Positions 1-64,000 of a stretch of DNA of 64,000 nt are shown here, piece after piece. Location of the stretch: contig JAEETX010000001.1 in the NCBI GenBank assembly GCA_016286665.1, positions 61,080 through 125,079 on the forward strand, read 5' to 3'. The DNA comes from Oscillospiraceae bacterium (GTDB taxonomy: Bacteria > Bacillota > Clostridia > Oscillospirales > Oscillospiraceae). Position 1 is the stretch's first letter. Each line of letters begins with the position of its first letter. The notes under the pieces were generated by a model. The model was not told the origin of the DNA. It ran no database searches and saw nothing but the letters and a program-made list of their open reading frames with translations. The translations under genes and the position numbers were made by a program.

Positions 1-579
1 AGGACCTTCGACATCGCCGTGCTTTTTGTGGATATCCGCGGCTTCACCACCATGAGCGAATCCCTGGACCCCCCCACGGTGGTGAGCATCATCAACCAAT
101 ACCTGACCCTGACCACGGAATGCGTCATGCGCCGTCACGGCACCCTGGACAAATTCGTCGGGGACTGCACCATGGCCTTCTGGAACGCCCCCCTGCCCCA
201 GGAGGACCCGGTTTACCTGGCCTGCTGCGCCGCCATGGACATGGTGGAGGGCTCCAAGGAGCTGGGGCGGCAGCTGCAGGAGCGCTTCGGGCGCACCGTC
301 AGCTTCGGCGTGGGCGTCCACTTCGGACCCGCCGTCGTGGGCAACATCGGCGCGCCCCAGCGCATGGACTACACCGCCATCGGCGACACCGTGAACACGG
401 CTTCCCGGCTGGAATCCAACGCGCCGGGCGGCACGATCTACATCTCCCGCGCCGTGGCCGACGCCCTGGGCGACCGGGCAAGGACCACCTCGTTGGGCGG
501 AAGCGTCAAGCTCAAGGGGAAAGCGGAGGGCTTCGAGGTGCTGACGCTGGACTCCCTGGACATGGAAGAAAGGAAATGA
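1..579 (+). CDS. Adenylate/guanylate cyclase catalytic domain protein, 3' part (truncated at window start)
   Basis: Frame open from base 1 (RTFDIAVLFVDIRGFTTMSESL...); class III cyclase motifs FVDIRGFTTMSE, KFVGDCTMAFWNAP, GxVVGNIGAPQRMDYTAIGDTVNTASRLE. Confidence 0.93.
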   Translation, partial: RTFDIAVLFVDIRGFTTMSESLDPPTVVSIINQYLTLTTECVMRRHGTLDKFVGDCTMAFWNAPLPQEDPVYLACCAAMDMVEGSKELGRQLQERFGRTVSFGVGVHFGPAVVGNIGAPQRMDYTAIGDTVNTASRLESNAPGGTIYISRAVADALGDRARTTSLGGSVKLKGKAEGFEVLTLDSLDMEERK

Positions 580-581
580 CC

Positions 582-2099
582 ATGAAACGAATCCTTCCGG
601 CTGTACTGCTGATCTGCGCCATCCTGACCTGCGCCGTCTCCGCCGCCTTCGTCTCCCCGGATTTTGAGGGGGGCATGATCTCCGGTATCTGGCTGGACGG
701 CGGCACCCTGTATGCGGCGGACATCCAAAACAAGGTCGTCTGGCGCGTCCGGGACGGGGAGGCCGCGGTCCTTGCCGGCGACCGCAGCTATCGGGATGCC
801 AGCGGCGTCGTCTTCCCCGATTACTTCGACGCCGCCCTGACGGAGGCCCGCTTTGCGGAGCCCTGGGCGATCGTTCCCTTCCTGGAGGGCTGGGCGGTCT
901 CCGACGCCGGTTCCAACACGGTCCGCTATATTGCCGGCGGCAAGGTGATGACGGCGGCCGGCAAGCGGGAAGCCGGCTTCCTGGACGGCTTCTGCACGGA
1001 CGCCCGGCTCTCCCGTCCCACCGGCCTTGCCCGGGATGACGAAGGGGGGCTTTACATCGCCGACACCGGCAACGGCGCGATCCGCCGCCTGGACACGGAG
1101 GGCAATCTCACCACGGTCCGGACCGGCCTTCAGGGCCCCACGGGGCTCTGCTGGCATGACGGCGCGCTCTACATCGCCGAGACCGGGCGCAGCCGCATCC
1201 TCCGCCTGGAGGGGAACAAGCTGGAGGTCCTGGCGGGAGACGGCGGCGAAATGGACGAATACGGGGTCTACGGCTGCGGCTATGCCGACGGGCCCGCGGC
1301 TTCTGCCCTGTTCGAGCACCCCCAGGGCGTCGCCGTCAGCGACGACGGCACGGTCTATATCGCCGACACCGGCAACGGGGCCGTGCGGCGGCTCATGGAT
1401 GGCCGGGTCAGCACCATGGCGGTCACCAGCGAGGACGATCTGCTTCTGGCTTCCCCCCAGGGCATCCTGGTCAGCGGAAACAGCATCCTGGTTTCGGATT
1501 CCCTCACCGGCGCGATCATGGAATTCGATACCCGCATCCACCGGTTCAGCGACGTTTCCGAGAAGGTATGGTATGCGCCCTCCGTGCGGGAGGCGCTGAT
1601 CCGGGGCATCATCGACGGCGGCAGCGATACCTTCCGCCCCAACGATCCCATGACCCGCATGGATTTCGTGCGGATGCTGGCAAACCTCCAGCTGAGCCTG
1701 AACGGCAGCACCGTGATCAACGGCAGCTTCTCCTTCACGGACGTCGGCGACGAAACGCCCTTTGCCGCCGTCGCCCGCTGGTCCGGCGACTTCGGCATCA
1801 TCACCGGCAAGACCACCGGGGAATTTGCCGGGGACGAGCCCATCCAGCGGCAGCAGATGGTCGCCATCCTCTACCGCTTCATCACCATCAGCGAGATGGA
1901 CAACGTCCCCTCCGGGGACCTCAGCGCCTTCACGGACGGGGACAGGACCTCCCGCTACGCGCGGGACGCCATGGTCTGGGCCGTGAGCCGGGGCATCATC
2001 AACGGCTTCCCCGACGGCAGCCTCGACCCCTTCGGCGGCGCCACCCGCGCCCAGGCGGTAAAGATGATCGTCTATTTCATGGACATGTATGGATTCTGA
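582..2099 (+). CDS. Secreted NHL-repeat protein with C-terminal S-layer homology (SLH) domains
   Basis: Signal peptide MKRILPAVLLICAILTCAVSA; repeated LYIADTGNGAIRRL / VYIADTGNGAVRRL NHL motifs; C-terminal SLH-like repeats (FSDVSEKVWYAPSVREALIRGIIDG..., FPDGSLDPFGGATRAQAVKMI); start overlaps the cyclase stop region. Confidence 0.85.
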   Translation: MKRILPAVLLICAILTCAVSAAFVSPDFEGGMISGIWLDGGTLYAADIQNKVVWRVRDGEAAVLAGDRSYRDASGVVFPDYFDAALTEARFAEPWAIVPFLEGWAVSDAGSNTVRYIAGGKVMTAAGKREAGFLDGFCTDARLSRPTGLARDDEGGLYIADTGNGAIRRLDTEGNLTTVRTGLQGPTGLCWHDGALYIAETGRSRILRLEGNKLEVLAGDGGEMDEYGVYGCGYADGPAASALFEHPQGVAVSDDGTVYIADTGNGAVRRLMDGRVSTMAVTSEDDLLLASPQGILVSGNSILVSDSLTGAIMEFDTRIHRFSDVSEKVWYAPSVREALIRGIIDGGSDTFRPNDPMTRMDFVRMLANLQLSLNGSTVINGSFSFTDVGDETPFAAVARWSGDFGIITGKTTGEFAGDEPIQRQQMVAILYRFITISEMDNVPSGDLSAFTDGDRTSRYARDAMVWAVSRGIINGFPDGSLDPFGGATRAQAVKMIVYFMDMYGF

Positions 2100-2112
2100 A
2101 CTGCACACACAA

Positions 2113-2145
2113 AACGCCGCCTGCCCGGTTGGGGCAGGCGGCGCT
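2113..2145. repeat. 33-nt direct repeat (copy 1) carrying a 12-bp-stem hairpin/terminator
   Basis: AACGCCGCCTGCCCGGTTGGGGCAGGCGGCGCT, identical to 2296-2328; stem CGCCGCCTGCCC/GGGCAGGCGGCG. Confidence 0.9.
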
Positions 2146-2246
2146 CAAGCTGTCGACACTTTGTCGACAGCTTGAGCGCAAAATCAGAAATGCATTCTGA
2201 TTTTGCAAGGATATTACGTGAGGGGGGATTCCCGTCCCCCCTCACG
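2141..2246. repeat. Cluster of three perfect hairpins between the two direct-repeat terminators
   Basis: GCGCTCAAGCTGTCGAC(5 nt)GTCGACAGCTTGAGCGC 17 bp; GCAAAATCAGAA(5 nt)TTCTGATTTTGC 12 bp; CGTGAGGGGGGA(6 nt)TCCCCCCTCACG 12 bp. Confidence 0.85.
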
Positions 2247-2295
2247 GTTCCCCCATGCATGTCGAACCTCTGCCGAAAGGTTTGTCTACAGTCTG

Positions 2296-2328
2296 AACGC
2301 CGCCTGCCCGGTTGGGGCAGGCGGCGCT
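2296..2328. repeat. 33-nt direct repeat (copy 2), hairpin/terminator between convergent genes
   Basis: Identical to 2113-2145; followed by CTTTTA. Confidence 0.9.
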
Positions 2329-2340
2329 TTTATGCTTCGA

Positions 2341-3450
2341 TCACTTCTTCGGCAGGTCCCTGCCGTCGTAGATGTACTGGCCGTCGCGGTAAACGATCTT
2401 GCCGTAGCTTCCGTTGGGATAGAAGGGCTCAAAGTTGATGGGCGCGCCCAGGCGCTTGATGACCACCGGGCCGTGCCAGAGGCCGGCGGGGACGCGGACC
2501 ACCGTGGGCTCGGTGATGGTGTAGGTCTCCAAATGCTCGGGATCGGGCCCCAGGGAGATCTCGATCTCGGCGTCGAATTCAAAGAACTTGGAGATATCCG
2601 CGCCGGTGAAGAACAGGTATTCCTCCACCGCATGGTGCATGTGGACTTCGCCGATGGTGCATTCCTTCTGCACGATGTTGTAGAGATACCACAGGCGGCT
2701 CTCCTCCATCTCCTCCTGACCGCGGAATCCGCCCCGGGGGCTCAGGAACCGGCTGTCGGTGTGCACGTCGGGCTTGTAGGGATAGACATACTTGTCGTAT
2801 TTGCCGGTGCGGGGCTTTTTCGCCATCTCATAGTAGGGGGCCAGCAGGTTCTGCTGGGGGGCGGGCGCATCCTTCTTCTCCTCCGGCTTCTTCTCGTCAA
2901 AGTCCTTCATGGCCTTGGAGAAGCATTTGCCGCAGTAGATGCACTCCTTGGAGCGGTCCATGACGCAGCGGCGGATGCCCGCGCCGTCATAGGTGAATTC
3001 TTCCCTGCCCTGCTCGTTGACACGCCGGTTGATCTTGGACCAGTCGCCGTCCAGGTAGACCGCGGAGAAGACGATGGGCTTTTCCGGGTTGATCCTGCGG
3101 AAGTTCACGGGACAGTGATACAGCTTCGGCGGGACGCGGATGATGGTGGGCTGGGTGATGGTGAACATTTCCATGTTCTCCGCATCCTCTCCCAGCCAGA
3201 CGTCGATCTCCGCGTCGAACTCGAAGAAGTTGGTCATGTCGGCATTGGTGAACACCAGGTATTCGTCGGCGCAGTGGTGGGTGTGGGGCACCTCCATGGG
3301 CAGGGGCTTGTTGACGGCGGTCCAGTCCATATAGACGTGGGCCTTCTCCATCATGGTGGTGCCGCGGAAGAAGCCCCGGGGCGCCACGAAGCCATACCAG
3401 GAATGATGCTCCTGCGGGATCGTGAAGATCAGGTCGTCATATTTTCCCAT
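2341..3450 (-). CDS. Duplicated cupin-like protein with central Cys-rich (putative Fe-S) linker
   Basis: Two similar halves (PHTHHCADEYLVFTNADMTNFFEFDAEIDVWLG / VHMHHAVEEYLFFTGADISKFFEFDAEIEISLG) joined by CVMDRSKECIYCGKCF. Confidence 0.7.
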   Translation of the reverse strand: MGKYDDLIFTIPQEHHSWYGFVAPRGFFRGTTMMEKAHVYMDWTAVNKPLPMEVPHTHHCADEYLVFTNADMTNFFEFDAEIDVWLGEDAENMEMFTITQPTIIRVPPKLYHCPVNFRRINPEKPIVFSAVYLDGDWSKINRRVNEQGREEFTYDGAGIRRCVMDRSKECIYCGKCFSKAMKDFDEKKPEEKKDAPAPQQNLLAPYYEMAKKPRTGKYDKYVYPYKPDVHTDSRFLSPRGGFRGQEEMEESRLWYLYNIVQKECTIGEVHMHHAVEEYLFFTGADISKFFEFDAEIEISLGPDPEHLETYTITEPTVVRVPAGLWHGPVVIKRLGAPINFEPFYPNGSYGKIVYRDGQYIYDGRDLPKK

Positions 3451-3572
3451 GCTCGATTCTCCTTTTCTTTTTTAATCTTCCTGGCGCCAGTATAGCAGAC
3501 CGGCGGGGGAAATACAATGAAAAAACACCCGGAATCGGCAATGGGATCCCGGGTGAACGAAGGAAAAGCGCG

Positions 3573-3782
3573 TCAAGCCTCGTGAACCGCCTCCACGTGG
3601 AGCGCGCCCGTGGGGCATGCCCGCAGGCAGCTGTTGCAGCGGATGCACTTTCGGATATTATAGCTCAGGACGCCGTGCTCGTGGTCCAGGGTCAGAGCGC
3701 CGCGGACGCACATGGCGATGCAGCCGAAGCAGTGCCGGCAGTGCTCCGGATTCCAGGCAAGGACTTCACGCTGTCGGCTCAT
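3573..3782 (-). CDS. 4Fe-4S dicluster ferredoxin-like protein
   Basis: CRHCFGCIAMC and CIRCNSCLRACPTGAL motifs; start codon choice uncertain (ORF extends to 3803). Confidence 0.8.
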   Translation of the reverse strand: MSRQREVLAWNPEHCRHCFGCIAMCVRGALTLDHEHGVLSYNIRKCIRCNSCLRACPTGALHVEAVHEA

Positions 3783-3815
3783 GGGCTCGATCCTCTCTTT
3801 CACCAGTACAAACGA

Positions 3816-4898
3816 TCATTGGGTGCGCCTCGTTTTTTTCGGCAGAAGGTCCGTGTTTTCCGTCCAGGCCGCCAGCCGGCGGACGCTCCAGGCTTCGGCG
3901 TCCAGCGCGGTCCAGCCCTCCCCTTCCGCGGGATAGAAGATGCTCACGCCGTCCGGAAAGGGGTTGAAGCCCATGCTCTCCGGGGCGCCAGCGTGGAAAT
4001 AGACCCGGCGCAGGGCGGTGCAGTTCAGAAAAGCCAGGCTTCCGATGCTTTCCAGTGTCCCCGGTATCTCCACGCGCTGCAGGCTGGCGTTCCCCGCAAA
4101 GGCGCGGATGGCAATATCCTTCACCTCCGCCGGGAGGCGGTAGCTGCTGCCGCTCTTTTTCATGGGATAGCAGATCAGCGTCTGCAGGCTGCCGGTGAAC
4201 AGCACGCCGTCCCTGGCCGTGTAGTACCAGTTGCCCCAGGCCACCTCCACGCTGCGGAGGGAATAGCAGTCCGTCAGAGCGGTGGGGTCGAAGCTGCGGA
4301 CGGTCTCCGGGATGCTGATCTCCTTCAGCGTACAGTAGGAAAAGGCGCAGACGCTCACCTTCTCCGTGCCGTAGGGGATCTCATAGCGTTCCGCCGGACG
4401 GGCGGGCGGGTAGCAGATGAGCGACGTTCCCCCGAACAGGACGCCGTCGTCATCCCGATAGCCGGGGTTCGCGTCGTCCACGCGGATGGCATAGAGGCTG
4501 AGGCAGCTGTAGAAGACGTCCTCCCCGATGTCGTTGACCTCCGCGGGGATCAGCACCTCCGGCAGGCTGCGGCAGCCGTAGAAGGCCATGCCGCCCAGGC
4601 TGCTCAGGGTGCCCGGCAGGGAGACCTCCCGCAGCTCCGTCAGATAAAAAAAGCAGCAGTAGCTGAGGCCCGTGACCCCCTCCTCCACGACGGCGGAGCG
4701 GATGCTCTGCCGCAGGGGATACCAGGGCGCGGAGCCCATGTCATACCAATACATCTCCCCGTGACCGGAGATCGTCAGCACGCCGTCGGACACCGTCCAG
4801 CTCAGGTTGTCGCCGCAGATGCCCGTTTCCTCCGCGGCGCCGGCCGGCAGGAGCGGAAGGGTCAGCAGGCACACTAGGATGCACAGAAATCGTTTCAT
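3816..4898 (-). CDS. Secreted BspA-type leucine-rich-repeat protein
   Basis: Signal peptide MKRFLCILVCLLTLPLLPAGAAEE; repeats such as LREVSLPGTLSSLGGMAFYGC, LKEISIPETVRSF, LQRVEIPGTLESIGSLAFLNC. Confidence 0.85.
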   Translation of the reverse strand: MKRFLCILVCLLTLPLLPAGAAEETGICGDNLSWTVSDGVLTISGHGEMYWYDMGSAPWYPLRQSIRSAVVEEGVTGLSYCCFFYLTELREVSLPGTLSSLGGMAFYGCRSLPEVLIPAEVNDIGEDVFYSCLSLYAIRVDDANPGYRDDDGVLFGGTSLICYPPARPAERYEIPYGTEKVSVCAFSYCTLKEISIPETVRSFDPTALTDCYSLRSVEVAWGNWYYTARDGVLFTGSLQTLICYPMKKSGSSYRLPAEVKDIAIRAFAGNASLQRVEIPGTLESIGSLAFLNCTALRRVYFHAGAPESMGFNPFPDGVSIFYPAEGEGWTALDAEAWSVRRLAAWTENTDLLPKKTRRTQ

Positions 4899-4960
4899 GC
4901 TTCTCTCGGGAAAGGGCGCCCGCAGACCGCTGCGGACGCCCCTTGCCCATTCCAATCGTC

Positions 4961-6046
4961 TTATTTGCTCAGAGCGATGCGGCTGTATTTGTAGATCGCC
5001 TTGGTGAAGCGGGGGTCGGCGAAGAAGGTGCCCACCAGGAAGGGCTTTTCCGCGAAGTCCGGCGCGTATTTATCCACGAACTTCTTCGCTTCGGCGTCCA
5101 CCACCTCGTCGGCGGCGTCCCTGGGAACGGCGGGCGGCGTGATGGAGAACATGATCTTGTCCCCGTATTTCTCCCGCAGCATCTCCACGTCGTTCATGGA
5201 CTGGGGCTGCCACATATCCACGCCCGCATAGACCATGGCGGGGACCAGAAGCTCGTTCTTTCCGCAGGAATGCTGCTGGAACCAAAGCCCCTTCTCATGG
5301 CAGTAGTCCACGATCTGCTTGAGGTAGGGCGCCACCATCTCCATGCACACGTCCAGGGAGAAGAAGGGGGCGCGCTGGGAGCCCCAGTCGTCGTGGAAAA
5401 GGACGCCGTCCAGCTGGAATATCTCAAGATAATGGTCGATCAGGGATTTGTACATATCCACGAGCTTGCTGAACAGCGCGTGGACCGCGTCCTGCTGTTC
5501 CTCGTCGATGAGGGCCATGGCCGCCCCCTCGAAATCCATAAAGCTGATGAGCCGTTCAAAAATGCCGTTCTGGAAGGTGACGTAGAAGCTGCGGGTGGTT
5601 TCGTTCATGCAGGAATTGAGGCGCCTGCACTCGTCCCAGTCCAGGGCGTCGATATCCGGGAACTTGATGACCTCCGGCCAGTCGTTGGCGTCCAGCAGGG
5701 TGGGGTTGCCGGGCTGCACCATGCTGCCGCCCGCCGTGGGCACGAAGATCCACTTGATCCCGAACAGATCCTTGCCGCCCTTCTCCTCCTCCTTGTAGGG
5801 CGGGCCCATGTCCATGACCTCGGCCCGGGCCACATGGTCGATGTTGGTGCGTGATTCGATGTTCAGAAAATCTGCGGAGGAGGGGAACCAACAGGGCTTC
5901 TCCCGCTTGACGCAGAGGGCCACATTCTCCCTGGGAGTGATGGGGGTGTTGTATTTGGGGGTTTTGAAGGTGAATCTGCCGCCGAAGGACGTGGTGCTGA
6001 TATGCTCGCCGATGACCTTCAGCTCATCGTCGGAATAAGGGACCAT
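4961..6046 (-). CDS. Uroporphyrinogen decarboxylase (URO-D) superfamily / methyltransferase-like protein
   Basis: VLFHDDWGSQRAPFFS, QQHSCGKNELLVPAMVYAGVDMWQPQS, FLVGTFFADPRF; AGGAGGT SD upstream of ATG at 6046. Confidence 0.75.
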   Translation of the reverse strand: MVPYSDDELKVIGEHISTTSFGGRFTFKTPKYNTPITPRENVALCVKREKPCWFPSSADFLNIESRTNIDHVARAEVMDMGPPYKEEEKGGKDLFGIKWIFVPTAGGSMVQPGNPTLLDANDWPEVIKFPDIDALDWDECRRLNSCMNETTRSFYVTFQNGIFERLISFMDFEGAAMALIDEEQQDAVHALFSKLVDMYKSLIDHYLEIFQLDGVLFHDDWGSQRAPFFSLDVCMEMVAPYLKQIVDYCHEKGLWFQQHSCGKNELLVPAMVYAGVDMWQPQSMNDVEMLREKYGDKIMFSITPPAVPRDAADEVVDAEAKKFVDKYAPDFAEKPFLVGTFFADPRFTKAIYKYSRIALSK

Positions 6047-6194
6047 TGTGCTACCTCCTGTTTGATTCATTTTATTTATCATACTATATCCCCTGTCCCT
6101 TTTCAACCGGTTTTTTGCCCCGGGGAGGCCGCAGCGCTTGCCTCCGGGCGGCAAAGCGTATATAATACCTCCATCCTTGCGGGAGGTATCGTAC

Positions 6195-6935
6195 ATGACA
6201 GACGAAAAGCAAATGGAATATCGCGCGCTGGTGGATTCCAGCATGCTGAACAGCCGGCGGGACATCCAGATTTCCGGTCTCCTCCGCATCATCGAGACGA
6301 CGCTGGAGGAGCATCTGCTGGACATCGGCATGGACAATCCCCGGCTCGTCCGGGAGGAAAACGTCAGCTGGGCGTTCCTGTCCCTCACCGCCGAGGTCTT
6401 CGGTCCCATCGAGCCCGGCGAGGTGCTCACGGGGCGCACCTGGTTTTCCGGCCGCAGAGGGCCCCTGTTCCGCCGCGAGCTGGAATACCGCCACATGGGC
6501 GGTGAGCGGGCGGCGGCCATGTCCTGCTTTTCCGGGCTCATCGACCTGGGGGCCAGGAAAATCATCCGGGACCGGGCCTATCTGGAGAAATACACCCTGC
6601 CGGCGGGCGAAGCGCTGATCGAAGCGGAAAGCCGCATGTCCCCCCGGCTCGAGGAATACCGGGAAGCGGACAGGCGAAAGGTCTACCCCAGCTGGCTGGA
6701 CGGACTGGGCCACGTGAACAACGCCCGCTACGGGGACATGATCTTCGACACCCTCAGCGCCGCGGGCATCCGGGAAGGGCTGCTGCGGCGGCTGGAGCTT
6801 TACTTCGTCGGCGAGCTCCACGACGGAGAAGAGGTGTCTCTCATGCTGCGCAGCGCGCCGGACTGCCATTCCGTCCTGGGTCTCCACGGCGAGACCGGCG
6901 AGCCGGCTTTCTGCTCCAGGGTTTTCTTTGCGTAA
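6195..6935 (+). CDS. Acyl-ACP thioesterase-like (hotdog fold)
   Basis: Two hotdog-like halves, GLGHVNNARYGDMIFDTL motif; SD gggaggtatc before ATG. Confidence 0.8.
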   Translation: MTDEKQMEYRALVDSSMLNSRRDIQISGLLRIIETTLEEHLLDIGMDNPRLVREENVSWAFLSLTAEVFGPIEPGEVLTGRTWFSGRRGPLFRRELEYRHMGGERAAAMSCFSGLIDLGARKIIRDRAYLEKYTLPAGEALIEAESRMSPRLEEYREADRRKVYPSWLDGLGHVNNARYGDMIFDTLSAAGIREGLLRRLELYFVGELHDGEEVSLMLRSAPDCHSVLGLHGETGEPAFCSRVFFA

Positions 6936-6946
6936 GGAAAATGCAT

Positions 6947-6985
6947 CACCCCGGCGGTCCCGCGGGACTGCCGGGGTGTTTTTTT
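6947..6985. terminator. Rho-independent terminator
   Basis: CACCCCGGCGGTCC cgc GGGACTGCCGGGGTG followed by TTTTTTT. Confidence 0.85.
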
Positions 6986-6986
6986 A

Positions 6987-8783
6987 TCAGATCGGGCGGG
7001 TGGCTTCCTTCAGCCAGGCGGCCTCCTCCGCTTCCAGCCAGGGAGATACCTTCTCGTAAACCTGAGCATGGAACGCATTCAGCTTCCGGATCTCGCTCCT
7101 GTCCATCTGGGCGGGGTCGATGACCTCCAGGTCAAAGGGCACGAAGGTCAGATTCTCAAAATACATAAACTGCCCGTATTCGTTCTTCTCCCCCTTGCGG
7201 CAGAGGATCTCATTTTCCAGGCGGATGCCGTATTCCCCCTCCCGGTAGACGCCGGGCTCGTCGGAGGTGATCATGCCCTCCTCCAGGACCGCGTGCTCGC
7301 TGCGGTCCGGGCTCCGCCGCCAGCGGAAGCCGTTGGGGCCCTCGTGCACATTCAGCACGTGGCCGACGCCGTGGCCGGTGCCGTGCTTGTAGTCCAGCGC
7401 CGCCTCCCAGAAGGGTTCCCGGGCCAGGATATCCAGATTCATGCCGCTGCAGCCGTAGAGGAAGCGGGCAAACATGAGGTTGAGATTCGCCCGGGCGACT
7501 CTGGTGAAATCCGCCTTCATCGCCGCCGTCACCGGCCCCAGGGCGACGGTGCGGGTGATATCCGTGGTGCCCTCCAGGTAATGGCGGCCGGAATCCACCA
7601 GCAGCAGGCCCTCGGGCTGCAGGGGCACGTCGGATTCCGGTGTCGCCCCATAGTGGATGATGGCCCCGTGGGGGCCGTAGCCGCAGATGGTGCCGAAGCT
7701 CAGGTCCAGGAAGCCGGGCTGCCGGGAAGCGAGCTCCGCCAGATGGTCGGAAACGCTGATCTCCGTCATGGGGACCTTGCCGATGTTCGTTTTCAGCCAA
7801 TAGAGGAACTTGCACATGACCACCGCGTCCTTCAGGTGGGCGCTGCGGGTAGCCTTCAGCTCCGCTTCGTTCTTGACCGCCTTCATGGCGGCGCTGGGAT
7901 TGGCCCGATCCAGAAGGACCGCGCCCTCGGGCAGGGTGCTGCACAGCCGGTAGTTGGCGCTGCCGGTATCCATCCAGACCTTCTCCCCCGCCCCGACGGT
8001 CTTCACATAAGCATAGACCCCGTCGTAGGGGCGCAGGCTGACCCCGCAGGAGGCCAGGTCCGCCGCGATCTCCTCCGGCACGGCGGAGCGCTGCACGAAC
8101 CAGAGGCATTCCTCCTTCGTCACCGCCAGATAGGAGAGGGCCACCGGCACGAAGGCGATATCGCTGCCCCGGATGTTCAGCAGCCAGGCGATATCGTAGA
8201 GGGAGGTCAGGATATGGCGATCCGCGCCCTGCTTCGCCATTTCCCCGCGCACCGCCGCCAGCTTCTCCGCCGTGCTCTTTCCCGCAACTTCGACGCCGTA
8301 GCGCCAGACCTTTCCGGCGGGCAGCGGCGGCCGGTCCTTCCAGATCAGGCCCACCAGGTCCTCATCCACGCATAGACGCCCCTTTTTCTCCTCCGCCAGC
8401 TTCCGGTAAGCCCGGCCCTCCGCGCCGCTGACGGTCCTGCCGTCGAAGCCGATGCAGCCCTTCTCCGGCAGCTTCTCTGCCAGGAATTCCTGAAGGGTGG
8501 GCACGCCCTCCTCCGCCATGCGGTAGAGGGTGACGCCGCTGCCCTGGAGCTGCGCTTCCGCCTGGAGGAAATAGCGCCCGTCGGTCCAAAGGCCGGCTTC
8601 ATCGGCGGTGATCACCGCCGTTCCGGCGGAGCCGGTAAAGCCGGTGATGAACTGCCTTGCCTTGAAATGCTCGCCCACATATTCGCTGCCGTGGTAATCC
8701 GCCGTGGGCACCACATAGAGGTCGATGCCCCGGGCTTTCATCTCCCGGCGAAGCGCTGCCAAACGCTCTGGAATGCTGCTCAA
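6987..8783 (-). CDS. M24 family Xaa-Pro aminopeptidase
   Basis: IPERLAALRREMKARGIDLYVVPTADYHGSEYVG...; HYLEGTTDITRTVALG, KHGTGHGVGHVLNVHEGP, SDEPGVYREGEYGIRLEN; start probably TTG (or GTG at 8792). Confidence 0.9.
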   Translation of the reverse strand: MSSIPERLAALRREMKARGIDLYVVPTADYHGSEYVGEHFKARQFITGFTGSAGTAVITADEAGLWTDGRYFLQAEAQLQGSGVTLYRMAEEGVPTLQEFLAEKLPEKGCIGFDGRTVSGAEGRAYRKLAEEKKGRLCVDEDLVGLIWKDRPPLPAGKVWRYGVEVAGKSTAEKLAAVRGEMAKQGADRHILTSLYDIAWLLNIRGSDIAFVPVALSYLAVTKEECLWFVQRSAVPEEIAADLASCGVSLRPYDGVYAYVKTVGAGEKVWMDTGSANYRLCSTLPEGAVLLDRANPSAAMKAVKNEAELKATRSAHLKDAVVMCKFLYWLKTNIGKVPMTEISVSDHLAELASRQPGFLDLSFGTICGYGPHGAIIHYGATPESDVPLQPEGLLLVDSGRHYLEGTTDITRTVALGPVTAAMKADFTRVARANLNLMFARFLYGCSGMNLDILAREPFWEAALDYKHGTGHGVGHVLNVHEGPNGFRWRRSPDRSEHAVLEEGMITSDEPGVYREGEYGIRLENEILCRKGEKNEYGQFMYFENLTFVPFDLEVIDPAQMDRSEIRKLNAFHAQVYEKVSPWLEAEEAAWLKEATRPI

Positions 8784-8871
8784 ATGAACCACTCCCGTCT
8801 TTCTTTCCGGAAAAGCGGGAATGCACTTGACATTCTCCCGCTTCCCGGCTAAAATGTAATTCAATTTCAAA

Positions 8872-8962
8872 GGGGTGCTGCTTTGCGGCTGAGACGGAGG
8901 CTTCTCCGAACCCTGGAACCTGATCCGGATAATGCCGGCGTAGGAATCTGGCCTGCAGGGGC
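8872..8962 (+). promoter_or_regulatory. TPP riboswitch (THI element)
   Basis: ggggtgctgctttgcggCTGAGAcggaggcttctccgaaccctggAACCTGATCCGGATAATGCCGGCGTAGGaa consensus, upstream of thiT. Confidence 0.93.
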
Positions 8963-9013
8963 TTTCTTTTCGCGTCCGCATGTCCGGGCGCGATCACTTT
9001 TTTGGAGGCAAGC

Positions 9014-9553
9014 ATGAAAGAACATCAAAAACTGCTCACCATCGTGGAGGGCGCGCTCTGCATCGCCATGTCCTATGCCCTCAGCTTCATCAAGTTCAAG
9101 ATCTGGCCGGAGGGCGGCTCCATCGACATCGTCATGGTCCCGCTGCTGATCTACGCCTGGCGCAGGGGTGCGGGCTGGGGCGTCGCCGCCGGGCTCATCT
9201 TCGGCACCATCAAGTGCTTTTTCGCAGGCGGCTTCGCCTGGGGCTGGCAGTCCATCCTGCTGGACTACTCCATCGCCTACGGCGCTGTGGGCCTGGGCGG
9301 ACTTGTCCGCCGGATGAAGCAGGGTCTTCCCCTGGGCGCCATTCTGGGCAGCTTCTGCCGCTTCATCATCCATTTCATCAGCGGCGTCACTATTTACAAA
9401 ATCCTGGAGCCGGAAGCCTTTGCCGGGACCACCTATTCCAGCCCGGTCCTCTACAGCATCGTCTACAACGGCAGCTACATGCTGGTGAACCTGATTCTGG
9501 CTGCGGTGATCTGCTTCCTGCTGCAGAAGCCCCTTTCCAAGCTGCCGAAATAA
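9014..9553 (+). CDS. thiT: Thiamine ECF transporter S component ThiT (YuaJ family)
   Basis: MKEHQKLLTIVEGALCIAMSYALSFIKFKIWPEGGSIDIVMVPLLIYAWRRG; downstream of TPP riboswitch. Confidence 0.92.
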   Translation: MKEHQKLLTIVEGALCIAMSYALSFIKFKIWPEGGSIDIVMVPLLIYAWRRGAGWGVAAGLIFGTIKCFFAGGFAWGWQSILLDYSIAYGAVGLGGLVRRMKQGLPLGAILGSFCRFIIHFISGVTIYKILEPEAFAGTTYSSPVLYSIVYNGSYMLVNLILAAVICFLLQKPLSKLPK

Positions 9554-9574
9554 AGGAAACCCCAAAAGTGAAAT

Positions 9575-9600
9575 CGCACAGCCGGAAAACCGGCTGTGCG
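9575..9600. terminator. Bidirectional terminator hairpin
   Basis: CGCACAGCCGG aaaa CCGGCTGTGCG between convergent genes. Confidence 0.75.
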
Positions 9601-9606
9601 TTATCT

Positions 9607-10068
9607 TTATTCTGCCGAATCGTACAGCACCCAGATATAATCCGTTTCCGTGAGGCTGTGGGCGAAAATATTCTCGTCGTACAATTCGATCTCGTACATG
9701 TCGAAGGATTCTCCCCCCTCCACCTCAACGTGGAGCGTCAGATACCCTTCCGCATCCTTCAGCATCTTCCAGGTGCCGGTGTCGAGCACATCCGTCATTT
9801 CCTTGTTCCCCAGGTGCTGGTAGGTCCCATCCTCGAAAAACCGGTAGTAATTCATGTCATAGGTGTCCAGCCAGGGATAACGGCAAAGCTTTCCGGTGAA
9901 TTCTCCGCTCACATCCACGGTCTCCGTGCTGATATGGGGGAAAGACGGCTTCGGGGTGGCGGTGGACAGGTTGCCGGGGGTCGTCTGGCCCTCTTGGTTT
10001 TTGCCCTTGCAGGCGGTCAGGCTCAGGACGAAAACCAGGGCGAACAGCAGGGCTGTTATTCTTCTCAT
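9607..10068 (-). CDS. Putative lipoprotein of unknown function
   Basis: Lipobox MRRITALLFALVFVLSLTACKGK. Confidence 0.75.
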   Translation of the reverse strand: MRRITALLFALVFVLSLTACKGKNQEGQTTPGNLSTATPKPSFPHISTETVDVSGEFTGKLCRYPWLDTYDMNYYRFFEDGTYQHLGNKEMTDVLDTGTWKMLKDAEGYLTLHVEVEGGESFDMYEIELYDENIFAHSLTETDYIWVLYDSAE

Positions 10069-10208
10069 GTTAACTTCCTTCTTGACAATTACATTCCGTT
10101 CTAATAATCTGAACACGTTACTAAGTAATCATATCGCATTTTTCCCGTTTTGTCCATACCCTATTTTCAAGTATTCCGGAAGTTTCTTCGGCCCAGGCCG
10201 CCGATCCG

Positions 10209-10829
10209 TTGAGCAAGGGGGTGCTGTCCTTGGTTTTCCGCTGTGAAGTCCGCCCGGTCACAAAAGACGCGGGGGCCTGGGCGACGCTGCCCTTCGGCCG
10301 CGGCGGCCCGCGGGCGCTCCGGCTCTGCCGCCTGCGGGGCGGCCGTCTGGCGCAGTCTCTTTCCGCCGAGGCGCTCTGCATGGAGCTGGCGGGCGAAGTT
10401 CTGGGGGGAGAAGCGCCGGTTTTGGAGGAGGACGGCGCCGGCAAGCCCTTTCTTCCCGGCTGCCCCCTCTCCGTTTCCCTCAGCCATTCCGGCGGCTATG
10501 TCGCCGCCGCCGTGGCGGAAGCGCCGGTGGGCGTGGACCTGCAGGAAACGCGGGCGATCTCGGACCGGGTCCTGCGACGCGTCTGCTCTCCGGCGGAGCT
10601 CAGCTGGATCGCCGCGGGAGACCGGACCCGCCGGGCGATCCGCCTGTGGACGATGAAGGAAGCCTATGCCAAGCTGCGGGGGGACGGCATTTTCGCCGGC
10701 GCGCGGTTTTGCGCCTCTTTTCAGGGAGACCGGCTTCAGACGGAATATGAAAGCCTGCGTTTCCTTTTCCCGGATGCGCCGGAAGGGTTGCTTCTCACGG
10801 TCTGCCTGGGGACGCGGCCGCCGGCCTGA
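10209..10829 (+). CDS. 4'-phosphopantetheinyl transferase (Sfp-like)
   Basis: GKPFLPGCPLSVSLSHSGGYVAAAVAEAPVGVDLQ...LWTMKEAYAKLRGDG motifs. Confidence 0.85.
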   Translation: MSKGVLSLVFRCEVRPVTKDAGAWATLPFGRGGPRALRLCRLRGGRLAQSLSAEALCMELAGEVLGGEAPVLEEDGAGKPFLPGCPLSVSLSHSGGYVAAAVAEAPVGVDLQETRAISDRVLRRVCSPAELSWIAAGDRTRRAIRLWTMKEAYAKLRGDGIFAGARFCASFQGDRLQTEYESLRFLFPDAPEGLLLTVCLGTRPPA

Positions 10830-10831
10830 TG

Positions 10832-10862
10832 AAACCGCCGCGCCAGACAGCGCGGCGGTTTT
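10832..10862. terminator. Terminator hairpin
   Basis: AAACCGCCGCG ccagacag CGCGGCGGTTTT. Confidence 0.75.
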
Positions 10863-10933
10863 ACGCTCTGTTTACAATTGGGACGAACCGGACCGGAATA
10901 GGCTGGCAGTACCAAGCGGAAAGGAGCGGGAAC

Positions 10934-11629
10934 ATGCTGGGCAGTATGCTTTCCTTACTTCTGAACAGCGCCTTTCTCATGCTTCGGCTGGGAAACGGCG
11001 GCGGCTCTTTCCCCCGTCCCCTCAGCGCGGACGAGGAACGGAAATATGTGGCCCTGGCGGCGGAGGGCGACGAGGAGGCCCGCGGCGTCCTCATCGAACA
11101 CAATCTCCGCCTGGTCGCCCACATCATCAAGAAATACTATTCCGCCTCCTGCGACCAGGACGATCTGATTTCCATCGGCACGATCGGTCTCATCAAGGGC
11201 ATCGCCTCCTACCGGCCGGACCGGGGGGTGCGGCTCGCCACCTATGCTTCCCGCTGCGTCGAAAACGAAATCCTCATGTATTTCCGCAGCCAGCGGAAAT
11301 CCGCCGGGGACGTCTCCCTTTCCGACGCGCTGGACAGCGAGGGGGAAGGCGGCCTCTCCATCCAGGATGTGCTCTACGAGGAGGACGACATTCTGGAGCG
11401 GCTGGCGCTGCGGGAGGACAGCCGGCGGCTGCGCCGGTTCGTGAAAAGCGAACTGGAGCCGCGGGAGCGGGAGATCGTCACCCTGCGCTACGGTCTCGGC
11501 GGCGAAGCCCCGCTGCCGCAGCGGGAGGTGGCCGCCAGGCTGGGCATCTCCCGCAGCTATGTCTCCCGGCTGGAGAAAAAAGCGCTGGAAAAGCTGCGGG
11601 AAAAGATGGAAAAAGGCGGCCGGGACTGA
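10934..11629 (+). CDS. sigK: RNA polymerase sporulation sigma factor SigK (pro-sigma-K type)
   Basis: N-terminal MLGSMLSLLLNSAFLMLRLGNGGGSFPRPLSADEERKYV pro-region; LIEHNLRLVAHIIKKYY, DDLISIGTIGLIKGIASYRPDRGVRLATYASRCVENEILMYFR; region 4 LEPREREIVTLRYGL. Confidence 0.9.
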   Translation: MLGSMLSLLLNSAFLMLRLGNGGGSFPRPLSADEERKYVALAAEGDEEARGVLIEHNLRLVAHIIKKYYSASCDQDDLISIGTIGLIKGIASYRPDRGVRLATYASRCVENEILMYFRSQRKSAGDVSLSDALDSEGEGGLSIQDVLYEEDDILERLALREDSRRLRRFVKSELEPREREIVTLRYGLGGEAPLPQREVAARLGISRSYVSRLEKKALEKLREKMEKGGRD

Positions 11630-11656
11630 AACGGGTCCCGACCGCCCTCGTAACCT

Positions 11657-12559
11657 TCACAAGATGACGATATCCTCTTTTTTCAGCTTGTCCCAGCGGA
11701 ATTCCCCCAAAAGCTCCCGAGGGGAAACCGCCTCCTCCCGGGGGATCAGCCCGCTGCGGAAGGCCAAAAGTCCGACGAGCTCCTCCGGCCGGTGCGTCTG
11801 CCGCAGCTGCCCCAGGTCCATGGCCGCATCCCGCTTGGAGAGCTTCCTTCCCTCCCGGTCCGTCAGCATGGGCACATGCCAATACTGCATCTCCGGCAGG
11901 CCCAGGAGGTGGCCCAGATAGATCTGCCTGGGCGTGGAGGACAGGAGGTCGCAGCCCCGCACCACCTGGGTAACGCCCGCTTCCCCGTCGTCCACCACCA
12001 CGGCCAGCTGATAGACGAAGACCCCGTCCGCCCGGCGAAGAACGAAATCTCCGCAGCCGGTTTTCAGGTTTTCCTCATACGGACCGTAGACCCCGTCCGT
12101 GAAGCCCACCGTCAGGTCCGGCGCTTCCAGCCGCCAGGCGGGCGGACCCTTCATCCGCCTGCGCTCCTCCTCGGAGCGCAGGCGGCACGACGCCGGATGG
12201 ATGGGATGCCCGTCCGCGGCATGAGGGGCGTTGACCAGGTTCAGGCTGCCCCGCGTGCACCAGCAGGGAAACACGTTGGCCCGGCTTTTCAGCTTCTCCA
12301 GCGCCGCCTCGTAGGCTTCGGTGCGAAGCTTCTGGGGCGGCGTTTCCCGGTCCCAGTCCAGCCCCAGCCAGCGCAGGTCCCGGCGGATGCCCTCCGCGAA
12401 TGCATCGGTGCAGCGCAGAGTGTCCAGGTCTTCCATGCGCAGGACGATCTCCCCGCCCGCGCTTCGGGCGGAGAGCCAGGCCAGCAGATAGGCAAAGGCG
12501 TTGCCCAGGTGCATGCGCCCGCTGGGCGTTGGCGCAAAGCGGCCGACGGCGGTGCTCAC
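11657..12559 (-). CDS. gluQ: Glutamyl-Q tRNA(Asp) synthetase / GluRS-like
   Basis: GRFAPTPSGRMHLGNAFAYLLAWLSARSAGGEIVLRMEDLD; RKLSKRDAAMDL KMSKS-like motif; no C-terminal anticodon domain (300 aa). Confidence 0.88.
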   Translation of the reverse strand: MSTAVGRFAPTPSGRMHLGNAFAYLLAWLSARSAGGEIVLRMEDLDTLRCTDAFAEGIRRDLRWLGLDWDRETPPQKLRTEAYEAALEKLKSRANVFPCWCTRGSLNLVNAPHAADGHPIHPASCRLRSEEERRRMKGPPAWRLEAPDLTVGFTDGVYGPYEENLKTGCGDFVLRRADGVFVYQLAVVVDDGEAGVTQVVRGCDLLSSTPRQIYLGHLLGLPEMQYWHVPMLTDREGRKLSKRDAAMDLGQLRQTHRPEELVGLLAFRSGLIPREEAVSPRELLGEFRWDKLKKEDIVIL

Positions 12560-12575
12560 CTCAAAGCTTCGTCTC

Positions 12576-13298
12576 TCAGACCTTCAGCGCGGCGCCGCAG
12601 TATTCGCAGCAGCCGTTGGCATCGGGAATGGTGGAAGCGCCGCAGCTGGGGCAGGTGACCGCCGTCTTGGGCGCGGCGGCCGCGGCGATCCCCTCCCGGA
12701 TCCCCTGACGGATCTCGTTCATGGTTTTCCGGATCTCCAGGCCGATGGCCTCGCAGCGGCGATAGTCCGGATCGGTCTTGCCCTGGAGGGTGCTGCCGTT
12801 GATCTGGAAGCGCATATCGTCGAAATACGGGTTGTTGACGTTGATGACGACGCTCATGTTGTACTCATACTTATAGCGGGGCGGGTTATAGCTGACTTCC
12901 TTCCCCTCGGCGTTCTTCATCTTTTGCTCGACCTTGCGCTCGTCGATATCCAGATCGCAGCCGGTCACATCCTCAAACTTCAGCACGTCGGGATTGGCGT
13001 CCTTCAGGTTGCTGGCGGAGGTCACCATGAATTTGCGGGCGTCCTCGTCCAGCAGGACCTTCGTCCGCTCGCCCATGGTGCGGGTGGTGTGGAAGGCTTC
13101 CACTTCCGCCTTGTTGGCTTCGCGGTAGGCCAGCTGCTCCTTGATGTCCGCCACGGTGCTGTGGCGGCGTTCGCTGAACCAGGGGGAGAGCTTGGAGGCG
13201 CATTCCTTGCAGAGGTTGCCGTCCTCCAGCTTGCGGTTGCCCAGAAGGCCGATCTTATCGCCGCAGACGCTGCAGAATTTCTTATCAAAAAGTCCCAT
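12576..13298 (-). CDS. DUF4428-type zinc-ribbon protein
   Basis: MGLFDKKFCSVCGDKIGLLGNRKLEDGNLCKECASKLSPWF; C-terminal CPSCGAST...CCEYCGA. Confidence 0.75.
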   Translation of the reverse strand: MGLFDKKFCSVCGDKIGLLGNRKLEDGNLCKECASKLSPWFSERRHSTVADIKEQLAYREANKAEVEAFHTTRTMGERTKVLLDEDARKFMVTSASNLKDANPDVLKFEDVTGCDLDIDERKVEQKMKNAEGKEVSYNPPRYKYEYNMSVVINVNNPYFDDMRFQINGSTLQGKTDPDYRRCEAIGLEIRKTMNEIRQGIREGIAAAAAPKTAVTCPSCGASTIPDANGCCEYCGAALKV

Positions 13299-13395
13299 TT
13301 CAATCTCCCGTCAATGATGCATCGTTATTCCGCCGCCGCAGTCCGAAAGGCCGCGGCGGCGGAAGCCTTCTTACTTATTCTGTTTCTGCTGCCCT

Positions 13396-14727
13396 TCAGC
13401 CGACGATGTCGCCGGTGTCAAAGGGGTCGCCGCAGTTGGGGCAGAACTTGGGGGGATTCTTCGGATCCTCCGGTTCCCAGCCGCACTTGTCGCACTTATA
13501 CAGGGGCTCGCCGGCGGGCTTGGGCGCGCCGCACTCCGCGCAGAACTTGCCCTTGTTCACGGCGCCGCACTTGGGGCAGGTCCAGCCGGCGGCGTCCGCG
13601 GGCTTGGGCGCGCCGCACTCGCCGCAGAACTTGCCAACGTTGCCGGTCTTGCCGCACTTGGGGCAGGTCCAGCCTTCGGCAGCGGGGGCCGCGGGGGCGG
13701 CGGGCTGCTGCGCCTGCTGCTGCTGACCCATCTGATAGAGGGCCGCCGGGTTGACGCCGCCGGCGCCCTGGGCCATGTTGAGGCCCATGAAGCCCACGGC
13801 AGCACCGCCGCTGTTCTTGGCGGCGTCCTGCATGGCCTGGGCCTGGGCGCCGATGATGGTGGCCGCGCCCATGGTGGGATCCTTGAAGGCGGCGTTGCGC
13901 TGCATCTCCTTGATGAGCTTCTCGTCTTCCTCGGAAGCCTTGATGCTGCTGACGCCCACATTGGCGATCTCGATGCCCCGCTGCTCCTTCCAGTCGCGGG
14001 TCAGGACTTCCTTCAGCGCATCCCGCAGCTCAAAGGTGTGGGCGGGCAGGGCGCTGTAGCGGATGCCCATTTCGCTGATCTTGGCGAAAGCGGGCTGCAG
14101 CGCGGTGAGCAGCTCGCTCTTGAGCTGGGAATCGATCTCGCTGCGCTTGTATTCGGCGCTGACATTGCCGCAGACATTGCAGTAGAAGGCGGCGGGGTTC
14201 ACGATCTTGTAGCTGTATTCGCCGAAGCAGCGGACGGAAATGTCGATGTCCAGATTGGCGTTCCGGTCCACCACGCGGAAGGGCACGGGAGAAGGCGTGC
14301 CGTATTTGTTGCCGATGATCTCCTTGGTGTTGAAGTAATAGACCCGCTGATCCTTCGCAGCGTCGCCGCCGAAGGTGAAGCGCTTGAGCATGGTGCCCAG
14401 CACGTCCTTCAGGCTCTGGCCCAGGCTGCCGCAGAAGATGCTGGGCTCCGTGGACATATCGTACACGAATTCGCCCGGCTCGGCGCAGAGGTCGACCACC
14501 TTGCCCTGCTCGACGATCATCATGCACTGACCGTCGGCCACGGCGATCACGCTGCCGTTGGAAATGATGTTGTCCGTCCCCTTCGTATTGCTGGAACGGC
14601 CGGAAACCCGCTTGGACGCCTTGACGGCCAGAGTATCGGCAGGAATCGCTTCACAGTAGAAGTATTCTTTCCACTGATCGGCCAGCACGCCGCCGACAGA
14701 ACCCAGAGCAGCACTGATAAGTCCCAT
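13396..14727 (-). CDS. SPFH-domain protein with multiple C-terminal zinc ribbons (virion core protein-like/YdjI type)
   Basis: MGLISAALGSVGGVLADQWKEYFYCEAIPADTLAVKA...; three CPKCG/CGECG-type ribbons at C-terminus; GGAGGTAATC SD. Confidence 0.8.
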   Translation of the reverse strand: MGLISAALGSVGGVLADQWKEYFYCEAIPADTLAVKASKRVSGRSSNTKGTDNIISNGSVIAVADGQCMMIVEQGKVVDLCAEPGEFVYDMSTEPSIFCGSLGQSLKDVLGTMLKRFTFGGDAAKDQRVYYFNTKEIIGNKYGTPSPVPFRVVDRNANLDIDISVRCFGEYSYKIVNPAAFYCNVCGNVSAEYKRSEIDSQLKSELLTALQPAFAKISEMGIRYSALPAHTFELRDALKEVLTRDWKEQRGIEIANVGVSSIKASEEDEKLIKEMQRNAAFKDPTMGAATIIGAQAQAMQDAAKNSGGAAVGFMGLNMAQGAGGVNPAALYQMGQQQQAQQPAAPAAPAAEGWTCPKCGKTGNVGKFCGECGAPKPADAAGWTCPKCGAVNKGKFCAECGAPKPAGEPLYKCDKCGWEPEDPKNPPKFCPNCGDPFDTGDIVG

Positions 14728-14915
14728 GAAGATTACCTCCAAATCAAATGATATTCTTTACTCTTTACGGAAAATACTATGTACCCATATGATATTATAG
14801 CTTGCCTTTTCGGAAAACGCAAGGACCTGCGCCCCATTCCCGGGGTTTTTTTGCCCTTCCCGGCGCGTCGGACGCGCCCCGGCGCTCCGCCGGAGGGCCC
14901 GGAAGGGCCGCTGCC

Positions 14916-16025
14916 CTATTCCGCCGGCGGGGTTTTCTCCCCGGTCATCGCCTCCAGGACCTGTGAAAAAACGCGGTCCCTGCCGTAGCGCAGCACCAGC
15001 TCCCGGTTTTTCTCCCCCATGGAAGCCCGCAGCGCAGGGTCCTTCGCCAGGGTGCGGATGCTTTGGCAGTACGCCTCCCCGTCGCCCCAGTCGAAAAGGA
15101 AGCCGCCCACGCCGTCGCTCACCAGATCCGTATGCCCCTTCACGCGGCTGGCAGCCACGGGCTTTCCGGCGTACATCCCCTCCATGATGTTGAAGGGCAG
15201 GCCCTCATAGCGGCTGGCGGAGACGCAGATATCCGCCGCGGCATACCAGTCGCCCAGGTCGCTGCGCTGGCCCGGAAAGAAGACCCGGTCCGCCACGCCC
15301 GTTTCCCCGGCGAGGCGCCGGCAGTCTTCCAGCTTCTGCCCCTGGCCGGGCAGGGCAAGGCAGACGTTCTCCGGCAGGCCGGCCATGGCCCGGATCAGGA
15401 ACGCCTGATTTTTCCGCCCGGAGAATTCCCCCGCAAAGAGCAGCAGCAGGCTGTCTTCCCCCAGGCCCAGGGACTGGCGCAGCTTTTCCCGATCCCCCGG
15501 GGCAAAGCGGGAAAAATCCACCCCCACCCCCGGTATCTCCACGACCTCGGCCCCCAGGCGGTATTTCTCCGCGATGGCAAGGTCGCAGCGGTTCATGACC
15601 GCCACCCGGTCGGTGACGCTCCGCAGGAGCTTTTCGGCCCCCAGCATCAGCAGCCGCAGGACCGGCTGCGTCTTTTCGTCAAAGAGATAGCCGTGGACGA
15701 CGTTGACGACCCTGGTCTTCCCCTTGCCCGCCAGCAGGACGGCCAGCCGAAGCACAAAGGCTGCCAGGGAGGTATGGACGCAGATCAGGTCGAAGCGTTC
15801 CCTTTTCAGCAGCCCGGCGGCCCGGAAGGCCGAGCGGAGATTCACCGGCGACAGCAGGTTTTTCTTCATGGGCAGCACGACGCTGCGCGCGACACCCTCC
15901 TGGCTGTAGGCTTCGCCGCAGAGCACCCACACCTCGTCGCCCCGCCCGACCAGGGCGTCGATGTAAGGAACATGGAAATTTTGCAGATGAACGGGCACGG
16001 ATGCGGCGTACAGGATCTTGCTCAT
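14916..16025 (-). CDS. Glycosyltransferase family 4
   Basis: VNVVHGYLFDE..., LLFAGEFSGRKNQAFLIRAMAGL, CVSASRYEGLPFNIMEGMYAGKPVAASRVKGHTDLV. Confidence 0.85.
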   Translation of the reverse strand: MSKILYAASVPVHLQNFHVPYIDALVGRGDEVWVLCGEAYSQEGVARSVVLPMKKNLLSPVNLRSAFRAAGLLKRERFDLICVHTSLAAFVLRLAVLLAGKGKTRVVNVVHGYLFDEKTQPVLRLLMLGAEKLLRSVTDRVAVMNRCDLAIAEKYRLGAEVVEIPGVGVDFSRFAPGDREKLRQSLGLGEDSLLLLFAGEFSGRKNQAFLIRAMAGLPENVCLALPGQGQKLEDCRRLAGETGVADRVFFPGQRSDLGDWYAAADICVSASRYEGLPFNIMEGMYAGKPVAASRVKGHTDLVSDGVGGFLFDWGDGEAYCQSIRTLAKDPALRASMGEKNRELVLRYGRDRVFSQVLEAMTGEKTPPAE

Positions 16026-16212
16026 GCTTCCGTCCCTCCTTTGCCGCTATGGTAACATGCCGCGGTGAAAAATGCAATTTTCTTTGCTTTTCTTCCCCTT
16101 CGCCGCGGGCAAAGGCGCGTTTCCCGCATTTTTTCATTTACATTCCCGGCGAACATGATATAATGTAACGACTATGGTGCAGAAAAAATAAACGAATCGG
16201 AGTGTACCTCAT

Positions 16213-19200
16213 TTGAACAAAGAAAACCAGCTGTTTCTGCGCTTGTGCGACGCAGCGTCGGATGTCGTGCTGATCGTGCTGGCTATGCTGCTGTCCTATT
16301 TCCTCCGATTTTGGCTCATGCCGGGCGTCGAAAACATGCCCCTCTCGTTTTACGTCCGCAGCGCGCTGCTCATTTCGCTCCTGTATCTGCTCCTGTTCTC
16401 CACCCTGGGTCTGTATGAATCCCGGCAGAATATCCTGATCCTTCCGGTCGTGCAGCAGATCACCCTGATCTCCCTTGCCTGCACGGCGGTCATGGCGACG
16501 GTTTACTTCACCTCCCGCACCATCGACGTCTCCCGCGCCCTGCTGTTCTTCTTCTTCCTTTTCAGCGCGGTCCTGCTCTCCGGCAAACGGATCGTCACCT
16601 TCCGGCTGCGGAGGATCGGCTATTCCCGCGGGAAGCACGTCCGCCCCGTTCTGCTGGTGGGTTCCGGGCGCTCCGCCGCGGAGTATTACAGGACCCTGCA
16701 GGAAACGCCCTGGCTGGGGTACAAGCTGTTGGGGACCGTGGGCGTGAAGCCGCTGTCGAAGGACGTGCCCTATCTGGGGACGCTGGATGTTCTGGACGAC
16801 GTCCTGCGGGAGACGACCGCCGAGGAGCTGGTGGCCGCCCTGGATTCGGACGAGTTTTCGGCAATGGACAGCATCGTGAGCCTCACGGAAAAGCACGGTC
16901 TGAAATTTTCCCTGATCCCCTACTTTGCCCCGTATATGATCTCCAAGCCGTATATCGATCAGTTCGGCAGCCTTCCCCTGGTGAACCTCAGGCGCATCCC
17001 CCTGGACAACATGCTCAACGCCGCCGTGAAGCGGGCGATGGATATCCTGGGGAGCCTTATCCTCATCGTCCTCACTTCCCCGCTGATGCTCTTTGCCGCG
17101 GCGGGCACCCTGATCACCCTGGGGAGGCCGATCATCTTCCGGCAGACGCGGGTGGGCTATCAGCGCCGGGAATTCACCATGTGGAAATTCCGCTCCATGC
17201 GGGACCCCTCCCCCGGCGACAACTCCGGCTGGTCCAGCTACGACGGGAACCGGCTGACGCGCTTCGGGGCCTTTCTTCGCAGGACCTCCATCGACGAGCT
17301 TCCCCAGCTGTTCAACGTGCTGCAGGGCAGCATGAGCCTGGTGGGCCCCCGTCCGGAGCTCCCCAAATACGTGGACCAGTTCCGGGAGACGGTGCCGCTG
17401 TATATGCTGAAGCATCTGGTCCGGCCCGGCATCACCGGCCTCGCGCAGGTGAGCGGCTTCCGGGGCGACACCTCCATCGAAGCGCGCATCCGCATGGACC
17501 TGCGCTATATCGAAACCTGGAGCATCCTCTTAGACGTCAAGATCCTGTTCCTGACGCTATTTCACTTTATGAATGACGGAGAATCAAGCAACATGCAAAA
17601 TTCGAAACAGAAATCCGAGGGCATGCCGAATCCGGAAAACGAAAAGACTTCACCGAACACGGCGGAGGCCGCGGGCCGGCCCGCCGCGGAGCGGACCAGA
17701 CCCGAGGCCAAAAGCCGGTTCCCCTATGAATACCCCCTGCTGCTGACAGCCTTTGTCCTGGCGTTTCTGACGCTGTGGGAGTTCATGGAGAACCAGAAAT
17801 GGCTGATCCTGGTCTGCTGTCTGCTGTCCGCTGTGCTGACCGGCTTCGCCGTTTTCGGCCGGAAAAAGCAGAAGGTCCCGTCCGTTTTCTGCGCGCTCTA
17901 CGGGGTCCATCTGATCTGGCTGGGGCTGGGCGTCCTGTGGGTCTGCTCCGGCAGGCTTTTCCTCCGGGAATTCTCCAAGCAGCTTTTTGTCCTGCCTTTG
18001 ACCGTGTATATTTTCTTCCTCATGCCCAGGAAGGAAGTATCGATCCGAAGGCTGCTGTTCCTGATGAGCGCCGTCGGCGCCGTCTTCGCCATCCTCAGCA
18101 TCGACCTCGCTTCCGCCGGCCTGTCCCGCGGCCTGATCTACCGGATCCCCGGCATGCTGACCGCGCACACCGGCTTTGAGGAGGGCACCCGTCTGCTGGG
18201 CATCTTCGGCAACGCCAATATTTCCGCCGGCATGCTGGCGATCTGCATCTTCCTCTCCCTGTATCTGCTGGAATCCGCCGAAAACCGCCGGCAGCGCATT
18301 TTCGCCGTGATCTTCGCCGCGCTGCAGGCGGAGACCTTCCTTCTGAACTTCAGCCTCGGCGCGACGGGCATCTTCCTGGTGTGCGCCATCGTCTATCTGC
18401 TCTGCGCCGGGCAAAAGCGCGGCAGCGTCCTGATCCGCATGCTGGAATTCGCCCTGCCGGTGATCATTTCCGTGTTTTTCTCCTATCGATCCTTCGGGAC
18501 CGGCAACGACACTTCCGCCGTTCCCCTGATCGCCGCTCTGCTGTGCGCCGCCGTGGCCGTCGTGCTGGAGCTGGCGGTCTATCCCCGGCTTAATCGGATC
18601 ATGGAGAGCAAAAAGCAGCTGTCCTCCTCTCTGGTCATTCTGATCCTGATCGTCATCTTCGTCTACGGCGCCGCCGGTCTCCTCCTGGATGGCAGCGCGA
18701 AAATCAAGGATGATGCGTCCCTGCGCCGCTCCTGCTATCCCGCCGCGGGCACGTATTCCCTGTCCGTCCAGTCGGACAAGGACGTGTCCGTCCGGATCAT
18801 CTCCCAGGACAATCAGCAGGTGATCACCCATACCCAGTCCTCCCTGTATTCCGGCGCTGCGGACGGCGCGCATTTCGAGGTGCCGGAGGGCGCGCGGGTC
18901 GTTTATCTGACCTTTACCGCGGAGGAAGACGCCGTCCTGTCGGAGGCGGTCCTGACCGGACCGGAAACCATTTCCCTGCACCTGGGCTATCCCCTGCTGC
19001 CGGAATTCATCGCCAACCGCCTGCAGGGCCTCAAGGCCAATGAAAACGCCATCCAGCGCAGAGCCTTCTTCAAGGACGGCGTCAAGGTTTTCCGGGATCA
19101 CCCCATCATCGGCACCGGCCTCGGCGGATTTGAGACGCTGCTTTTCGGCTATCAGGAATTCTATTACGAGACGAAATATGTGCATAACCACTATATCCAG

Positions 19201-20031
19201 ACCATGCTGGACAGCGGCATCATCGGGCTCGTGCTCTATCTCGCCATGCTGCTGGTGACCGCGGCCGCTCTCTGGCGCGGCCGCCGGAAGGACGCGCCCT
19301 ACCGCAATCTGCACCCCGCCCTCGTCGCCGCCTTCCTCATGATCATCCTGCACAGCATCATGGAAGTGGTCATGTCCGTCACCATCTATCTCCCCTTTGC
19401 CCTCGTCGTCCTGAGCGTCTCCGCCGTCTGCTTCGGCCCTTCGCTGAAAAAGGCCGCGGTCCGGCGCATTTCCACCCTGCTCCCCGGGCTTTTGGGGCTC
19501 GTTTTCGCCGTCCTCCTCATTCTCAACCTGCGGGCCGAGGCCGTCGTGAGCAAGTCCACCGATCATATCGTTCCGTTCCTCAATTCTCTGGAATACGCTG
19601 CCAGGGTGGACGCCTTTGAGAAGAACGACTGGAAGGTCTCCTATATCTCCAACTGCGCGCAGTTTGAGCTGGAATCCTACCGGCCGCAGGCGGACCGCTA
19701 TGCGGAGGAGCTGATGGACGTGCCCTCCAACTCTCTGCACCAGCACCTCCTCCTGTATTATCTGATCTTCAAGGATTACGACAAGGCGCTTCTCGCCGCC
19801 GAGCGGAGCGTGCAGTTCAATTATTCCGACTCCTCCAACTGGAACGACATTTTCAGTTACTTCCAGGCCGCTCTGGAGGCTTACCCGGAGGATCACAAGC
19901 CGATCCTGGCCGGCATCATCACGCTGGACGACGAGCTGCAGGAATACCAGAAGAAGCTGATCCGGCCGGTGAGGCTCAATACCGATTCCAAGGATCTGAT
20001 CGAATTCGCCCGGAACTTTTCGTATGATTAA
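16213..20031 (+). CDS. Fusion: polyprenyl glycosylphosphotransferase (WbaP/EpsL-like) + O-antigen ligase-like integral membrane protein with TPR-like tail
   Basis: N-terminal half: [24 protein letters not shown]...WKFRSMR...[33 protein letters not shown]...[13 protein letters not shown]; C-terminal half: many TM helices plus [51 protein letters not shown]; single open frame (TTG start). Confidence 0.85.
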   Translation: [1272 protein letters not shown]

Positions 20032-20040
20032 GGAAATACG

Positions 20041-21477
20041 ATGAATTACCGAATGATCGCCCAGCTATTGGGCAAGGTCCTCTGCACCATCGCTGCGGTG
20101 CTGCTTCTTCCGGCGATCATCTGCCTCCTTTACGGGGAATCTCCCTTCCCCTTCCTGGCGGTGACGCTCATGATGGCAGCCTGCGGCGCGGTGCTGCTGC
20201 GCTTTCGGCCGAAGCTGCAGAAGATCTACGCGGCGGAGGGCTTCGTCGTCGTGGGTCTGAGCTGGATCCTGCTCTCTCTGTTCGGTGCTTTGCCCTTTGT
20301 GCTGAGCGGCGACATTCCCAATTACATCGACGCCGTCTTTGAAACCGTCTCCGGCTTCACCACCACCGGTGCCTCGAACCTTCCCGACGTGGAAGCCCTC
20401 TCCCGCGGCGCCGTCTTCTGGCGCAGCCTGACGCATTTTCTCGGCGGTATGGGCGTCCTGGTGTTCATCATGGCGGTGCTGCCCATGTCCGGCAGCCGCT
20501 CCATCCACATCATGCGGGCGGAAGTACCCGGCCCCATCGTGGGAAAGCTGGTGCCCTCCGCGAGAAAGACGGCCATGCTCCTCTACGGCATTTACATCGC
20601 CATGACCGTTCTGGAGATGATCCTGCTCATCTGCGGCGGCATGTCCGTCTTCGACAGCGTCATCCACGCCTTCGGCACCGCCGGCACCGGCGGCTTCAGC
20701 AGCCGGGCCCTCAGCATCGGCTACTACGACAGCGCCTATATCGACGCCGTCGTCACGATCTTCATGATCCTGTTCGGCGTCAATTTCAATCTCTATTACC
20801 TGATCCTGCTGGGCAAGGGCCTGGAAGCCCTGAAAAGCGAGGAGCTCCACTGGTATCTGGGCGTCGTCGTCTTTTCCGCCGTCTCCATCGCCCTGAACCT
20901 GGGCCGCGCATACGGCGACTTTTTCCACAACCTCCGCTATTCCTTCTTCCAGGTCGCCTCCATCATCTCCACCACCGGCTACGGGACCGCGGATTTCAAT
21001 CTGTGGCCGACCTATTCCAAATGGCTCCTTGTGCTGCTGATGTTCTTCGGGGCCTGCGCCGGCTCCACCGGCGGCGGCCTCAAATTCTCCCGCATCCTCA
21101 TTTTGGGAAAATCCATCCGGCTGGAGCTGCGCAAGCAGCTGCGGCCCCACAGCGTCAGCATTGAGCGGCTGGAGGGCAAACCCATCGGCGAAGCGACGAT
21201 CCATTCTACCCTGGTCTTTTTCGCCTGCTACCTTTTCCTCTTTTTCCTGGGCACCGTCATCGTTTCCACCGACGGCCTCGACCTCACCACCACCTTCACC
21301 AGCGTCGTCGCCTGCCTCTCCAACATCGGCCCCGGCCTGGAGCTGGTGGGCCCCATGGGCAGCTACATCATGTTTTCGCCCCTCAGCAAGATCGTTCTCT
21401 CCCTGCTCATGCTCCTGGGACGGCTGGAGATTTTCCCGATCCTCATGCTCTTTTCCCCCAGGGTCTGGAAAAAATGA
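20041..21477 (+). CDS. TrkH/KtrB-family potassium uptake protein
   Basis: TVSGFTTTGASNLPDVE, HAFGTAGTGGFSSRALSIG, IISTTGYGTADFNLWP, FFGACAGSTGGGLKFSRIL selectivity-filter repeats. Confidence 0.92.
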   Translation: MNYRMIAQLLGKVLCTIAAVLLLPAIICLLYGESPFPFLAVTLMMAACGAVLLRFRPKLQKIYAAEGFVVVGLSWILLSLFGALPFVLSGDIPNYIDAVFETVSGFTTTGASNLPDVEALSRGAVFWRSLTHFLGGMGVLVFIMAVLPMSGSRSIHIMRAEVPGPIVGKLVPSARKTAMLLYGIYIAMTVLEMILLICGGMSVFDSVIHAFGTAGTGGFSSRALSIGYYDSAYIDAVVTIFMILFGVNFNLYYLILLGKGLEALKSEELHWYLGVVVFSAVSIALNLGRAYGDFFHNLRYSFFQVASIISTTGYGTADFNLWPTYSKWLLVLLMFFGACAGSTGGGLKFSRILILGKSIRLELRKQLRPHSVSIERLEGKPIGEATIHSTLVFFACYLFLFFLGTVIVSTDGLDLTTTFTSVVACLSNIGPGLELVGPMGSYIMFSPLSKIVLSLLMLLGRLEIFPILMLFSPRVWKK

Positions 21478-21498
21478 GCGAAATCAAGAAAACCAAAC

Positions 21499-21524
21499 GA
21501 GACCGGAGCTTCGGCTCCGGTCTC
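21499..21524. terminator. Terminator hairpin after trkH-like gene
   Basis: GAGACCGGAGC TTCG GCTCCGGTCTC. Confidence 0.8.
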
Positions 21525-21554
21525 GCTGTTCGTCGGCAAAGTGATGCCCCTATG

Positions 21555-21660
21555 AAGCGCAGAATCAACGAATGGTTTTGACTTTGCATGGATACGACAC
21601 AAAGGGGGATTCCCGTCCGGCTTCACAATTCCCCATGTGCGTAGATGCTAAGTTTTACCG
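21555..21660. repeat. Diverged copy of the intergenic element seen at ~2176-2285
   Basis: Shared blocks: GCGCARAATCA...TTTGCAWGGATA...GGGGGATTCCCGTCC...CAC..TTCCCCATG. Confidence 0.55.
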
Positions 21661-21709
21661 CAAATGGGACTGCCGGAGAAGATGCCCGCAGCAGCCTCAA
21701 ATCCCAATC

Positions 21710-21864
21710 ATCCCCGGAGGGGATACCTTAACCGCGCCCAAGGGGCACGATATCACACGGCCTCAGGCCGTAGTTCACCCCGCAAAGCGGGATTTCACGC
21801 CCGCGCAGCGGGCATTTCACCGGGTGTGCTGCGAAATGCAGCACACCCGCAGCTTATTGCGGGT
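21710..21864. repeat. Hairpin string B: GC stem-loops separated by (AT)TTCAC spacers
   Basis: ATCCCC/GGGGAT; CGGCC tca GGCCG; CCCGC aaa GCGGG; GCCCGC gca GCGGGC; CGGGTGTGCTGC gaaat GCAGCACACCCG; overlapping ACCCGCA/TGCGGGT. Confidence 0.8.
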
Positions 21865-23764
21865 TCAGCTCCGATATGGCGCTTTCCTGCCAGGTCATGC
21901 GCTGGATTTCCAGCAGGGGCGGGACAACGCCGTGGTCGATGCGCAATATCCCCTGATCGTCCCACACGGGCCCCTCGAAGGGATGCAGGCGGTTCTCCCG
22001 GATCAGGTCCCGGAAGATATCCAGCAGGCGGCCCGCTCGCTCTCCGATGGCGGCATTGACGGTGTAGATATCCATGATGCCGGTGGACAGGCCCCAGCCG
22101 AAATGAATGGGGTTGCCGTTCAGATGGCGGCCCTCCAGCAGGGCGGTGCGCCCTTCGATGGCGTCCCCGATCACCTTGTCATAGAAATGCTCCCAGTCAA
22201 AGGACGCCCCCGCGTAGCTTTCCAGGGTGTACCCCTCCGGAGAGATGGCGTAGAGCTGGGCGTAGATTTCCGGAAAGGCCGTCCGGTCCAGGGGATTGTC
22301 CGGGGAGTGGCGGCAGAAGGCCACGTCCGCCCCGTGCTCCGCCATGGTCCTGCGGGCTTTGTCATGCTCATCCCAGCGGTTGATGCCCCGCAGGGTGTAG
22401 CCCACGGTCCTGGCGCGGGGGTTGATGAGCCGGGCGCCCAGGGCATAGGCGTTGATCTCATAGGTGGTGCGCTGTTCTCCCCAGGCGGCGTAGTCCATAT
22501 ACCCCACCACGCCGCTCCGGCTCATGGCGCCGGCCAGCACGCCGCAGAGGAAGGTCAGGTCAAACATCTTGCTGAAATAGGTGTTCAGGTTCTTCCCTTC
22601 CTTGGGCAGATCGCAGTTCAGCACGATCATGCGGGGGTTTTCCAGGGCGATGCGCAGGCTGGCGTCCGACAGCGTGGGGCTGGTGGTGAACAGCACATCC
22701 GGCTTCTTCTCCACCAGGGAGCGCAGGGCTTCATAGGGCCCGCCGGGGAAGGTATTGGCGTGAAACAGCCGGTCCACGACCAGGTTATCCTTGTATTTCT
22801 TCTCCACCCGGTCGATGCCCAGGGTGTGCCAGCGGGTGAACAGATTCGTCTCCGCGTCGTCGTCAAAGGCAAAGGCCGCCCGTATCTGGGAACGGCGCAC
22901 CCGGCCCCGGGTCTGCACCTGCTCCACCTCGCTGGCGGAGATCTCCACCGTATCCCGGCGGCGCACGCCCTCCGCCACCAGGAACTGGGCCTTGGCGTTG
23001 CGGATGTTCCGGATCATGTCCACCTGATTTTCGCTGTAGGGGTAGCCGAAGATCTTGATATACTCCACCAGCGCGTCGCCGGTGGTGAGGTCGATATCCT
23101 CCAGTTTGGCCACGCGGAAGGCCTCCCGGAAGCGGCGGTGGGTGGTGGTCATGATATCCTCCACGCTGCCGTTGACCTCCCGGTGCTTGGCAAGATAATC
23201 CTCGGTCTGCCGCGTCAGCAGGGTGAAATTGCCCCGCCGGTGGAACCAGAGGTCGTCCAGGAACAGCTTCTTGTCATAGTCCAGGAATTCATAGTAGACG
23301 GAAATCTCGTCGTCATCCTCGTTGCGCTCCGGCAGCAGGCGGATCACATTGCCGTAGATGGACGCCGCGCCCACATATTTCAGGATGCTGATGCGCTTGT
23401 TGCCCTCCAGAGCGTAGTAACGCCCCAGGTACTCATAGACCTTGATGGGTTCCCGGATCCCTTCGACCAGCTGGCTCTCATAGACCTTTTTCCACTTGAT
23501 GGCGAATTCCGTGTCGTCCGCCAGCAGCGGCATGAAATTCCCGGCGAAGGAATTGGACCGGGCGGCTGTACGCGTCCCCACCACGCGATCCAGCGGGATC
23601 TCATGATAGCCAAGGTTGATTTCACCCAGCACGACGACGCCGCGCATGATGTCCTCCAGCACGGGCAGATAGCCCTTGGTCGCTTCCCGTTCATGCTCGG
23701 ACACGAATCGCCTGCCCATCCTTCGGGCAGAAAGATATGCCGAACGGCTGTCCTGTTCCGCCAA
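21854..23764 (-). CDS. ParB-like N-terminal domain fused to BMP (PnrA/TmpC-like) substrate-binding domain; no signal peptide
   Basis: N-term GYHEIPLDRVVGTRTAARSNSF...EPIKVYEYLGRYYALEGNKRISILKYVGA (ParB-like); C-term KKPDVLFTTSPTLSDASLRIALENP..., TYFSKMFDLTFLCGVLAGAMSRSGVVGYMDYAAWGEQRTTYEINAYALGARLINP (BMP family). TTG start behind AGGAGAGGAGG. Confidence 0.75.
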   Translation of the reverse strand: MAEQDSRSAYLSARRMGRRFVSEHEREATKGYLPVLEDIMRGVVVLGEINLGYHEIPLDRVVGTRTAARSNSFAGNFMPLLADDTEFAIKWKKVYESQLVEGIREPIKVYEYLGRYYALEGNKRISILKYVGAASIYGNVIRLLPERNEDDDEISVYYEFLDYDKKLFLDDLWFHRRGNFTLLTRQTEDYLAKHREVNGSVEDIMTTTHRRFREAFRVAKLEDIDLTTGDALVEYIKIFGYPYSENQVDMIRNIRNAKAQFLVAEGVRRRDTVEISASEVEQVQTRGRVRRSQIRAAFAFDDDAETNLFTRWHTLGIDRVEKKYKDNLVVDRLFHANTFPGGPYEALRSLVEKKPDVLFTTSPTLSDASLRIALENPRMIVLNCDLPKEGKNLNTYFSKMFDLTFLCGVLAGAMSRSGVVGYMDYAAWGEQRTTYEINAYALGARLINPRARTVGYTLRGINRWDEHDKARRTMAEHGADVAFCRHSPDNPLDRTAFPEIYAQLYAISPEGYTLESYAGASFDWEHFYDKVIGDAIEGRTALLEGRHLNGNPIHFGWGLSTGIMDIYTVNAAIGERAGRLLDIFRDLIRENRLHPFEGPVWDDQGILRIDHGVVPPLLEIQRMTWQESAISELNPQ

Positions 23765-23889
23765 AGCACTGCCGCCTCCTCTCCTGTTCTGAAAACAGTT
23801 TATCACTTTTTTCTTTCAGTGGCAATAACTCTTGCATGATTTAGCCGGGCTGTGATAGAATTCTAGGAGTTAAAAAAGGAGCCGCAAAG

Positions 23890-25257
23890 ATGGAAAAACT
23901 GTCGTTTTATTTCGCCCTGTGGAGCGCGAAGGCGGCGCAGCTGGCGCTGCGCATCATCCGCAAGGGCGGCACCACCGCGCCGGGCAAGGTCGCCCTCGCC
24001 ATCTGCCCCGATTTCCTCACAAGGATCGGCCGGCCGGAAACCCTGATCGGCGTCACGGGCACCAACGGAAAGACCACGGTCAGCAATATGCTGTGCGATA
24101 TCTTTGAAGCCATGGGGATGGACCTCGTCTCCAACCGGGAGGGCGCCAATATCGACGCCGGCGCCGCCACCTCCCTCATCGCCGCGGCTTCCCTGGGGGG
24201 GAAATGCCGGAAAAAGCTGGGCGTTCTGGAAATGGACGAGCGCAGCGCCGCCAGGCTTTTCCCCGTGCTGAAGCCGGACAGCCTGATCGTCACGAATCTC
24301 TTCCGGGATTCCATGCGCCGCAACGCCCACCCGGAATACATCGCCGCGCTGATGGACGCCGCCATCGACCGGGGCACCCACCTGATCCTGAATGCGGACG
24401 ATCCCATCAGCTCCTCCCTGGCCCCGCTCAACAGCCGGACGCTGTTTTCCGTGGACAAGCTGGCCCAGGAGCCGCCCGCGCGGGAAAACCTGGTGCAGGA
24501 CGTGCGCATCTGCCCGGTATGCGGCGAACGGATCGTCTATGATTTCCGCCGCTATCACCATATCGGAAGGGCGCACTGCGATTCCTGCGGATGGCACTCC
24601 CCCGACCCGGATTATCTGCTGGTGGCCGCCGACGAGGAGGCCGGGAAGATCACGGTGATGGAATCCCGGATATGGCAGGAATACCCCATGCCCTCCGGTG
24701 AAGTATATAACCTCTACAATACCCTCGCCGCCGTCACGCTGCTGCGCAGCATGGGCTATGCGCCGGAGGCGATCGCCGCGGCCATGGAGCGGCTGAAGGT
24801 CGTGCAGTCCCGCCTGCGCAGCGAGGAGATCGGACGATGGCAGCTGACGGAATCCATGGCGAAGGGGCTCAACGCCGTCGCCTGTTCGCGGAATTTCGAC
24901 ATGGTATCCCAAACGCCCGGCAAAAAGGCCGTGGTCCTGATGCTGGACGACGTGTTCGACGAGAAATCCTCCTCGGAAAACATCGCCTGGCTCTATGACG
25001 CGGACTTTGAATTCCTCTGCGACGACAGCATCGTTCAGATCCTCGCCGTCGGCAAACGCTGCCTGGACACCCGGCTGCGGCTCCTGCTGGCCGGCGCGGA
25101 GGCGGAGCGGGTCATAGCGGTGCCCAAGGCTGCCGACGCGGCCGGGCAGGTGAAGCTGGAAGCATGCGAAAAAGTCTTCGTCCTCTTTGAGGTCTACCGG
25201 CACGGTCAGGCCATGGAGGTGCGGGACGCGATCGCGGAAAGGATGCGCAGCGCATGA
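23890..25257 (+). CDS. MurT-like Mur ligase (lipid II amidation subunit homologue, DUF1727 C-term)
   Basis: LIGVTGTNGKTTVSNMLCDIFEAMGMDLVSNREGANIDAGAATSLI; CPVCGERIVYDFRRYHHIGRAHCDSCG zinc ribbon; overlaps the GatD-like gene by ATGA. Confidence 0.85.
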   Translation: MEKLSFYFALWSAKAAQLALRIIRKGGTTAPGKVALAICPDFLTRIGRPETLIGVTGTNGKTTVSNMLCDIFEAMGMDLVSNREGANIDAGAATSLIAAASLGGKCRKKLGVLEMDERSAARLFPVLKPDSLIVTNLFRDSMRRNAHPEYIAALMDAAIDRGTHLILNADDPISSSLAPLNSRTLFSVDKLAQEPPARENLVQDVRICPVCGERIVYDFRRYHHIGRAHCDSCGWHSPDPDYLLVAADEEAGKITVMESRIWQEYPMPSGEVYNLYNTLAAVTLLRSMGYAPEAIAAAMERLKVVQSRLRSEEIGRWQLTESMAKGLNAVACSRNFDMVSQTPGKKAVVLMLDDVFDEKSSSENIAWLYDADFEFLCDDSIVQILAVGKRCLDTRLRLLLAGAEAERVIAVPKAADAAGQVKLEACEKVFVLFEVYRHGQAMEVRDAIAERMRSA

Positions 25258-25961
25258 AGCTGGAATACTTATATCCGGAACTGGGAAATCTCTACGGAGA
25301 CGGCGCCAACATGCGCTATCTGCGCCAATGCCTGCCCCAGGCGGAATACATCGAGACCCATATCGGCGAAACGCCCGCCTTTGTGTCGGACCCGGAGGTC
25401 TCCTTCCTCTATTCCGGCAGCATGACGGAGCGGGGGCAGGGGATCGCCCTGGAGGAGCTGCGCCCCTATGCCGGCGACCTGGCCGCGCGGATCGAGGGCG
25501 GCCTTCACGCTCTGTTCACCGGCAACAGCATGGAGCTGCCGGGCAAAAGCATCGACGCCGGGGACGGCGCCCTGGAAGGGCTGGGGATCGTGGACTTCCG
25601 CTCCAGGCGGGATATCGCCCACCGGTACAACGGCTTTTTCCTGGGAAATACGAACGGGATCGAAATCACCGCCTTCAACAGCCGCTTCAGCCACACCTCC
25701 CCCGGCCCCGGTCTCAGCGGCTTTGCCCGGGTGACGCGGGGGATCGGCCTGGAACCGGACTGCCCTTTCGAGGGCTATCGCGTGGGCAATTTCATCGGGA
25801 CCTATCTTCTCGGACCCCTCCTGGTGCTGAACCCCCTCCTGACCCAGCAGCTCATGGCTTCCCTCGGCGCGGAGGGCCTCCCCGCCCGCTTCACGGAAGC
25901 GCTGCAGGCCTATGAAGCCCGCCTCACGGAATTCCGGGACGGCAAACGGAAGCTGGACTGA
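25254..25961 (+). CDS. GatD-like class I glutamine amidotransferase homologue, probably catalytically inactive
   Basis: LEYLYPELGNLYGDGANMRYL, IGTYLLGPLLVLNPLL; expected nucleophile region reads HALFTGNSMELPG. Confidence 0.8.
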   Translation: MKLEYLYPELGNLYGDGANMRYLRQCLPQAEYIETHIGETPAFVSDPEVSFLYSGSMTERGQGIALEELRPYAGDLAARIEGGLHALFTGNSMELPGKSIDAGDGALEGLGIVDFRSRRDIAHRYNGFFLGNTNGIEITAFNSRFSHTSPGPGLSGFARVTRGIGLEPDCPFEGYRVGNFIGTYLLGPLLVLNPLLTQQLMASLGAEGLPARFTEALQAYEARLTEFRDGKRKLD

Positions 25962-25989
25962 TCCGCATACGATCCTCTGATCGAAGATA

Positions 25990-26028
25990 AAAACGCACTC
26001 CCCTGCCTTTGGCAGAGGAGTGCGTTTT
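25990..26028. terminator. Bidirectional terminator between convergent genes
   Basis: AAAACGCACTCCcCTGCC ttt GGCAGaGGAGTGCGTTTT. Confidence 0.85.
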
Positions 26029-26038
26029 CATGGGATAC

Positions 26039-27934
26039 TCAGTTGACGTGTACATGGCTGCCGACGCCGGTGAAATCCACGATGGCGTTCACCACGTCCG
26101 CGATGGTCTGCTCGTCGAAGGGATCTCCCAGGCCGGCCTGCTTCACCACCTCGGCAAAAGGCTTTTCCGGGTCGCTGGCGACGATCCCGTTATAGACGTC
26201 GATGGCCTTCTGCCGGTCCGTCAGGGAAAGCTCCATGACCTGCAGGGCGGGCACGATGGAGGTGGCGTAGCTGATATAGTACATGGGGACTTCAAAATTG
26301 TGGAGCACATCCACCCACACATAATCCAGGTCCACATAGTAATAGTCGTCGCCCATCCCGTAGGAGCGGCTGATCTCGCAGTAGGCCTCATTGATCTCCT
26401 CCACCGTCTTCAGGTCGTGGGAGAAGACATACTGCTGGAATTCATCATACAGGCAGCCCTGGATCAGGGAGCTGAGGGCGTTGATCATCTGATACTTGAC
26501 GATGCCGGTATAGGTGTCCTGCTTGTAAAACTTCCCGAAGTAAGGCAGGAATAGAAGCTCGTTTGCCTGGGAGCAGATCTCCTTCGTGTCCAGGCTCATC
26601 TCATAGGCCGTTTCCCTGCCGCCGAGATAATTGCTGTAAAAATGGCCGAATTCGTGGATGAAGGTGGTGACGTCATAGAAGCCGCCTTCTTCATGGATAA
26701 AGATAAAGGGAACGTCGTAGGCGGGCATGAAGGTCGTATAGGCGCCGTCGCGGCTGATGGGATCGTCCGTCAGGACGCTGAGCTGATAGTCCACCAGATA
26801 GTGATACGCCTCCGTCATATCGGGGGAAATCTCCTGCACGTATTCCTCGATATACTCCCGCCGCTTATCCAGCTGGTTACGCCCGTTGAAGGCCGCAGAG
26901 AGGCCCATCCGCTCCGCATTGGTCAGGCCGGCATAGAGATTCTCCAGCTCATTCACGCAGTATTTCTTCACCGCCGCGGAAAGCGAGGCCGCGTCCTCCA
27001 CGCTGTAGTCCCGCTCATACTCGAACTGATACGCGAACTCCGCATAGTTGTCGAATCCGGCCTTTTCGGCGATCCGCTTCTCGATGCTCACCAGCTCCAG
27101 ATAGAGCTCTCCCGCCACGGCGTTCAGATTGCGATAATAGTCGTTCAGGAGCGAATAATAGGTGTTTTCGTCGATATCCAGCTCCTCCAGCTCCTCGCGG
27201 GTATATCTTTTCCCGCGATACTCTGCGGTGGTGTCGGTCTGGGCGTTCCAGTAGGCGGTGGTGATGCCCTCCAGCCGGGTGTTCAGCGTCACATACTCGT
27301 CGTCATAGAGCTTTTCCGCAATGCGCAGGTTCTCGAAATCCTCCTCCGTCCAGTCATAGAAGACGACGTCCCGGTGCTCCGATTCGTAGATTTCGATCTC
27401 CAGCTTCGTGGCCAGCACCTGCATTTCGCTGCTCTTTTCCGCCAGCAGCTCCTCCTCCGAGGAATAATACTCGTCGGAGGTGTCCAGAGAGGAAAAGAGG
27501 GAGGCGATGGCATAGGCGTTGTTGATCCCGTAGAAATCCTCGTCCAGGGCTTCATAGGCGGCCAGAATGTCCTCGCTGGAGGTCCCGTCCGTCACCATGG
27601 CGCGGATCGCCTCGATCCTGGCGGTCAGGCTGTCGAAATCCGGGCGCTCATAGACCAGATCGTCGAAGGAATAAAGGCCGCGCCGGTAGTCATAGGCTTC
27701 CGCCGGTCCTTCCGTCGCTTCCGGGGTGGGCTCCGGCGTCAGCTCCGGGGTGGGCTCCGGCGTCGCTTCCGGGGTGGGCTCCGGCGTCGCTTCTGGGGTG
27801 GGCGCAGGGGTGGGCGCGGGCGTCTCCTGCACGGAAATGGCGGGGGCGGACGGACTCGGTTTGGCAACGATGGTGCATCCGCTGCCCAGCAGCATCACGG
27901 CCGCCAGCAGCATCAGCACGTTTTTCAGCTTCAT
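26039..27934 (-). CDS. M3-family (oligoendopeptidase F-like) metallopeptidase lipoprotein
   Basis: Lipobox MLLGSGC; PTPE-rich linker; TTFIHEFGHFYSNYLGGRETAYEMSLDTKEICSQANE zinc site. Confidence 0.88.
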   Translation of the reverse strand: MKLKNVLMLLAAVMLLGSGCTIVAKPSPSAPAISVQETPAPTPAPTPEATPEPTPEATPEPTPELTPEPTPEATEGPAEAYDYRRGLYSFDDLVYERPDFDSLTARIEAIRAMVTDGTSSEDILAAYEALDEDFYGINNAYAIASLFSSLDTSDEYYSSEEELLAEKSSEMQVLATKLEIEIYESEHRDVVFYDWTEEDFENLRIAEKLYDDEYVTLNTRLEGITTAYWNAQTDTTAEYRGKRYTREELEELDIDENTYYSLLNDYYRNLNAVAGELYLELVSIEKRIAEKAGFDNYAEFAYQFEYERDYSVEDAASLSAAVKKYCVNELENLYAGLTNAERMGLSAAFNGRNQLDKRREYIEEYVQEISPDMTEAYHYLVDYQLSVLTDDPISRDGAYTTFMPAYDVPFIFIHEEGGFYDVTTFIHEFGHFYSNYLGGRETAYEMSLDTKEICSQANELLFLPYFGKFYKQDTYTGIVKYQMINALSSLIQGCLYDEFQQYVFSHDLKTVEEINEAYCEISRSYGMGDDYYYVDLDYVWVDVLHNFEVPMYYISYATSIVPALQVMELSLTDRQKAIDVYNGIVASDPEKPFAEVVKQAGLGDPFDEQTIADVVNAIVDFTGVGSHVHVN

Positions 27935-27967
27935 TCTCCCGGTTCCCTTTCTCAGTCTCTTTCTTTA

Positions 27968-28128
27968 GGCAACGCCGCACAATTCCCGGCACACATCTTG
28001 CTTGCATCATGTTCCGTCATATTGCCCGAAAATCTTAGCCAATACAGCAAGTATTACCCGCGATTTTCAGACAATCTGACGAAAATTCTGACTGCGCAAT
28101 CTGTGCACCAGAATTGTGCGGTGTTGCC
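27968..28128. mobile_element. 161-bp MITE-like element
   Basis: 18-bp terminal inverted repeats GGCAACGCCGCACAATTC (27968-27985) / GAATTGTGCGGTGTTGCC (28111-28128), 17/18 match; flanking TTTA at 27964-27967 and 28129-28132; non-coding. Confidence 0.8.
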
Positions 28129-28129
28129 T

Positions 28130-28789
28130 TTACTCCTGGGGCACGATCCTGCCTTCCGCCTTGTAGATGCTCTTTTCCGGGATCACGCCCCGGACGCAGG
28201 AGGTGGGATAGACCCGGCTCTCCCGGCCGATGACCGTGCCCGGATTCAGGACGGTGTTGCAGCCGACCTCCACATGGTCGCCCAGGATCGCGCCGACCTT
28301 TTTCCGCCCGGTGGGGATCTGCTCCTCCCCGTTGTGGATGACCACCAGCTTCTTGTCGCTCTTGACGTTGGAGGTGATGGAGCCTGCGCCCATGTGGGCC
28401 TTGTAGCCCAGGACGGAATCGCCCACATAATTGTAATGCGGGACCTGCACCTCGTCGAACAGGACCACGTTTTTCAGCTCGGTGGAATTGCCCACCACGG
28501 CCTTCTTGCCCACGATGGCGCTGCCCCGGATAAAGGCGCACTGGCGCACCTCCGCCCCCTCGTCGATGATGCAGGGCGCGCCGATATAGGCCGTGGCGAA
28601 GATTTTCGCATCCTTGGCGATCCACACATCCTCGGAAGGATGGTCGAACTTATCCTCCGGGAGCGTGGGCCCCAGGGCGCGGATATAATCGGAGATCCCT
28701 TCCAGCGCCTCCCAGGGATAGGTCTTCCCCTCCAGCAGGGGGGCGGCGATGGTTTTGCTCAGGTCCAGCAGCTCTGTCGTTTTCAGCAT
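28130..28789 (-). CDS. Left-handed beta-helix hexapeptide acyl/nucleotidyltransferase-like protein (GlmU C-terminal-like)
   Basis: Hexapeptide pattern VWIAKDAKIFATAYIGAPCIIDEGAEVRQCAFIRGSAIVGKKAVVGN...VGAILGDHVEVGCNTVLNPGTVIG; 219 aa only. Confidence 0.8.
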   Translation of the reverse strand: MLKTTELLDLSKTIAAPLLEGKTYPWEALEGISDYIRALGPTLPEDKFDHPSEDVWIAKDAKIFATAYIGAPCIIDEGAEVRQCAFIRGSAIVGKKAVVGNSTELKNVVLFDEVQVPHYNYVGDSVLGYKAHMGAGSITSNVKSDKKLVVIHNGEEQIPTGRKKVGAILGDHVEVGCNTVLNPGTVIGRESRVYPTSCVRGVIPEKSIYKAEGRIVPQE

Positions 28790-28802
28790 TTCCGTTCCTC
28801 CC

Positions 28803-30155
28803 TCACTTGATACCCAGGAGCAGGCCCTTTTTCTTCATGACCTCCAGCACCGCGTCCACATTCTTCTCGCAGGTCTCCAGGTCGCCTGCCTCCACCATCA
28901 CCCGGAGGACCGGCTCCGTGCCGCTCTTGCGCACCAGGATGCGCCCGTCGCCGCCCAGCTTTGCCGTCACGGCGCTGATCTCCGCCTGCACGTCCGGGTC
29001 GTTCAGGGCCGCGTCCTTGTCGGTCACCCTGGCGTTTTTCAGGACCTGGGGATAGATGGTGATATCCTCCACCAGCTCGCTGAGGGAGCGCTTCACCTCC
29101 GTCACCGCCTGCATCACCTTGATGGCGGTCAGGAGGCCGTCGCCGGTGTGGGCGTGCTGGGTGAAGATGATGTGGCCGGACTGTTCGCCGCCGATGAGGT
29201 GGCCGTTGGCCTTCATGTTTTCATACACATATTTGTCGCCCACGGCGGTCTTCTCATAGCCGATGCCCAGCTGATCCAGAGCCTTGTAAAGGCCGATGTT
29301 GGACATGATGGTGGTGACGACCTTGCTGTCGCCCAGGGTGCCCCTGGTCTGCATGTAGCGGGCGCAGAGATACATGATCTTATCCCCGTCCACCACCTCG
29401 CCGTGCTCGTCCACCGCCATGCAGCGGTCTGCGTCGCCGTCGAAGGCGAAGCCGATGTCCAGGTGGTTTTCCTTCACGAAGCGCTGCAGGTTCTCGATGT
29501 GGGTGGAGCCGCAGCCTTGGTTGACATTGAGGCCGTCGGGGTGGTTGGCGGTGACGTAGGTCTCCGCCCCCAGGGTCTCGAAGATGTTCTTCGCCATCTG
29601 CCAGGTGGAACCGTTGGAGCAGTCCAGTCCCACGCGGATGTTGCGGTAGGAGCTGGTGGCCAAGCTGATGAGGTGGCCGATATAGCGGTTGCGCCCGGCG
29701 GAATAGTCGATGACCGCGCCGATCTTTTCGCCGGTGGCATAGGGCAGCTCCGCCGGCTCCCCGTCCAGGTATTTCTCCACCAGATCGATCACCTCGTCCT
29801 CCATCTTCTCCCCTTCGCTGTTGAGCAGCTTGATGCCGTTGTCGCTGAAGGGGTTGTGGCTGGCGGAGATCATGATGCCGCAGTCGAACTTCTCCACATT
29901 GGCGATGTAGGAGACGCTGGGCGTCGTGGTCACATGGAGGAGGTAGACGTCCGCGCCGGAGGCCGTCAGGCCCGCGCAGATGGCGTCCTCGAACATATAG
30001 CTGGAGCGGCGGGTGTCCTTCCCCAGGACGATCCGCCCTTTATGATCCTGGCTGTAGTACCAGCCGAGGAAACGCCCGATCTTCACAGCGTGTTCGATGT
30101 TGAGGTCTACGTTGGCTTCTCCGCGGAAACCGTCGGTGCCGAAATACTTTGACAT
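28803..30155 (-). CDS. glmM: Phosphoglucosamine mutase
   Basis: KYFGTDGFRGEANVDLN, TTTPSVSYIANVEKFDCGIMISASHNPFSDNGIKL, GFAFDGDADRCMAVDE, RKSGTEPVLRVMVE. Confidence 0.93.
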   Translation of the reverse strand: MSKYFGTDGFRGEANVDLNIEHAVKIGRFLGWYYSQDHKGRIVLGKDTRRSSYMFEDAICAGLTASGADVYLLHVTTTPSVSYIANVEKFDCGIMISASHNPFSDNGIKLLNSEGEKMEDEVIDLVEKYLDGEPAELPYATGEKIGAVIDYSAGRNRYIGHLISLATSSYRNIRVGLDCSNGSTWQMAKNIFETLGAETYVTANHPDGLNVNQGCGSTHIENLQRFVKENHLDIGFAFDGDADRCMAVDEHGEVVDGDKIMYLCARYMQTRGTLGDSKVVTTIMSNIGLYKALDQLGIGYEKTAVGDKYVYENMKANGHLIGGEQSGHIIFTQHAHTGDGLLTAIKVMQAVTEVKRSLSELVEDITIYPQVLKNARVTDKDAALNDPDVQAEISAVTAKLGGDGRILVRKSGTEPVLRVMVEAGDLETCEKNVDAVLEVMKKKGLLLGIK

Positions 30156-30233
30156 GGTATCATCCTCTTTCTATAAAGTGGAATTATAAAATGAAACAGG
30201 CTTGGGATACTGTGAGCGAAGGGAGGCGCGGGA

Positions 30234-30911
30234 ATGGCCGTCGTCACCGTGCGCACACTCATCGTTTTTATCTGTATTTATGCCGCCGTGCGCCTCATGG
30301 GCAAACGGCAGCTGGGGCAGCTGGAGCCCAGCGAGCTGGTGGTGGCGGTGCTCATCACCGACATGGCCGCCCACCCGCTGCAGGACATCGGCATTCCCCT
30401 GCTCAACGGGCTGGTGCCCATCGCCGTCCTTCTGAGCTGCGAGCTGCTGATCTCCTGGCTGAGCCTGAAAAGCAGCCGCTTCCGGGCTTTCTGCTTCGGG
30501 CGGCCCAGCATCCTCATGCGGGACGGGAAAATCCTGGTGAAGGAGCTGCGCCGCAACCGCTTCTGCCTGGACGAGCTCTGCGAGGAGCTGCGGGCCAAGG
30601 GCGTCACGGACCTGCGGACGGTCCGCTGCGCCGTGCTGGAAACGGACGGCACGCTGAATGTGCTCCTCAGGGCGGAAAGCCAGCCGGCGACGCCCGCGCA
30701 GATGGGCCTGCGCGTGCAGGACGGCGGTCTCCCCGTGACCCTCGTCAGCGACGGCGAAATCCAGTGGGAGAATCTGAGGCTGCTGCGGAAGGACGAGGAC
30801 TGGCTGCTGCGGGAGCTGCGCGCCCGCGGCCTTGCCTCTCCCCGGCAGGTCAGCTATATGAACATGGACGAGCTGGGGAACATCTTCCTGCAGGAGAAGG
30901 AGGGCAAATGA
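30234..30911 (+). CDS. DUF421 (YetF/YcaP) membrane protein
   Basis: RTLIVFICIYAAVRLMGKRQLGQLEPSELVVAVLITDMAAHPLQD...RPSILMRDGKILVKELRRNRFCLDEL. Confidence 0.88.
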   Translation: MAVVTVRTLIVFICIYAAVRLMGKRQLGQLEPSELVVAVLITDMAAHPLQDIGIPLLNGLVPIAVLLSCELLISWLSLKSSRFRAFCFGRPSILMRDGKILVKELRRNRFCLDELCEELRAKGVTDLRTVRCAVLETDGTLNVLLRAESQPATPAQMGLRVQDGGLPVTLVSDGEIQWENLRLLRKDEDWLLRELRARGLASPRQVSYMNMDELGNIFLQEKEGK

Positions 30912-31288
30912 AAAAGGAAGCCGTCGCTCTCGCGCTGCTGCTGCTCATCCTGGCGGGGAACCTCTGGAATCAGCGCAGGCTGGACGCCCTCACGACCGGA
31001 CTTCTGCACCTTGCTTCGGACGCTTATGACGCCGCGCAGCGGCAGGACTGGGCCGGCGCGGCCCGTGCCGCGGAAGAAGCGGAAAAGCGCTGGCTGGAAG
31101 CAGAGCGCTACACCCATATCTTCCTCCGGCACACGGACGTGGACGCGCTGACGGAAGCCCTCTGCGAGCTCCGCGCCGGAGCGGCAGGGCAGGAGAAACG
31201 CGGGCTTCTCGCCCCCTATCTGCGCCTCAAAGCGCTGCTCACCGGCCTGCGGGACATGGAGAAGCTGCGCTTCGGCAGCGTATTCTGA
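30908..31288 (+). CDS. DUF4363-like small membrane-anchored protein
   Basis: ATGA overlap with the preceding DUF421 gene; single N-terminal TM then helical domain. Confidence 0.7.
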   Translation: MKKEAVALALLLLILAGNLWNQRRLDALTTGLLHLASDAYDAAQRQDWAGAARAAEEAEKRWLEAERYTHIFLRHTDVDALTEALCELRAGAAGQEKRGLLAPYLRLKALLTGLRDMEKLRFGSVF

Positions 31289-31747
31289 TCACTTCGTTTC
31301 CTTCAACAGCTTATTCAGTTCCTCCAGGAAGGTGTTGATATCCTTGAACTGGCGGTAGACGGAGGCGAAGCGCACATAGGCGACCTGATCCAGGTCCTTC
31401 AGCCGGTCCATGATCATCTCGCCGATCTGGGCGCTGGAGACCTCCCGTTCCAGGGAGCTCTGCAGCTCCTGCTCGATCTCGTCGGCGACGCGCTCGATCT
31501 GGTCCACGGGGACGGGCCGCTTTTCGCAGGCCTTCACCATGCCGCCGATGACCTTCATCCGGTCGAAGCTCTGGCGGCTTCCGTCCCGCTTGATGACCAG
31601 CAGGGGCAGACGCTCCATGACCTCATAGGTGGTGAAGCGTTTCCCGCAGCTGAGGCATTCGCGGCGGCGGCGGATGGTGGTTCCCTCCTCGGCGGGCCTG
31701 GAGTCGATGACTTTGCTCTCACTGTAACTGCAATACGGGCAGCGCAT
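31289..31747 (-). CDS. nrdR: Transcriptional repressor NrdR
   Basis: [45 protein letters not shown]. Confidence 0.96.
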
Positions 31748-31909
31748 GGGCTTAACCTCCCTATATCCAGCCTTGTATAACGATGATCGTTAATATCTAG
31801 TATATATCCTGTCCTACCCCTGCGTAAAGCGTTTTTTTGAATTTCCAGACTTTTTTACTTGAAAACCCTGCCTTTTGCCTGTTACTCTTTGATCAGGGGG
31901 GTGATTTCC

Positions 31910-32158
31910 ATGCCGATCCGCAAGCTGCTGCGCAGGGCGGCAAGGATGTGCCGGAAGGCTTATCTCGTGCAGAAGCTCAGCCTGATCTGGGCCGGCATCC
32001 TGCTGACGGGCGCGCTGCTCCTTTTTGAAGGGGCGCTGCCCCTTTCGCCCCATACATACGCCGCCTTCCGGCTGGCGGAGGAGCTCATGCGCACGGCCTC
32101 AGCCGTCCTGCTCGTGGGGGTGGTCGGCGCCGTATGCATCGAAGAACGACAGCTCTAG
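31910..32158 (+). CDS. Small membrane protein, unknown
   Basis: AGGGGGGTGATTTCC SD before ATG; basic N-terminus and two hydrophobic segments; overlaps the end of the opposite-strand TOPRIM gene. Confidence 0.45.
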   Translation: MPIRKLLRRAARMCRKAYLVQKLSLIWAGILLTGALLLFEGALPLSPHTYAAFRLAEELMRTASAVLLVGVVGAVCIEERQL

Positions 32159-32725
32159 CCGCCCCGCCAGGAGGAGGGTGTTGACCGCGTCCAGCAGCCC
32201 GCCGGCGGTCATCTGTTCGGGAAAGCCCAGGCGCTTCGCCAGGGCTCTCCTTTTTTCGGCGCTGCCGGCTCCCCCGCTGAGACCCATGGCATAGAAATCC
32301 GCCTTGGTCAGCTGCCGAACGCTGCAGGCAGCGCTTTCCTCCCCCTCGAAGGAAGCCCCGGCGCGATGCAGGGCATCCAGCAGCACGCTGCCGGACATTC
32401 CCTCCACCCCCAGCTTCCCCTCCCTGGAGGGCCGGGCCTTTCGCTTTTCCTTGCCGGCGATCTCCGGGATGTACGCCTGCTTGATCCGGTCGGGGGGGAC
32501 GATCCCCTTGAGGTGGTTCCGGATGAGGAAGCCGGCGCTGTCGCTGTCCGTCAGGATGATGAGGCCTCTGGTCTCCGCGTAAAAGCGCAGCAGCTCCTTT
32601 CGCTCCCGATCCCGGAAGATCCGGAATCCCCGCGTCTCCAGGATCACCCCGTCCACGACCTGGCGGAGACTGTTCACATCGTAGCGCCCCTCCACCACCA
32701 GGGCTTCCCTGAGCCGCGGCTTCAT
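32099..32725 (-). CDS. TOPRIM/DUF4093 protein (RNase M5-like)
   Basis: REALVVEGRYDVNSLRQVVDGVILETRGF...GLIILTDSDSAGFLIRNHLKGI. Confidence 0.8.
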   Translation of the reverse strand: MKPRLREALVVEGRYDVNSLRQVVDGVILETRGFRIFRDRERKELLRFYAETRGLIILTDSDSAGFLIRNHLKGIVPPDRIKQAYIPEIAGKEKRKARPSREGKLGVEGMSGSVLLDALHRAGASFEGEESAACSVRQLTKADFYAMGLSGGAGSAEKRRALAKRLGFPEQMTAGGLLDAVNTLLLAGRLELSFFDAYGADHPHEQDG

Positions 32726-33744
32726 GCTTCCGCCGCCATGGTCACAAAGAGGCTGCGCAGCAGGTCCTCCGGGTCCGCCGGGCTGCTTTTCATGCCCAGA
32801 TCGGTCTCGGCGGAAAGGCGGATCATGCGGCGATACCAGGCTTCCCGGAAGGAGGTGCAGATGCGCAGATACTGGCGGCAGACATAGTCGCTGCTGCCCA
32901 GCAGCTGGGCGAGGGTGAAGGCATTCCCGCCCGCCTCCTTCACCAGGCGGGCGGCATAGAGCTTGCGCAGCTGGCTTCCGATCATGGCGTTGATGGCGAT
33001 GGGCTCCGTGTTCAGCTGAAACAGCTTATACATCAGCTCCGCCGCCCGCTCGTAGTCCTTTTCCGACAGGGCGTCGGTGAGCTTGAAGGTCTGCGCCTCC
33101 ACCACCGGCACGGCCACCGCGTCGATCTCCGCCCGCCCCACGCTTTTGCCCTTGGCATAGGCGGCCGCCTTGCCGATCTCGTTGCTCAGGTTCTCCATCT
33201 GACTGCCGCACAGAAAGAGGAGATAAGCCGCGTCCTCGGAGGTGATCTCCTTTCCTCTCGCGGCAAAGTGCTTTTGTATCCACCGGATGAGCTCGCTCTG
33301 TCCCTGCAGGGGGAATTCCACCAGGGTCACCAGCTTTTTCAGCTGCTCCCACAGCTTCTTTTTCCGCTTGTCCGGCTTGAACTCCACCGTGTCATAGAGG
33401 AAGACCACGCAGCAGTAGTCCGGCAGGTCCTCCAGGATGGCGAACAGCCGCTTCGTTTCTTCTTCCGTTATCTGGAAGGGGTCATAGTCCCGGACCTCCA
33501 CCAGCGCCCGTTCCGCGAAGGAGGGATAGGCGTCCACCGCGTCCGCAAGGGCCTCGAGGTCCAGGTTCTTTCCCTCCAGCTGCCGCAGATTGAAGGGATC
33601 ATCCTCCCCGCCCAGCACCGTCTTCCGCAGTTCCCGGCCATAGTGATCCTGCAGATAGCGCTCCTTGCCGTAGAGGAGATAGCAGCGGTCGAGCTTTCCG
33701 CTTTTCAGCTGTTTGCGCAGGTCTTCCATTCTGATTTCACTCAT
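32722..33744 (-). CDS. holA: DNA polymerase III delta subunit
   Basis: LDRCYLLYGKERYLQDHYGRELRKTV...; HolA-like length and C-terminal YAARLVKEAGGNAFTLAQLLGSSDYVCRQYLRI. Confidence 0.85.
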   Translation of the reverse strand: MSEIRMEDLRKQLKSGKLDRCYLLYGKERYLQDHYGRELRKTVLGGEDDPFNLRQLEGKNLDLEALADAVDAYPSFAERALVEVRDYDPFQITEEETKRLFAILEDLPDYCCVVFLYDTVEFKPDKRKKKLWEQLKKLVTLVEFPLQGQSELIRWIQKHFAARGKEITSEDAAYLLFLCGSQMENLSNEIGKAAAYAKGKSVGRAEIDAVAVPVVEAQTFKLTDALSEKDYERAAELMYKLFQLNTEPIAINAMIGSQLRKLYAARLVKEAGGNAFTLAQLLGSSDYVCRQYLRICTSFREAWYRRMIRLSAETDLGMKSSPADPEDLLRSLFVTMAAEA

Positions 33745-36034
33745 GGTCGGCGATTCCTTTCCTTTGACGATAGCGGATTTCGACGGTCCCGGCCCGGTCG
33801 GTGCGGTAAACGGCGGCTCCGGCGGCGGCCAGGCGCAGCATCGCTTCCTCCGAGGGCAGACCATAGCTGTTGCGGCCGACGGAGATCACGGCCACATCCG
33901 GGGCGGCGGCAGAAAGCAGCGCGTCGGAGACGGAGCCGGCGGAGCCGTGGTGGCCCGCCACCAGAAGCTCGATATCCGGCAGGGGAAGCCGCTCCAGGAG
34001 GCGCAGCTCCGTGGCCCTGGAGGCGTCGCCCGTGAGCAGCATTTCCTCGCCGCCCCACCGGAACAGGGCGCAGAGGCATTCCTCATTGTCCCCCACGTTG
34101 CCCAGGGGCGGCGTCACGTCCGCCTCCAGGGAACCGAAGCGGAAATGCTGCACTTCCTCCGCCACGATGCGCACCTCCGTGCCCGCCGCCTCCGCCTGGG
34201 CCAGCAGCGCCAGGGCTTCCTCGCTCTCCGGCGGCGGGACCAGGAGCAGCTTCACCGGCATGCGGCGCAGCAGCTGCGGCACGCCGCTCATGTGGTCCGT
34301 GTGGTAGTGGGACAGGAGGAGGACGTCCACCCTTCTCCGGCCGCGGCTGAGGAGATAACGGGCCGCCGTGTCCCCCGGATCATCGGAAGTACTCAGGCTG
34401 CCGCAGTCCGCGACCACGGTGAAATCCCCGCCCATGAGCACCGCGCATTGCCCCTGCCCCACATCCAGCACCGAGGCGATGAACGCATCCTGCCGGTAAA
34501 GGGCATATCCGGCGGCGCAGCTGACGGCCAGGGTCAGGATCGCCGCCAGGGTGAAGCCCCGGAGCCGGTGGGATATTCCCGGCAGGAAGCGGAAGGCCGC
34601 CATCAGCAGATAGAGGCACAGGAGCCAAAGGGCGATCATGTCGTTCTGCGGATAGAGGGAGGCGAAGGGCAGGCGGCCGACGGCGGTGACGACCAGGCGG
34701 ATATACAGGACCAGCAGCCGTGCGGGCCAGAGCAGGGCCGCCGCCCCGGGCATCCACAGGAAGCCCAGAAGGGCGGCAAGCAGGCTGAGGCCGAAGCAGA
34801 GGGTCACCGCCCAGAGGATCAGAAAATTGGCCGCAGGCCCCAGCAGCGGGATCTGCCCGAAGCAGACGGCCATGACCGGCAGCGTCAGGATCAGGGCGCT
34901 CAGGCTGACGGCCAGGCTGCTGCGGACATAGCGAAGAAGCTTCCCCGCCAGGGTCTTTTCCCGTTCCTTCGGCAGGGGAAAAAGGCTTCCATAGAGTCTT
35001 TCACAGAACAGCAGGATGCCCAGGGTGGAAAGGAAGCTCAGCAGCAGGCCCACATGGTGGCTGGCATAGGGATTCAGCCCCGTCAGCACCGCCAGGGCCA
35101 GCGCCAGGGCGGTGTGGCTGTCATATTCCCGTTCCAGCAGCACCCCCAGGCAGAGGGTCAGCTGCATGATCCCCGCCCGCACCACGGAGGGGGTGAAGCC
35201 CGTGACCGCCATGAACAGCAGGATCACCGGGATGCACAGGAGGCTCGTGTGCCTGCCCCTGCCCAGGACCGCGGCCAGGAAGGATACCAAGAAGGAGAGA
35301 TGCATGCCGGAGACGGCGATGCAGTGGAGCACTCCCGCCTCCCGCATCATGGAATAGAAGAAGGTATCCTCTCTCAGCGCGCCGCGCTCGCCGGTGAGGA
35401 CGGCGATCAGGAAGGGGGAAACAGCTTCGTCGGCGGCTGCGGTGATATGGTCCCGCAGGGCCTTGCCCAGTCTGGCGGGGAAAAACCGCCAGGGATGCGC
35501 CGCCGGACCCAGCACTTCCGCCGTTCCCTTCCCGTAGGCAAAGAGGGGCATGCCGACGCTAAGATAATAATCCTCCCCGGTGCGCTCCTCCGTGAGCCGC
35601 AGCCTGCCGTCAAAGGCGATGCGCTGACCCGGCTCCAGCCCGGCGGTGTCCTCCAGATACAGGCGGCATTTCACCCGCCCGATGCGCACTGTCACGCTTT
35701 CGCCGAAGGAGGCGCTCCGGGGATAATCCAGCACCGTCGCCTCCACGCCCTTCCCTTCCCCCACCAGCAGCTCCGCCGGGCGCAGGATCAGCTGCTGCCA
35801 CAGGGCAAAGGCGAGGCAGCCCAGGGCCAGGCCGGGCAGGAGCCAGCGCAGATACGTCAGGAGCTTCCGCCGGGGTCGCAGCGCCATCGACGCCGCCGCC
35901 GGCAGCATGAGACCGGCCCCCAGGAGCAGCAGGAGCGTTCTTCCGGGCCGCAGGAAGGCCAAAAGAAAGGCCGCCGCCGAAAAAGAATATGCAAAAACGG
36001 CAAGTCTTCTCACGGCTGCGGTCCCTTTCTTCAA
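33737..36034 (-). CDS. comEC: ComEC/Rec2 competence protein with C-terminal metallo-beta-lactamase domain
   Basis: CIAVSGMHLSFLVSFLAAVL; DVGQGQCAVLMGGDFTVVADCGS...LLLSHYHTDHMSGVPQLL; multiple TMs; start uncertain. Confidence 0.9.
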   Translation of the reverse strand: MKKGTAAVRRLAVFAYSFSAAAFLLAFLRPGRTLLLLLGAGLMLPAAASMALRPRRKLLTYLRWLLPGLALGCLAFALWQQLILRPAELLVGEGKGVEATVLDYPRSASFGESVTVRIGRVKCRLYLEDTAGLEPGQRIAFDGRLRLTEERTGEDYYLSVGMPLFAYGKGTAEVLGPAAHPWRFFPARLGKALRDHITAAADEAVSPFLIAVLTGERGALREDTFFYSMMREAGVLHCIAVSGMHLSFLVSFLAAVLGRGRHTSLLCIPVILLFMAVTGFTPSVVRAGIMQLTLCLGVLLEREYDSHTALALALAVLTGLNPYASHHVGLLLSFLSTLGILLFCERLYGSLFPLPKEREKTLAGKLLRYVRSSLAVSLSALILTLPVMAVCFGQIPLLGPAANFLILWAVTLCFGLSLLAALLGFLWMPGAAALLWPARLLVLYIRLVVTAVGRLPFASLYPQNDMIALWLLCLYLLMAAFRFLPGISHRLRGFTLAAILTLAVSCAAGYALYRQDAFIASVLDVGQGQCAVLMGGDFTVVADCGSLSTSDDPGDTAARYLLSRGRRRVDVLLLSHYHTDHMSGVPQLLRRMPVKLLLVPPPESEEALALLAQAEAAGTEVRIVAEEVQHFRFGSLEADVTPPLGNVGDNEECLCALFRWGGEEMLLTGDASRATELRLLERLPLPDIELLVAGHHGSAGSVSDALLSAAAPDVAVISVGRNSYGLPSEEAMLRLAAAGAAVYRTDRAGTVEIRYRQRKGIADHE

Positions 36035-36046
36035 TTCAAACCGGCA

Positions 36047-36385
36047 TCAGCCCGGCGGCCAGGTCATATCCCGCCCGCTGAGCACATGGAAATGCAGATG
36101 CTTCACGCTCTGCCCGGCGCTCTCCCCCACGTTGGAAACGAGGCGGAAGCTCTCCAGCCCCTGCTCCTTTGCCAGGCGGGCGATCACCTCGAAGGCGTGG
36201 GCCACCACGGCGGAATTCGTTTCGTCGATCTGAGCGGCGGAATCCAGATGCGCTCTGGGGATCACCAGGAAATGCACCGGGGCCTGGGGATTGATATCCT
36301 TGAAAACATAGATCTGCTCATCCTGATACAGGCAGTCCGAGGGGATCTCCCCCGCGGCGATCTTGCAGAACAGACAGTCCTTCAT
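36047..36385 (-). CDS. HIT family (HinT-like) protein
   Basis: CLFCKIAAGEIPSDCLYQDEQIYVFKDINPQAPVHFLVIPRAHLDS...VKHLHFHVLSGR. Confidence 0.93.
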   Translation of the reverse strand: MKDCLFCKIAAGEIPSDCLYQDEQIYVFKDINPQAPVHFLVIPRAHLDSAAQIDETNSAVVAHAFEVIARLAKEQGLESFRLVSNVGESAGQSVKHLHFHVLSGRDMTWPPG

Positions 36386-36401
36386 GTTTCTTTCCTTTCT
36401 C

Positions 36402-39043
<2,642 letters not shown>

Positions 39044-39047
<4 letters not shown>

Positions 39048-41086
39048 CCTCCGAATTCGGAACTGTTCACAAAGCTGTTAAACTGATCCAGGGTAGCGAA
39101 GAAATTGTGGCTTCCCGTCTTGTTCAGCGCGTAGAAATAATAGCCGGTGGTCTCCGGGTTCAGCGCCGCGCGGATGGAGGCCAGGCCCGGATTGGCGATG
39201 GGGCCGGGGGGAAGCCCGGTGTATTTATAAGTATTGTAGGGGCTGTCGATCTCCAGGTCCGCGTTGGTGAGGCTTTCCTTGCGCTCCTCCAGCGCGTACT
39301 GGATGGCGGCGTCGATCTGGAGATAGGGATAATAGCTGCTGTTGAGACGGTTGTAGATGACCGAGGCGATGGTGGCCCGCTCTGTGTCCTTGCCGGCCTC
39401 CATCTCGATCAGGGAGGCGATGGTCAGCATCTCCCGCAGGGAATAGCCCATTTCCTGCGCCTGCAGCCGCATCTCCGCCGTCACCTTGGTATTGAAGTTG
39501 GAAAGGAAGCGTTCGATGGCCTCCTCCGGCTCGGAGGGCGCATAGAACTGATAGGTGTCCGGGAAGAGATAGCCCTCCAGGCGGTTTTCCGCCCCATAGG
39601 GGATATCCTCCAGGAAATCATACTTGAAGTCATGGTTGGCGGCGCATTCCAGCAGCGTCTCATAGGGGCAGACGCCGTGATCCGACAGGATCTGGAAGGT
39701 CTGCTTCAGGGTCTTGCCCTCCGGAATCATGACCATGACCGTGGCCCGTTCCACGGGACCGCCGGTGCTCTGATGCATGGCGTGGACCATGGCGTTGTAG
39801 TCCAGCTTGGTGGAAAGGGTGTAGACGCCGGGGTCCATCTTCGTGTCCGCCATCATGAGCTTTGCGAAGATGCGGAAAAGCTTGCGGTATTTGATGAGGC
39901 CCTTGTTGTAGAGCTCGTCGGACACCTGCTTCATATCCAGCTCTTCGCCCACATAGACCTCCGCCTCAACATAGTCCTTATTGAGGGAGAGCACATCGTC
40001 CGCCGCCAGCCAGGCCACGGAGGCCAGGATGGCGCTGACGCAGATGACGAAGCCGAAATACATGAGGCCGCCCCGCAGACCCGTGCGGTAGCTGCGCTTG
40101 CGGCGGATCGGACGGTAGTCGCGGGCGGTGAATTCCGGCTCTGCCGGGGTCCGGCTTTCCGGCCGGGGTTCTTCCCGCTTCTTTTCCGCCTTTTCCGCTC
40201 CGGCGCGCTTTCTGCGCCTGCGCTCCGGCTTTTCCGGCGCCGGCGGCGTCTCCGGCTGCGGCGGCGTTTCCGCCTCCGGCGGCTTTGGTTCTTCCGCCTG
40301 CTTCTGCCGGTCGCTCAGGTCCTCCATTTCCGCCATTTCTTCCTTCTGGAAGACATGGGTGGCGTCGCCCTCCAGCTCGCTGAGCTCCTCCTCGGAGAAG
40401 ACCTCCTTGAGGATGTCCTGATTCATGCTGCGGAAAAGGGTCCTGGCGTCCAGCTGTTCCGGAAGGGTTTCCTCCTCGCCGGCAGGCTCCGGCGCTTCCT
40501 CCGGCGATGCTTCCTCCGGCGCGCCTTCTTCTTCGGCGCCGATGGCCGGGAAAACGGCAGTGGTCTGGGGCAGGTCCTGCGCCGGGGCGCTCTCACCCCG
40601 CGGCGTCTGCTCCGTGACGTCCTCCAGGTAAACGTTGACGCCCTCCTGGGTGAATACCTCCATGACGGCGCTGACTTCCGCAGCCAGCTCCTCCGGCGCG
40701 GGGGCCGTCGCCGTGGAATCCGCTGGGGGGATGAACGCGCCGATCTGCTCGTCGTCGGGGACATGCCAGCCGAAGGCCAGGAGGACCGCGGCCAGTTCTT
40801 CATCGGTGACCCGGACTTCCTCCTCCCGCGTTTTCGGAGAAGACGGCGGCTGCACCGGCTCCGGTGCCGGCGGCTCCGAAGCCTTTGTCCCGGGCGCCTG
40901 CGCTTCCCGCATTTCTTCCGCGGCTTCCTTCCCGGCGGCCTCCGCCGGCGAAGGCTCCGAAAGCTCCCGGGCAGCAGCTTCAGCCGGAGAAGCCTCCGTG
41001 GCTTCTTCGGCTGCCTGTTTCTGATTCAGTTTTTCCTTCAACTGCTTTCCCACAAAGGAAAGCCGGCTCTTGATATCCGTCGTCAC
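39044..41086 (-). CDS. mltG: Endolytic transglycosylase MltG with long acidic N-terminal extension
   Basis: C-term LEGYLFPDTYQFY, LTIASLIEMEAGKDTERATIASVIYNRL, NTYKYTGLPPGPIANPGLASIRAALNP, YYFYALNKTGSHNFFATLDQFN; low-complexity E/A/P N-term preceding the TM. Confidence 0.9.
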
Positions 41087-41217
41087 ACTCTCCTAATGAA
41101 GCACATAGTATAAGCCGAAAGGGGCGGAAAACAATCCCGCTACCGAACCGGCTCCCGACTGACGTTATCCGCGCGCGGCGGGCGCTGCGTACACAGCGCG
41201 GGGAAAGGAATCACAAC

Positions 41218-41415
41218 ATGTTCTGTTCCAACAATAACAGCTGCTGGATCTGGATCCTTCTGATCCTCTTTATCCTGTTCTGGAGCTGCGGCGGCTGCGG
41301 CTTCGGAAACAGCTGCGGCGGCAACAACTGCTGCAGCGGCGGCTGCGGCAGCAATTGCAACTGCAACTGCAACTGCAGCTGCAATAACGGCTGCGACAAC
41401 TGCGGCTGCTGCTGA
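41218..41415 (+). CDS. 65-aa TM-anchored Cys/Asn/Gly-rich protein
   Basis: MFCSNNNSCWIWILLILFILFWSCGGCGFGNSCGGNNCCSGGCGSNCNCNCNCSCNNGCDNCGCC; GGGGAAAGGAATC SD. Confidence 0.75.
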   Translation: MFCSNNNSCWIWILLILFILFWSCGGCGFGNSCGGNNCCSGGCGSNCNCNCNCSCNNGCDNCGCC

Positions 41416-41458
41416 AGTCCGCCGGCGGGGGGCTCCGAAAGGGGCCTCCCTTCCCTTT

Positions 41459-42028
41459 TCAGAAGCGAAGCACCCGGCTCTCCGTCACCAGACAGCGGAC
41501 GGCGCAGTCATGCGCCTCCCTGGGCACTTCCTCCAGCATCAGGGCGTCCCGGGCCAGGCCCACGGAAAACAGGTCGCGGACGCCGAGGAAGCGGTCATAA
41601 TAACCGCCGCCCTGTCCCAGCCGGAAGCCGTGCCCGTCAAAGGTCAGCCCCGGCACCAGGATCAGGTCCCCCGGCTCCGGCTCCAGCCTCGGCGCGTTTT
41701 CATCCGGCTCCGGGATGGGCACCACGCTGCCCTCCGTCAGGCTGCCGGGACTGTAGCGGGCAAAGTACATCTGCCCGCCGGACAGGCTGACGGGCAATGC
41801 CGCCGTCTTACCCTGGTCCAGCAGGCTTTTCAGCAGGCGGCGGGTATCCACCTCGCGGCGGATGCTCAGATAGAGGAAAACCCGCTGGGCTGCCTGAAGC
41901 TCCGGCAAGACTGATAAATTATTATAAATAGCTTCGTCGCTTTTTTCAAGCTCTTTTTCATCCAGCGCCGCGATTTGGGCCCGCAGGGCCCTGCGCGCCG
42001 CCTTTTTCCGTTCCTTCAGCTCCTGCAT
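41459..42028 (-). CDS. 5-formyltetrahydrofolate cyclo-ligase
   Basis: ERKKAARRALRAQIAAL...DLILVPGLTFDGHGFRLGQGGGYYDRFLG. Confidence 0.92.
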   Translation of the reverse strand: MQELKERKKAARRALRAQIAALDEKELEKSDEAIYNNLSVLPELQAAQRVFLYLSIRREVDTRRLLKSLLDQGKTAALPVSLSGGQMYFARYSPGSLTEGSVVPIPEPDENAPRLEPEPGDLILVPGLTFDGHGFRLGQGGGYYDRFLGVRDLFSVGLARDALMLEEVPREAHDCAVRCLVTESRVLRF

Positions 42029-42684
42029 ATTGCCTCCACTGCGCGGTCCACCTCCGCGCCGATCTCCTCCACGCTGCGCAGTTTTCCGCCCGCGCCGCAA
42101 TTCAGCCGCTGCCATGAGCAGAGCGCGGAAGCCTGGCGGGCCGCGTCGATGCTGGCGGCCAGATAGCCCTCGTCCCGCTCATGGATGTCCGCGCGGGTGT
42201 GGGTCTCCGACTCCCGGCGGCGCAGGTGCTCCAGGGACACGGCCAGGTCCACGTCGCAGAAAAGCACCAGGTCCGGCGCGGGGAGGCCCAGCTTGTCATA
42301 TTCAAAATCAAAGAGCCAGCGGAGATAGGCTTCCCGCTCCTCCGCCGGAAGCTTGGAGGCCTGATGGACCGCGTTGGAGGTGGTATAGCGGTCCGTGATG
42401 ATGAGGCCGCCCCGGGCATAATAGCCGCCCCAGTCCTTTTTATAGGAAGCGTAGCGGTCCACGGCAAAAAAGGCCGAGGCCGCGTAGGCGTTCACATCCG
42501 AGGGCTTGTCCCCGAATTCCCCCGCCAGATACATGCGGATCAGCGCCGAGGAGGGCTCGGCATACTGGGGAAACACCAGGCTGCGGAATTCCCGCCCTTC
42601 CCGCTTCAGCCGCGCGCAGAGGCGGCTGTACTGGGTGGATTTGCCGGAGCCGTCCACCCCTTCAAACACGATCAGCTTTCCCAT
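42016..42684 (-). CDS. tmk: Thymidylate kinase
   Basis: MGKLIVFEGVDGSGKSTQYSRLCARLKREG...ITDRYTTSNAVHQASKL. Confidence 0.9.
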   Translation of the reverse strand: MGKLIVFEGVDGSGKSTQYSRLCARLKREGREFRSLVFPQYAEPSSALIRMYLAGEFGDKPSDVNAYAASAFFAVDRYASYKKDWGGYYARGGLIITDRYTTSNAVHQASKLPAEEREAYLRWLFDFEYDKLGLPAPDLVLFCDVDLAVSLEHLRRRESETHTRADIHERDEGYLAASIDAARQASALCSWQRLNCGAGGKLRSVEEIGAEVDRAVEAICRS

Positions 42685-43399
42685 GGACGATCCTCTCCCA
42701 AACCACCGACACGAGAAAGACCGGCAGCTTGATCATTCGTTTGATGCGGCTGGGCTGGCTGAGCAGGCGGTACAGCCATTCCAGCCCCGCCCTGCACCAG
42801 GCCTCCGGCGCGCGCTTCACATCCCCGGCGAAAACGTCCATGCTCCCGCCGACGCCCAGCATCACCGCAGGGCCCACTTCGTCCCGATGGGCGGCCATCC
42901 AAAGCTCCTGCCGGGGGAACCCCAGGCACACCAGGATCAGCCGCGCGCCGGAAGCCCGCAGCCTTTCCAGCACGGGCCCGTCTTCCTTGAAATAGCCGTC
43001 GCCGCAGCCGGCGATGCGCAGGCCGGGATACTTTGCGCAGAGGTTCTCCCCCGCCCGCTCCGCCACGCCCGGCTTCGCCCCCAGGAGGAAGACGCTCAGG
43101 CCCGCCGCCGCGGCATGGGCGATCAGCGCCTCCGCCAGCTCGATGCCGGGCACCCGCTCCTTGAGGGGCGTCCCCAGGATGCGCGCGGCATAGATGACGC
43201 CGATCCCGTCGGGGATCACCAGGTCCGCCCCGTTGACGGCGGCCTTCAGCTCCGGCAGCTTCCGCGCCAGCCAGACGATCTCCGGATTGGGGGTCACCAC
43301 ATAGTGGCCGCCGCCGTCCTCCATCATGGCGCTTCCCCGCGCCGCCGCCTCCTCCAGCGTGACCGGATCGAAGCCGACGCCCTTTATTCCAATACGCAT
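42662..43399 (-). CDS. WecB/TagA/CpsF family glycosyltransferase
   Basis: VVTPNPEIVWLARK...LVIPDGIGVIYAARILG...LILVCLGFPRQELWMAAHRDEVGPAVMLGVGGSMDVFAGDVKRAPEAWCRAGLEWLYRL. Confidence 0.93.
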   Translation of the reverse strand: MRIGIKGVGFDPVTLEEAAARGSAMMEDGGGHYVVTPNPEIVWLARKLPELKAAVNGADLVIPDGIGVIYAARILGTPLKERVPGIELAEALIAHAAAAGLSVFLLGAKPGVAERAGENLCAKYPGLRIAGCGDGYFKEDGPVLERLRASGARLILVCLGFPRQELWMAAHRDEVGPAVMLGVGGSMDVFAGDVKRAPEAWCRAGLEWLYRLLSQPSRIKRMIKLPVFLVSVVWERIVHGKADRV

Positions 43400-44112
43400 T
43401 GGCGGAAAACCTTTCCGATGCTGTCGTGGATCACCAGGTCCGCGCTGGCATCATAGGGCGTGGCGGATTTGTTGATGAGCACCAGCCGTTTCCCCCGATA
43501 GTATTCTACCAGTCCCGCGGCGGGATATACCGTCAGTGAGGTGCCGCCCACGATGAACATGTCCGCCTTGCGGATATCCCGGATGGCCTGATCCATGTCC
43601 CCGTCGTGAAGGCTCTCCTCATAGAGCACCACGTCCGGCTTGATGATGCCGCCGCACTTGTCGCAATGCGGCACGCCCTCCTGCGCCAGCAGGTATTCCA
43701 CGGGGAAGAACTTGCCGCACTTCATGCAGTAGTTTTTCAGGGTGGTGCCGTGCAGCTCCACCACGTTTTTGCTGCCCGCCTTCTGATGGAGGCCGTCGAT
43801 ATTCTGGGTGAGGACGCTGCGGAGCTTCCCCTCCGCCTCCAGCTTCGCCAGGGCCAGGTGGCAGTCGTTGGGCTTCGCCTCCGGATAGAGCATCTTTTCC
43901 TTGTAAAAGCGATAGAATTTCTCCGGCCAGCGGACAAAATAGCTGTGGCTGATGATCTCCTCCGGGGGCTCGGCATATTTCTGATTGTAAAGCCCGTCCA
44001 CGCTGCGGAAATCCGGGATGCCGGATTCCGTGGAGACACCGGCTCCGCCGAAAAAGACGATGCTGCTGCTCTCTCTGATCCACTGCTTCAGGGTTTCAAT
44101 GGCGTCGGACAT
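43384..44112 (-). CDS. cobB: NAD-dependent protein deacylase (Sir2/CobB)
   Basis: VFFGGAGVSTESGIPDFRS, LTQNIDGLHQKAGSKNVVELHGT, two CxxC zinc pairs. Confidence 0.94.
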   Translation of the reverse strand: MSDAIETLKQWIRESSSIVFFGGAGVSTESGIPDFRSVDGLYNQKYAEPPEEIISHSYFVRWPEKFYRFYKEKMLYPEAKPNDCHLALAKLEAEGKLRSVLTQNIDGLHQKAGSKNVVELHGTTLKNYCMKCGKFFPVEYLLAQEGVPHCDKCGGIIKPDVVLYEESLHDGDMDQAIRDIRKADMFIVGGTSLTVYPAAGLVEYYRGKRLVLINKSATPYDASADLVIHDSIGKVFRQCVLE

Positions 44113-44278
44113 GCTCATTCCTCCTTCCGGCCGGGGCGGAGGCCCCTGCCCGTTTGCTGCAAGCTTATCTGATAGAATACCACCGACGGCTTTTTTTGTC
44201 AAACCGCGCAGGCGGCTTGCATTCCGCCGGCGATCCATGGTAAACTTGCTCAAAAACCAGAGCGAAGGAGCGTTTTCC

Positions 44279-44974
44279 GTGCCCGAAAAGATATTCACCA
44301 TCCCCATCAACGAAGCCTTTGACGTCCTCGACGGCTGCCCCCTCTGCCGCATGCGGGAGAAGCTGGAGGAGCAGACGCTGGAAAGCGCCCTGGGCGCCGC
44401 CATGATGGAGCCCGCCATCCGCATCGAAATGAACCGGGAGGGCTTCTGCAGCCCCCATCTCCTGGCGATGCACCGCAAAAAGAACAAGCTGGCCCTGGGG
44501 CTCATCCTGGAAAGCCGCCTGGACGAGCTGGCCGGCCTGCTGGGAGAGCCCGCCCGGGGCAAAAAGGGGCTCTTCGGCAAGAAGGACGACAAGGGCGACG
44601 CTGCCGAGACCCTGACGGCGCAGGCCAAAAGCTGCTATGCCTGCAAGCGCATCCGAAACACGGAGGTCCGCTACTGCTCCAACACGGCCTGGCTGTGGGA
44701 CAGCGACGAAGCCTTTCGCGGCAAGCTGACGCGGCAGCCCTATTTCTGCCTCACCCACGCCGCCATGCTGCTGCGCGTGGCGAAGGAGGAGCTGAAGGAG
44801 AAATCCTATGCTTCGCTGTATGCGGCGGTCACGGGGCAGCTGCGGGACGCCCTGACCCGGCTGCGGCAGGACGTGACGGGCTTCACCGTCAGCTTCGACC
44901 ACCGCAACGCGGACAAGCCCCTCACGGAGGCGGAGCGAAGCTCCCTGGAACGAGCGACGAAAATGCTGCGATGA
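44279..44974 (+). CDS. DUF6062-like Cys-containing protein
   Basis: CPLCRMREKLEEQTLE, FCSPHLLAMH, CYACKRI, YFCLTHAAML; GTG start behind GAAGGAG. Confidence 0.7.
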   Translation: MPEKIFTIPINEAFDVLDGCPLCRMREKLEEQTLESALGAAMMEPAIRIEMNREGFCSPHLLAMHRKKNKLALGLILESRLDELAGLLGEPARGKKGLFGKKDDKGDAAETLTAQAKSCYACKRIRNTEVRYCSNTAWLWDSDEAFRGKLTRQPYFCLTHAAMLLRVAKEELKEKSYASLYAAVTGQLRDALTRLRQDVTGFTVSFDHRNADKPLTEAERSSLERATKMLR

Positions 44975-45031
44975 TCCGGTCCGCCCCGCCTTGCGGGCGC
45001 CGGCGGGCCAGGGGTATGAAAAACGAAAGAA

Positions 45032-45075
45032 CGGAGCCGGCTCCTGATTTTTCCGTCAGCCGGCTCCGCTTTTTG
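45032..45075. terminator. Rho-independent terminator
   Basis: CGGAGCCGGCT ... AGCCGGCTCCG CTTTTT. Confidence 0.75.
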
Positions 45076-45174
45076 CGTTGCGTTTCGCGGAATTTCGGAA
45101 AAAAACGGAAAAATCCGGCGGCCTGTGTCCAAAATCGGCGTTCTCCATCGTAATAAGGAAGGAGGGGGATGCTT

Positions 45175-45693
45175 ATGCTGATCTATTTGCAGACGATCGA
45201 AACCGACGAGGACAAATCGAAATTCGAGCAGCTTTATATGACGTACCGCGCCTTGCTCATGCATCTGGCTTTTCGGCGGCTGGGAAATGCGCAGGACGCG
45301 GAGGACGCCGTACACAAGGTCTATGTGAAAATCGCGGAGAAAATCAAGATCATCGAACCGGCCGGTCCAAAAACGAAGAAGCTCGTCGTAATTATGGTTG
45401 AGAACACGGTGACCGATATGCTGCGGGAACGGGGGAAGCATCCGGCGGTCCCCCTTACCGAAGAACCGGCGTCCGGGGAGCAGCTGCCCGCCGGGGAAAA
45501 CCTGCTGGAAGACTGCATCCTAAGGCTGCCGGAGAAGCAGCGGGCGGTGATATGGCTGAAGTATCACCACGGATACAGCCTTCGGGAAATCGCCGGATTG
45601 CTGGGCATCACGCTCTCCTGGGCGCAGAAGCTGGACCAGCGGGCAAAGAACAAGCTGGAGGAACTCTACCGGGAAGGAGGCGGAAATCTATGA
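45175..45693 (+). CDS. ECF-like sigma-70 family RNA polymerase sigma factor
   Basis: NAQDAEDAVHKVYVKIAEKI...LRLPEKQRAVIWLKYHHGYSLREIAGLLGITLSWAQKLDQRAKNKL; start 45169 or 45175. Confidence 0.88.
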   Translation: MLIYLQTIETDEDKSKFEQLYMTYRALLMHLAFRRLGNAQDAEDAVHKVYVKIAEKIKIIEPAGPKTKKLVVIMVENTVTDMLRERGKHPAVPLTEEPASGEQLPAGENLLEDCILRLPEKQRAVIWLKYHHGYSLREIAGLLGITLSWAQKLDQRAKNKLEELYREGGGNL

Positions 45694-46367
45694 TTCCGGA
45701 AGAATGGTTATGTGCGGCGGCCGCAGGGTCCTGCGAAGCTTATGTATCGCAGCTGACGGCGGATTTCGACGCCGGGGAAAGCTTCGTGTTTTCCAACGCG
45801 TTTGAAAAGAAGATCGAAAAGCTGAAACGGAGAGCGGACCACCCGGTCCTTTACCGGACCGTGCGCCGGGCGGCGGCCTTCCTGCTGGCGATCCTTTTCG
45901 CCGGAATGGTCTGGATCAGCGTTGATGCTGACGCCAGGGCTGTGTTCTTTGGATGGTTCAATGAAGTAATCGGTAATAGTTTTGTGTATCATCACAACGA
46001 GAGCGCCAATGGGAATACCAAGCCAGTTGATTACCGGCCTTTATGGATTCCCGATGGGTATTCTGAAAATACGGTCAATGTGTTCGTTGACGAAACGACC
46101 GTATTGTACAAAAGCGAAGCTAAAGGTTATTTGAGATTTAGCTATATAATTAGTCTGGAGAAAAGGACATGGTATTTAGACATAACGGATGCAGACATAA
46201 AGGATTGCTGTGTTAATGCACAGCCTGCCCAACTGTTCATTTCAAAACTTGACAGTGTCGCGAGCGGAATAACATGGACAACAGAAGATTCTGTATTTTT
46301 AATTACGGGATTTGTGACTGAAGCTGAGCTAATACGTATGGCTGAAAGCGTAGAAGAAATACATTAG
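45690..46367 (+). CDS. Anti-sigma-factor-like membrane protein with DUF4367-like C-terminal domain
   Basis: Overlaps the sigma gene stop (ATGA); TM AAFLLAILFAGMVWISV; C-term DYRPLWIPDGYSENTVNVF...VFLITGFVTEAELIRMAESVEEIH. Confidence 0.78.
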   Translation: MIPEEWLCAAAAGSCEAYVSQLTADFDAGESFVFSNAFEKKIEKLKRRADHPVLYRTVRRAAAFLLAILFAGMVWISVDADARAVFFGWFNEVIGNSFVYHHNESANGNTKPVDYRPLWIPDGYSENTVNVFVDETTVLYKSEAKGYLRFSYIISLEKRTWYLDITDADIKDCCVNAQPAQLFISKLDSVASGITWTTEDSVFLITGFVTEAELIRMAESVEEIH

Positions 46368-46420
46368 TAATTTACAAATCATGAGCAGATTATAGGCTTT
46401 GAATATTCGGAGGTTATACT

Positions 46421-46777
46421 ATGTCGATCAAAAACACATATTCAACTTCAATCAGAATGGTAGCACTTTTCCTAATACTAATTATGAGCATGTCTTTTCC
46501 GGCTTCTGCCCTTGATGGCAGCACTAAAGAAATGTATAATTCGGTAGACATTATGCTGTCTGAGTTAAACGAAGAGTACGGCACTGACTTTCACATACTG
46601 TCTGCTGATGAAATGAAAAGCTTTGGGTTAGATAAATACTACGATGTAGATAAATATGGATTGACTAAAGAATGGACAGAGCAAGAACTCTTGCAATTGG
46701 AAAAGACTCTTCGATATGTTGCCGAAATCAAAATCCCTGAATATGAGATTCGTTCACAACAAGCACATTTCTCGTGA
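46421..46777 (+). CDS. Small secreted hypothetical protein, AT-rich, C-terminus probably truncated
   Basis: Signal peptide MVALFLILIMSMSFPASALD; low GC relative to window; last residues run out of frame into the displaced DUF4367 tail. Confidence 0.5.
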   Translation: MSIKNTYSTSIRMVALFLILIMSMSFPASALDGSTKEMYNSVDIMLSELNEEYGTDFHILSADEMKSFGLDKYYDVDKYGLTKEWTEQELLQLEKTLRYVAEIKIPEYEIRSQQAHFS

Positions 46778-46875
46778 CCGGCTTCATCAGCGAAGAAGAC
46801 CTGCTCCGAATGGCCGAAAGCGTCAATGAAAGCCCTTCAAGCCCGTTGGTTTTCGGACAAGGTGATACAAAGTGA
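46765..46875 (+). pseudogene. Displaced C-terminal fragment of a DUF4367/anti-sigma protein
   Basis: Frame starting 46765: TFLVTGFISEEDLLRMAESVNESPSSPLVFGQGDTK*, matching VFLITGFVTEAELIRMAESVEEIH of 45690-46367; no start codon/RBS of its own. Confidence 0.8.
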
Positions 46876-46903
46876 TATGCAGAACCAAGGAAGGAGAAAG
46901 AGA

Positions 46904-48613
46904 ATGAAGAAACGGGTTGTGAGCATGTTGATCGTATTCCTTTTGACGCTGCCTCTCCTGCCGGCAGCGGCGGCGGGCCGGGTGATGGTGTCCCGCCAGA
47001 GCCTGCGGGTGGACGGGAAAGCAATCGCCTGCCAAAAATACAACATCGACGACCGCAACTATTTTATGCTCCGCGACCTGGCCATGCTGCTCAGCGGCAG
47101 CGGGAGCCAATTTTCCGTACGCTGGGACGAGGAAAAGAAATGCGTCGTCATCGTCACCGGAGAAGCCTATACCCCGGACGGAAGCGAGCTGGACATGACC
47201 CTGGGAGACCAAAGCGCAACGGCTGTCAGCAGCAGCCAGTCCATCTACATTGACGGCGAGCTGCGGACAGATCTGACGGTATATAACATCGGCGGCCACA
47301 ACTATTTCCAGCTCAAGGAGCTGGGAGCCGCCCTGGGCTTTTTCGTCGACTACGATCAACCCTCCAATACCGCCATCATCATTGCCAGGGCCTTCTCCGA
47401 ACCTACCCCCTGGACGGTGCAGGAGGAAACGGTCGTCGATGAAAAAGGACAGGGCGGATTTCACACCGTCAGCACCTTCGACGCTTCCGGGCGCCTCCTC
47501 TCCCGCAGGGAGGAAACGGCGTGGTCCGTTCTGACAGAGACCCGGACCTATGACGAGCTCGGCCGAACCATAGAGGAAGTCCGGCTCAGCGAAGACCGGG
47601 AAACCGGGGAGCTTCTTTATAGGGAGAGCTTTACCTGGGAATACGACCGGTGGGGAAATCTCACGAAGGAGACCACGGACGACGGAGACGCCCGGACGGA
47701 GCTGGTCTATACCTATGACGACCGGGGAAATCTCATCCGGAAATGGCAGGGGGATACCGGTTCTGAATTTGCCTATGACGAGCGGGGAAACCTCATCCGT
47801 CAGACCACTGTCAGCGCGGACGGTTTCCTGATCGTCACGGCGTACGAGCGGGACGAGGCGGGACATGTGCTGGAGGAACGGACGCTGAAGGACGGGAAGG
47901 AAACCAGTTCTGCCGCCTACACCTGGGAGGGCGACCTCTGCCTGCGGCAGGTCGAAACCAATGCCGGCGGTGAAACGGTGCGGGAATATACCTATGACGA
48001 AGCGGGAAACCTGATCCGGACCGAAACGATCTTCCCGGAAAGGACAGAATGGGAGACCTTCTCTTATGACGAAGCGGGGCGGCTCCTGCGGCGGGAATAC
48101 CGCGGCGGCGTATATGACTGGGGCGAAGCATATACCCTCTACACCTGCCGGTATGACGACGCCGGTCATCCTCTGCAGGAAACCTATGCCGCCTCCGGGG
48201 GCGATACCTGGACCGCTGAATATGCCTACAATGAAGATGGTGATCCGGTGCGGATATACAGGACAGAATGGACGGTGCACATTTCCGAGACCGTCATTTC
48301 CGAGACCGTCATTACCTACGATGCGGACGCCGGGAAAAAGACCAGCGTTACCACCCGCAGCCTGGCTCCTGCGGATCGCCTGGTGTTCCCGGAGACGGAG
48401 CTGACCCTGGAGGTGGGGCAGACGTATGATCTCGGCTTTTATTTCGAGCCCCAGGGCGCTTATGCGCCGCTCCTGACCTGGACCAGCAGCGATCCGTCGG
48501 TGGTGACGGCGGAGGATTTCGGCAAGCTCACCGCCCTGGCCCCCGGGGAAGCCATCGTGACCGCCGCCAGCGCAAGCGGACTGACCGCCAGCTGCAAGGT
48601 TACCGTGGAATAA
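46904..48613 (+). CDS. Secreted copper-amine-oxidase-N-like + YD/RHS-repeat + Big2 (Ig-like) protein
   Basis: Signal peptide; VDGKAIACQKYNIDDRNYFMLRDLAMLL / YNIGGHNYFQLKELGAALGFFVDYD; YDERGNLIR, YDEAGNLIR, YDEAGRLLR YD repeats; C-term TWTSSDPSVVTAEDFGKLTALAPGEAIVTAAS. Confidence 0.85.
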   Translation: MKKRVVSMLIVFLLTLPLLPAAAAGRVMVSRQSLRVDGKAIACQKYNIDDRNYFMLRDLAMLLSGSGSQFSVRWDEEKKCVVIVTGEAYTPDGSELDMTLGDQSATAVSSSQSIYIDGELRTDLTVYNIGGHNYFQLKELGAALGFFVDYDQPSNTAIIIARAFSEPTPWTVQEETVVDEKGQGGFHTVSTFDASGRLLSRREETAWSVLTETRTYDELGRTIEEVRLSEDRETGELLYRESFTWEYDRWGNLTKETTDDGDARTELVYTYDDRGNLIRKWQGDTGSEFAYDERGNLIRQTTVSADGFLIVTAYERDEAGHVLEERTLKDGKETSSAAYTWEGDLCLRQVETNAGGETVREYTYDEAGNLIRTETIFPERTEWETFSYDEAGRLLRREYRGGVYDWGEAYTLYTCRYDDAGHPLQETYAASGGDTWTAEYAYNEDGDPVRIYRTEWTVHISETVISETVITYDADAGKKTSVTTRSLAPADRLVFPETELTLEVGQTYDLGFYFEPQGAYAPLLTWTSSDPSVVTAEDFGKLTALAPGEAIVTAASASGLTASCKVTVE

Positions 48614-48630
48614 GGAAAACGGAGGGGACC

Positions 48631-49758
48631 TCATTCCGCTTTCTCCGAATTTTCGGCGGGATCCGGCATCCGCAGGACGCTCTCCTCCCATTTTTCCAGC
48701 CTTATACGAAGCCGCAGCTTTTGAAAAACCCACGCCCGCACCGAATCGACGGCGAAGCACAGCAGATAGACCGCGGCAGCGGCCCCGACCGCCAAGAGGG
48801 GGAAAGCGCAAACCGGCGCATCCGCAAATCCCTTCAGGACCCCCGGACGAAACCAGAAGGTCCAGACCAAGGGATTCGTATGCAGGATATAGACGCCGAA
48901 GGAGGCACCGGACAAACGGCCCAGAAGCTGCCGGAGCTTTGAGGAGCGCACCTCCAGACGACGCAGAAGAAACAGCAGGCTGACGGCGGAGAGCAGCACC
49001 GTCGGCGAAGTATAGTTCAGCGGAGAAAGCGTTCCGAGCCTGGGAATGGAAACAGGGAAAACGACGGTCAGCAGAAAGGTAAGCGCCGTGCACAGGAAAA
49101 AGGCAGAAGCCAGCCAGCCCGGAGCGATCCTTTTTAGAATCCCGCCTTTGTTCAGAAGCAGGCCCAGGGCGTACAGCACGATCAGCCAGAGGGCAGAATA
49201 ACCACCCCTCAGGTGGAAGGGGTCCGTGCAAAAGATGGTCGGCAAAACGCAGAAAACGAGAACAAGCAAGGCTGCCATCAGGCGCGCCGTTCTCGCGGTA
49301 ATGCTTCGCATTCCCCCATGGATGACCGGCGCCAACAGCGACAGAGCGAAAAATGCCGTAAAGTACCAGTATTGGCGGCGCATGACCGGGAAAAGCGCAT
49401 TCAGCAGTTCCCTTTTCCCGGCATATTCGTGGGAAATGAGGCGAAAGACGCAGGCAAAAGTCACCGAATAGAAAACGACCTCGAGCCACAGCAGCACGAT
49501 CTTGCTGTGCCTGTATCGCTTGCGGGCCGCGCTTACATAGCCGGACAGCAGGCCATAGCAATCCACCGCACAGTAGCAGATGCATTCCAGCGCCCATGCT
49601 AGGTAATAGTGCTTGCTGCCGGAAACCGTGCCGTCCAGGATCCCGCCCTGGCCCAGATTGTGCAGAAGGATCACCATCAGCATGGAAAGGATCCGCAGAA
49701 GATCCAGGCCTATGATCCTTTCCCCGGCCAAAGCGGAATCGTTTGTCGGATTTTCCAT
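48631..49758 (-). CDS. Acyltransferase 3 family membrane protein
   Basis: RIIGLDLLRILSMLMVILLHNLGQGGIL...; ~10 TM segments; LSGASFGVYILHTNPLVW. Confidence 0.87.
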   Translation of the reverse strand: MENPTNDSALAGERIIGLDLLRILSMLMVILLHNLGQGGILDGTVSGSKHYYLAWALECICYCAVDCYGLLSGYVSAARKRYRHSKIVLLWLEVVFYSVTFACVFRLISHEYAGKRELLNALFPVMRRQYWYFTAFFALSLLAPVIHGGMRSITARTARLMAALLVLVFCVLPTIFCTDPFHLRGGYSALWLIVLYALGLLLNKGGILKRIAPGWLASAFFLCTALTFLLTVVFPVSIPRLGTLSPLNYTSPTVLLSAVSLLFLLRRLEVRSSKLRQLLGRLSGASFGVYILHTNPLVWTFWFRPGVLKGFADAPVCAFPLLAVGAAAAVYLLCFAVDSVRAWVFQKLRLRIRLEKWEESVLRMPDPAENSEKAE

Positions 49759-49897
49759 TTGCCGTCACCGCCTATGCTTCCTATTCTTCCCGTTCTAATC
49801 ACTAATACGAAGCAAAAAGGCACTTTTGGACATGGTTTCCGGGTTTTCCGGCAGCAGACGCCGGACCCGGCATTTGATCGGAAAGTGAGGAAAGAAC

Positions 49898-50173
49898 ATG
49901 TGGGCTTTCTTTGGAATCGCCGCGATCGCAGCAGCGGTTTTGAACCTTGTCGCAGGCACGAATGGAAACGAGACGAAATACTATCGCTTCGCAAGCCTGT
50001 CCCTGACCGCCTTGACCGTGTGCGCATGGTACAGCGACGGCGCGAGAAGGGTCGAGGGCGAATCCTGGAGCACCCTGATGGACATCATGCCGACGATGTC
50101 AAAGGTGCTGTGGGTATGCGTGATCCTGTCCATCCTCATCAACGGCATCACCCTTCTGAAAAAGAGAAAATAG
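49898..50173 (+). CDS. 91-aa membrane protein, unknown
   Basis: Three hydrophobic segments; SD GAGGAAAGAAC before ATG. Confidence 0.6.
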   Translation: MWAFFGIAAIAAAVLNLVAGTNGNETKYYRFASLSLTALTVCAWYSDGARRVEGESWSTLMDIMPTMSKVLWVCVILSILINGITLLKKRK

Positions 50174-50260
50174 ATATCTCCCTGCTGCCCGTGACCGACG
50201 GCTGCCGCCGCTGTATAGATTTCCCGGAATAAGGCCGCCCGATACGCAGACAATAGGAGC

Positions 50261-51277
50261 ATGAAGACGAAACGAACCGGCAGAAGGACAGTCTGCCTCG
50301 CCGAGCCGCCCGCCATCATCGGTTCCGCCTCCGCCGTGGGGCAAAAGGAGGGCGACGGCCCCCTGGGCACCAGCTTCGACATCGTCAGCGAGGACGCCTA
50401 TTTCGGAGAACGGACCTGGGAAAAGGCGGAATCCGCCATGCAGCGGCTGGCTTTTTTCAAGGCGCTGGAGAAGGCGAAGCTCACCCTCTCCCAGCTGGAC
50501 TATCTCTTTGCCGGCGACCTGCTGAACCAGTGCACGGCCTCCACCTTTGCCCTCAGGGACGCCGGCGTCCCCTACTTCGGGCTGTTCGGCGCGTGCAGCA
50601 CCATGGCGGAGGGACTGGGGCTGGCCGCCATGATGATCGACGGCGGCTATGCGGATTTTACCTGCGCCCTCACCTCCTCCCATTTCTGCTCGGCGGAACG
50701 GCAGTTCCGCCTGCCCCTGGAATACGGCGGCCAGCGCGCCCCCACGGCCCAGTGGACCGCCACCGCCGCCGGCGCCGCCATTCTGGCCGCCGAGGGGGGC
50801 GGCCCCTATGTGACGGCGGTCACCACCGGACGCATCCGGGACGGGGGCATCACGGACGCGGGCAACATGGGGGCGGCCATGGCCCAGGCGGCCTATGACA
50901 CCCTGCGCTGCCATTTTGAGGACCTCCGCCTGACGCCCGGCGACTACGACCTGATCGTGACCGGGGACCTGGGGCGGATCGGACGGAGCATCGTGCTGGA
51001 CTTCTTCCGGCGGGATGGGGTGGAGTTGGCCCCGGTCTACGACGACTGCGGCGTGCTGCTGTTCGACCAGGGGCGGCAGGACGTGCATGCCGGGGGCTCC
51101 GGCTGCGGGTGCAGCGCGGCGGTGCTCTGCTCCTGGCTGCTGGACGGGATGCGCGCCGGGCGATGGAAAAAGCTGCTGTTCTGCGGCACGGGGGCCCTCA
51201 TGTCCCCCACCACCTCCGGCCAGGGGGAGAGCATCCCCGGCATCTGCCACGCGGTGGCGATCTCCAATACAAGGTGA
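50261..51277 (+). CDS. spoVAD: Stage V sporulation protein AD
   Basis: LGTSFDIVSEDAYFGERTWEKAESAMQRLAFFKALEKAKL...DLLNQCTASTFALRDAGVPYFGLFGACSTMAEGL...GTGALMSPTTSGQGESIPGICHAVAI. Confidence 0.96.
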   Translation: MKTKRTGRRTVCLAEPPAIIGSASAVGQKEGDGPLGTSFDIVSEDAYFGERTWEKAESAMQRLAFFKALEKAKLTLSQLDYLFAGDLLNQCTASTFALRDAGVPYFGLFGACSTMAEGLGLAAMMIDGGYADFTCALTSSHFCSAERQFRLPLEYGGQRAPTAQWTATAAGAAILAAEGGGPYVTAVTTGRIRDGGITDAGNMGAAMAQAAYDTLRCHFEDLRLTPGDYDLIVTGDLGRIGRSIVLDFFRRDGVELAPVYDDCGVLLFDQGRQDVHAGGSGCGCSAAVLCSWLLDGMRAGRWKKLLFCGTGALMSPTTSGQGESIPGICHAVAISNTR

Positions 51278-51282
51278 AGGAA

Positions 51283-51645
51283 ATGATTCTCGGTTATCTG
51301 AAAGCGATTCTTGTGGGCGGCCTCATCTGCGCCGGAATCCAGGTTTTGATCGACCGCACCGCCCTGACCCCCGCGCGCATCCTCAGCGGCTGCGTGGTGC
51401 TGGGCGTCATGCTGGGAGCTTTGGGCGTCTACGAGCCCTTTGCGGCGTGGGCCGGGGCCGGGGCCACGGTGCCTCTGCCGGGCTTCGGCAGCGTGCTCGC
51501 CAAGGGGATGCGGGAGGCGGTGGCGGAAAAGGGCGCCCTGGGCATCCTGACCGGCGCGCTCACCGCCGCCTCCGGCGGCGTCGGAGCGGCGGTGGTCTTC
51601 GCCTTTCTGACGGCGCTGGTTTTCCGGCCGAAAGCGAAAAACTGA
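51283..51645 (+). CDS. spoVAE: Stage V sporulation protein AE
   Basis: YLKAILVGGLICAGIQVLIDRTALTPARILSGCVVLGVMLGALGVYEPF...GFGSVLAKGMREAV. Confidence 0.95.
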   Translation: MILGYLKAILVGGLICAGIQVLIDRTALTPARILSGCVVLGVMLGALGVYEPFAAWAGAGATVPLPGFGSVLAKGMREAVAEKGALGILTGALTAASGGVGAAVVFAFLTALVFRPKAKN

Positions 51646-51733
51646 ACCTGGCGCAGCCCTCCGGCTGCGCCTGTTTTCGCGCTCTTGCGCTTTCCTCCGC
51701 CATCCGATATAATAGGCGGGAGGAGATGAGCGC

Positions 51734-52597
51734 ATGGACGAGCTGACACTGCGGAATCTGGAGCTGCTGCGGCAGGAATTGAAGGAAGCCGACCGGGTGC
51801 TGGTGGGCGCCGGGGCGGGGCTCAGCGCCTCCGCCGGGCTCAGTTATCTGGACGAGGCGGTTTTCCGGGAATACTTCCCCGACATGTACCGGCTGGGCTA
51901 CCGCTGCCAATATGAGCTGGTGGGGATGAAGGACGAGGAATGGACCGTGGGGCGCAAGTGGGCCTATTGGGCCACCCACATCCACTATGTGCGGGAGATC
52001 CTGCCGCCGCTGCCCCTGTATGCGGAGCTGAAAGCCCTGCTGGAGGGCAAGGATTTCTTTGTGGTGACCTCCAACGCGGACCGGCAGTTTTATCGCGGCG
52101 GCTTCCCCATGGACCGCCTGTTTGAATACCAGGGCAGCTACGACGTCATGGGCTGCTCCCGGCGCTGCTGCAAGCACACCTGGGAAAGCCTCCCCTCCCT
52201 GCGGGAAGCCCTGAAGCACATCGACCACGAGACCTTCGAGTGCCGGGAGGAAGGTCTGCCCCGCTGCCCCTACTGCGGCGCCGTGGCAGAGCTCGTTTTC
52301 CGGCCCGAAAACTATGAGGAGGGCTTTCAGCGCTACGCGGACTTCGTCAATTCCAGCGCGGAGATGCGTCTTTGCATCCTGGAGCTGGGGGTCGGCTTCA
52401 ACACCCCCGGCGTCATCCGCTGGCCCTTCGAGAAGTTCACGCGGCTGATCCCCGGCGCAAAGCTGTTCCGGGTGAATCGCGGCTACGCGGATATCGACCA
52501 CCCCGGTCATCCCAAGGTTCCCAAGGACCTGCCGGACCGGGCCTTCCCCCTGGCCTGGGATGCGGGGGAAGTGATCCGGGCGCTGCGGGCGGATTGA
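51734..52597 (+). CDS. Sir2-family protein, SirTM/class M-like (predicted ADP-ribosyltransferase-type sirtuin)
   Basis: RVLVGAGAGLSASAGLSYLDEAVFREYFPDMYRLGY; VVTSNADRQFYRGGFPMDRLFEYQGSYDVMGCSRRCCKHTW; CPYCGA. Confidence 0.75.
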   Translation: MDELTLRNLELLRQELKEADRVLVGAGAGLSASAGLSYLDEAVFREYFPDMYRLGYRCQYELVGMKDEEWTVGRKWAYWATHIHYVREILPPLPLYAELKALLEGKDFFVVTSNADRQFYRGGFPMDRLFEYQGSYDVMGCSRRCCKHTWESLPSLREALKHIDHETFECREEGLPRCPYCGAVAELVFRPENYEEGFQRYADFVNSSAEMRLCILELGVGFNTPGVIRWPFEKFTRLIPGAKLFRVNRGYADIDHPGHPKVPKDLPDRAFPLAWDAGEVIRALRAD

Positions 52598-52631
52598 CAA
52601 GAACGGCGGCGCGTGGTAAACTTCCCGTGCT

Positions 52632-52722
52632 GGAGGGTTACCGAAGCGGTCATAACGGGGCGGTCTTGAAAACCGTTAGGGCAGTGATGTCCACGCGGGT
52701 TCGAATCCTGCACCCTCCGCCA
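52632..52722 (+). tRNA. tRNA-Ser (anticodon TGA), CCA encoded
   Basis: GGAGGGT...ACCCTCC acceptor stem, cggtctTGAaaaccg anticodon arm, long variable arm, GGTTCGAATCC T-arm, GCCA end. Confidence 0.95.
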
Positions 52723-52724
52723 GC

Positions 52725-52764
52725 AAAAAAGCTTCTTTTGTCTTCCGACAAAAGAAGCTTTTTT
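52725..52764. terminator. Strong stem-loop/bidirectional terminator 3' of tRNA-Ser
   Basis: AAAAAAGCTTCTTTTGTC ttcc GACAAAAGAAGCTTTTTT. Confidence 0.9.
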
Positions 52765-52936
52765 GAATGATGTTTGCCCTGTCGGGCAAATGATGCGTGC
52801 TTCGCACATGATGTTGCCTGCGGCAATGATGTGTGCCTGCGGGCACATGAGGGCAAACATCGCATCATTGCGAGTGAAACGAGCAACATCATTTCGGCGC
52901 CAGCCGATACATCATCAGCCGCCTGCGGCGGCATCA
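52765..52936. repeat. Hairpin string A: GC stem-loops separated by TGATG / ATCAT spacers
   Basis: TTTGCCC/GGGCAAA; GTGC/GCAC; TTGCC/GGCAA; TGTGCC/GGCACA; TTGC/GCAA; TCGGC/GCCGA; GCCGCC/GGCGGC; plus 12-bp long-range pair 52769-52780 : 52850-52861. Confidence 0.85.
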
Positions 52937-52995
52937 TTGTCATTTGACGCTCCTGAATATATAATTGGTATAGTCAGCAGAAAGGATATCGCGTT

Positions 52996-53355
52996 ATGAA
53001 AGAAAACAGACTTGCCGAATTATCGATGGATTTCTCAGTCCAAATCATCCATCTTGTCAAGGACCTGAAAGCAAAAAACGAATTTGTGATTTCCAACCAG
53101 ATCGGACGCTCCGGCACTTCTATCGGTGCGAACATATACGAAGCAAACTATGCGCAAGGTAAAAAGGATTTTATATCAAAGCTTGAGATCGCGCTCAAGG
53201 AAGCAAGCGAAACCGGTTATTGGCTGGAATTACTGTACCGCACGGGGTATCTTGACGAAGGAACATATAAAGCTTTGAATATGCTATGCACGTCTATCCG
53301 CGCAATGCTGGTATCGTCCTGCAAAACCGCAAAGCAGAACATGGAATCAAACTGA
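52996..53355 (+). CDS. Four-helix-bundle protein, 23S rRNA-intervening-sequence (IVP/S23) family
   Basis: MKENRLAELSMDFSVQIIHLVKDLKAKNEFVISNQIGRSGTSIGANIYEANYAQGKKDFISKLEIALKEASETGYWLELLYRTGYL. Confidence 0.9.
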   Translation: MKENRLAELSMDFSVQIIHLVKDLKAKNEFVISNQIGRSGTSIGANIYEANYAQGKKDFISKLEIALKEASETGYWLELLYRTGYLDEGTYKALNMLCTSIRAMLVSSCKTAKQNMESN

Positions 53356-53617
53356 CAAATCCGGCGTTTGGAGAAGCGATTGAAAATAGTTGCGAAAAGT
53401 GTTGTCGTTCTGCCTCATGATAATCAAAGGGAAACAGGGTTTTACTATGACTAGGTTTTCTTTTACGCGCGCTTTTCAATTTATGGTTCGCCGAATATGG
53501 CACATCCCCCGCAAGGGAAATAGTACACATCCTGTGTCAGCAGTATATCAATTGTCATCCGAGCTTTAGCTTCCATCAAAAAACGCAGACTTGTCTCTTT
53601 CCCACCCACTCGACAAA

Positions 53618-53651
53618 AAAACGTCTTTTGTCTGCCGACAAAAGACGTTTT
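53618..53651. terminator. Stem-loop near-identical in core to 52725-52764
   Basis: AAAACGTCTTTTGTC tgcc GACAAAAGACGTTTT. Confidence 0.85.
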
Positions 53652-53761
53652 CTCCATATTCTCGCAGCTTCGCAACGGGATGCGCCCGGGGAAATCCGGT
53701 TCGGGCCGCGTCCTTTGCGCCGCAGGGCGCAGGGCTTCTTTACCGCGCTTATGCCGCTCCC

Positions 53762-54364
53762 TCAGTTTTTCTTGCTGGAATCGGGGGGCAGGCCGGCGTC
53801 CGCGGTGCCGCCCACCAGGGTCTCATAGAAGGTGGCGGTCGTGCTGACGGACAGAGCCGTCTCCTCCTCGCCCTGCGCGTTCCTGACCTTGATCACGCTG
53901 CAGTTGCAGTCGCCGATCATGCAGCGGTATTCCACGCCGGTGAGCTTGTCGATGATATCCCGCATGGAATCATAGTCCGTCGCCGTGAAATCCAGCTTGA
54001 ACTCACGGCGGATCTGATCCGCATAGCGGGTGACATTGGTAAAGGCCACGGAATACTGGGTCGCGGATTTGTTGAGGATGTTGTTCAGCAGCGCCAGTTC
54101 TTCCTTGGCGTTGTTGTAGCTGGGCATATAGCTGTTCTTGCCGCTGGCGGCGATCTCGTCGATCTCGTCCTGCATGCGCTGCAGCTCATTGATCTTGATG
54201 CGCACGCTGGTAAGCTCCGTCTGGAGCGCGGAATACTCCGCTTCCGCCTTGGCCAGATTGTTGCGGATCGGCTGATCCACAAACCGATAGTAGGCAAAGC
54301 CCAGAATGATCAGGACCAGGATGACCAGCAGGACTTTTTCCTTTGCATTTACTTCCCGGCTCAT
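53762..54364 (-). CDS. PilO-like type IV pilus assembly protein
   Basis: Position after pilM/pilN-like genes; single N-terminal TM followed by coiled coil. Confidence 0.65.
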   Translation of the reverse strand: MSREVNAKEKVLLVILVLIILGFAYYRFVDQPIRNNLAKAEAEYSALQTELTSVRIKINELQRMQDEIDEIAASGKNSYMPSYNNAKEELALLNNILNKSATQYSVAFTNVTRYADQIRREFKLDFTATDYDSMRDIIDKLTGVEYRCMIGDCNCSVIKVRNAQGEEETALSVSTTATFYETLVGGTADAGLPPDSSKKN

Positions 54365-54366
54365 GC

Positions 54367-55140
54367 TCAGCCCTCCTTTTCCGCAATGGTGAGATAGACG
54401 ATGATCTGCGCGGTGACATTGAAGAGCGGCTCGACCGTTTCTTCCTCGGCCTCCGCTTCACCCTCGGAGGGCTGCTCCTGCGCTTGACCCTCCGCAGGTT
54501 CTTCCGCGGCGGGGGCTTCGCCTTCGCCCTCGGGCTCCGCCGCGGGGGCCGGCGTCGTCGGTGCTGCCACCGCCGGCGGCGTCTCTCTCTTGATCTCATT
54601 GGTGACGGCGTTCTTCACCGTGGCGAATTCCACCATGGGGTCCTCATTGAGCAGCTGGGCCAGCTCGTTCGTATCCTGCAGGGTATCCAGCGTGACGTTC
54701 AGCGTCAGCTGATTCTGCTTCACGTTCCAGCTGTTCAGCGCGGCATTGGGCATCACGAGCCGCTCGATGAGCTCTACCACGTCGCTGCGCTCCACACGCC
54801 GCAGCTCCTCATTGGTCATATCCGCAAAGGTATAATGCGCGTATTTCTCCTTCAGCTCGCCGAAGGAATCCAGCTTGGCATTCGCCGCGCTGAGCTGGGT
54901 GCGCAGGTCGCGCACCTTCTGCTCCTCCTGATTGACCACTTCCAGCCGGTCCATCACCAGGAACTTGGAAAATGCGGCGATCGCGATCAGAACCAAAAGG
55001 AAAACCAGAATAACCGTGGTGGCCCGCGTCTTCTTCTCGCCCACCGTGGCCATATTGATGGACCGCTTCACCGGCAGGCGTCCGCGGACCTTATTCGCTT
55101 TGCTTGTCTTACTCGTAACTCCAGCAGCCACTCCGTGCAC
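54367..55140 (-). CDS. PilN-like type IV pilus assembly protein
   Basis: Follows pilM; TM TTVILVFLLVLIAIAAFSKFLV, coiled coil, acidic linker. Confidence 0.7.
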   Translation of the reverse strand: MHGVAAGVTSKTSKANKVRGRLPVKRSINMATVGEKKTRATTVILVFLLVLIAIAAFSKFLVMDRLEVVNQEEQKVRDLRTQLSAANAKLDSFGELKEKYAHYTFADMTNEELRRVERSDVVELIERLVMPNAALNSWNVKQNQLTLNVTLDTLQDTNELAQLLNEDPMVEFATVKNAVTNEIKRETPPAVAAPTTPAPAAEPEGEGEAPAAEEPAEGQAQEQPSEGEAEAEEETVEPLFNVTAQIIVYLTIAEKEG

Positions 55141-55148
55141 CTCCCGTC

Positions 55149-56282
55149 TTATTCCTGCGTAATGCCGATGGCCTGCGCCAGGGCATTGCTGTCGCCCAGA
55201 AGCCTGCCGCCGGGCATCAGTTCTTCCGCAGAGTGGATCTTCATTCCCTCCAGCCCGCTCTCAATGGCGGCCACCAGCGGGGTGATGTATGCGCCGCCGC
55301 CGCAGAGCCAGATATCGGAAAGAGAACTGTCGGGATTGCTGAATCGATAGAAGTTGAGGGCCCGCATGAGCTCCACGGCGATGTTGTTGAAAGCGTTCAC
55401 GCAGACTTCCTGACTCTGGCAGTCCTCGAAGTTGTTGACCACATAGGTATGCGCAAGATGCTCATCCACGTTGTAGGCGTCGGCGATGGCGGCGTCCACC
55501 GTGGAGAGGCCGGATTCCACCACGCGGGTGACCTCATGCCGGTCGCCCTTGAACATGTACATCCGGATGGACTGGTAACCCAGGTCCAGGAAGCAGTATT
55601 CCCCGCTCTCCGGCTTCTTGGCCGGGTCCATGCTGCGGATGAGGCCCGTGAAGGAACAGACGACCGGTGCCGCCTTCGTGAGCTTCATGCCCGCTTTCCG
55701 GAGCATCAGCCGCGTCTCCTCCATCAGGGACATGGGCGCGGCGACGGCCAGGAGCTCCATCGTGGCGCTCTCGGAAGCTCCGGCAGCGGAAACCTCCGTC
55801 GGCTTTGCCGCCTCCGTGTCCGCCTGGGCCTCGAAAGCCTCCAGCGCATTCTGCTTGGCTTTCTTCGGCTGCTTTTCCTTCTTTTTGGCGGCAGACTTCT
55901 CGGAATTCGCCTTTGCGGCGGAAACCGCATCGGACAGCATCGCGTAATCGAAGACATAGTTCTTCAATTCCTCGGTGATATAATCCCGGAACTCATAAGG
56001 CAGGTTCAGCGTCAGCTGCTCCGCCGCCATCACGGGCATGGTGACGTTGCGGACGAAAACCGCCTCATTGGAGAAGGCAACCGCCGCCTTGGAGCAGTGA
56101 ATGCCGTTCTTTTTCATGGTCTGAGCCAAAAGCTCGCCCATGGCCTCCGGCGAGGCAAGACGCCCGTCGCGCATGAGGCGCTTGGGCATGGAAGCGATCG
56201 CGGTCTTTTTGACCTGCTTCCCGCTGACCAGAGCCAGCTTTACCGTGTCATATCCGATATCGATACCAAGTATTTTTGCCAT
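55149..56282 (-). CDS. pilM: PilM-like actin-fold pilus assembly ATPase
   Basis: MAKILGIDIGYDTVKLALV...; FLDLGYQSIRMYMFKGDRHEVTRVVESGLSTVDAAIA; WLCGGGAYITPLVAAIES. Confidence 0.85.
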   Translation of the reverse strand: MAKILGIDIGYDTVKLALVSGKQVKKTAIASMPKRLMRDGRLASPEAMGELLAQTMKKNGIHCSKAAVAFSNEAVFVRNVTMPVMAAEQLTLNLPYEFRDYITEELKNYVFDYAMLSDAVSAAKANSEKSAAKKKEKQPKKAKQNALEAFEAQADTEAAKPTEVSAAGASESATMELLAVAAPMSLMEETRLMLRKAGMKLTKAAPVVCSFTGLIRSMDPAKKPESGEYCFLDLGYQSIRMYMFKGDRHEVTRVVESGLSTVDAAIADAYNVDEHLAHTYVVNNFEDCQSQEVCVNAFNNIAVELMRALNFYRFSNPDSSLSDIWLCGGGAYITPLVAAIESGLEGMKIHSAEELMPGGRLLGDSNALAQAIGITQE

Positions 56283-56310
56283 GCTCACAACTCCATCTTA
56301 CGCAATATTA

Positions 56311-57114
56311 TCAAGCTGCGGAGATCAGACCCAGATACCAGCGCACCATGGGATCTCCGAACAGCAGCATGACCGCTGCAGCCGCCGCGATGGACGGACC
56401 GAAGGGGATCAGTTCGCTGCCCGCTTTCCCGAATCTCTTCCGGAGAAAGGCAAACAGCAGGCCCAGGATACAGGCCGCGAGAAGGGAAAACAGGGTGGCG
56501 GCAAAGCCCAGATACAGGCCGACGACAAAATACAGCTTGATGTCGCCGCCGCCCAGGGTGTCTTTCTTGAGGATACGGTCCATTGCCAAAGACAGGAGCA
56601 GAAGACCGCCGCCGAAAACCAGCGCCGCCAGAAGGTGAAGGAGGGATTCCTTCCAGCTCATGTGCAAAAACGGCAGAGCCAGAAGCCAGACCGCAGCCGA
56701 AACCAGCAGGCATCCGTCCGGGATGGTGTAATCCTCCAGATCCACCAGGGAGAGGCAGAAAAGGCAGCACAGGAAGATATAGTTCCGGAGGCAAAGGACG
56801 GTCAGATCATAGCGGAGAAGACAGACGACCGTCACCGCCGCCATGAACAGCTCCGCGAGGAGATAGCGAACGGAGACCTTTGCGCCGCAATAGCGGCACT
56901 TGCCCCGGAGGAAAAGCCAACTGAACACCGGCACCAGGTCGCCGACGCTCAGCACATGCCCGCATTCGGGGCAATGGCTTCTGCCCTTCAGAAAGTTCTG
57001 ACCGTGGGCGATGCGCCAGGCCGCGCAATTCAGGAAAGAGCCCATCACCGCTCCCAGGACCGCCGCCACGCAGCAACAGTACCACAGGATCAGCCGGCTG
57101 TCATGAATGGACAC
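56311..57114 (-). CDS. pilD: Prepilin leader peptidase (A24)
   Basis: GSFLNCAAWRIAHGQNFLKGRSHCPECGHVLSVGDLVPVFSWLFLRGKCRYCGAKVSVRYLLAE; GGGDIKLYFVVGLYLG. Confidence 0.92.
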   Translation of the reverse strand: MSIHDSRLILWYCCCVAAVLGAVMGSFLNCAAWRIAHGQNFLKGRSHCPECGHVLSVGDLVPVFSWLFLRGKCRYCGAKVSVRYLLAELFMAAVTVVCLLRYDLTVLCLRNYIFLCCLFCLSLVDLEDYTIPDGCLLVSAAVWLLALPFLHMSWKESLLHLLAALVFGGGLLLLSLAMDRILKKDTLGGGDIKLYFVVGLYLGFAATLFSLLAACILGLLFAFLRKRFGKAGSELIPFGPSIAAAAAVMLLFGDPMVRWYLGLISAA

Positions 57115-57141
57115 AGTGCGTGCTCCTTTGACAGACAGATT

Positions 57142-57825
57142 CTAATAAGCATCTCCGCTCCAGCCGTCGGCAAGCTTCCAGACGGCCGCATGGTTCGCGT
57201 CGGCATAGACGAACCAGTTCATGTCCCCGGCGGCATTCAGGGAATAGAAGGAGACCACCCCGTCGAAATCGATGGAATAATCCGTGCCGCGGCGCAGACC
57301 GTTGTTGCCCTCCAGGAGCTTCACCTCCAGCGGCTGCCCGTTGAGAGTGAGCACCAGGGAATGCTGCTCGACCCCCAGCTGACGGCATTCTTCCATCTGC
57401 TTATTCAACGCCTCAAACACCACATTGGCATTCAGACGCGTGCGGAGCTTCGTATCCTCCTCATGCAGGCCGCAGGTCACGCGCCAGGTTTCCCCGGTGG
57501 GTATGAGGTAGTAATCGCCGCCGGAAGGGCAGAGTTCTTCCCGCCCCAGCCTGCTTTTGTCCACGGCGACGGCGGCGGCCTGCTGCGTCAGCTCCATCTC
57601 GGAGAGGAACTCCACCAGCACGGCGTCCTGCGCTCTGCGCACGGCCAGCGTGCAGGCATAGGCCTCCGCTTTCTTTTCCCGGCTCTGCACAAAGGGAAGG
57701 ATCACCATCACAGCCAGCAGCAGCACCACAAAGACCAGCATCCAGATCAGCTGACGGATGCCCTTTTCTTTATTGTTCTCCTGCTTATTGTCGCTCTTTT
57801 TCTTCCGGGTGATGATCCTCGACAT
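57142..57825 (-). CDS. Membrane-anchored protein in pilus cluster, unknown (minor pilin-like position)
   Basis: One TM near N-terminus; no GFTLxE prepilin motif. Confidence 0.55.
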   Translation of the reverse strand: MSRIITRKKKSDNKQENNKEKGIRQLIWMLVFVVLLLAVMVILPFVQSREKKAEAYACTLAVRRAQDAVLVEFLSEMELTQQAAAVAVDKSRLGREELCPSGGDYYLIPTGETWRVTCGLHEEDTKLRTRLNANVVFEALNKQMEECRQLGVEQHSLVLTLNGQPLEVKLLEGNNGLRRGTDYSIDFDGVVSFYSLNAAGDMNWFVYADANHAAVWKLADGWSGDAY

Positions 57826-57935
57826 AACCGACTACTCTCCCTCGTTCCCCCTTCCCCGGGGGGATGCTGTGCAGCAGAATCCGGATGCCGGCCGAAAGGG
57901 TTTGCTGTGCAACACTTCGGTCAATGAAACCAGCG

Positions 57936-59150
57936 TTACATGACGCTGTACATATCGAACATGGCCATGTAAATGGCGATGACGATGAAGCCGGCGATGA
58001 CGGCCATAAAGATCAGCAGCGCGGGCTCCAGCTTCTTCATGGCGGCGTCCGTCGCCATTTCCAGCTCGGCGTCGTAATAGCCGGCGATGGTGTTCATCGT
58101 GTCTTCCAGCTCGCCGGTCTCTTCGCCCACGGTGACCATATCCACCAGGATATCGGGCATATAGGCGGCTTCGGCCATGCTGTTGCCCAGGGCCTTGCCT
58201 TCCTCCAGCTTGCCGACCAGCTTGCCGGTTTCGGAGCTGATGAAATAGTTGTCCATGGTGCGGGCGGTGATGCCCACGGCTCTGGTAATGGGGAGGCCGG
58301 CGCCCAGCATGGTGGTCATGGAGTTGGCAAACTGGCTGGCGCCGTTGAGCAGGCCGATGTTGCCCAGGATGGGCAGCTTCAGCTGCAGCTTGGCCAGGCC
58401 CATCTTCCCCTTCTCCGTCTTCTGGATGATCTTGAACGCCAGGACGATGATGGCGGCGATCACCAGGATATACGGCCAGGCATGCTGGAAGAAGTGGGAA
58501 ATGCCGATGAGCAGCCTTGTCATGAAGGGAAGCTCGGCGTCGTAGCTTTCGAAAATGGCAGTGAACGTGGGCACCACCTTGACCATCAGGACGATGACCA
58601 CGGCGACGGCGATGACCAGAACGAAGACCGGGTAGGCCAGGGCGCTGCGCACCTTGCCCGCCATCTTCACCCGCTTGTCAAAGAGGTGATACATGCTGTC
58701 GAACGCCCGATCCAGGTTGCCGGATTCCTCGCCGGCGCGGATGGTCTCCACGAAGGTGGGGGGCAGCATGGCGCCGCCGCGGTCGTTGAAAGCATCCGCC
58801 ACGGTACGGCCGGATTCCACGTCCTCCGCCACGGAGGTGAGGATGCGCTTCAGCGGTTTATCCGTCGTTTTCTCCGCGATCAGATGCACCGTCCGGGCAA
58901 TGGGGATGCCGGCCCGCAGAATGATGGAGAACTGGCTGCACATGACGGTGAACGCCTTGGCATTGAGCTTGTTGGCGCTGATCTCCAGATTCATCAGGCT
59001 GCCTACATCCTGCTTGACAGGCGTCAGCTTCAGGATCACATCGCAGGTCTGTTTGATGCGATCCACCGCATCCAGTTCGTTGAAGCCTTCCATAATGCCG
59101 GAGACCCTCTCCCCGCTGTGGGAGATGGCTGCGTACTTAAAGGTTTCCAA
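57936..59150 (-). CDS. pilC: Type II secretion/pilus inner membrane protein PilC (GspF)
   Basis: FSIILRAGIPIARTVHLIAEKT...FNDRGGAMLPPTFVETIRAGEESGNLDRAFDSMYHLFDKR. Confidence 0.93.
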   Translation of the reverse strand: METFKYAAISHSGERVSGIMEGFNELDAVDRIKQTCDVILKLTPVKQDVGSLMNLEISANKLNAKAFTVMCSQFSIILRAGIPIARTVHLIAEKTTDKPLKRILTSVAEDVESGRTVADAFNDRGGAMLPPTFVETIRAGEESGNLDRAFDSMYHLFDKRVKMAGKVRSALAYPVFVLVIAVAVVIVLMVKVVPTFTAIFESYDAELPFMTRLLIGISHFFQHAWPYILVIAAIIVLAFKIIQKTEKGKMGLAKLQLKLPILGNIGLLNGASQFANSMTTMLGAGLPITRAVGITARTMDNYFISSETGKLVGKLEEGKALGNSMAEAAYMPDILVDMVTVGEETGELEDTMNTIAGYYDAELEMATDAAMKKLEPALLIFMAVIAGFIVIAIYMAMFDMYSVM

Positions 59151-59223
59151 ACAGGTTCACTTCCTTCCGGTGGAAATCATATCCGACTGCCGGGCACTCG
59201 CTGTTTTCCAGCGCGGCCGGGCG

Positions 59224-60270
59224 TCACGTCGCGTTTTTGTTCACGTAATTCCGGTCGTGGGAATAGTGGAGGGCGACGTCCTTGGTGATGACGCCGGTGC
59301 GCACCAGCTTCACCAGCGCCTGGTCCATGGTCATGCCGCCGATGGCGGAGGAGGTGGCGACCGCATTGGCGATCTGGGGGGTGTTGCCGGCGCGGATCAG
59401 GTTGCGGATGGCGTCCGTCACGATCATGAGCTCGCAGGCCAGGGCCCGTCCGCCGCCCTTCTTGGGCACCAGCTGCTGCGTCAGCACCGCCGCCAGGGTC
59501 ATGGACAGCTGGAGGCGGATCTGGGTCTGTGCGTCCGCCGGGAAGACCTGCACGATACGGTCCACCGCATCGGAGGCGCTGCCGGTATGCAGGGTGCCGA
59601 AGACCAGGTGGCCCGTCTCGGCGGCGGTGATGGCCGTCTCGATGGTGTCCCGGTCGCGCATTTCGCCGATGAGGATCACGTTGGGGTCCTCACGGAGGCT
59701 GGCGCGAAGGCCCTCGGAGAAGCTCCGGGTGTCCTTGCCGATCTCCCGCTGGTTGATGGCGCAGAGGTCGGGCTTGTAGATGTATTCCACCGGGTCCTCC
59801 AGGGTGACGATATGGTATTTATATTTGTGGTTGATGGAATCGATCAGGGCGGCCAGGGTGGTGGATTTGCCGGAACCGGTCTCGCCCGTGACCAGCACGA
59901 TGCCCTTGTGCAGCTCCGTCAGGGTGGGCACGATGGGGGGCAGGCCCAGATTGTTCAGATTGGGGATCTCCTCCCGCAGCAGTCGAAGGGCGACGGAGGG
60001 ATAGCCCTGCTGCTTGAACACGTGGATACGGCAGCGGTTGTCCGCATAGGTCTCGGCGGCGTCCAGCTCGCCGACGGCGTCGAATTCATCGTAGCGGTCG
60101 CCGCAGAGGAAACGGGCCGCCGCCAGGCAGTCGTCCGGCGTCATGACCTCGTCCAGCATATCCTCCAGGCTGCCGCTCAGCCGGTATTTGGGGCGAAGGC
60201 CGCAGATCAGGTGGATGTCGGAAGCGCCCTCCGCTTTGGCCTTGGCCACCATTTCTTCAATCGTCATCAT
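59224..60270 (-). CDS. pilT: Twitching motility ATPase PilT
   Basis: MVAKAKAEGASDIHLICGLRP; GIVLVTGETGSGKSTTLAALID; LREDPNVILIGEMRDRDTIETAITAAETGHLVFGTLHT. Confidence 0.94.
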   Translation of the reverse strand: MMTIEEMVAKAKAEGASDIHLICGLRPKYRLSGSLEDMLDEVMTPDDCLAAARFLCGDRYDEFDAVGELDAAETYADNRCRIHVFKQQGYPSVALRLLREEIPNLNNLGLPPIVPTLTELHKGIVLVTGETGSGKSTTLAALIDSINHKYKYHIVTLEDPVEYIYKPDLCAINQREIGKDTRSFSEGLRASLREDPNVILIGEMRDRDTIETAITAAETGHLVFGTLHTGSASDAVDRIVQVFPADAQTQIRLQLSMTLAAVLTQQLVPKKGGGRALACELMIVTDAIRNLIRAGNTPQIANAVATSSAIGGMTMDQALVKLVRTGVITKDVALHYSHDRNYVNKNAT

Positions 60271-60286
60271 GGCGCTTTCCTCCCGC

Positions 60287-61996
60287 TCAGTCTTCTTCGC
60301 TGATCACGCGCTTGACTTCCTCGCCGGTGGTCACGCCCTCCAGCACCAGACGCAGGGCGTTCTTGCGAAGGGAGACGAACCCGCTTTCGGGCTTTTTCAG
60401 CTCGGCTTCGATCTCCTCGCGGCTGGCGCGGCGGCCGATCATCCCCCGCACCTTGCTGGTGATCTCCAGCATCTCGAACACGGCGGTACGGCCGCGGTAG
60501 CCGGTATGGAAGCACTGGGGGCAGCCATTGCCGCGGTAGAAGGTCATGCCGGACTTGGCGGGCATGCCCAGCTCCAGCAGCTCATCCTCGGTGGGCTCGT
60601 AGGCTTCCTTGCAGTTGGGGCAGATGCGGCGCACCAGACGCTGGGAGATGATGCCCCGCATGGCGCTGGAGACCAGGTAGGGCTCCACGCCGATGTCGAA
60701 AAGACGCTCGATGGTGCCGACGGCGTCGTTGGTATGTATGGTGGAAAGGACCACGTGGCCCGTGATGGCGCTTCGCATGGCGATGTCCGCCGTCTCGCCG
60801 TCGCGGATTTCGCCCACGGCGATGATATCCGGGTCCTGACGGAGGATGGCCCGGAGGCCGTTGGCGAAGGTCATGCCGGTCTTCTCGTTGATCTGGACCT
60901 GGTTGACGCCGTCCACGTTGTATTCCACAGGGTCCTCCAGGGTGACCAGGTTGACGTCGTCCTTGTTCAGGTCGTCGATCATGGTGTACATGGTGGTGGA
61001 TTTACCGGAACCGGTGGGGCCGACGATCAGCAGCACGCCGCTGCGGCAGTGGAGCATATGCTCATACTTCTCCAGGTCGGTTCCGGCGAGGCCGATGGCG
61101 TCCTTGGAGAGCTTGGCGCCGGATTTATCCAGCAGACGGGCCACGATCTTTTCGCCGTAGACGGTGGGCAGGGTGGACACACGAAGGTCGATGTCCTTGT
61201 CCTTCATCCGGACGTTGAAGCGGCCGTCCTGGGGGATGCGGTGCTCCGCGATATCCAGGCTGCTCATGATCTTGATACGGGAAATGACGCTGCCCTGCAG
61301 ATCGCGGGGGACCGTCATGATATAGCGCATCAGGCCGTCGATCCTCATGCGGACCTGCAGCTCCGTCTCCCGGGGCTCCAGGTGGATATCGCTGGCCCGC
61401 TCGGTGATGGCGCGCTCGATGATGGCGTTCACCAGGCGGATGGTCGGCGCGTTGTTGACGCTGTCGTCGCCGAGCTGGTTGGAGATGAAGGCCGCGTCGG
61501 GCACGCTGACCTCCTGCTGGGATGCGGCGGCCTCCCGCTTCATTTCCTCGATGGCCTTTGCCGCGCCCTCGTTGCCGTACAGCACCTGGATGCTGCGCTC
61601 CACGGAGGCGGCCGTGGCCACCATGGGCACGACCTTCTTGCGGACTGCCTTGCGAACTTCCTCGATAGCATAGAAGTTCATGGGGTCGCTCATGGCCAGA
61701 TAGAGCTCGTCCTTGACCACGCGCACCGGCACGACCTGATACTGCTTGGCGATGTTCTTGGGAAGCGCCTGCGCCAGCTCCGTGGGGATATTGACCTTCG
61801 TCAGGTCCACGAACTCGATGCCCAGCTGCATCTGCAGGGCCTCGATCAGTTTTTCCTCCGTGATGATATTGTTGGAAATCAGCACGGTGCCAAGGCGCTC
61901 TTTCGTGCCCTTCTGCAGAGCAAGACCGCGCGCAAGCTCCTCTTCCGTAATCGTTCCGGCTGCAACCAGCAGCTCGCCCAAACGCTTATATGCCAT
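60287..61996 (-). CDS. pilB: Type IV pilus assembly ATPase PilB (GspE)
   Basis: MAYKRLGELLVAAGTITEEELARGL; ERASDIHLEPRE; VLLIVGPTGSGKSTTMYTMID; LRQDPDIIAVGEIRDGETADIAMRSAITGHVVLSTIHTNDA; CPNCKEAY..CPQCFHTGY zinc site. Confidence 0.95.
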   Translation of the reverse strand: MAYKRLGELLVAAGTITEEELARGLALQKGTKERLGTVLISNNIITEEKLIEALQMQLGIEFVDLTKVNIPTELAQALPKNIAKQYQVVPVRVVKDELYLAMSDPMNFYAIEEVRKAVRKKVVPMVATAASVERSIQVLYGNEGAAKAIEEMKREAAASQQEVSVPDAAFISNQLGDDSVNNAPTIRLVNAIIERAITERASDIHLEPRETELQVRMRIDGLMRYIMTVPRDLQGSVISRIKIMSSLDIAEHRIPQDGRFNVRMKDKDIDLRVSTLPTVYGEKIVARLLDKSGAKLSKDAIGLAGTDLEKYEHMLHCRSGVLLIVGPTGSGKSTTMYTMIDDLNKDDVNLVTLEDPVEYNVDGVNQVQINEKTGMTFANGLRAILRQDPDIIAVGEIRDGETADIAMRSAITGHVVLSTIHTNDAVGTIERLFDIGVEPYLVSSAMRGIISQRLVRRICPNCKEAYEPTEDELLELGMPAKSGMTFYRGNGCPQCFHTGYRGRTAVFEMLEITSKVRGMIGRRASREEIEAELKKPESGFVSLRKNALRLVLEGVTTGEEVKRVISEED

Positions 61997-62260
61997 CGTG
62001 CTTCCTCTTTTCCGGATAGTAATGTGCACACTATCGCACTATATTTATCATTCTACGAAATTATGAACGAACTTTGTCCATTTGTCAAGTCTTTGCTTAC
62101 AGAAAATTCAAACTTTTATTGCCGCGTATATCATACTGCCCGCCTGTTTTATATTTTCTTTTTACTTGTCAACAGTCTGACGGAGTGTTATGATAGGATA
62201 GTTAAAAAACCGTAAAACCGTCATAGCCCCCGAAGGCTGGAAATACTGCGAGGTAACGCT

Positions 62261-63862
62261 ATGAGAAGAACCTGCCGTTTTTTTGCTCTGCTGCTCTGCC
62301 TGCTCCTTCTGCTGGGAACCGTGCCGGTCCTGGGCGCGGATGCGGACGAGCTTCAGAAGCTGGTGGACGAGACCGCCGCCTATCAGCTCGGCGCCGTCAG
62401 CTTCACCCACGGCTGCGAGTGGGCCATTATGGCGCTGGCGCGGAGCGGCTGCGCCGTGCCGGAGGGCGCCTTTGACCGCTACTGGCTGGACGTGAAGGAT
62501 TACGTCGCCGCCCATGAGGGCAGGTTCCGGATGTACACGGAATACGCCCGGCTGACGCTGGCGATCACCGCCATCGGCCGGGACCCGACGGACGTGGGGG
62601 GCTATGATCTGCTGGAGCCCATCTGCAATTTTGCCGAGATGGGGGCCGTGCCGATCAACGGGGCCATCTGGGCGCTGATCGCGCTGGACAGCGGCGGCTA
62701 CCGGCCCGATGACCCGGCCCGGCAGAGATACGTGGACCTGCTGCTATCGCGCCAGCTGGCCGACGGCGGCTTTTCCCTGGTGGGCAAGGGCGGCGGCGAC
62801 ACCCCCGCCGACACGGACATCACCGCCATGACCCTGCAGGCCCTGGCCGGCTACCGGGATCAGAAAGCGGTGAGCAAGGCCATCGACCGGGCGCTGGACT
62901 GCCTCTCCCAAATGCAGCTGGCCGACGGCGGCTTTCAGACCATGGGGATCACCACCAGCGAGAGTACTGCGCAGGTCCTGGTCGCCCTGGGTGAGCTGGG
63001 CATTTCCCCGGAGGACAGCCGATTCGTGAAGGAAGGCAACACGCCTCTGGACGCGCTCCTCTCCTTCCGGCAGGCCGACGGCAGCTTTCTCCACACCGAC
63101 GAGGCCGGCATGGGCTCCATCGCCACGGACCAGGCGTTCTACGCCCTGGTGGCGACCCTGCGCACCGAGCGCGGGATGAACTCCTTATATAAAATGAGCG
63201 ACGCGGAAAAAGCGGTGGGAGAGCCGGAGGATACGGGGCTGCCGGGCCGCCATCCGGACATCCGGAAGGCGGAGGTGACGAAGCCCGGCGCCGGCTTTCC
63301 CGATATCCGGGGAAAAGCCTGCCAGTCGGCGGTGGAGGCCCTGGCCGCCCGGGAGATCATCAACGGCATGACGGACGCGTCCTACGAGCCCGACGCCACC
63401 ATGACCCGGGCGCAATACGCAGCGATCATCGTCAAGGCCCTGGGGCTGACGCCGGACAAGAGCGGCGCAAAAGCCTTTTCCGACGTGCCGGAGAGCAGCT
63501 GGTTCGCCCCCTATGTGGGCACCGCCTGCGCCTACGGCATCGTGGAGGGCCGGGGAAGCGGCCTCTTCGACCCCCAGGGGACCATCAACCGGCAGGAGGC
63601 CGCCGTCATGACCGCCCGTGCCGCCGCCCTCTGCGGCATGGACACTTCTCTGGACGCCGACGGGATACGGATGTATATCGCCCAGTTCACGGATTATACG
63701 AAGGTGAGCAAATGGGCCAGGGAATCCATGGCCTTCTGCTTCCGGGCGGAGATCCTCGTGAGCGACGAATTTGAGGAGGATATCGAACCGATGCGGGATA
63801 TCACCCGGGGCGAAGTCGCCCAGATGGTCTACCGGCTGCTGCGGAAAGCAGCGCTGCTGTGA
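62261..63862 (+). CDS. Secreted prenyltransferase/squalene-cyclase-repeat-like protein with C-terminal SLH domains
   Basis: Signal peptide; QLADGGFSLVGKGGGDTPADTDITAMTLQALAGY, QLADGGFQTMGITTSESTAQVLVALGELG, RQADGSFLH alpha/alpha-toroid repeats; SLH repeats FPDIRGKACQSAVEALAAREIINGM... Confidence 0.85.
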   Translation: MRRTCRFFALLLCLLLLLGTVPVLGADADELQKLVDETAAYQLGAVSFTHGCEWAIMALARSGCAVPEGAFDRYWLDVKDYVAAHEGRFRMYTEYARLTLAITAIGRDPTDVGGYDLLEPICNFAEMGAVPINGAIWALIALDSGGYRPDDPARQRYVDLLLSRQLADGGFSLVGKGGGDTPADTDITAMTLQALAGYRDQKAVSKAIDRALDCLSQMQLADGGFQTMGITTSESTAQVLVALGELGISPEDSRFVKEGNTPLDALLSFRQADGSFLHTDEAGMGSIATDQAFYALVATLRTERGMNSLYKMSDAEKAVGEPEDTGLPGRHPDIRKAEVTKPGAGFPDIRGKACQSAVEALAAREIINGMTDASYEPDATMTRAQYAAIIVKALGLTPDKSGAKAFSDVPESSWFAPYVGTACAYGIVEGRGSGLFDPQGTINRQEAAVMTARAAALCGMDTSLDADGIRMYIAQFTDYTKVSKWARESMAFCFRAEILVSDEFEEDIEPMRDITRGEVAQMVYRLLRKAALL

Positions 63863-63876
63863 AAGGAGCGGCGGAT

Positions 63877-64000
63877 ATGCGGAAATATCGGATCCTCAGT
63901 TTAGCTCTCCTGCTCCTGGCCGCCCTGTTTGCGGGCTGCGCCGCCCCCGCCCCCGCGCCGACGGCCGGGATCACCACGGCGCCGCCCACGGCCTCGCCGG
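63877..64000 (+). CDS. Lipoprotein, 5' part (truncated by window end)
   Basis: MRKYRILSLALLLLAALFAGCAAPAPAPTAG lipobox; GAAAGGAG SD. Confidence 0.75.
   Translation, partial: MRKYRILSLALLLLAALFAGCAAPAPAPTAGITTAPPTASP

Follow-up and report, generated by a model that had tools for sequence, protein, structure and literature searches.

Polymorphic toxin, Rhs and CDI loci, as well as T6SS arrays, share a constant 5' part, an exchangeable 3' module with a downstream gene, and remnants that are shifted downstream. For the T6SS effector-immunity arrays of Vibrio cholerae, homology-facilitated illegitimate recombination has been proposed to account for displaced 3' remnants, and plain homologous replacement, which leaves no remnant, is considered the more frequent event (PMC5361080). 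Among anti-sigma factors, RsiV binds lysozyme with its extracytoplasmic part, and its juxtamembrane helix acts as the switch (PMC6066255). In the open full-text library, no paper that mentions DUF4367 by name has been found, and a broader search of open full text for the exchange of anti-sigma sensor modules has returned nothing on point. The parts of the locus described here are of known kinds; exchange and displacement of sensor modules in the DUF4367 anti-sigma family seem to be undescribed.

The locus lies in a stretch of 64 kb (the window) from a gut Oscillospiraceae draft genome of 2.86 Mb, which comprises 140 contigs, is 83% complete and is probably a metagenome assembly (MAG). Its features are collected in Table 1. 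The small ORF and the tail behind the anti-sigma gene invite comparison with the systems above. A remnant shifted downstream is common to both; a constant 5' part followed by a 3' module that is exchanged along with the gene behind it has its parallel in relatives of the locus, and remnant-free replacement appears to be commoner in DUF4367 loci, too. Unlike in polymorphic toxin loci, a regulatory protein's sensor takes the place of the toxin as the module, an immunity gene is missing, and the remnant is a non-functional tail. The initial annotation had likened the locus to the displaced tails of polymorphic toxins, which is apt for a downstream remnant in the same orientation and does not extend to a toxin C-terminus with its cognate immunity gene, since the C-terminus is a DUF4367 sensor and the small ORF opens with a signal-peptide-like segment. 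With RsiV and other DUF4179 anti-sigmas the protein shares an outside sensor, a membrane helix and, judged by position, a putative switch made of a juxtamembrane amphipathic helix and cleavage site; it has no DUF4179 match up to E 1, and the likeness concerns this layout. Its nearest kin are other Oscillospiraceae DUF4367 (PF14285) anti-sigmas, which likewise have a sigma gene upstream, a single membrane helix, a DUF4367 C-terminus and a small secreted gene behind, and from which it differs by the tail of a second DUF4367 after the cargo and by an orphan cargo in place of a DUF6147-like gene.

Table 1. Features of the DUF4367 anti-sigma locus (positions are those of the window).
Feature	Position	Strand	Evidence or remark
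Accessory block, 5.3 kb, containing the sigma to RHS/Big_2 genes	44971..50254	.	absent from G001
ECF sigma factor, 174 aa	45169..45693	+	Sigma70_r2 and r4_2 domains
Anti-sigma gene, 225 aa, intact	45690..46367	+	DUF4367 (PF14285)
N-terminal half of the anti-sigma, with the cytoplasmic part predicted to bind sigma, the membrane helix and a juxtamembrane helix that ends in DADARAVFFGWFNE	45690..45965	+	
Left junction (composition break; exchange points of relatives at the same site)	45934..45967	+	change-point CI
Present DUF4367 sensor domain, intact, AT-rich	45966..46367	+	PF14285 match, GC3, AlphaFold2 model
Small secreted orphan ORF, 118 aa, cargo position	46421..46777	+	signal-peptide-like start
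Right junction, small ORF/displaced tail	46753..46765	+	HMM homology from 46759
Displaced tail, a second DUF4367 reduced to its final strand and C-terminal helix, with a 14-residue extension; no ATG	46765..46875	+	
Secreted protein, copper-amine-oxidase-N-like, YD/RHS and Big_2 domains	46904..48613	+	RHS_repeat E 4e-17, Big_2 E 5e-10

The sigma gene lies directly upstream of the anti-sigma gene and overlaps its start by 4 bases, and its product is 60-65% identical to the sigma of six relatives (L085, L015, L084, L004, L088 and L089). With its C-terminal DUF4367 and the overlapping ECF sigma gene, the window protein fits a DUF4367-type membrane anti-sigma, for which binding and inhibition of the sigma are predicted. 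The flanks of the accessory block are 79-83% identical to contig C41 of G001, the one same-genus genome that spans both of them, and are just 657 bp apart there; as the block is missing, no orthologous uninterrupted anti-sigma can be read in that genome. A G001 anti-sigma (L013) has been rejected as a counterpart and assigned to another system, its N-terminus being just 30% similar and DUF4367 being absent; at 1228-1770 of this locus, a short low-complexity extracytoplasmic part replaces the domain behind the similar N-terminus. The start of the RHS/Big_2 gene has been read off the sequence, and its product may be the cargo of an older unit. The copper-amine-oxidase-N-like segment of this gene (46965-47404) has many 65-71% identical copies in the same genome and in the genus, which form a family of secreted proteins with a repeated N-terminus and a variable remainder.

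The present anti-sigma is intact. DUF4367 is matched by residues 114-221 (E 9e-12, 45.9 bits at a cut-off of 22.1), and the AlphaFold2 model (mean pLDDT 84) has helices at residues 52-78 and 80-87, followed by a well-modelled beta domain with pLDDT mostly above 90 and its first strand at 89. The junction, like the exchange points of relatives described below, falls between the second helix and this strand, and the displaced tail maps to the final strand and C-terminal helix of the modelled domain. The best PDB fold matches of the model, RseB/MucB, are too weak to be usable as membership (E 6e-3, TM-score ~0.31), and no sequence similarity of the window anti-sigma to RseB/MucB has been found. 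The initial annotation had described a GC-rich start with a sharp drop near 45,950, and a two-change-point fit has borne this out: its left edge falls in codon 86 of the anti-sigma, at 45945 (CI 45934-45967, codons 82-93). The ~1 kb after the break has a GC of 0.396, the lowest in the 64 kb, with 0 of 6300 segments of equal length as low. GC is 0.59 in the anti-sigma N-terminus, 0.40 in its C-terminus, 0.37 in the small ORF, 0.51 in the tail and 0.59 in the next gene; GC3 falls from 0.68 in the N-terminal half to 0.36 in the sensor domain. The composition had also been said to recover exactly at 46765. The tail is less AT-rich as stated, but at 0.51 its GC is intermediate, the recovery is gradual, and the fitted right edge at 46912-46957 is too blunt to fix the position of the junction.

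The frame at 46765 had been recognized as a homologue of the anti-sigma C-terminus, and three tests have confirmed this. The tail at 46765-46830, TFLVTGFISEEDLLRMAESVNE, is a same-strand remnant downstream of the anti-sigma and is identical at 14 of 22 positions to the present C-terminus, VFLITGFVTEAELIRMAESVEE; the BLOSUM score of this match is 78, with 28 as the next best among 127,864 placements in the window. An HMM of the C-terminus scores the tail at 20.8 bits (E 5.9e-6) and, outside complete domains and the relic in L021/L094, nothing else above 2.8 bits. In the HMM of the whole domain the tail covers positions 103-126 of 128 (E 0.0097) and is the only second match in the 64 kb. In-frame homology may start slightly upstream, at 46755 (TTSTFLVTG). 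The nucleotide differences between tail and present C-terminus are distributed over the codon positions as 6/3/15, and this concentration at third positions points to two coding sequences that have diverged under selection. GC3 is 13/21 in the tail against 4/21 in the homologous present codons (p=0.011), the tail codons being closer to the composition of the host. The tail is also more similar to the present C-terminus than to that of any relative, as is expected for two versions of one gene. A start codon and RBS had been denied to it; neither an ATG nor an obvious RBS is present, but a GTG at 46774 makes the former statement not literally correct. This GTG shares bases with the stop codon of the small ORF, a TGA (GTGA, 46774-46777), an arrangement by which a 33-residue tail peptide could be translationally coupled. 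No second DUF4367 has been found in the host assembly, and the tail 24-mer has no match in viral contigs. An allele that joins the N-terminus to a GC-rich C-terminus ending FLVTGFISEEDLLRMAESVNE has been found neither in the same genome nor in the genomes of other species searched, the same-genus one included. The neighbouring CAO/RHS paralogues have been ruled out as the source of the tail, as none of five examined has an upstream anti-sigma tail.

The composition itself says little about an exchange. The AT-rich C-terminus had been taken for a foreign cassette partly on this ground, yet in 42 of 53 distinct loci, window included, the N-terminal half has a higher GC3 than the C-terminal one (Wilcoxon p=1e-7), and GC3 falls at the same place, from the end of the membrane segment (~codon 90) onward, in genomes of quite different GC. 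The drop in the window is the 8th largest of the 53, and a full-length AT-rich C-terminus without a tail is the family norm; relatives with such an ancestral-type C-terminus had been named as the finding that would speak against a swap, and this half of the counter-case is what the 42 loci provide. The relative with the most similar N-terminus (L084, 53% identity) carries, in a GC-rich host, an AT-rich sensor and small gene in front of DNA with a GC of 0.53-0.70, and has no tail. A GC-rich sensor also occurs, in some GC-rich relatives (L088 and L089), and shows that a locus need not have the drop. Candidate causes of the drop include recurrent import and codon selection. As the drop is family-wide, it neither dates nor proves an event in the window, and composition has been rejected as proof of a swap. 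The trees do not mark the C-terminus as foreign either: in the tree of sigma plus N-terminus as in that of the C-terminus, the window stands among L084, L015 (L087), L004 (the Flavonifractor sp. An112 locus, L086) and L085. The order of these is the same in both, and the position of the window is weakly supported (69/48 and 73/61, respectively). When taxon set and alignment are changed, the C-terminus of the window comes nearest to L088/L089 and L015 (81/25). The trees give no sign of a donor outside this clade, and leave room for an exchange within it.

In relatives, the exchange of sensor domains at the juxtamembrane boundary is directly visible at the DNA level, so that the proposed C-terminal swap is a real process in this family even though the compositional argument for the window fails. 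The alignment of L101 (Colidextribacter sp. OB.20) with L019 covers 642 bp of sigma and anti-sigma N-terminus at 92% identity and ends there; the maximum-likelihood break is at codon 94 (CI 93-94), with a nucleotide identity of 93% before and 55% after it, and the C-termini beyond are 37% identical. The break between L101 and L020 lies at codon 91 (89-95), and those of L016/L030 and L021/L030 lie at codon 85; some other pairs have weaker breaks elsewhere, or none. The C-termini of L101 and L103 cluster with that of L097 (95/88) instead of that of L019, which conflicts with the tree of sigma and N-terminus. Different C-termini behind one junction, for which the initial annotation had proposed to look, occur in three independent comparisons of relatives, at codons 94, 91 and 85, with which the break in the window coincides; a constant N-terminus with an exchangeable C-terminus at a fixed junction is seen in the relatives, and in the window it is the composition break alone that coincides. 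Between L101 and L103, an identity of 97% persists until 145 bp beyond the anti-sigma stop; the cargo genes that follow differ, and further on a common stretch of 110 bp (97%) returns. These cargo genes (L101 5803-6757, L103 2741-4030) have a short start in common (MFVGQIQAAAHMG) before they diverge, which marks a second exchange point.

Relatives also document how an older sensor is displaced. L022 and L029 have a single sensor domain (N-B), L091 has two (N-A-B), L094 and L021 have N-A with a tail of B, and L016 has N-A. Domain A of L091 is an insert of ~135-140 residues relative to L022 and clusters with L016/L021 (100/100), among the sensors of the window clade (87/90), and domain B clusters with L022/L029 (94/80). 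In L094, which is 82% identical to L091, B has been lost between LPEG/LPED direct repeats, and its tail, LPEDVLVKIAESVE, remains behind the stop. The trees suggest the order N-B, N-A-B, N-A with B tail, and the series indicates that a new sensor can displace an old one, which decays to a tail. Tandem arrays of 4-6 DUF4367 domains have been observed as well, in anti-sigma proteins and neighbouring ORFs (L109 5232-8450, with 8 domains over two ORFs; L023 100-1893; L106 2997-4790; L099 5232-6662). An IMG/VR contig with phage-like genes adjacent (L083 4878-6758) carries two DUF4367 anti-sigmas with an ECF sigma between them, a layout of sensor modules on or beside a prophage.

The small ORF in the cargo position has no family match, and a donor could not be traced through it, as no homologue exists in any of the sets searched (98 relatives, viral contigs, plasmids, phages and GTDB genomes). 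Class-level matches have been weak and spurious (unrelated ClpA-like and 6PGD-like proteins). The four relatives nearest in the C-terminal tree all carry, 58-65 bp behind the anti-sigma, a secreted gene that we take to be DUF6147-like, and the orphan of the window is unrelated to it. Since the small ORF enters the tail and stops at a TGA within, its 3' end may be truncated. At the junctions, a search for repeats or a mobile element has yielded only short imperfect repeats at chance level, such as TCACAACRAG (9/10) at 45992 and 46754; excision between these two has been discarded, as the removal of 762 bp would put the tail out of frame.

We consider the chances evenly balanced that the present sensor and its cargo arrived as a cassette and displaced an older sensor in the window. 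The tail is the end of a true DUF4367, closest to the present C-terminus and with a GC3 of its own, the break falls on known exchange points, relatives provide precedents for exchange and displacement, and the cargo differs from that of the four nearest relatives. Against this reading stand the family-wide GC3 drop, the place of the window C-terminus beside the sigma's relatives (at weak support) the missing allele of N-terminus and GC-rich C-terminus, and the rarity of displaced tails; moreover, the tail in L094 came from the deletion of a tandem second domain and not from a direct swap, and that case offers no parallel for the small ORF that separates sensor and tail in the window. It is less probable, though still a substantial possibility, that the AT-rich C-terminus was always present and that the tail was left by another DUF4367 gene downstream, a second anti-sigma or a sensor ORF, the body of which was deleted; the small ORF may have lost its 3' end in the same deletion. 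An earlier duplication would then be required besides the deletion, and the composition break at known exchange points would become incidental. No second DUF4367 unit is present up to 5 kb downstream in L084, L085, L086 (L004), L087 (L015), L088 or L089, but arrays and paired units are known from L109 and L083, and the third-position divergence of the tail would fit a long separate life as a coding sequence. The family norm of a full-length AT-rich C-terminus and the lack of tree conflict for the window suit a paralogue, and the final step in L094, a deletion between short direct repeats, is the reason why its probability has been kept high. Between the two we favour displacement, at even confidence.

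Two other readings carry little weight. That metagenome assembly inserted an AT-rich stretch of another organism into the contig is very improbable: an incomplete draft in many contigs makes it conceivable, but two junctions would be needed within 0.8 kb, and the left one would have to lead in frame into a domain that is complete, belongs to the expected family and matches the sigma in its place in the tree. We give hardly any credence to the view that no exchange took place, the sensor and cargo being AT-rich for family-wide reasons and the similarity of the tail evolutionarily meaningless. Its compositional half stands, as the drop is common to most loci and larger in seven of them than in the window; for the tail it is largely refuted, the similarity being far above chance both in the placement scores and in the C-terminal HMM.

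Under displacement, the ECF sigma would be bound by the membrane anti-sigma, and the extracytoplasmic DUF4367 domain would be an exchangeable sensor module. An AT-rich sensor with a small secreted cargo gene would have arrived behind the juxtamembrane helix (codon ~86-93) and before the older DUF4367 sensor, which would have been lost except for its last ~22-25 codons, the displaced tail at 46765. The event may have been a one-sided recombination, anchored by homology in the conserved sigma, the N-terminus and the EARAAFxGWxxE stretch and closed on the right by an illegitimate joint; the same appearance would result if a deletion came after an insertion. In the Vibrio arrays, clean replacement is considered commoner than events that leave remnants, which fits the rarity of displaced tails (2 among ~60 distinct loci) despite repeated exchange. 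The sigma-binding half, the membrane helix and the cleavage/helix switch would have been kept, and the ligand-binding half and the cargo replaced. Judged by the roles of the domains and by comparison with RsiV, the sensed signal would have changed.

Somewhat more tentatively, the DUF4367 anti-sigmas of gut Clostridia may form a polymorphic sensor system, in which sigma, sigma-binding half and membrane switch stay fixed, sensor and secreted cargo are exchanged at the juxtamembrane boundary, and new sensors enter ahead of old ones, which persist in tandem or decay to tails, the window holding one such scar. Natural hybrids are at hand in two relatives with a 97% identical locus and a third that is 92% identical up to the break and has a very different sensor. 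If this is true, one recombination event would rewire the input of a stress regulon in gut bacteria and leave the sigma-promoter specificity untouched.
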